DNA from: an uncultured Victivallales bacterium
GTDB lineage: Bacteria > Verrucomicrobiota > Lentisphaeria > Oligosphaerales > JAFGRS01
Assembly (NCBI GenBank): GCA_903834675.1
Contig: CAILKC010000474.1
Coordinates: 1-25,950, forward strand
Direction: 5' to 3'
Length of the DNA: 25,950 bases
Part shown: positions 1-25,950 of the stretch, piece by piece
Layout: the number at the start of each line of letters is the position of its first letter
How positions within the stretch are numbered: the stretch's first letter is position 1
The notes under the pieces: model-generated
Databases searched by the model: none
What the model was told of the DNA's origin: nothing
What the model saw: only the letters and a program-made list of their open reading frames with translations
Translations under genes and position numbers: made by a program

Positions 1-2
1 AA

Positions 3-98
3 CAGGGGGGCGGCGCAGCAGACGGCTGGACTCCCGCTTCCCGTCAAGCCGCCGACGCCCTCACCGTCGCCCGGTTCGAGAACGCCATATTTGCATAG
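3..98 (+). CDS. C-terminal end of a gene entering from the left edge
   Basis: An open frame runs from the window edge to a TAG at 96-98 and reads about 31 residues ending in ADALTVARFENAIFA. Codons are mostly G/C at the third position, as in the confident genes here. No family can be named from so short a piece and the start lies outside the window. It could also be chance open frame in GC-rich DNA. From here to 371 I see only a short direct duplication (CGGACGAAGGG twice, about 246-269) and no supported gene. Confidence 0.25.
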   Translation, partial: QGGGAADGWTPASRQAADALTVARFENAIFA

Positions 99-371
99 CC
101 CAGATGGCCCCCCGTGGCCTGGAGTAAGACCAGGGGCTCCGCGCCGCAACGGGACGCGAGCGCAGGCACCATGCCAGCCTGCTTGGTTTCCGCTTCCGCT
201 GAGGACACTGTCCAATAAACAGGCCACGTAAAATGCTTGCCACGGCGGACGAAGGGCGGACGAAGGGCGGAATGGGAAGCGCCTGGTGTCATAGGAGGTT
301 GCCGCAAGTCTCATACAAGCCGAGCCCCCGGCCGCGGCCGGACATACCGAAGACGTGGTCTCCAGGCCACG

Positions 372-512
372 TCACTTCGACCAGACGCTGATCCCCGTGG
401 CGCCGGGGTAGCGCGCCTTGATGGCCTCCCGAGCCCCGGAGGAACTGCTGCACGTGACGTGCTCTTCGTAGCGGGAACCCTTGAAGTAGAAGGTGACGCG
501 ATAGGTGTTCAT
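372..512 (-). CDS. Small conserved-looking 46-aa protein
   Basis: The minus strand reads ATG at 512 to TGA at 372, giving 46 residues. It begins MNTYRVTFYFKGSRYEEHVT, continues with CSSSSGAREAIKARYPGA and ends TGISVWSK. AAGGAA lies about 8 bases before the ATG. The layout is a beta-strand pair, a helix (SGAREAIKARYPGA) and a last strand, which looks like a complete tiny alpha/beta protein. Short proteins of this general form, with an alternating YRVTF opening and a central ARYPGA-like helix, are known as uncharacterised small proteins in bacteria. I cannot give a function. It stands alone, divergent from the methyltransferase scrap to its right. The ribosome site, codon bias and sensible fold make it likely real despite its size. 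Confidence 0.6.
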   Translation of the reverse strand: MNTYRVTFYFKGSRYEEHVTCSSSSGAREAIKARYPGATGISVWSK

Positions 513-700
513 CGGCGTGTTCCTTTCGTTGGCTGGGTAGTACTTCCTGCTGGGCCGGCCGACTGCCGGTCTCGCTCGACACTACCCCTATGGGCGAGGC
601 TCTTGCAGACGTGACCATACCGGACCGTTTTTCCGGGCTGCCCACGCCAGGAAGCGGCAGCGCCCCGTGGGGTGGCGGGGCGCGCCAGCCGCTGACCCTC

Positions 701-862
701 ATGTACTCCCATACCGTGCTCGATCCCTTCGCGGGGACCGGCACCACCCTGCTAGAGGCCGCCGCCCTCGACCGCGCCTGCGTCGGGATCGAGTGCCGCG
801 ACGCGGCCGTAGCGCTGATCCGGGCGGCGCTCCCCGACCTGCAGATTCTGCGGTTCGAGTAG
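701..862 (+). pseudogene. C-terminal fragment of a DNA methyltransferase
   Basis: The frame reads VLDPFAGTGTTLLEAAALD, followed by RACVGIE, and ends at TAG 862. DPFxGxGTT followed by a GIE segment is motif I plus the next strand of N4/N6 DNA methyltransferases (S-adenosylmethionine binding). In the beta-class order these lie near the C-terminus. Everything upstream, including the catalytic (D/N/S)PPY motif, is missing: the open frame before 701 does not resemble the family. The fragment has no credible start or ribosome site, so it is most likely a relic of a restriction-modification or orphan methylase gene. Its presence beside other defence-like genes fits an island that has gained and lost such systems. 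Confidence 0.55.
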
Positions 863-962
863 GTCTGCCGCTGTCACGCGCCGAGCGTTCCCCCACACAC
901 AGGTAGGGCACGGACGCGCTCTACCGTTCTCAGACTCCCGCTCGCTGACAGAAGGGACACGC

Positions 963-1781
963 ATGCAGACTTACATGGCCAGCATCGCCCGCTACCCGCT
1001 CATCACCAAGGATCGGGAGGCGGCACTGGCTCGGCGCATCGCCGCCGGCGATGAGGGGGCACGCGATGAACTGATCTGCGCCAACTTGCGGTTGGTCGTC
1101 AAGATCGCCCACGATTACAGAGGGCGTGGACTGCCGCTGGAGGATCTCGTCTCAGAGGGAAACAGCGGCCTGGCACGGGCCGCGGACCGCTTCGACCCAG
1201 CCAAGGGCGCCAAGTTCAGCACCTACGCATCCTGGTGGATCAAGCAATCGATGCGCCGCGCCCTGGCCAATCAGTCCCGCACCATCCGCGTACCGCTGCA
1301 GGCGCAGAGCAAGATGGCGCTGATTCGCCGGACGGAAGACGCATACTCCCAGGAAGGCGCTGGCGTCCCCACGGATGCGGAACTGGCCGCTCGTAGCGGC
1401 CTCAGCGAACAGACCGTCTCGATGCTGCGCACATCGTACGTCCGCCTGGTCTCCCTGGACGCCCCGTTGAGTGAGGGGAACGACAGGCGGGGTGCCGATC
1501 TCATCGCCGATCCGCAGGCTCCGGACCCGGCGCAAGGGATGAAGGAACGCGAGGCGCGCGCCTGGCTCGGCGCCTCGCTTCGCCGGCTACCCGAACGGGA
1601 GCGCTGCGTCATCGCCTACCGTTTCGGCCTGGCCGGCAGGAAACCACAGACACTCGACCAGCTCAGTCGGACGATCGGACTTACCCGCGAACGCGTCCGG
1701 CAGATTCAGAACGAAGCCCTCGGCACGCTGCGCGGCCTGTTGACTGCCGGCGAGGATGCCGAAGCGCGCCTCAGCGCGTAG
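963..1781 (+). CDS. RNA polymerase sigma factor, sigma-70 family (RpoD-like, group 2)
   Basis: A 272-residue sigma-70 factor directing RNA polymerase to promoters. Region 2 spans about residues 33-110: the core-binding part reads DELICANLRLVVKIAHDYRGR and DLVSEGNSGLARAADRFDP; the -10 melting/recognition part is FSTYASWWIKQSMRRALANQ followed by SRTIRVP. Region 3 is about 112-190. Region 4 is about 205-262, with the -35 helix-turn-helix TLDQLSRTIGLTRERVRQIQ. Region 1.1 is absent and the protein is much shorter than a primary RpoD, so it is an alternative (group 2-like) factor. Region 2.2 reads EGNSGLARA where EGNIGLMRA is usual, a mild divergence. GAAGG lies 8 bases before the ATG. It is unlinked to housekeeping genes here and may serve the accessory genes, which is untested. 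Confidence 0.95.
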   Translation: MQTYMASIARYPLITKDREAALARRIAAGDEGARDELICANLRLVVKIAHDYRGRGLPLEDLVSEGNSGLARAADRFDPAKGAKFSTYASWWIKQSMRRALANQSRTIRVPLQAQSKMALIRRTEDAYSQEGAGVPTDAELAARSGLSEQTVSMLRTSYVRLVSLDAPLSEGNDRRGADLIADPQAPDPAQGMKEREARAWLGASLRRLPERERCVIAYRFGLAGRKPQTLDQLSRTIGLTRERVRQIQNEALGTLRGLLTAGEDAEARLSA

Positions 1782-1789
1782 ACCCGCAG

Positions 1790-1805
1790 CGCCCGCGTCC
1801 GGGCG
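1790..1805 (+). terminator. GC hairpin just after the sigma gene
   Basis: CGCCCG (1790-1795) and CGGGCG (1800-1805) form a 6-bp stem with a CGTC loop, 8 bases past the sigma stop codon. There is no T tract, so it is only a possible weak or Rho-assisted terminator. The rest of 1806-1988 shows nothing supported. Confidence 0.25.
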
Positions 1806-1999
1806 AGCGGTCGGCCGGTAGGTCGGGGGATAACGGAGACACTGAGCCTGACAGAGTCCCTGAGCATGTCGAACGGGCCGAATGGGCCACTGCCCGACCG
1901 CGCCCTCGGGGTCATGCACTACGGCGTGGAGAATGGAATCCCTAACACAGATGAGGCGCGTAGGGCTCGTGCAGAGGTCTTTGGCACAGGAGAATGGCA

Positions 2000-2230
2000 A
2001 TGAATAGGCAATTCACTGATAAAGACAATCTCCTGAACATGGCTGCCTGCGGGGTAGTTTTCGTCATGTTCATTTATGGGATTGTAGTCATCGTTCAACT
2101 ATGCACTGCCATATATCAGTGGTGCTTTCCCGAAAAGCCGTATGTAGACCCTGATCCATACAGAACAAGATATCTGTCGGCAGAGGAAAAAAGGATCCTG
2201 GTGAAATACGGATTGAGGCCACGGCAGTAG
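2000..2230 (+). CDS. Short single-pass membrane protein, function unknown
   Basis: A 76-residue protein. I choose the ATG at 2000 because AGGAG (1989-1993) sits six bases before it; the in-frame ATG at 1994 touches that site. A hydrophobic stretch at about residues 13-38 (MAACGVVFVMFIYGIVVIVQ onward) is a membrane helix. The remaining 35 residues are polar and charged (YLSAEEKRILVKYGLRPRQ at the end) and probably cytoplasmic. Its base composition is close to 45% GC, far below its neighbours, suggesting recent acquisition. It ends 16 bases before the next gene, which has its own AAGGAG site, so the two probably form an operon. I do not recognise a family; a membrane partner or holin-like effector for the downstream protein is possible but unproven. 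Confidence 0.7.
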   Translation: MNRQFTDKDNLLNMAACGVVFVMFIYGIVVIVQLCTAIYQWCFPEKPYVDPDPYRTRYLSAEEKRILVKYGLRPRQ

Positions 2231-2246
2231 ATAAGGAGAAACACCG

Positions 2247-2900
2247 ATGCCACTGACCAACCCCTATCGCGACGGTAGCTCGTACCACGTGCTCTTCCAG
2301 ACGCTCATGGACGCCGATGGCGTCACGGAAGAGCATTTGAGGCACGCCGTCTGCAAGTCCATTCACAAGGCCGAGTACCTGGCCGGGAACGACGTGAAGG
2401 TGGTGCTGTCGCCGCGCCGGGAGCTGCACGGGCGGATGGCGGACGTCCGCGGCAGCTACGCGGCCCAGGGACACCTCTACTACGCGGAACAGGACGCCGC
2501 AGGCATCTGGCGGGTGTTCCCATGCGTCCCCCCCATGAGCAAGCGTGAGCGCGAGGCGCCGGGCGACGGCCCCAGGACACTCCGCCAGCGCGGCTGTGAC
2601 GTCGCAGTCGGCGACTACCGGTTCTACGCCCGCAGTGTCCCGGAGCTCTTCGAGAGGACGCTCTCCTATCTGCAGGAGAACGGTCATCTCGACCGCTTGC
2701 CGGAGGGGACCTTGCCGTTCCCACGCGGCAAGAAGCGCTACCTCATCGCGTGCGAGCCGAGGCACCGGGATGGGGACGACTTCACCAGCCCCGTCCGAGT
2801 CGGCAGCTACGTCATGGAGGCACACCGGGACTACGACAACGCCTGCAGCCAGCTGGCGGAATTCCTCGCGGTCTGCGGCGTCGCATTCAACGCATCATGA
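2247..2900 (+). CDS. Unrecognised domain family, free copy A (217 aa)
   Basis: A soluble 217-residue protein with AAGGAG about 8 bases before the ATG. It is the first of three homologues in this window (others: 8745-9413 and the C-terminus of the gene at 10113). Shared signatures in order: LTNPYRDGSSYH and FQTL.DADGVT at the N-terminus; VVLSPR at about 52-57; a central ADVRGSYAAQGHLYYAEQD.. then WRVFP at about 66-92; a variable basic linker (about 95-112); then a second half with RGCDVAVGDYRFYARSVPEL, GHLDRLPEGTLPF, KRYLIA and finally QLAEFLAVCGV.F. The repeated plan (strand-rich N half, linker, strand/helix C half) suggests two subdomains. I know no named family for it and do not assign chemistry. 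The small membrane protein precedes it by 16 bases. Confidence 0.85.
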   Translation: MPLTNPYRDGSSYHVLFQTLMDADGVTEEHLRHAVCKSIHKAEYLAGNDVKVVLSPRRELHGRMADVRGSYAAQGHLYYAEQDAAGIWRVFPCVPPMSKREREAPGDGPRTLRQRGCDVAVGDYRFYARSVPELFERTLSYLQENGHLDRLPEGTLPFPRGKKRYLIACEPRHRDGDDFTSPVRVGSYVMEAHRDYDNACSQLAEFLAVCGVAFNAS

Positions 2901-3047
2901 GAAGGGTGACACCGCGATTCGGGCTGACGCAGCCGAGACCGCGGGGGTGCCCACTGGATCCACCTGGCCGCGGCGCAGGAAGGTCGGCCCCCGAGGACCC
3001 CGAGGGGAGAGGTCGGGCCGGCAGCCCTGTGATCTGCCCCCATGGCC

Positions 3048-4433
3048 TCAGCGTAACCGGGCGAGCACCGCCTCAGCACCGATCAGTTCGACGCCGTTCA
3101 CGGGCGCGACGCGGTCGTCAGCATGGAAGATCACCGGCACCAGGCGCCGCCCGGCCGCCCCGGGGAACTGCCGGATCTTCGCCAGAAGTCTGGCCGCAAT
3201 GGCCTGTTCTTGGCCGCGGATGGCCAGCTTGACCTCGCCCACCAGCAGGGCGGTGCCGTCCAGGCTGGTCGCCACCACATCCAACTCCAGCGCTTTGCGG
3301 TCCAGTCCGGGGCCCCACCAGCGCGACGGTTTCCCCCAAATCTGTCCGGCTACGTCGTTACCCGTCACCGCCTGGCGGCAGAGACATTCCCAGATGCCGC
3401 CGACATGCTGCCCCCAGCCCAGGCGAACCGCTTCGCATACTGGCTCCAGGCGACGGGCTTCCAACACCGAGCGGTTCGGCTCGACAAAGCGGTACCAGAA
3501 CGCCAGGAAGGGGTCAGCGATCCGGTAGAGCGAGCGCTTGCTGTCGCGCTCTGCGACCCCCCACGGCGTCTCCCGCACGATCAACCCGAGGTCCGCCAGC
3601 ACATGCAGCGGCCGCGAGAGCGCGGTGGCCGGCTTGCCCAGGCGCGCCGCCAACTCCGAGACGCGCTGGCAGCCCTGGCCGACCAGTGACAGCAGGGAGT
3701 TGGCCTGGACGCTGTCGCGCAGGTCATCGGCCAGCAGCCGTTCCGGCTCCTGGTACAAGACGCCCAGCGGGTCCAGCACCAGCGCTCGCATTGCCTCCCA
3801 CGTGTCCGCAAAGGGCTGCGCCAGCTCCCAGTAGCGCGGGATGCCGCCCCAGAGCGCATAGGCATCCAGGACCTGGCGCGCTGAGGTCAGCCCCAGTGCC
3901 TCGCCCAGCCAGGCTGCCCCCAGTGGCCGGAGGCGCAGGATCTCCCGCGCGCGTCCATAGAGCGGGGCATCGGTAGCCAGCACCAGCCCATGCATCATCC
4001 GTTGCGACGAACCGCAGACCACCAGATGCACCGGCTTGGCGCCGCCGCCGTCCAGGCTCTTCTGCAGCAGTCCAGGCAACTCGGGGCTGGTCGCCACCAG
4101 AAACGGAAACTCGTCCAACGCCAGGACCGTGCCTGGCGGGGCGTCGGCCCGCCAGCGCGCCAGCAGCGCCTCCCAGTCTGGGTACTGCACGCGGTCGAAA
4201 CCCGGCAGCAGGACGGCAAGCACCGTGGCCAGCGCCCGGCGCTGGATGGCCGCCTCGCGCAGGTCGCTGCAGTAGTATCCGCCCGCGGCCTGCGCCCCCA
4301 GCGCCTCCAGCAGTAGGCGCGACTTCCCCGTGCGCCGACGGCCGTAGACGCAGGCGAACGTGCCCGTCTCCGCCGCAAACGCCCGCCGCAGCCGCGTCAC
4401 CTCCTCCTGGCGATCCAGAAACGGCAGTGCCAT
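3048..4433 (-). CDS. ATPase with C-terminal PD-(D/E)XK-like domain (archaeal-type ATPase/DUF234 family)
   Basis: A 461-residue P-loop ATPase. Start is ATG 4433, with GGAGG five bases upstream; the longer frame to 4445 would need a TTG overlapping that site. Walker A is GRRRTGKS (31-38) and Walker B is LALDEF (104-109). About 220-300 is a winged-helix-like region (VSELAARLGKPATALSRPL). The C-terminal third has the DUF234-type arrangement ELDVVA (383-388) and VGEVK (398-402), matching the E/D...ExK core of PD-(D/E)XK nuclease folds. Family members are widespread, poorly characterised AAA+-like NTPases often found in mobile or defence regions. The gene is convergent with the 2247 gene. It could be a standalone NTP-dependent nuclease or regulator; the fold call is firm, the role is not. 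Confidence 0.85.
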   Translation of the reverse strand: MALPFLDRQEEVTRLRRAFAAETGTFACVYGRRRTGKSRLLLEALGAQAAGGYYCSDLREAAIQRRALATVLAVLLPGFDRVQYPDWEALLARWRADAPPGTVLALDEFPFLVATSPELPGLLQKSLDGGGAKPVHLVVCGSSQRMMHGLVLATDAPLYGRAREILRLRPLGAAWLGEALGLTSARQVLDAYALWGGIPRYWELAQPFADTWEAMRALVLDPLGVLYQEPERLLADDLRDSVQANSLLSLVGQGCQRVSELAARLGKPATALSRPLHVLADLGLIVRETPWGVAERDSKRSLYRIADPFLAFWYRFVEPNRSVLEARRLEPVCEAVRLGWGQHVGGIWECLCRQAVTGNDVAGQIWGKPSRWWGPGLDRKALELDVVATSLDGTALLVGEVKLAIRGQEQAIAARLLAKIRQFPGAAGRRLVPVIFHADDRVAPVNGVELIGAEAVLARLR

Positions 4434-4461
4434 ACCGGCCTCCAAAGATTATACCGTCAGC

Positions 4462-4486
4462 GTATTATGTTGCAGATGTATAATAC
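4462..4486. promoter_or_regulatory. AT-rich inverted repeat upstream of the ATPase gene
   Basis: GTATTAT (4462-4468) and ATAATAC (4480-4486) are perfect 7-bp inverted arms around an 11-base spacer, in a short AT-rich island within very GC-rich DNA. It lies 29 bases upstream of the ATPase ATG (minus strand). A TATAAT on the minus strand (4448-4453) is too close to the ATG unless the mRNA is leaderless; TATTAT within the right arm would give a leader of about 40 bases. No clear -35 box. A promoter/operator is the simplest reading. Confidence 0.35.
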
Positions 4487-4560
4487 TCCAAAAGCGGCGG
4501 CGCCGCAAACCCGTCTCGGCGTCGCCCCCGAGCGCCAGGCCGGCGGCCACCGCTCCTCCA

Positions 4561-4772
4561 GGCGCGGTTCCCCTGGAGGGCGAGTGGCCTCGCGAGCCGC
4601 CGCGCGCCCCCAGACGCGGTTCCCCTCCTGTGAAACACGAAGCTCGCGGGGTGCAGAGCCCCCGTGGACGCTCGCGCTCCAGTGGCGGTCCGCTGTTTCG
4701 TCCTGACATGATCGGGCGGCACTGCGCCCGCTTGGTGCTGGAGGGCGAGTGGCCTCGCGAGCCGCCGCGACC
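4561..4772 (+). repeat. Two partial copies of a dispersed GC-rich repeat
   Basis: A module with CTGGAGGGCGAGTGGCCTCG, followed by CGAGCCGCCGCG, occurs at about 4573-4604 and again at about 4739-4769. The first copy is preceded by GGCGCGGTTCCC and followed by a second CAGACGCGGTTCCCC. The same words make up the tandem array at 6949-7148. No open frame in 4434-4819 looks like a real gene: the apparent frames simply read through these repeats. Confidence 0.7.
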
Positions 4773-4819
4773 AGCGGGAGCGGGTCCCATGGCAGCGGCG
4801 CGATGGCCGCCTGCCCCCA

Positions 4820-5650
4820 TCAGCCGGCAACCGCGGCCCGCAGTCGGGACACGGTCCGCTCGACCATCGCGGCGTTCAGCTCAAGGCCATGGGCTCGGCC
4901 AATGTCAACAGCTTCGAGGACTCCCGGCGCGCTCTCGTGGCCGAACTGGTGTTCGAGTTGCCCAGCGGCATCATGGTACCACTTCCGGACGATAGCCGCG
5001 CGCAGTCCGACCGCCTCCTGCGCCATACGCTCCATCGCGTTTCGGAAGACCAACGCGACGTCGTAAATGTAGTAGGAATCCTTGTCACGTTTCTCCTGGC
5101 CGCGGCGTTGCCGACGAACCAGGCACTTCTGCAGCACGTAGGAGACGGGATTGGGGATGGAGATCGGCAGAGTCTCGGTTACGTCCAGGCCGGGTATCTG
5201 GGCGAGATCGACTGACCATGGGTTCACCAGGAGCATATCGACGTAATCGAGCCCTTCGGCCGTCGTGCCCGGCTGTATCTCCACCAAGGCCGGACGGCGA
5301 AGCCGGGTTTCCTTCGGCAGGCCCGTGAGGGGGCAGAGTATCTCGATGGACTCGTTGCTCTCTGGGGTAAGCCGGTACTTGTTTGCCGGCCGATCAGAGG
5401 GTACGGCGACCAGTCCAAGGCGAGTCAGTTGGTCGTGCAGCGTTGGTACCTTGGGAAGTCCGCGGACAGACGCGACAAGGTCCGCGTCCAGAGTCAGCAG
5501 CGGCCTGGGGGATGGGTTTGCGCTGGCCGGATGGTGACGAAACAGGGCGCTCGCACTCCCGCCAACCAACACGACGCGCGGACCGTATGGAGCCACCGCC
5601 CGGGCCACCCGGACGAGGATATCGTCGAAAGCCGCACTAATCAGAGCCAT
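4820..5650 (-). CDS. Nucleotidyltransferase-fold protein, AbiEii-like toxin candidate
   Basis: A 276-residue protein. Start is ATG 5650, with GGAAGGA five bases upstream; a TTG at 5665 is a less likely alternative. VVLVGGSASALF (27-38) followed by LTLDADLV (52-59) matches the GG(S/A)...DxD core of DNA-polymerase-beta-type nucleotidyltransferases, with E103 (SIEILCP) a candidate third metal ligand. The middle and C-terminal parts (VSYVLQKCLVRRQRRGQEKRDKDSYYIYD) resemble AbiEii/AbiGii-type proteins, where a KDxxDIxx-like segment follows the core. It overlaps the upstream gene by 10 bases, so the two are translationally coupled. In known AbiE systems the nucleotidyltransferase toxin follows its DNA-binding antitoxin in this order. 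The fold is fairly sure; the toxin role is inferred from the pairing. Confidence 0.75.
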   Translation of the reverse strand: MALISAAFDDILVRVARAVAPYGPRVVLVGGSASALFRHHPASANPSPRPLLTLDADLVASVRGLPKVPTLHDQLTRLGLVAVPSDRPANKYRLTPESNESIEILCPLTGLPKETRLRRPALVEIQPGTTAEGLDYVDMLLVNPWSVDLAQIPGLDVTETLPISIPNPVSYVLQKCLVRRQRRGQEKRDKDSYYIYDVALVFRNAMERMAQEAVGLRAAIVRKWYHDAAGQLEHQFGHESAPGVLEAVDIGRAHGLELNAAMVERTVSRLRAAVAG

Positions 5651-6714
5651 CGTAGTCCTTCCCAATGCGGCGACAGGACCCGGTCAAAGACCTGCTGGGC
5701 CTGCTCTCTCCCGCGGGCGGGGTCGAAATAGAGATCGAGGTACACCTGGAGTACGTCGGCAAGCCGCAGGCCCTCGTGATCCACGCTCCCGCCGAAAACG
5801 GACTCCGTCGCCTGCGGGCAAACGAGGGAGAAGGTGTCTTTGCCAGTGCTGGACGCCACCAGGTCCAGGCGCTCCAGCGCCGCGTCAATCTTGCGGACAA
5901 ACACGCGGGCACTGTCCGCGGTGCTTCCCCCAAGGCCCAAGGCATGGGCCGCGAGATGTCCGCTGACAGCGACCCCGTCGCACCCCCGGAGGCGCCGCAC
6001 CACATCGTGGATGTTCTCGCCCGGGTAGAGTGACGACACCCGCAGCGCCGGGTCTGGGTGGTTGAACCGATGGTAGGCCCAGCACTCGACCAACTGTGGT
6101 ATCCGCTGCAGCCGCAGCCCCCCCGCAGCGCGCACCAGATAGCCTTCCGCTTCCGCCAGCGCGGCGAACCGCGAAGCCGAAGGCTGAGGCTTGCTGGACA
6201 GCTCAGCCAGGTGACTGATGCCCAACACCCCGCCACGTGACTGCGGCCCTCCCCAGTACTTCGGCTCCATGCCGTCCAGAAGCAGGATCTTCAGGAACCA
6301 CTGATGGTTCGGCGAGAACAGACTCCCGGCGTGCGCCTGAGGCTGGCCCAGGCCGCGCTGCGGTCGCACACGCGAAGCCCCCATGGTCGTGCACTGCCCG
6401 CCTGCATAGACAAAGCCCTTGCCACCCTCGTCGGCAATCACACACCTCAACTCGGGCAGAAAGCGCTTCGCGTACTCACCCACAACCGCCGCAGCGCTCG
6501 GCGAGAATCGCCGCAAGAGAACAGCCAGAGCCGACGGTGGCGACCCGGCGTCGGCCTTGCCGGCCCGCAGAATGAAATCCGCGAGCGCCCCGCGCAGGGC
6601 ATCCTGGCGATACGCCCCCATTGACAGGGCCACAACACCCGATGCCTTGACGTCCGGGAAGTGAACCAGGGCAAGCTCGACCAGGCGCTGTATCTTCTCT
6701 CTGTCTGCTCTCAT
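5641..6714 (-). CDS. AbiEi-like winged-helix regulator/antitoxin candidate
   Basis: A 357-residue protein. Start is ATG 6714, with AAGGA six bases upstream; the open frame extends a further 12 codons to 6750 without support. About residues 165-205 (GISHLAELSSKPQPSASRFA then ALAEAEGYLV) look like a winged helix-turn-helix in which KPQPSASRF is the recognition helix. The C-terminal half follows the AbiEi-type order: a VAVSGHLAAHALGL segment, strands, and near the end LRLADVLQVYLDLYFDPARG, close to the PLQTYLDL...GRG signature of AbiEi-family proteins. AbiEi antitoxins repress their own operon through inverted repeats, and a strong palindrome lies in the promoter here. The N-terminal 150 residues are unusual and unassigned. 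The family call is by eye and moderately sure. Confidence 0.6.
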   Translation of the reverse strand: MRADREKIQRLVELALVHFPDVKASGVVALSMGAYRQDALRGALADFILRAGKADAGSPPSALAVLLRRFSPSAAAVVGEYAKRFLPELRCVIADEGGKGFVYAGGQCTTMGASRVRPQRGLGQPQAHAGSLFSPNHQWFLKILLLDGMEPKYWGGPQSRGGVLGISHLAELSSKPQPSASRFAALAEAEGYLVRAAGGLRLQRIPQLVECWAYHRFNHPDPALRVSSLYPGENIHDVVRRLRGCDGVAVSGHLAAHALGLGGSTADSARVFVRKIDAALERLDLVASSTGKDTFSLVCPQATESVFGGSVDHEGLRLADVLQVYLDLYFDPARGREQAQQVFDRVLSPHWEGLRWL

Positions 6715-6797
6715 TCGCCGTCCTTGACCTTCACGGCCCGCCATCGCCATCCTGACTGCGGCAGCCGCCGAACCACAACCTCACTCGCCCTGACCTC

Positions 6798-6825
6798 AGT
6801 ATACTCGTGTTCACGAATATATCAA
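6798..6825 (-). promoter_or_regulatory. Promoter with embedded operator for the AbiE-like pair
   Basis: On the minus strand TTGATA (6825-6820) and TATACT (6803-6798) are separated by 16 bases, a good sigma-70 promoter with the start codon about 85 bases downstream. Between and across the boxes lies a 22-bp near-palindrome (6800-6821): arms TATACTCGTG and CACGAATATA match at 9 of 10 positions around a TT centre. A repressor bound here would block RNA polymerase, as expected for an autoregulated antitoxin. Confidence 0.6.
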
Positions 6826-6948
6826 TGCGCATGGATTTGCGGATGCAGTGCCTCCCAGGTTCCTGAAGGCAGTAGGCCAGTTTCATCCCCGACTCGCGCC
6901 ATGCCTCCGACCAGGAGACCGGATCCTGCGCATTGACCTGATCCTGGA

Positions 6949-7148
6949 AGAGCTCCTGCTGAGCCGCCGCGACCCCAGACGCGGTTCCCCTGGAGGGCGA
7001 AGCTCCTGCTGAGCCGCCGCGCGACCCCAGGCGCGCTTCCCCTGGAGCGAAGCTCCTGCTGAGCCGCCGCGACCCCAGACGCGGTTCCCCCGGAGGGCGA
7101 GTGGCCTCGCGAGCCGCCGCGCGACCTCAGGCGCGCTTCCCGTGGCAG
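6949..7148 (+). repeat. Tandem array of four 50-bp units
   Basis: Four units of 50 bp start at about 6949, 6999, 7049 and 7099. Units 1-3 begin AGCTCCTGCTGAGCCGCCGC; unit 4 begins GTGGCCTCGCGAGCCGCCGC. Their second halves alternate: units 1 and 3 carry CCCCAGACGCGGTTCCCC, units 2 and 4 carry TCAGGCGCGCTTCCC or its CCCAGG variant, so the array may be two 100-bp periods. Unit 4's opening is the word also present at 4583-4604 and 4748-4769. There are no unique spacers, so it is not CRISPR. Low-complexity reading frames through it are artefacts. Confidence 0.8.
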
Positions 7149-7205
7149 CCGAGTGGTGGCCGCCCGCCCACTGTGCCTGGAGGCACCTTTCGGCAGCGCC
7201 GGGGA

Positions 7206-7233
7206 TTGACACCCCCACGACGACGCTTACAGT
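7206..7233 (+). promoter_or_regulatory. Candidate promoter ahead of the ADP-ribosylglycohydrolase locus
   Basis: TTGACA (7206-7211), a 16-base spacer and TACAGT (7228-7233, four of six consensus bases) face the plus-strand locus. The resulting leader of about 330 bases (to 7571) contains no gene or riboswitch I can support. Long leaders are uncommon, so a nearer unrecognised promoter is equally possible. Confidence 0.25.
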
Positions 7234-7571
7234 CAGTACTGCCAGGCAGGACCGTGGGGTACGGTGGGCGTACGCCGGTGCAGGAGACAGGAGAGCCAGG
7301 CGCCGACAGTGTTCCTCGGGGCGTGTGCGGGGATGGGACTCAGACGTGGGGAAAGCGCGGAGGGCCGTGTACCCCGGACAGGTTTTGGCCGGGATGCGCG
7401 CCTATCAGTAATGGCGGCATCGTCTGGGTTGCCCGCGCTGCACCAGGGACGGCGTGTCAGCCTGGCCCCTGGGGCCACGAATGGATTGTCCCGGCTCGGA
7501 CTCTCCAGGCGTCGGCGCAGAGGGGTAGGGAGGCTGAGCAGGAAGGTTGGGCAAGCAAGAGGGGCATCGGC

Positions 7572-8678
7572 ATGTCGTCGGACCAGACACTTGCAGAACT
7601 CTTCGCCAAAGGGCTACTGCCCATCCACCAAGGCGCGATCTTCCAGCAGGCGCTGGCGCCGAATCCGGCGGCGCACCTTCCCGACCGCGTCGCCGGCATG
7701 CTGCTCGGCATGGCGGTCGGGGACGCCCTCGGCAACACCAGCGAGGGCATGCTGCCCCATGAACGGCGCCAGGCTCATGGCGAGATCACGGACTACCTGC
7801 CTAACCGCTACGCACAAGACCAACCCGTTGGCCTGCCGTCCGACGATACCCAACTCGCCTTCTGGACCCTCGAATGTCTGCTGGCCGATGGCGGTCTCGA
7901 CCCCGACCATGTGGCCCGCGCCTTCACCTCCAACGGCAGGATCTTCCATCGGGGGAAGACGGTTCGCACATTCTGTAGCAACTACAAAAAGCTGGGCCTG
8001 CCGTGGTACGAAGCCGGCCCCGAGTCCGAGAGCAATGGCGCGCTGATGCGTATCGCCCCGGTCGTCATTCCGCATCTTCGGAACGGCGGCCCCGGCCTCT
8101 GGGCTGACGTGGCCTGCGCCGCGGTGATCACGCATCGTGGCAGTATGTCCATCGCCTCCTGCATTGCCTTCTGCGGCCTATTGGCAGACCTCATGCGGAT
8201 GACCGCGCCGCCGCCGTCCGAATGGTGGGTGGAGCGCTTTGTCGAACTGGCCGGTCCTTTGGAAACCACCCGCTACAGCCCGCGCGGCGGCGCCTACGCG
8301 GCTTTCAGCGGGACCATCTCGGAGTTCATCACCGCAGTTATCCCTGCCGCGCTTCGGGATAACCTCTCCTCCGTGGCGGCCTGCGACCGCTGGTACTCCG
8401 GCGCCTACTTGATGGAGACTGTCCCCTCGGTCCTGTACATCCTGGCTCGCCACGGGCACGACCCGGAGCAGGCCATCGTCCGCGCCGTCAACGACACCAA
8501 AGACAACGACACCATCGCCGCCATCGTCGGGGCCGCGGTCGGCGCCTTGCACGGCCAGGGCGCCCTTCCCGCCCGCTGGCTCGCCGGCCTCAGCGGCCGC
8601 ACCCGCGTCCGCGCCGGAGACCAGGGCCGAGTGCAGGAACTGGTGGCGGAGGCATCGCGTGAGGACTGCTGGCGATGA
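7572..8678 (+). CDS. ADP-ribosylglycohydrolase (ARH/DraG family)
   Basis: A 368-residue enzyme predicted to cleave the N- or O-glycosidic bond of ADP-ribose, reversing ADP-ribosylation. The start at 7572 (MSSDQTLAEL) has GAGGGG upstream; the open frame reaches back to 7101 but that part reads through the repeat array and has no family character. Family landmarks: GMLLGMAVGDALGNT (42-56), SDDTQ (90-94, metal-binding DDT), SNGALMR (154-160), a THRG segment (187-190), and near the end NDTKDNDTIAAIVGAAVGA (307-325), matching the usual GGDxDT metal motif with KDNDT in its place. Length is normal. The two-metal ligands D91, D92, D311 and D313 appear intact, so it should be active. It heads the plus-strand locus: the 220-aa homologue follows after 66 bases. 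Its natural substrate is unknown. Confidence 0.92.
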   Translation: MSSDQTLAELFAKGLLPIHQGAIFQQALAPNPAAHLPDRVAGMLLGMAVGDALGNTSEGMLPHERRQAHGEITDYLPNRYAQDQPVGLPSDDTQLAFWTLECLLADGGLDPDHVARAFTSNGRIFHRGKTVRTFCSNYKKLGLPWYEAGPESESNGALMRIAPVVIPHLRNGGPGLWADVACAAVITHRGSMSIASCIAFCGLLADLMRMTAPPPSEWWVERFVELAGPLETTRYSPRGGAYAAFSGTISEFITAVIPAALRDNLSSVAACDRWYSGAYLMETVPSVLYILARHGHDPEQAIVRAVNDTKDNDTIAAIVGAAVGALHGQGALPARWLAGLSGRTRVRAGDQGRVQELVAEASREDCWR

Positions 8679-8744
8679 CATGCTCTCGGAGCGTTCGGAA
8701 CCCCGTAGCCTAGGACGTTGTGACCCAAAGGAGGAGGCACGCAG

Positions 8745-9413
8745 ATGCAGCTGAGTAACCCCTACCGCAAGGGAGGATCATACCACCTGGTGTTCCAGAC
8801 GTTGCTTGACGCTGATGGAACCACCGTGGCTGAATTGCGGGACGTGATCGTGCGACGGATGCCGGAGAAGGCAGACTACCAGGCGGGCAACGACATCAAA
8901 GTCGTGCTCACTCCCCGCAAGGGGTCGCCGGAGGACCAACCGGACGTCCGCGGTCACACCTCAGCAAAGGGGCACCTGTACTACGCTGAAAAGGACCCTG
9001 CCAGCCGTTGGCGGGTCTTCCCGCGAACCCCACCAATGAAGCCGCGTGGTCGCGGTGAGGGAAGAGGGAGCGAGCGGCCCCGTCAGCGCGGTATCGATGT
9101 CCGGGTCGGGGACCGCCAGTTCCATGCTCAGAATGTCCCGGAACTGTGCGAAGCCGCCCTGACGTACCTCATCCGAGATGGCCACATGGCCCGCCTGCCG
9201 CCGGGTACCATACCATTTGCGACCAGCAGTAAACGGTATCTGATTGCGCGCGAGCCAAAGCATCAGCACGGCGTGGATTTCTCCTGCGCTGTACACGTTG
9301 GGGACTACTACATCGAGGTCCAAAAGGACTACGCTCGCGCGTGTTGCCAGCTCGCGAAGTTTCTCGCCGTCTGCGGCGTGTCGTTCAAAGAACTCCAAGA
9401 GCGGCCCACATGA
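8745..9413 (+). CDS. Unrecognised domain family, free copy B (222 aa)
   Basis: A 222-residue homologue of the 2247 gene product and of the last 218 residues of the 10113 gene product. AAAGGAGGAGG precedes the ATG. It keeps LSNPYRKGGSYH, FQTLLDADGTT, VVLTPRK, KGHLYYAEKD then WRVFPR, a basic linker rich in G and R (about 100-112), RGIDVRVGDRQFHAQNVPEL, GTIPFATSSKRYLIA, and QLAKFLAVCGVSF. The ELHGR segment of copies A and C is replaced by GSPEDQP, so B is the most divergent of the three. Only the linker and the far C-terminus differ in length. The conserved H of GSYH, the YYAE run, the GD of VGD and the KRYLIA segment are the best candidates for functional residues. Function unknown; position suggests it works with the glycohydrolase upstream. 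Confidence 0.85.
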   Translation: MQLSNPYRKGGSYHLVFQTLLDADGTTVAELRDVIVRRMPEKADYQAGNDIKVVLTPRKGSPEDQPDVRGHTSAKGHLYYAEKDPASRWRVFPRTPPMKPRGRGEGRGSERPRQRGIDVRVGDRQFHAQNVPELCEAALTYLIRDGHMARLPPGTIPFATSSKRYLIAREPKHQHGVDFSCAVHVGDYYIEVQKDYARACCQLAKFLAVCGVSFKELQERPT

Positions 9414-9474
9414 GTAGGGTATGCGAGAGTGCCGTGCGCGACCCCAGAACGCGGCCGAAACGCTGACACCCGGA

Positions 9475-9905
9475 TCAGGCGGCTTCATCCACACCGAGCA
9501 CCGATTCATCGTCGAGCAGGCCGTCGCAGATTGCTTCCATACGCAGGCTGCCCAGTTCGTCGAAAGCCGCCAGTCTGGACGAGGTAGCTACAGGCATGGC
9601 GGACGACGCCCCTCATACAACACCCGCACCAGATGGCCGCCATCTTGTGGCCCTGACGGCTGGGGATGGGCCGCCGGAACCCCTGCCGCAGGCAGCGTGC
9701 GCCGTCGCGCTCCAGATGGTCGTCGGGTTGGCCACGGAGGATGTCGCCCGTTCCAGCCGGACTGGCATCACGGATCAGAGTGGCGAGTTGCGGATAGACC
9801 GTCTGCCGGCTATGTATGTCCCGTGCAGTTTGTGCCGGCAGGCAGGCATCGGCGACCTGGGCGTGCCGTAAAGGCGGGCACTCTGGGCCGCGCTCCGGCC
9901 GGGCT
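9475..9905 (-). pseudogene. Possible decayed minus-strand gene between copy B and the large nuclease gene
   Basis: The minus strand has coding-like stretches in different frames. One reads ARDIHSRQTVYPQLATLIRD and PDDHLERDGARCLRQGF; a shorter frame reads DGGHLVRVLYEGRRPPCL to a stop; a third, starting ATG 9597, reads SRLAAFDELGSLRMEAICDG and DDESVLGVDEAA to TGA 9475 (40 residues). Third-position G/C bias supports former coding, and frame changes would be needed to join the pieces. I recognise no family. The last piece could instead be a genuine 40-residue protein, but its ribosome site is weak. The remainder of 9414-10112 shows nothing else supported. Confidence 0.3.
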
Positions 9906-10112
9906 GGTCAGGTCTGTAAGTGTATCGTGCAAGCTCTGACTGCGGGGCTGACGCCGCCGTTCCAGTAGTCAAACGAGGTGGCTGTTGACGACCGGGAAGG
10001 TAGAGTGGCCGTTCGATGCCACTGCTGATGCCCCGTCCACAGTGCCCGACTCCGAGTCCGCGGGGTAGCGCCCAGAGACGGCTCAGGCACACAAGCCAAA
10101 GGAGGACTGTAC

Positions 10113-13100
10113 GTGGAGGTCACCAAAGAGACCCTGGGGCGGTTGTTCAGTGACCAGCGCGTCTATATCATTCCGGTGTTCCAGCGCGAGTACGTGTGGA
10201 GCAGGGACGACCAGTGGGAACCATTTGCGAACGACCTGTTCGACAAAGCCAAGCAGTTGATCGAGGCGGAAGCGAACCGGCAGCCTATCGCCCATCACTT
10301 CTTCGGCCCGATCGTCGTCAAGGCCCTGGACGTTGCAGTGATGGCTCTGCCTCGGTACGAAGTCGTGGACGGGCAACAGCGCCTGATCACCTGCCAGATC
10401 TTCCTGAGAGCGCTGAGCCATGCCCTTCTGGATCTGGGTGTCCACGGGCAAGAGGACTTGGCGACTCTGATGAGGAATGCAGGGAGGGCTTCCGACAGCG
10501 AAGATCACTTCAAGATCCAGCCATCGCATCGCGACCAGGAATCATTCCGTCGGACCATGGGAGCAGAACGCAGCATCCCGGCGCAACCGCGCATTGAATT
10601 AGGCACCCTCGGCCAGTGTTATTGGTTCTTCCGTGACGCTATCGCCGGGTTCCTGGCGACGGGTGCAGGCGGCACGGACCTGTCTGCCGACGCACGGAAC
10701 AAGCGCGCCCAGGGGCTCCTGACGGCGGTCTACTGGGCTACGTTTGTCTGCATCGGGCTCGACAGGAATGAGCCCGAAACGGAAGTGTTCGAGGCCCTGA
10801 ACGGCCGCGGCGAGCCCCTGCTGGCCAGCGACCTGATACGCAACCTCGTGTTCCGCGCGGCCGTCAGCGTGGAGTTCTCACCTGCAGAACAGCTTACCCT
10901 CTACGAAGCGTACTGGGAGGATTTCTCGTCCCGCAGAGACCCTGACGACAGCGATCAGTACTTCTGGCATCAGCCCGGGACGAAGGGCACAGCACGGATC
11001 GAGCAGTTCTTCATGCATTTCCTCCAGTGCCGGAAAGTCTCGAACGCGGAAATACGTGTCGCGGACTTGCTGACGGTGTTCCGGGGCTGGTGGGAGGACG
11101 ATGACTGGAAAGAGAGGCGGTCGAGGGAACTCGTCAAGGGCCGATTGCAGTTGATCCGCGAGCAGGCCTTGGTTTACTCATCGTTCTACGAGTTGCCGGC
11201 CGACCTGGATGAGTTTGCTCCTTTCTTTCTCCGTATCCGCGAACACGACCAATCGACGGTCTACGCCGTGCTTCTATACCTCTTCGGGACGGCACTGCCT
11301 GGGGGGTGTGTTACCAAGCAGGATCTCGTGCTCATTTGCGGGATGATCGAGAGCTACCTGGTTCGCCGCTTCGTCTGCCGCATGTCGACGAACAAGTACA
11401 ACCACTTCTTTCTGGGCCTGGTCACCAAGCTCCACGAAATGACCCAGATCACTGCAGCAGCGTTCCAGCAGACATTGGCCTTGGACAAGAACGAGAGCAT
11501 GCTCTGGCCCAGCGACGACGAGTTCCGACGCCACTGGGACACCGAGCAACTCTATGCCGCCGGCAACCGCCGCAAGACCCTCCAAGCGATGCTCTCCGCC
11601 ATCGACCAGAAGCTGCAGCCGGCCTTTGGCGAGGACGTGACCGTTCGGTACCACGCTCTGACAGTCGAGCACGTTCTGCCCCAGCAATGGGAAACGAACT
11701 GGCCGCTGGGAGAACTCACAGGGGGCGTCCGAGAGCGCTTCCAGCCAGGAACGAGCGATCGCGAGATCAGAGGAACCCTCCTGCACAGCATCGGCAATCT
11801 GACCTTGCTGACGCAGAAGCTGAACACGAGCATGAAGAACGCTTCCTATGCGGACAAACGCGAGAAGATCTTCGCACATAGTTCACTGCCGCTCAACAAG
11901 TACTTCCAGAAGCGCGACTCGTGGAACGAGGAGGCCATTCTCCAACGGGCTGACACGCTGTTCTGGACAGCGCTCAGGCTCTGGCCGGGACCGCGAGATC
12001 CCCGACCCGCTGAACCCGAGGTACCGCCGGGGGAGCAGCTGAGAGTGCCCACACCAGCACCAACCGAGGCGGGTACCGACAGAGGGATTGAAGGCGGTGG
12101 CGCGGCCCCGCCGGTCACTCCCGAACAGCGGCAGGAGATGGTGGGGCTCCTGACCGGCGTGCCGGACGACAAGAGTCTGCAGCGTGTTCTGGAGCGGGAA
12201 GCAGAGATTCTCCAGCTTCTCCGCAGTGACCCGAGCCTGGTGAAGGAAAACGGTGAGCCCTTCTTCTGGAAGGCCGTATTCGCAGGCCATGTCCCCTGGG
12301 TGAAGTGGCTCGTGGAGAAGGCGGGTTTGGAGCTGACCGAGATCCCCAACCCTAGTGACATGAGGTCGGGCAGTGCCCACCACAGCGACCTGAACCGCGA
12401 CGGAGACCCTACTTGGTGCCTCGGCCCGCTCTTCGCCTCGCCAACGGCGCTGGAGTTGCTTCCTTGGCTGCTCAAGGCAGGTCACAAGCTTGATCGCTTT
12501 GGGACAGGGCTACTGACTGGGGCAGTACTCAACGGAACTCCTGAGCAGATATACTGGCTGCTGGAGCAACGCGTTGAGACCGACTATGTCACCGCCATGA
12601 ATGGCATCGATTACACCCCTTTGTCCGCTGCCATCATCGTGCGTGAGGACATGGAACTGGCCAAGCGGCTTATCGACCGAGGCGCCTGCATCGACCAGTT
12701 CGTGGAACACGATCCTGACCCTGATTATCACCTTTGTGGCTACCCATCGCCGCTGTGCATGGCCGCGAGACGTGGCATGGATGATTTCGTCGACCTTCTC
12801 ATCGAACGGGGGGCCGAGCTCAGTCTGGACGACGACGATCGACTCGACGAGGTCGCGCCGGTCGAGGCTGCAATCCAAGGCCGGCAGATGCAGACTCTGC
12901 GGAAGCTGCTTGCGCACCGACCCGACCTCGGTCCCCGCGAGTGGGCGCACCTGGCCCGTGGGGGCTATCCGGAGAGCACACCTCTGGGATGGGCCGTCAA
13001 GGAAGAAGACCCCGAACTCGTAGAACTGATGCTCGAATGCGGAGCCATGCCCTGGCACACAGATCTGCCCCTCGACATGTCTGCTCTGGCCTTGGCCAGG

Positions 13101-13865
13101 AAACTCGGAAACAGTGAGATCATCAAGTTGCTGGAGGAGGCACTTGAGAAGACTGTGGTAACCGACGCGCCCGTCGACACTCCCCCTAAGGAGTCCCCCG
13201 CTCCTCCATTGACCAACCCTTACGGCAAGCAGAGCGGCTCCTATCATCTTATCTTCCAGGCGCTGCTGAACGCCGACGGCGTCACTTTCGATGATCTGAT
13301 GAACATGATCGTGCAGAAGCAGGGGAAGGAACCTCACCAGGCAGCAGCCAGCGTTACAGTGGTGCTCTCACCCCGCAAGGAACTGCATGGTCGACTGAGG
13401 GATCTTCGGGGCAGCCTTGCGGCCCAAGGCCACCTCTACTACGCGGAACAGGACGCGGCGGGCCTCTGGCGCGTGTTCCCCCGGGTGCCAGTTTTGCCGC
13501 CCTATCCCCCTCGTGCGGGTGGCGGCGGGCAAGATGATGGCCACCGACGCGGCATCGACGTACAGGTAGGGGACTGCCAGTTCCATGCACCAAGTGTCCC
13601 GGAACTGTGCAAGGGGGTTCTGGCATACCTTGTAAAGGGCGGCCATCTGGACCGTCTGCCACTGGGAACTCTACCCTTCGCCACCAGCAAGAAACGCTAC
13701 CTGATTGCGCGCCGGCAGAACCACCCGCACGGCGAGAGGTTCTCCGCCCCTGTCACGGTCGGGGGCTACTTCATGGAAGCCGACCATAGCTACCAGGATG
13801 CGTGTAGTCATCTTGAGAAGTTCCTTGCCGTGTGCGGCGTCGGCTTCGAGGTTCTCGATGCATGA
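10113..13865 (+). CDS. DUF262-DUF1524 (GmrSD/SspE/BrxU-like) nuclease fused to ankyrin repeats and the unrecognised domain (copy C)
   Basis: A 1250-residue protein starting at GTG 10113, with AAAGGAGG seven bases upstream. The N-terminal DUF262 has IPVFQREYVW (20-29), FFGPIV (63-68) and EVVDGQQRLIT (83-93), the nucleotide-handling motif of GmrS-type proteins. DUF1524 follows at about 510-610, with TVEHVLPQQW (517-526) and IGNLTLLTQKLN (560-571), a His-Asn nuclease core. Known relatives (GmrSD, BrxU, SspE) cut or nick modified phage DNA. After a proline-rich linker (about 640-680) come degenerate ankyrin repeats, about 715-1015 (for example YTPLSAAIIVREDMELAKRL, PSPLCMAARRGMDDFVDLLI, STPLGWAVKEEDPELVELML). 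Residues 1033-1250 are a full homologue of the 2247 and 8745 products, beginning at exactly the same LTNPY. The downstream gene overlaps its stop (ATGA). Confidence 0.88.
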   Translation: MEVTKETLGRLFSDQRVYIIPVFQREYVWSRDDQWEPFANDLFDKAKQLIEAEANRQPIAHHFFGPIVVKALDVAVMALPRYEVVDGQQRLITCQIFLRALSHALLDLGVHGQEDLATLMRNAGRASDSEDHFKIQPSHRDQESFRRTMGAERSIPAQPRIELGTLGQCYWFFRDAIAGFLATGAGGTDLSADARNKRAQGLLTAVYWATFVCIGLDRNEPETEVFEALNGRGEPLLASDLIRNLVFRAAVSVEFSPAEQLTLYEAYWEDFSSRRDPDDSDQYFWHQPGTKGTARIEQFFMHFLQCRKVSNAEIRVADLLTVFRGWWEDDDWKERRSRELVKGRLQLIREQALVYSSFYELPADLDEFAPFFLRIREHDQSTVYAVLLYLFGTALPGGCVTKQDLVLICGMIESYLVRRFVCRMSTNKYNHFFLGLVTKLHEMTQITAAAFQQTLALDKNESMLWPSDDEFRRHWDTEQLYAAGNRRKTLQAMLSAIDQKLQPAFGEDVTVRYHALTVEHVLPQQWETNWPLGELTGGVRERFQPGTSDREIRGTLLHSIGNLTLLTQKLNTSMKNASYADKREKIFAHSSLPLNKYFQKRDSWNEEAILQRADTLFWTALRLWPGPRDPRPAEPEVPPGEQLRVPTPAPTEAGTDRGIEGGGAAPPVTPEQRQEMVGLLTGVPDDKSLQRVLEREAEILQLLRSDPSLVKENGEPFFWKAVFAGHVPWVKWLVEKAGLELTEIPNPSDMRSGSAHHSDLNRDGDPTWCLGPLFASPTALELLPWLLKAGHKLDRFGTGLLTGAVLNGTPEQIYWLLEQRVETDYVTAMNGIDYTPLSAAIIVREDMELAKRLIDRGACIDQFVEHDPDPDYHLCGYPSPLCMAARRGMDDFVDLLIERGAELSLDDDDRLDEVAPVEAAIQGRQMQTLRKLLAHRPDLGPREWAHLARGGYPESTPLGWAVKEEDPELVELMLECGAMPWHTDLPLDMSALALARKLGNSEIIKLLEEALEKTVVTDAPVDTPPKESPAPPLTNPYGKQSGSYHLIFQALLNADGVTFDDLMNMIVQKQGKEPHQAAASVTVVLSPRKELHGRLRDLRGSLAAQGHLYYAEQDAAGLWRVFPRVPVLPPYPPRAGGGGQDDGHRRGIDVQVGDCQFHAPSVPELCKGVLAYLVKGGHLDRLPLGTLPFATSKKRYLIARRQNHPHGERFSAPVTVGGYFMEADHSYQDACSHLEKFLAVCGVGFEVLDA

Positions 13866-15400
13866 GAGTCGCGGTCTATGGCGGCAGCTTCAGTCCGGTT
13901 GGCAACCACCATATCACTTTGGTCCGGGCGTTGCTGGTAACTGGGCGCTACGACCGGGTGGTGGTGGTGCCGAATGGCGACGGCTACGGCAAGGCCGGCC
14001 TGGCGTCCGAAGGGCACCGGCTGGCCATTTGCCGTCTGGCGTTTGCGGAGATGCCCGCGGTAACGGTGTCCGATCTCGAGACTGGCTTGCCGCCGGGTGA
14101 AGACGCCGCCCGCGATGCGGACACGGTGGAAGCCTTGGCCAGGCAGTTCCCCGGGGCCGTCTTCGACAGTGTCCGCGGCGCCGATACTCTGGAGAGGCTA
14201 CTCGGCTTCGGCACCTACGAGCGCCTGCGGGACGCGGTGCACTCATTTGTGGTGGTCCCGAGACGGGTCGGTCACCGCACGGTCACGCTTGGCAGCGTCG
14301 TGCCGGGCCTCAAGCCCAGAAAGCGCCGCCGGTACGAACAGGATGCTGGGAGATTCGTGGCGCTAGACCTGGGCATTGTGTCCGATGGCTCAAGCACCGC
14401 GGTGCGGCGCCGGGTCGCGAAGGGCGATCTGATCAACGACCTGGTGCCCGCGGCGGTGGCTGAGTATATCCGCGACCACGGGCTATACCGAGATGCGCCC
14501 GCCGCAGACGACAGACCGAAGCGACAGAACCAGGGACCTCGGCCGCTCACCGATCCGCGCCAGGTCGTCTTGCGGCATCGCCCGAGGAACAACAGCTACA
14601 TCCTGGATGCCGATGCCAACGGCCTGTACTGGTGCGCTCGTTTCGATGCCACGGTCGGCACGGGCACTGCGACAAAGCGGTTCGAGCCGGACAGCGGCAA
14701 CGATGTGGCCGGACAGGAGGAACGCTGGCGTACGCTCTGTGCGACCGGTAGCATCCCAGACCCCGGGCGACGGGTGCGTATCAGTGTCTCCTCCCGGAGC
14801 CGCGATGGGTATGCGGGCCTGAGCCCGTTCGCGATGCGGCCAGGCGGTTTCCCTGTCCCCGGCCTCCTGGGGAGCGATAAGACTCCCGTTCGCGCCCACA
14901 GTGTTGAGAACGCCTGGCAGGGGCTGAAGTGTTACCCTGACGGCCACCCTGAACCGTTCACCGATCTGGTCACCTACGCGGGCGCGTCACTTAAGCTTAG
15001 AGCGTGGCTGCGGCATCTCGACCGCAGCGATCTGGCCGCCCAGCGGCACCGGTATTGGGTCCATGGCCGCCTGACGGACGACAAGGCTGAAGCCGTGTTC
15101 CTCAACTACTTCCCGATGTACATCTGGTGCATCGAGACGTTTGAGGCGGAGTACCTCGACCGGCTGGCGCAGTTGGGCCAAGAGAAGGTGGTGTGGCTTT
15201 GGGACACCGACAGCAGCGAGGACATCTCCCAGGACGAGGCCTTCTCGCACGCCGCGTTCCTGGTGCACTACCTGAACGGGGACTGGTTCGACTTCTACCG
15301 GCAGTTCTGGCCAGCGGCCGGCGAGTGTGTCGAGGACTGGCTGGCGCAGCTCCCGGAGCCCTACCGCTCGCAGTTGCCGGCGCTGCTCCGGCCACGCTGA
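13862..15400 (+). CDS. NMN/NaMN adenylyltransferase-like protein fused to an unrecognised C-terminal domain
   Basis: A 512-residue protein whose ATG overlaps the previous stop codon (ATGA at 13862-13865), so translation is coupled. Residues 1-210 are a nucleotidylyltransferase of the NadD/NMNAT type: VAVYGGSFSPVGNHHITL (3-20) corresponds to the phosphate-binding GGSFxP...(H/T)xxH loop, and DGSSTAVRRRV (175-185) to the SxTxxR motif. The loop reads GNHH, so the first His/Thr is Gly, while the last His is kept; activity may be altered. The end EYIRDHGLYR is typical of NadD. Residues about 225-512 form a second domain with GLSPFAMRPGGFPVPG (319-334), AHSVENAWQGLK (345-356), FLNYFPMYIW and DTDSSEDISQDEAFSHAAFL. 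The SPF...SxExxxQxxK spacing recalls the NADAR/YbiA layout, a tentative eye match only. Confidence 0.75.
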   Translation: MRVAVYGGSFSPVGNHHITLVRALLVTGRYDRVVVVPNGDGYGKAGLASEGHRLAICRLAFAEMPAVTVSDLETGLPPGEDAARDADTVEALARQFPGAVFDSVRGADTLERLLGFGTYERLRDAVHSFVVVPRRVGHRTVTLGSVVPGLKPRKRRRYEQDAGRFVALDLGIVSDGSSTAVRRRVAKGDLINDLVPAAVAEYIRDHGLYRDAPAADDRPKRQNQGPRPLTDPRQVVLRHRPRNNSYILDADANGLYWCARFDATVGTGTATKRFEPDSGNDVAGQEERWRTLCATGSIPDPGRRVRISVSSRSRDGYAGLSPFAMRPGGFPVPGLLGSDKTPVRAHSVENAWQGLKCYPDGHPEPFTDLVTYAGASLKLRAWLRHLDRSDLAAQRHRYWVHGRLTDDKAEAVFLNYFPMYIWCIETFEAEYLDRLAQLGQEKVVWLWDTDSSEDISQDEAFSHAAFLVHYLNGDWFDFYRQFWPAAGECVEDWLAQLPEPYRSQLPALLRPR

Positions 15401-15476
15401 GCCGGATGGCTGCCCGCAACGAGGCGGGAGCGTGCTGAATGCCGCCGCGAAGTGGGGCCCCTGAGGAGGTCAGGTT

Positions 15477-16007
15477 ATGCCAAACGAGTCCAACCAGGAG
15501 ATCCGACGCATGTTCCGCCAAGTCAAACTACCCGCAGGCGTTCCTGGGAGGCTGTTGCTGCACAGCATGCCTGGATGTTTCGAAACGCTCGAGCAGGTCT
15601 GGGAACACATCCGCACCAAGGGCGTGCAGTTCATCGTCAACCTGGCTCAGGCAGGCGAGACGCGGCGGAAGTCGCCCGCCTATGCCAAAGCACTGCTGAG
15701 CGGCCACGTGCCGTGTCCAGTCATCTCCTTTCCGGTGAAGGACTGCGGGACACCGCGCAGCCGGGAGGCATTCTGGGAGCTCGCTTTCGACCTGGCTCAG
15801 CGACTCAATGCCGGCGAGCGAATCCTCGTCCACTGTGCGGCCGGGGTCGGTCGAACGGGCTCCCTGGCGACGTGCATCCTGATCGCGCTCGGGGAAACGC
15901 CGGCGGCGGCCGCCGAGGCCGTCTGGGACGCCGGGTCCCAACCGGAGACCGACGGACAGATGGAACTGGTCGCCTGGTGTGCAGCACGGCGGGACGCCGG
16001 CCGCTGA
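15477..16007 (+). CDS. Dual-specificity/tyrosine-type phosphatase (CX5R)
   Basis: A 176-residue soluble phosphatase. GAGGAGG lies seven bases before ATG 15477. The signature loop is HCAAGVGRTG (119-128), with nucleophile C120 and phosphate-binding R126. PVKDCGTP (87-93) supplies D89 as a likely general acid. The short size, lack of extra recognition loops and KYxxL-free N-terminus place it with dual-specificity or cyclin-dependent-kinase-inhibitor-like phosphatases, which in bacteria may act on proteins, nucleotides or RNA ends. It lies 76 bases after the NMNAT-like gene on the same strand and is probably the last gene of that locus. Within an NAD/ADP-ribose context a small-molecule substrate, such as a phosphorylated ADP-ribose product, is conceivable, but nothing in the sequence decides this. 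Confidence 0.88.
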   Translation: MPNESNQEIRRMFRQVKLPAGVPGRLLLHSMPGCFETLEQVWEHIRTKGVQFIVNLAQAGETRRKSPAYAKALLSGHVPCPVISFPVKDCGTPRSREAFWELAFDLAQRLNAGERILVHCAAGVGRTGSLATCILIALGETPAAAAEAVWDAGSQPETDGQMELVAWCAARRDAGR

Positions 16008-16039
16008 AGGCGTGGGAGGAAAGTCCAGGCTGATTCTCC

Positions 16040-16181
16040 CGCTGAGGCGCCGAGGCGCTGAGGGTTCATTCATCGAGGCCATTCACCCCGCGGCTGGCGC
16101 CAAGTCTCTTCACGTGGTCGCCTTGCTCGCCACGGGCCCGATCGAGTTCTCCCTCTTCCTCTGCGCCCCCGCGCCTCTGCG
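16040..16181. repeat. Small element bounded by 23-bp imperfect inverted repeats
   Basis: The left arm at 16040-16062 (CGCTGAGGCGCCGAGGCGCT onward) and the right arm at 16159-16181 (CTCTGCGCCCCCGCGCCTCT onward) are inverted complements at 19 of 23 positions. They enclose about 96 bp without a gene. Such GCGCAGAGG/CCTCTGCGC words occur as non-coding elements in many GC-rich genomes. A MITE-like element or an intergenic hairpin is likely. It starts 33 bases after the phosphatase stop and could also end its transcript. Confidence 0.45.
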
Positions 16182-16309
16182 CGAGTCATCGTCGCATCTG
16201 GTTCCAGCGCTGCATCGCCTCGCAAATTCACCACGCCGTGGTCAAAGTGTCGCCATGTACCAACGACATACTGAGGCATTGATCGAGGTGGCGATACCCT
16301 CTGCCCCCA

Positions 16310-16362
16310 GGGGCTCTGAGCCACAGCCCCGTTGGGGCAGGGAAATGCACCTGAGTTGTAAC
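16310..16362 (+). repeat. 53-bp dispersed repeat, copy 1
   Basis: This segment matches 21767-21819 at 51 of 53 positions in the same orientation. It contains the hairpin CAGCCCCGTTGGGGCAG, whose reverse complement also occurs at 21641-21657. The copy ends two bases before the signal-peptide stub at 16365. Confidence 0.85.
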
Positions 16363-16364
16363 TG

Positions 16365-16514
16365 ATGAAGAAAGCCGCCGCTATATCACTGGCACTGCTG
16401 GCGGTTGTCGGTACCGGACTTGTGCTTTTCCGCCGGAATCAAGTACACCCCAGATCACGGCATGGGTGCTGCTATCGCTGGCCTGCAGTTCGGCACCTGC
16501 CGGGCCGCAGATGA
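16365..16514 (+). pseudogene. Signal-peptide stub of a secreted protein
   Basis: ATG 16365 opens MKKAAAISLALLAVVGTGLV, then LFRR: two lysines, an 18-residue hydrophobic core and a charged end, a textbook signal peptide or membrane anchor. After about residue 26 the frame turns into composition-driven residues and stops at 16514. The gene was probably cut off shortly after its signal sequence. It sits directly against the 53-bp repeat. The rest of 16182-16551 has no supported gene. Confidence 0.4.
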
Positions 16515-16551
16515 GCTGGTAGGTCGGCAGGTTGAACCCCTGAGGCCGCCA

Positions 16552-17463
16552 CTACTCCCAAGTCAGGGGAGCAACGCCGACACCACGGAAAGGATAGTCG
16601 GCGCTGGAGATGAACCATTGCCCGTCCTCCGCCCGGATGATCTCGGGCGCATGGACCGTGATCTCGGCGAGCGGCGGGCGGCCGTGGAAGTCGGCAGGGG
16701 AATCTGAGCAGTGGACGTAGGTCTTCGGGCAGTAGCCGGACGTGCTCTTGTCGGCGGTGTCCCAGAGCGTCCAGAACAGGTAGAACAACCCGTCCAGGGG
16801 GATGAGAACCGGGGACTCGGCCTGGTAGCTCTCGGCCTCGGGCCGGTAGATCGTGAGCGGTTCCGACCACGTGCGAAAATCCGTGGACGTCACCAGGTTG
16901 ACCCCGTTGCCGTCACAGCGCAGAAGGTAGTAGCACTTGTCCCAAAAGCGGATGTACGGATCCCGGTTGCCGCCTTTGGCCGGTAGCCGCCCTCGGGCTT
17001 CCCAGGTGTGGAGGTCCATGGAGGCGGCCTGTCCGAGCCTGCTGCCCACGAGCAGATACTCATCGTCTATCTTGATGGCTGCCGGGGCCCAACCGCAGTC
17101 ACTTACTGAAATCTTGGGCAGGTCGTGCCACGACTGGAAGCTGACCGCCTGCGCAAACGTGCCTTGCGGAGCGACGGCATGGAAGCACAGTCCTTCGCCG
17201 CAGTGCCCATTGTCCCCGGTCACCCAGGGTTTCGTGATGCCGAAGCAGTGCCAGCGCTGGTCAGGGCCCTTGATGAACGTGTGGTCATTGGTCCGCCATT
17301 CCGGATAGGTCACGCCTTGGGTGTAGGTGATGTGGCCATCCGCTGTGCTGACGGTCGGCAGCGGGAAGGTATCCGCCTCCGGCTTGTAGATGTTGACGAA
17401 GGGTCCCGTAACCCTGGGAATGCGACAGCTGCGGGGTGATTTCGTTACTACTTGAGTCGACAT
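16552..17463 (-). CDS. Beta-propeller glycoside hydrolase, GH43/GH32-like
   Basis: A 303-residue protein starting at ATG 17463 (MSTQVVTKSP), with AAGGA about 11 bases upstream; the frame runs open to 17835 without support. It has the repeated blade pattern of five-bladed beta-propeller enzymes: HITYTQGVTYPEWRTNDHTF, DCGWAPAAIKIDDEYLLVGS, GGNRDPYIRFWDKCYYLL (164-181), STDFRTWSEPL, and AESPVLIPLDGLFYLFWT (215-232). D168 in NRDP and E216 in ESP fit the usual stabiliser and acid positions, and HAPEII (271-276) is a further blade motif. There is no signal peptide, so it acts in the cytoplasm on imported oligosaccharides or glycosides. The exact CAZy family (GH43, GH32, GH130 or related) cannot be settled by eye. 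Confidence 0.75.
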   Translation of the reverse strand: MSTQVVTKSPRSCRIPRVTGPFVNIYKPEADTFPLPTVSTADGHITYTQGVTYPEWRTNDHTFIKGPDQRWHCFGITKPWVTGDNGHCGEGLCFHAVAPQGTFAQAVSFQSWHDLPKISVSDCGWAPAAIKIDDEYLLVGSRLGQAASMDLHTWEARGRLPAKGGNRDPYIRFWDKCYYLLRCDGNGVNLVTSTDFRTWSEPLTIYRPEAESYQAESPVLIPLDGLFYLFWTLWDTADKSTSGYCPKTYVHCSDSPADFHGRPPLAEITVHAPEIIRAEDGQWFISSADYPFRGVGVAPLTWE

Positions 17464-17685
17464 GCTCGGCACTTCCTTCGGTGATGAACGACCGGCGCTA
17501 GGTCCGACCCTGCGGGCCCCCTCGTACTTTGGCAGAACTGGCACGTTGCGCAACCGGGGTGCCAGGCACGTGATCGGGTGGTAGGGCGCCGGCCTCTTGT
17601 CCCCAACTGCCCAGCCTGCGGCACCGCTGGGCCAACTCAGTACCCCTGTCCCTGCCGCCGTCTTTTCCGGGCCAGTTCGCCCGCG

Positions 17686-18108
17686 CCATTGCGTCCGCGC
17701 CTGTCGCCTGATGGGAACTTCAACGACATGGGGGCGCCGGATTTCCGCGAGACATTCACCTATGTTGCCGCGCAGTTGAACGCCTTCGGGTTGGCGTACC
17801 TGCATGTGCTGGACGGGCTGGCATTTGGATTCCACGAGCAGGGCAAACCGATGACCCTCGCGGAGTTCCGCGCCGTGTTCTCGGGGCCGCTGCTGGGGAA
17901 TTGCGGCTACACGCAGGAAACGGCGGCGGAGGCGATGGCCTCTGGCAAGGCTTATCTCATCGCGTTCGGACGGCCCTTCCTGAGCAATCCCGACCTCGTG
18001 GAACGCTTCGCGAACGGCTGGGAACTGAGTCCGCCGGCGGAGTTGAAGGTGTGGTCGGCGCCGACCGCGCGGGGGTACCCCGACTTCCCGTCACATCCCC
18101 GTGCCTGA
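17686..18108 (+). pseudogene. C-terminal fragment of an Old Yellow Enzyme (NemA-like) gene
   Basis: The frame reads RLSPDGNFNDMGAPDFRETF, then AFGLAYLHVLDG, LGNCGYTQETAAEAM, LIAFGRPFLSNPDLVERFAN, and ends near GYPDFP at TGA 18108. This order (RLSP...FND, AYLH, G.YT...A, AFGRPFxxNPDL, GYxDFP) is the C-terminal 40% of alkene reductases of the NADH:flavin oxidoreductase/Old Yellow Enzyme family, about 140 of about 360 residues. The N-terminal flavin-barrel half is absent and the upstream open frame (from 17578) does not resemble the family. It is a 5'-truncated relic with no start or ribosome site. The cut lies between the GH43-like gene start (17463) and 17686. Confidence 0.8.
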
Positions 18109-18128
18109 CGGGGGCGGCGCACAACGCG

Positions 18129-18257
18129 ATGGGCTTCGTCGCCTCCGCCGCCAAGGCCATCAAGATCAAGACCCCCCTCACCCTGGTAGAAGGCGGCTGG
18201 GCCCCTCAGAAGAGCTTCTCGGGCCGAGGGTATGGGCCTCTGGTCGACGGAGTCTGA
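18129..18257 (+). pseudogene. Short unidentified coding-like fragment
   Basis: ATG 18129 to TGA 18257 reads 42 residues, MGFVASAAKAIKIKTPLTLV then EGGWAPQKSFSGRGYGPLVD, with strongly coding-like codon use and no GC-driven filler. A few residues before the ATG (AAHNA) continue the same style, so this is probably the C-terminus of a lost gene. I do not recognise the family. It lies between the Old Yellow Enzyme scrap and the stop of the MauE-like gene on the other strand. Confidence 0.35.
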
Positions 18258-18263
18258 GACCGG

Positions 18264-19229
18264 TCAGCGCGCGGGCGACCCCCACGACGCGAGCTGGGCC
18301 GGGTCGAAGGTGTCGCGGTCCCAGAAAGCGCGAACCTGTCCGTTCTGAAGCAGATAGAGGCGAGGCGGGTTCTCCCCGATGTAGTTGAAGAACACGCCGG
18401 GCTCGACGCAGGTGAAGCGGAAAGCCGTGTTGGTCTGAGCGAGGAAGGCCGGCGCGTCGGCTGCCTTGCCGTAGCAGATCAGGTAGACGGGGGGCAGAGG
18501 CCCTTGCCGAGACCGTTCGCCAAGGCTGGAGACCAGGTCGTGGCAGTGCTCACATTCGAGACTCACGAACGCCACCAGGCAGGTGCCCTTGGTGAGGTCG
18601 GCGATCTGACCATCGAACTCGCGGAACCTGGCGAACTGGCTCTCTTGGGGTTCCGGGGGGATGCCGGTCTGGATCGGCTCAACCGCGATGTGCCGGATCG
18701 GGAACCCCAGGCCGACGACCAGGGCGCAGGCCACGGCAAGGCCGACCGGCACGCCCCATGCGCCCCGGGGCCACGCCTTGGTGCGCCAGTGGAGGTACAG
18801 GACGATGGTCAGGAGCGCCGCGTTCTTGAACAGCGAATGCAGAGGAGACATGGGGAGCAGTTCACCGAAGCAATGGCAGGAAGAGGTGTCGCCCTTCACG
18901 AACGCCAGGTAGGTCAGGTAAGCGCTGAAGCCCAGCAGCATGCCGCAGGCTGCCGGCAGCGTGAAGCGTCGGAACCAGGCCTTTGTGAAACAGGCCAAAC
19001 CCAGGAAGAGTTCCGCCGCCAGCAGGCCTCGCACCGCGTAGGCTGCTACCTGCCGCGACGCAAGCAGGTTCTGCTGCACCACGTACAGCTCGAAGGCGCC
19101 CAGGGACATCATCTTGGCCACGGCTGAGATCACAAAGACGCAGCCCAGAAACCAAGCCAGAGCGGGAGTCTTCCATGACGATACGGGCGGCGGCAGTTGG
19201 GCCGTTGCAGGACCATCGGCGTCAGGCAT
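18264..19229 (-). CDS. MauE/DoxX-like membrane protein with C-terminal thioredoxin-like domain
   Basis: A 321-residue protein starting at ATG 19229 with GGAGG seven bases upstream. Membrane helices are at about 21-41, 61-81, 89-111, 133-148 and 157-176. TSSCHCFGE (116-123) between helices matches the CxC loop of MauE-family proteins, which resemble DoxX and take part in periplasmic disulfide or electron transfer. Residues about 200-321 form a thioredoxin-like tail: CLVAFVSLECEHC (217-229) carries the CxxC pair C226/C229, and PPRLYLLQNGQVRAFW is a late strand with the usual proline nearby. The tail should face the periplasm. Likely role: a thiol-disulfide carrier for secreted proteins. Related fusions occur in Bacteroidetes, Planctomycetes and other phyla. 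No partner gene is adjacent. Confidence 0.8.
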   Translation of the reverse strand: MPDADGPATAQLPPPVSSWKTPALAWFLGCVFVISAVAKMMSLGAFELYVVQQNLLASRQVAAYAVRGLLAAELFLGLACFTKAWFRRFTLPAACGMLLGFSAYLTYLAFVKGDTSSCHCFGELLPMSPLHSLFKNAALLTIVLYLHWRTKAWPRGAWGVPVGLAVACALVVGLGFPIRHIAVEPIQTGIPPEPQESQFARFREFDGQIADLTKGTCLVAFVSLECEHCHDLVSSLGERSRQGPLPPVYLICYGKAADAPAFLAQTNTAFRFTCVEPGVFFNYIGENPPRLYLLQNGQVRAFWDRDTFDPAQLASWGSPAR

Positions 19230-19507
19230 CTGTGTCCTCCTGCAGGAGTTGGTGGAGAAGCGACCTCGACACTGTAGCCGCTTCGCCTGCCGGGCCAAGG
19301 ACAGACGACACGGGTATCCGCGCACTGCGCTTCGCGATCTCAACGGGTCTATCCTTGGACGGTTCCGGAGTCTCCTCCGTCACCGCAGCCAACGCCGCAG
19401 CAGACCCTTGCGGGAGGGCGAAAGCCTCTACGCCGGTCTACGACGGTATGGGCTGGTCTACCTGTGCGGACCGCCCTGCGAATGCCTAGGGCTAAAAGAC
19501 TGTCGGT

Positions 19508-19576
19508 GAGCCGTATACGGGAAATCTGTACGTACGGTTCGACGAGGGGCGCGGGCAGCCCCCGCGCCTACTCTAC
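19508..19576 (+). mobile_element. Group II intron remnant: domain V, domain VI and 3' end
   Basis: GAGCCGTATACGGGAAATCT (19508 onward) continuing to GTACGTACGGTTC (19540) is a 33-34-base domain V. The outer stem pairs GAGCCGTA with TACGGTTC, includes the AGC catalytic triad, and has the two-base CG bulge and GAAA-type loop. A GC hairpin (GGGGCGCGGGCAGCCCCCGC, 19546-19565) stands where domain VI belongs, and CCTACTCTAC (19567-19576) is a typical group II 3' end. No reverse transcriptase or 5' domains are visible in 19230-19507, which holds no supported gene, so the intron is 5'-truncated and cannot move. The exon junction would be at 19576/19577. Confidence 0.75.
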
Positions 19577-19685
19577 TGTCAGCCGTGGTTCATCTGAGGT
19601 CTGGTCATCGTAGACCTCAACCGCCCGCTCGTCGGAGAAGACGCTGTCTGCTTCCTTGGAATGCGCCCCTGCACGCCACGTGTTG

Positions 19686-21458
19686 TCAGCGGAACATCGG
19701 GAGATGCCGACCCGGAGGGCTGACACCCACGACCTGGGGACCAACCCATTCGAGGGACAGCGGCTCGTTACGGCCCGCGACACTGGTTGGCGTGAAGGTC
19801 TGTGTGAATCGCGGGACGGGCCATGACAGACGCAAGACCTCGCCCTTCCTTACGTCGTGGCAGACCACGTACGCATTCTGAGGGCCGCCCCACTCCACGG
19901 GCACGGTTCCGCCGTTGCGCGCCAGCACCACGCGTCCGCGCTCCGCCCAAGCGGGCGGCCGCAACAAGAACCGGCCGACCCTGAACGCGGCCACTTCGTA
20001 TCCGCCATCCTCCGGCCGCCAGGCAGCGACTCGCGCGGCCGGGTGTTCCCGTGTAAACGCCAGGTTCACCCGCACCTCGTCCTGGTGTTCTTCCACGGCC
20101 GAGCGCCAGGCTTCCCAGATGCCCCGGAACCCCTCGGGCGGACAGCACCCCATCATGTGAATCCCGTTGTTGGCGATGCCGGGCGCGCCCAGCGCCGGAT
20201 TGCCGGGATAGCTGACCCAATCGTCAAACGTGGCCTGTGCGACGAAACCTCCTTCGAGTCTGCGGAGTTCGCGCAGGGCATGCTCAACCACCATGGTCGG
20301 CTTGTCCGTGTGCAGACGCCGAAACAGCTCCTCGAAGGCATCGGTAAGAAAGAACTGCGACCTCGCCAGCGTGTTGCGCACCGTGCGCTCGATAGGGTCC
20401 CAGTAGGAGGGGGAGACGCCTTGGGCGAGCCAGGTGCCCAGGCTGATCATATCCCCCACCACGCAGATTTCTGTCCGGTATTCAGGCTGGGGGATGTGCT
20501 CCGGGTACCAGCCATGGTCCGTCCCATGCGACAACGTGAACTCGTAGACCTTGCGCGCCCACTCCGTGTAGCGCCGCTCGCCCAGCACGGCCCCCAGGTG
20601 TGCCACGCCCCAGACGGCATGCGTGTGGCAATGCACGTGGCCCGTGTAGGCGCCAGAGTCGGCGTCCACCCGCTGCGTTCCCATGTCCGGCTGGCTCCCG
20701 GCCAGGAAGCCTTCGGCAAAGGCTTTGGCCAGCGCCAGCGCCTCTTCGTCCCCGCAGGTCTCCCAATAGTGAACCAGCGGTTCGACAATGAACGGGTAAT
20801 TGCGGCCATGCTGCTGACACCAGCCCTCCAGGAGCCATTGCCCGTTTTTCCACGGGGCGATGCCCATGTACCAGGCCTTGTCTCCATCCCACTGCGCCAG
20901 GCGGCGCAAAGCCTCGAATACCTGCCGCGCGCGTTGTCGGGCGCTCTTGTCCCCTTGTCGAGCGTAAAGCTCGCACAGGGTCACGAGCGCTTTCGCGCTG
21001 GTCCATGTCCCGACATAGCATCCCTCCTCCAGGCGTCCGGTATAGGCTGAGGGATTGATCCACGCCAAGCCGTCATCGCGCAGGTAGTCAAGCACACGCG
21101 CCCGGACGCCTTGCTCGACGGGGCAGGCGTCTGGCTCACCGGCCATAGCCCGCAGGTGGCGGTACTGCCACTCCATGCGGCTGTCCGTATCGCCCAAAGA
21201 GATGGGGTCGTACCCGTAAACGTTCGGCCGCACCCATTCTGGGTAATGGCCGGGAATGCCGAGTGGGCCCAGGGAGAACTTGCATTCAAAACCTCGTGAG
21301 GGATCCGGATTGCCGCGCAGGTAATTGAGCCCGGCCCGCGCCATGGCGACCAACTGCAACGGGTCGGGAACACCAGCCGTCTTGGCTTCGTCTCCTTTCC
21401 CCGCTACCGTCAACATGCCCCGGAAATGCGCGCCGAGGTGAACGGCGGGATTACTCAT
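19686..21458 (-). CDS. GH127-like (DUF1680-type) zinc-dependent glycosidase
   Basis: A 590-residue protein from ATG 21458, with AAGGAGG upstream. It is helix-rich with an (alpha/alpha)6-barrel feel (SAKALVTLCELYARQGDKSA; HVHCHTHAVWGVAHLGAVLG) and a beta-rich C-terminal third. YRTEICVVGDMISLGTWLAQ gives E330 and C332, and GIHMMGCCPPEGFRGIWEAW gives C438 and C439. In the GH127 beta-L-arabinofuranosidase HypBA1, one Glu and three Cys in exactly this ExC...CC arrangement bind the catalytic zinc, so the active site looks complete although overall similarity is distant. No signal peptide: a cytoplasmic enzyme, probably removing arabinofuranose or a related sugar. It lies on the same strand as the other sugar and glycyl-radical genes, with repeats between, so it is probably transcribed separately. 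Confidence 0.75.
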   Translation of the reverse strand: MSNPAVHLGAHFRGMLTVAGKGDEAKTAGVPDPLQLVAMARAGLNYLRGNPDPSRGFECKFSLGPLGIPGHYPEWVRPNVYGYDPISLGDTDSRMEWQYRHLRAMAGEPDACPVEQGVRARVLDYLRDDGLAWINPSAYTGRLEEGCYVGTWTSAKALVTLCELYARQGDKSARQRARQVFEALRRLAQWDGDKAWYMGIAPWKNGQWLLEGWCQQHGRNYPFIVEPLVHYWETCGDEEALALAKAFAEGFLAGSQPDMGTQRVDADSGAYTGHVHCHTHAVWGVAHLGAVLGERRYTEWARKVYEFTLSHGTDHGWYPEHIPQPEYRTEICVVGDMISLGTWLAQGVSPSYWDPIERTVRNTLARSQFFLTDAFEELFRRLHTDKPTMVVEHALRELRRLEGGFVAQATFDDWVSYPGNPALGAPGIANNGIHMMGCCPPEGFRGIWEAWRSAVEEHQDEVRVNLAFTREHPAARVAAWRPEDGGYEVAAFRVGRFLLRPPAWAERGRVVLARNGGTVPVEWGGPQNAYVVCHDVRKGEVLRLSWPVPRFTQTFTPTSVAGRNEPLSLEWVGPQVVGVSPPGRHLPMFR

Positions 21459-21640
21459 GGCTACCTATTCCTCCTTCTTGTTCCAAGTGAACGTGATATG
21501 GGCGTCCAATCGTAGAACTCGGGAAGGACGCCGATGAACCATGCCCTTGCCCACTGGGCGGCAGCTTATCACGCGGCTGGAACTTGGCAATACGTCTTCA
21601 TGTTTGAATACATGTGACGACTCCGGTGCAACTGCGTATC

Positions 21641-21924
21641 CTGCCCCAACGGGGCTGCGTACCCAAGCCCAGGGTTGGCCGCGGCGTCGGCCAACCCTGG
21701 GTGAACAAGGCAGCAGACCCATCCTACCCCATGTGACCCAGGGTAGCGGCACCATGGCCGCAACCCGGGGCTCCGAGCCACAGCCCCGTTGGGGCAGGGA
21801 AATGCACCCGAGTTGTAACCTGAGTAGTTACGAATACATAAATAATAGCGACCTGTGCAATACGGATGGGCCGTGGTATTCAGCCCCAAAGGGGCGTTCC
21901 GGGCGCCCAGGGCAACGCCCTGGG
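21641..21924. repeat. Cluster of dispersed hairpin repeats
   Basis: This 280-bp stretch is a string of hairpins: CTGCCCCAACGGGGCTG (21641-21657); a 14-bp perfect stem with six-base loop, CCCAGGGTTGGCCG (21668-21681) with its complement (21688-21701); CAGCCCCAAAGGGGCG (21881-21896); and CCCAGGGC/GCCCTGGG with loop AAC (21906-21924). The third is the exact reverse complement of 25918-25933 and the fourth recurs at 25822-25840. No gene is supported in 21459-21939; the open frames there read through repeats. Confidence 0.85.
21767..21819 (+). repeat. 53-bp dispersed repeat, copy 2
   Basis: Same orientation and 51 of 53 bases identical to 16310-16362. The two differences are single transitions. 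It is embedded in the larger hairpin cluster and ends at the same GAGTTGTAAC word as the first copy. Confidence 0.85.
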
Positions 21925-21939
21925 TTTGATGGCAACTCC

Positions 21940-22227
21940 GATGGGACGACGCACGACGTCGGCACCAAGAAACCGAATGCCTGGGGCTTGTACGACATGC
22001 ACGGCAACGTCTGGGAGTGGTGCGCGGACCGGTACGGCGCCTACGCGGCCGCGGCCGCCACCGACCCGGCCGGCCCGGACAAGGGTAAGACCCGCGCCCA
22101 CCGCGGCGGCGGCTGGAACTTTGCCGCCGGGAATTGCCGTTCGGCCAGCCGCGGCCAGCTCGGCCCGGCCAGCCGCTACGAACGGCTCGGTTTCCGCGTC
22201 GCCTGTACCCCTGCGGATTCGCCGTAG
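21940..22227 (+). pseudogene. C-terminal fragment of a SUMF1/formylglycine-generating-enzyme-type protein
   Basis: The frame reads HDVGTKKPNAWGLYDMHGNV then WEWCADRYG, AHRGGGWNFAAGNCRSASRG and RLGFRVA, ending at TAG 22227. NxxGLYDMxGNVWEW...RGGxW...CRSAxR...GFRxA is the unmistakable C-terminal half of the FGE-sulfatase (SUMF1) domain. About 95 residues remain of a domain of about 250; the N-terminal half is missing and is replaced by the hairpin repeats that end at 21924. With no start codon in context or ribosome site, it is a 5'-truncated relic. It may have belonged to a secreted SUMF1-domain protein of the kind common in Planctomycetota-like genomes. Confidence 0.85.
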
Positions 22228-22231
22228 GCAT

Positions 22232-22354
22232 CGGTGTCGTACCATGGGAGCAGGTTCGGCGCTCTCGCTGGAGGTCGGGGTAACGGCACCAGGCATCGTT
22301 GTGGCACCACTTGGGTTCCTCCTTCAGCCAGTGCCCCAGCTTCTTGCAGCATGT
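22232..22354 (-). pseudogene. Cysteine-rich coding-like fragment
   Basis: Opposite the end of the SUMF1 relic, the minus strand reads CCKKLGHWLKEEPKWCHNDA, then WCRYPDLQRERRTCS, about 41 residues. It has five cysteines, many lysines and acidic residues, and few of the R/G/P/A runs that chance frames show in this DNA. It has no start or natural stop in context. It is probably a scrap of a small zinc-ribbon or secreted domain. I cannot name it. Confidence 0.25.
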
Positions 22355-22403
22355 CTGAGGTGCGCCGGACCGCAGGCGGGGCGTTGCTCTCCAGTGCGGC
22401 GGA

Positions 22404-23360
22404 TCAGGTCGCCAGCAGACCAGAGACCACCACGATGTCGGCGTCTATCCCGGCGGCTAGGGCGGCCTTCCTCAGGGCCTCGACCTGGCTCTGGCGCAGC
22501 AGAGGCTTTTCTGCATAGCTCCAGGGCAAGCCCATCCTCTCGTACTTGCTCTTGCAGGCGCTGTTGAAGGCGCAGAGCTCCCAGCGTTCCACCACGTCCA
22601 ACAGCTCCTCGCGGATGAACTGGCCGATGGCGCGGAGGTTCTCCGGTGTGGCAGTGACCGCGGGAATGAGCGGGGTGCGGATCCAGAGCTTCATCCCGTT
22701 GGTCGGCTTGCGGACGTGCTCGGCGACCCCGGCGAGATTGGCCAGGATCGTCTCGTTCGGCTGGCCGGTGTGCGCTTGATGCAGGCCGGGGTCGAGCAGT
22801 TTGAGGTCGAACAACACCAGATCCGTGTGCGGCAGGACGGCGGCGAGAGCGGCCGCCGGCGCCAGTCCGCAGGTGTCCAACGCCGTGTGGACTCCGGCCT
22901 GGTGCAAGCGCCTGAAAAGCTCGGCGACAGCGTGGTACTGGCCCAGCGGTTCGCCTCCCGAGACCGTCACGCCGCCCGCGAACGCCTGGTAGTAGTCCCG
23001 GTCTTTGAGCGCCTCTCTGACCAGTGCCTCGAGGGGCCAATCCCGGCTGTTGAAGGACATCGCCCGCGAGGGGCAGACGTCCACACACGCACCGCAGCGC
23101 GTGCAGGTCTGTCGGTCTCGGCGCAAGCCCGCCTGGCCCTCGGTCAGCGCCTCCGAGGGACACGCCTCCAGGCAGGCCCGGCAGCGAATGCACCTGCGGC
23201 TCTCCCACCAGACCTCCGGCTCGGCGTTTATCCCTTCCGGGTTCTGGCACCAGGCGCAACGCAGCGGGCAGCCCTTAAGGAAGAGGGTTGTGCGCAGGCC
23301 AGGGCCATCGTGGGTCGTCCCGCGGAGGATCTCGATGAGCCGCAGCGTGAGTTCAGCCAC
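22404..23360 (-). CDS. Glycyl radical enzyme activase (PflA-type radical SAM)
   Basis: A 318-residue radical-SAM protein that generates the glycyl radical on its partner. It starts at GTG 23360, two bases after the stop of the glycyl radical enzyme; GAGGGG inside the end of that gene serves as ribosome site, so translation is coupled. The SAM-cluster motif is CPLRCAWC (31-38; C31, C35, C38). An inserted ferredoxin domain carries CIRCRACLEACP and CTRCGACVDVCP, two further 4Fe-4S clusters, typical of activases of non-PFL glycyl radical enzymes. VTVSGGEPLGQ is the SAM-binding GGEP motif, and later DTCG, DLKLLDP and TPLIP follow the family order. Length is normal. Function requires strictly anoxic conditions. 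Confidence 0.95.
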   Translation of the reverse strand: MAELTLRLIEILRGTTHDGPGLRTTLFLKGCPLRCAWCQNPEGINAEPEVWWESRRCIRCRACLEACPSEALTEGQAGLRRDRQTCTRCGACVDVCPSRAMSFNSRDWPLEALVREALKDRDYYQAFAGGVTVSGGEPLGQYHAVAELFRRLHQAGVHTALDTCGLAPAAALAAVLPHTDLVLFDLKLLDPGLHQAHTGQPNETILANLAGVAEHVRKPTNGMKLWIRTPLIPAVTATPENLRAIGQFIREELLDVVERWELCAFNSACKSKYERMGLPWSYAEKPLLRQSQVEALRKAALAAGIDADIVVVSGLLAT

Positions 23361-23362
23361 CG

Positions 23363-25612
23363 TTAGAACCCCTCGTAATTCACCCGCTCGACGAACTCCT
23401 GCTGGTACTCTCGCGACAGGCAGATGAAGCGGCTGGCGTAGCCGGTCACCCGGACGATGAGGTTCTGGTATTCGGGCTTCTCAGGATGCTCCATCGCGTC
23501 CCTCAGGGTATTCAGATCCATGATGTTGAGATTGATCTGGATCCCTCCTTTCCGGAAGAACGTCTCCGAGAAACCACGCACGTAGGCCCCGATGTCTTCC
23601 TTGCCGTCAAAGAACTTGGGCTGCAACTCAACCTGCATGGTGCCGCCCTGGAACTTCCGCTGATCGATCTTGGCGATGGAGTTGGCGGTGGCCAGCAAGC
23701 CGGCGTTGTTTCTGCCAACCTGGGGATTGATGCCGTGTGCCAGGTACTCGTTCGCCAAGCGACCGTCGGGCGTCGCGCCGATGGCGGCCGGGTTAAGATG
23801 TCCCTGGAAGTGAAAGAGCGAGGCCCTGAACTCCTGTCCGCGCAGGTTGACCAGGCTGCCCAACACCGTGGCCAGCGTTTCGGTAATGCGCCGCAGCAGT
23901 GCATCCACCTCGTCCAGGTCATTGCCAAACTTGTCTTGGTTCAGGAAGCGCTGGCGCATGGGCTCCAGCCCGTGCCAGTTCGTCTCGGTGGCCGCCTTCA
24001 CCTCGGCGAGGGTATAGCGGTGCTCCTCGAACACCAGCCGCCGGATGGCCTGGAACGAATCCGCCACATTCGGGATCCCGAGAATATTGACGGAGGTGTG
24101 CTGGTAGTCGACGCCCCGCGAGGCCACCATATCGAGGCCGCGCTCGATCGGTCCGTGGCTGTTCATGGAGGTGAACATCTCAGGCCAAAGGTCGCCCAGG
24201 CGCTCATACTGAGCATTCTTCCACTCGCGCAGCGCTCGCGCCGTGGTGGTGACTTCCTGCTCGAAGAGGGCATAGAAGCTCTCGAAGTCGTCGGTCTTCT
24301 GGGCGATCCCCGCGGCGAGGGTGCGCTTCAGGGGTTCCAGCAGGTTGATCGAGTTCACGTCCTGGTCGCAGAACTCCTTGCCAGGAATACAGAACCACTG
24401 GCAACCACTGTAGGCGACTTTCCAGGCGTCCTCCTCGGGTATGCCGGAGCGTAATTGCGCCTCGCGCATCAGGTCGTAGTTCACCAGCACGGGAATGCTC
24501 TCACCGTGGCGGGCCAGCACATCGCAGGCGTAGTCATAGAACTCCCGGTTGAGGTCGGGATGCCACATGACCCCCAGGTTGTTGTAGTCACCGATCAGGT
24601 CATACGCTTCCAGGACGACAAAGCTCATCTCATTGGTCGCGTCCTGGAGTTCCGCATCGCGGCCACCAAGGCTGAAGAAGTGCCCGCGCAGCTTGAGGAA
24701 CATCTCCGACAGGTATTCGCGCGCTTCCTCGTCAGACAGCTCTCCCGCGGCTCGGCTCTGGCGGTACAGATCGATCAGGTACAGATCCAGCCGCCCGTAG
24801 CCATTACCGTGCCCGACCACCCGGTCCAGCAACACGGCGAAGTGGATCCACTGCACGCCCTCGTAGTAGGTGCGCGGCGCGTTCAGAGCGAGGTGCGCGC
24901 AGGCATCGGCGAGGCGCTGATAGGTCTGTTTCTGCCAGGGATCGGTTTCGCTTTGTGCCAACTGGTGTGCCTTCTCGGCATGGCGCTGGATGAAACGGAT
25001 GACGGATTCACAGATCATCTGCAGGCCAAGCAGATAGGAGGCCTTGGGTCGGTGGTCGAGCCGGAGGTACTTCTCCCGACTCTGTTTGATGCGTTCCAGG
25101 ATGCCGCCCCAACCCTGGGAGAGGCCGATGGCCAAATCCGGACAGGTGTGGCCACTGCTCACCCCGCTGGCGCCCAGGGCCTGGGCTCGTCTCCCCACCG
25201 CCAGAATCTCTTCGGGCCAGGTATAGCGCCGGACCATGTGCATTTCCCAGTGGATCTCACCGACGATGCGTTCGTCTTTGTGGAGCTCGATGGGGAAGTG
25301 ATCCACCAGGAAGGCATAGTCGCGCCCCCAGCTTTCCCCGGTCGCTTCGTAGCCCTTCACTCGGGACGGCATCTGCTCCAGTTCGGGAAAGGGGCCGATG
25401 TGGATCCAGCAGGCGTGATCACCCAGCGGCATCTCCGCCGAGCCCAAGCGGCGTTTGCCGCTGAGCGCCAGTTCGCGGCTTCTCTGCGCCAGGTTGCGGA
25501 GGCGCGGCGACAGGGTGAACTTCGGGGCGACGTTCATAGCCACCTCATGGGTGATCTCGGCGCCGGGAGCGGTCTCTTCGGTGCCGGCCTGGTTCGTCAT
25601 CGTGTGTTCCAT
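23363..25612 (-). CDS. Glycyl radical enzyme, uncharacterised class
   Basis: With the ATG at 25612 the protein has 749 residues. ATG 25600 and ATG 25537 (MNVAPKFTL, which has the better ribosome site GAGGTG) are alternatives; codon bias favours coding before 25537. The C-terminal radical site is RVTGYASRF, with G724. The catalytic thiyl site is YSGCQWFCIPGKEFCDQD, with C404. Most characterised relatives (glycerol, choline, hydroxyphenylacetate, isethionate enzymes) have GCxE, where Glu is a base; here Glu is replaced by Trp (GCQW) and a second Cys lies four residues on. The N-terminal PFL-like domain includes YRQSRAAGELSDEEAREYLS and KLRGHFFSLGGRDAELQDAT. The substrate is unknown; nearby sugar hydrolases hint at a sugar-derived diol or acid. 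Confidence 0.9.
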   Translation of the reverse strand: MEHTMTNQAGTEETAPGAEITHEVAMNVAPKFTLSPRLRNLAQRSRELALSGKRRLGSAEMPLGDHACWIHIGPFPELEQMPSRVKGYEATGESWGRDYAFLVDHFPIELHKDERIVGEIHWEMHMVRRYTWPEEILAVGRRAQALGASGVSSGHTCPDLAIGLSQGWGGILERIKQSREKYLRLDHRPKASYLLGLQMICESVIRFIQRHAEKAHQLAQSETDPWQKQTYQRLADACAHLALNAPRTYYEGVQWIHFAVLLDRVVGHGNGYGRLDLYLIDLYRQSRAAGELSDEEAREYLSEMFLKLRGHFFSLGGRDAELQDATNEMSFVVLEAYDLIGDYNNLGVMWHPDLNREFYDYACDVLARHGESIPVLVNYDLMREAQLRSGIPEEDAWKVAYSGCQWFCIPGKEFCDQDVNSINLLEPLKRTLAAGIAQKTDDFESFYALFEQEVTTTARALREWKNAQYERLGDLWPEMFTSMNSHGPIERGLDMVASRGVDYQHTSVNILGIPNVADSFQAIRRLVFEEHRYTLAEVKAATETNWHGLEPMRQRFLNQDKFGNDLDEVDALLRRITETLATVLGSLVNLRGQEFRASLFHFQGHLNPAAIGATPDGRLANEYLAHGINPQVGRNNAGLLATANSIAKIDQRKFQGGTMQVELQPKFFDGKEDIGAYVRGFSETFFRKGGIQINLNIMDLNTLRDAMEHPEKPEYQNLIVRVTGYASRFICLSREYQQEFVERVNYEGF

Positions 25613-25810
25613 GGAGGCGTACCGTGATCCTCGTATCTCCGCCTGCAAGCGCCCCGGGCTTCTCGCGGCGGGGCGCAAGTCAGCTCCGTAGTGGTTTTTG
25701 TTTCGATCGTCTCCGCGTCCGGCGAGCAGAACGGGCCCCTTTACTCTTGGGGGAGACTGCCGGCGGGACGTGTCGCGAATGCCAGACGCCGCGGAGCGCT
25801 GAAAGCGCGG

Positions 25811-25933
25811 CCATTCCTCAGCCCAGGGCACCGCCCTGGGAATGGAATCCAAAACGAGATGGAGCCCTGCAGGGGCGGCATACCGACAGTCCATGGGCAC
25901 CGCGCGGCCAGGTATGGCGCCCCTTTGGGGCTG
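25811..25933. repeat. Dispersed hairpin repeats at the right edge
   Basis: CCCAGGGC/GCCCTGGG with loop ACC (25822-25840), extended by CCATTCC/GGAATGG outside it, and CGCCCCTTTGGGGCTG (25918-25933). Both modules recur at 21881-21924, the second in inverted orientation. AGCCCTGCAGGGGCGGC (about 25863-25879) is a further hairpin of the same style. No gene is supported between 25613 and the window end. Confidence 0.8.
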
Positions 25934-25950
25934 AGAATCTGGGGTATACC

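Follow-up and report, generated by a model that had tools for sequence, protein, structure and literature searches.

X is a two-module protein unit of about 218 residues, a predicted winged helix (N-module) joined to a second module of about 100 residues (C-module), and it occurs three times in the window, the 25,950-nucleotide stretch of Victivallales DNA analysed here. X1 and X2 are free proteins, and X3 forms the end of a GmrSD protein (Table 1). The C-module is also carried by restriction enzymes in bacteria and archaea, suggesting that X is an interchangeable targeting unit for proteins that cut DNA or control genes. An earlier note on this DNA, made from the sequence alone, had described X as one domain, both free and fused, that swaps partners in a defence-like island. 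The partner exchange, the free and fused occurrence and the defence-like setting are supported; the single domain is replaced by two modules.

Table 1. Features of the window; identities are to the Victivallales contig L001 (see below).
Feature	Position	Strand	Remarks
Sigma-70 family factor	963..1781	+	core gene, 79% identity to L001
X1, free, 217 aa	2247..2900	+	core gene, 81% to L001; N-module ~2247-2531, C-module ~2583-2897
ADP-ribosylglycohydrolase (ARG)	7560..8678	+	core gene, PF03747 E 3e-57, 85.5% to L001
X2, free, 222 aa	8745..9413	+	N-module ~8745-9029, C-module ~9081-9410
1250-aa protein: GmrSD_N, GmrSD_C, ankyrin repeats, X3	10113..13865	+	Pfam PF03235, PF07510, ankyrin families
X3, fused copy, last 218 residues of the 1250-aa protein	13209..13862	+	residues 1033-1250 of ORF 10113-13865; N-module ~13209-13490, C-module ~13542-13862
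NMNAT-like + DUF6939 protein	13832..15400	+	cargo gene, PF01467, PF22075
PTP-type phosphatase (rhodanese-phosphatase superfamily)	15477..16007	+	core gene, 84% to L001

The three copies are clear homologues at the coordinates first given for them, with pairwise BLASTP identities of 53-56% and E < 1e-78 (X1-X2 55.6%, E 7.7e-84; X1-X3 56.3%, E 9.3e-82; X2-X3 53.5%, E 8.5e-79). X1 and X3 had been proposed as the closest pair, and over the full length they are not clearly so; the identical DNA stretch reported for them is present and is 26 nt long, at 2472 and 13431. The dN/dS ratio is 0.17-0.27 in all six pairs among X1, X2, X3 and the L001 copy, and the X copies have thus been kept as proteins by purifying selection. 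By tblastn the window contains no fourth copy (the sole other match has E 0.5).

The linker between the modules (residues 96-111) has 19-40% identity among X1-X3, versus 53-61% in the flanking halves. Since identity drops there and each part occurs alone elsewhere, with different distributions for the two, a single 218-residue domain was rejected. A profile search of about 5.8 billion proteins yielded 16 hits, including X1 of the window. Four others are full-length relatives (P0004-P0007), P0004 being almost identical to X2. P0008 and P0009 match with the C-half only, and nine proteins, short at 126-175 aa, match with the N-half only (P0010-P0018). The search with X is limited to candidates whose length is 0.55-1.75 times that of the query, so other GmrSD-X fusions would escape it. 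Full-length X is rare, with one positive genome among 288 of the phylum (two other matches are confined to the N-module) and the same genome among 47 of the order; a scan of genome contigs gave two relatives in 35 stretches. The C-module alone reaches further.

The N-module has the predicted structure of a winged helix, three helices followed by a beta-hairpin wing. It stands alone in the short proteins, for which profile comparison with the N-half gives 99.4%, and in a 476-kb viral contig, and it is present in 4 of 288 genomes of the phylum. Scans of viral contigs found one relative in 4 stretches with query A4 and none in 61 stretches with A1 or in 23 with A3, and tblastn gave no match to P0002 or P0015 among 50,697 phage records.

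The C-module was followed with the C-half of P0008, which retrieved P0008, P0004 and seven more proteins (P0019-P0025), nine hits in all. Four of the seven have a precomputed HSDR_N domain, P0021 falls just below the Pfam cut-off for it, and the remaining two are shorter, without the N-terminus. By hhalign, the C-half matches the bacterial HSDR_N set at 99.9% over 115 columns, and the C-module matches the haloarchaeal set, used as an alignment, at 96% over 88 columns; the last 100 residues of one haloarchaeal protein, used as a single sequence, reach 86% against the bacterial profile of the C-module. The haloarchaeal HSDR_N protein P0026 surfaced through a weak full-length tblastn match of 21% identity. 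The HSDR_N links in both groups make the C-module a component of bacterial and archaeal nucleases of the restriction type. Four haloarchaeal C-module loci were opened: an annotated DNA methyltransferase lies within 0.8 kb in one, a gene with a TaqI-like specificity domain lies 92 nt upstream in one, a type I R gene lies 1.4 kb away in one, and one has none of these three. P0030 is covered to at least 80% in seven plasmid records.

P0029 (275 aa) has, without HSDR_N, a haloarchaeal-type C-module behind an N-terminus that has no Pfam match and presumably resembles a ribbon-helix-helix, as in SeqA. P0031, from a Haloquadratum plasmid, apparently also lacks HSDR_N, as judged only by tblastn and by eye. 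In Haladaptatus salinisoli (L018, 3757-5092) a MarR-type regulator of 79 aa is encoded just ahead of a C-module HSDR_N gene, with 7 nt between them, so that a small winged-helix gene adjoins a C-module gene as though X were split.

X belongs to no named family, as the earlier note had supposed. X1 and X2 have no match in Pfam (E ≤ 1), PADLOC (E ≤ 0.1) or NCBIfam (E ≤ 1), and in a set of 14 C-modules eight Pfam families match a single member each (best E 0.016, none convincing) and none matches several; membership in a named family of the three collections was rejected. The PHROGs family phrog_32890, which is unnamed and without assigned function, matches part of the C-module at E 3e-4 to 0.04. 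Sequence hits in the PDB (a nicking endonuclease at E 0.04, eL22, designed proteins, a twitching protein, urease) were taken as chance, and G188, the second match to the C-module when the phylum was searched, was dropped as weak, with E 0.006 and a TAG inside the matched frame. The note had left X as a sensor, adaptor or effector. The most frequent partner found for the C-module is the HSDR_N-type nuclease, which narrows the choice to reading of DNA or to sensing; nothing in the C-module looked like a catalytic site.

The carrier of X3 is a putative nuclease. Like GmrSD type IV restriction endonucleases, which cut modified DNA, it has both GmrSD_N (DUF262, 99.7 bits against a cut-off of 33.2) and GmrSD_C (DUF1524, 97.1 against 23), and unlike them it ends in ankyrin repeats and X. 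The extra domains listed for GmrSD in section 12 of PMC4619093 are DUF4268, DUF4357 and DNA_binding_1; the GmrSD-ankyrin-X architecture is not among them, and the domain pair is unnamed. The titles and abstracts listed in paper searches yielded no GmrSD protein with ankyrin repeats or a winged helix, which does not prove absence. A match of the ankyrin region to MzaA (E 0.03) was set aside as due to the shared ankyrin part, and a match of the sigma factor to MzaA was set aside as due to the shared sigma-70 part.

L001, a contig of a Victivallales metagenome-assembled genome (MAG), has the sigma-70, X1, ARG and phosphatase genes in the same order, and X1 therefore belongs to the core common to both loci. 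X2 and GmrSD-X3 are extra cargo on this core. X2 lies directly downstream of the ARG gene, and the ARG-phosphatase interval of the window holds X2, GmrSD-Ank-X3 and NMNAT-DUF6939 in 6.7 kb, versus 2.1 kb with a DUF3841 gene in L001. The X1-ARG interval is about 4.4 kb longer in the window and includes minus-strand genes for an ATPase_2-DUF234 protein and an NTP_transf_8 protein and one ORF without assignment. The mechanical ORF of ARG starts at 7101, and the part homologous to L001 begins at 7560. An ARPP-1 gene is likewise present in L001.

Several other features of the island were recorded. The NMNAT-like protein matches nicotinate-nucleotide adenylyltransferase models below their cut-offs, its DUF6939 half matches NADAR-DarT1 below threshold (E 0.15), and its nucleotide-binding HxGH motif reads GNHH. 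The ATPase_2-DUF234 protein (3048-4445, minus strand) matches the PADLOC candidate defence family PDC-S27 at E 1e-24. GC-rich repeats of about 32-95 nt at 4534-4770 and 6951-7145 flank two minus-strand ORFs, 4820-5665 (NTP_transf_8) and 5641-6750 (without a Pfam match), which may form a movable AbiE-like cassette. A ParB-N6/N4 methyltransferase gene is complete in L001 (5010-6698, just upstream of the sigma factor), and a 59-aa C-terminal remnant is left in the window (692-859). A search for operators as inverted repeats in five intergenic stretches found one 8-nt pair.

X may tentatively be explained as a two-module DNA-reading adaptor, which aims the GmrSD nuclease in X3 and acts as a DNA-binding regulator, or as a competitor for nuclease sites, in the free X1 and X2. 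Reading of DNA is the simplest mechanism because both modules have predicted folds that serve in DNA binding and, among the proteins found, the partner of the C-module is usually a restriction-type nuclease. The winged helix and the C-module would together select the DNA. X3, placed after the ankyrin repeats at the end of the nuclease, would bring it to the target, and free X1 and X2 would bind the same kind of site and so regulate the island, or compete for nuclease sites and shield the DNA. The net charge of the C-part is near zero in X1, X3 and the L001 copy, which counts against strong DNA binding by all copies, and is +8 to +12 in X2, P0006 and P0007.

SeqA leads the structure search with the C-module, clear of the other rows and with a modest Z of 5.1-6.6, and the predicted fold may be similar to that of the SeqA C-terminal DNA-binding domain (PF03925; PDB 1lrr, 3fmt, 3sk7). 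SeqA differs from the C-module in sequence and in its partner domains: hhalign between the two gives only 5.6%, 1.2% and 0.8%, and PF03925 is absent from the Pfam families that the 14 C-modules match at E ≤ 10. SeqA recognises Dam sites in their hemimethylated state (PMC12707154) and contacts GATC through Arg116, Thr117, Arg118, Asn150 and Asn152 (PMC6225831). Given its predicted fold, the C-module might conceivably read a modified or hemimethylated site as well. The nature of the DNA mark is the weak step of the proposed mechanism, and methylation reading by X would be hypothetical. It is a doubtful further step that the C-module founds a new group of SeqA-like DNA-mark readers used by HSDR_N and GmrSD nucleases in bacteria and haloarchaea, with X as a double reader through its winged helix and the free copies letting the island read the same mark for its own gene control. 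No SeqA-like domain in restriction proteins was found in the titles and abstracts listed, a result that does not prove absence. Readers of modified DNA are scarce, the repertoire for N6-methyladenine in DNA being called 'surprisingly limited' (PMC11037411), and an unnamed module at the ends of restriction-type nucleases in bacteria and archaea is a candidate reader, or at least a new target-choosing domain.

The chief alternative is that X is a one-component transcription factor, although this is on the unlikely side. The winged helix would sit on operators while the C-module senses ADP-ribose or another nucleotide, replacing the Nudix-HTH or WYL-HTH proteins, and the same sensor would switch on the nuclease in X3. 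In the two loci seen, X belongs to the core together with the neighbouring sigma-70 and ARG genes, and the near-zero charge of some C-parts would fit a sensor. A Nudix or WYL regulator is present in more than 42% of ARG-centred systems, where it is not obligatory (PMC9503650), and none was matched among the 20 window ORFs scanned. The other partners of the C-module argue against this role, since they are HSDR_N nucleases without a winged helix, as do the structural rows, which are SeqA-like and not ligand-binding folds.

A role of X as a protein-protein docking module is improbable; X3 would keep the nuclease within a complex, and the free copies X1 and X2 would bind the partner of X3 as immunity- or antitoxin-like brakes. 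The island does have free and fused copies next to each other, ankyrin repeats adjoin X3, and L001 has X1 with no X3 found in its genome, where X has one match. A brake without its nuclease would be purposeless in L001, yet that genome is a many-contig MAG and may be incomplete; the winged helix and the SeqA-like rows point to DNA instead. A catalytic C-module, with its active site in the conserved EPxHPxGN loop, is most improbable. The H and G are invariant in a 17-row alignment, where L, P, H and G are the only invariant residues; in the fuller haloarchaeal set L020 has lost both the histidine and the glycine and L019 the glycine, and no enzyme is among the top structural rows.

The DNA-reading adaptor can be set beside several known systems. 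HSDR_N-type PD-(D/E)XK restriction proteins have, like X, a C-terminal C-module; unlike X they lack the winged helix, and their nuclease type differs from GmrSD. Winged helices in nuclease fusions are on record as N6-methyladenine readers (PMC11037411), and X3 likewise joins a winged helix to a putative nuclease; X differs in having a second module.

ARG-centred systems are predicted to undo viral ADP-ribosylation and combine a stable core with variable modules, which can include restriction nucleases (PMC9503650); a rhodanese-superfamily phosphatase is coupled in a little over 55% of them, an ADP-ribosyltransferase or sirtuin is not coupled to them, and section 3.8 of that paper does not describe X. 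No ADP-ribosyltransferase or sirtuin was found in the 20 window ORFs scanned, several of which have no assigned family. To these anti-phage islands, so far predicted only, X offers a possible regulator and restriction effector with one common reader. By its gene content the island resembles such systems, having an ARG, a rhodanese-superfamily phosphatase, a restriction nuclease, NAD/ADPr-related genes and variable cargo, with an ARPP in L001, and it differs from them in having a sigma factor and X in place of the Nudix or WYL regulator.
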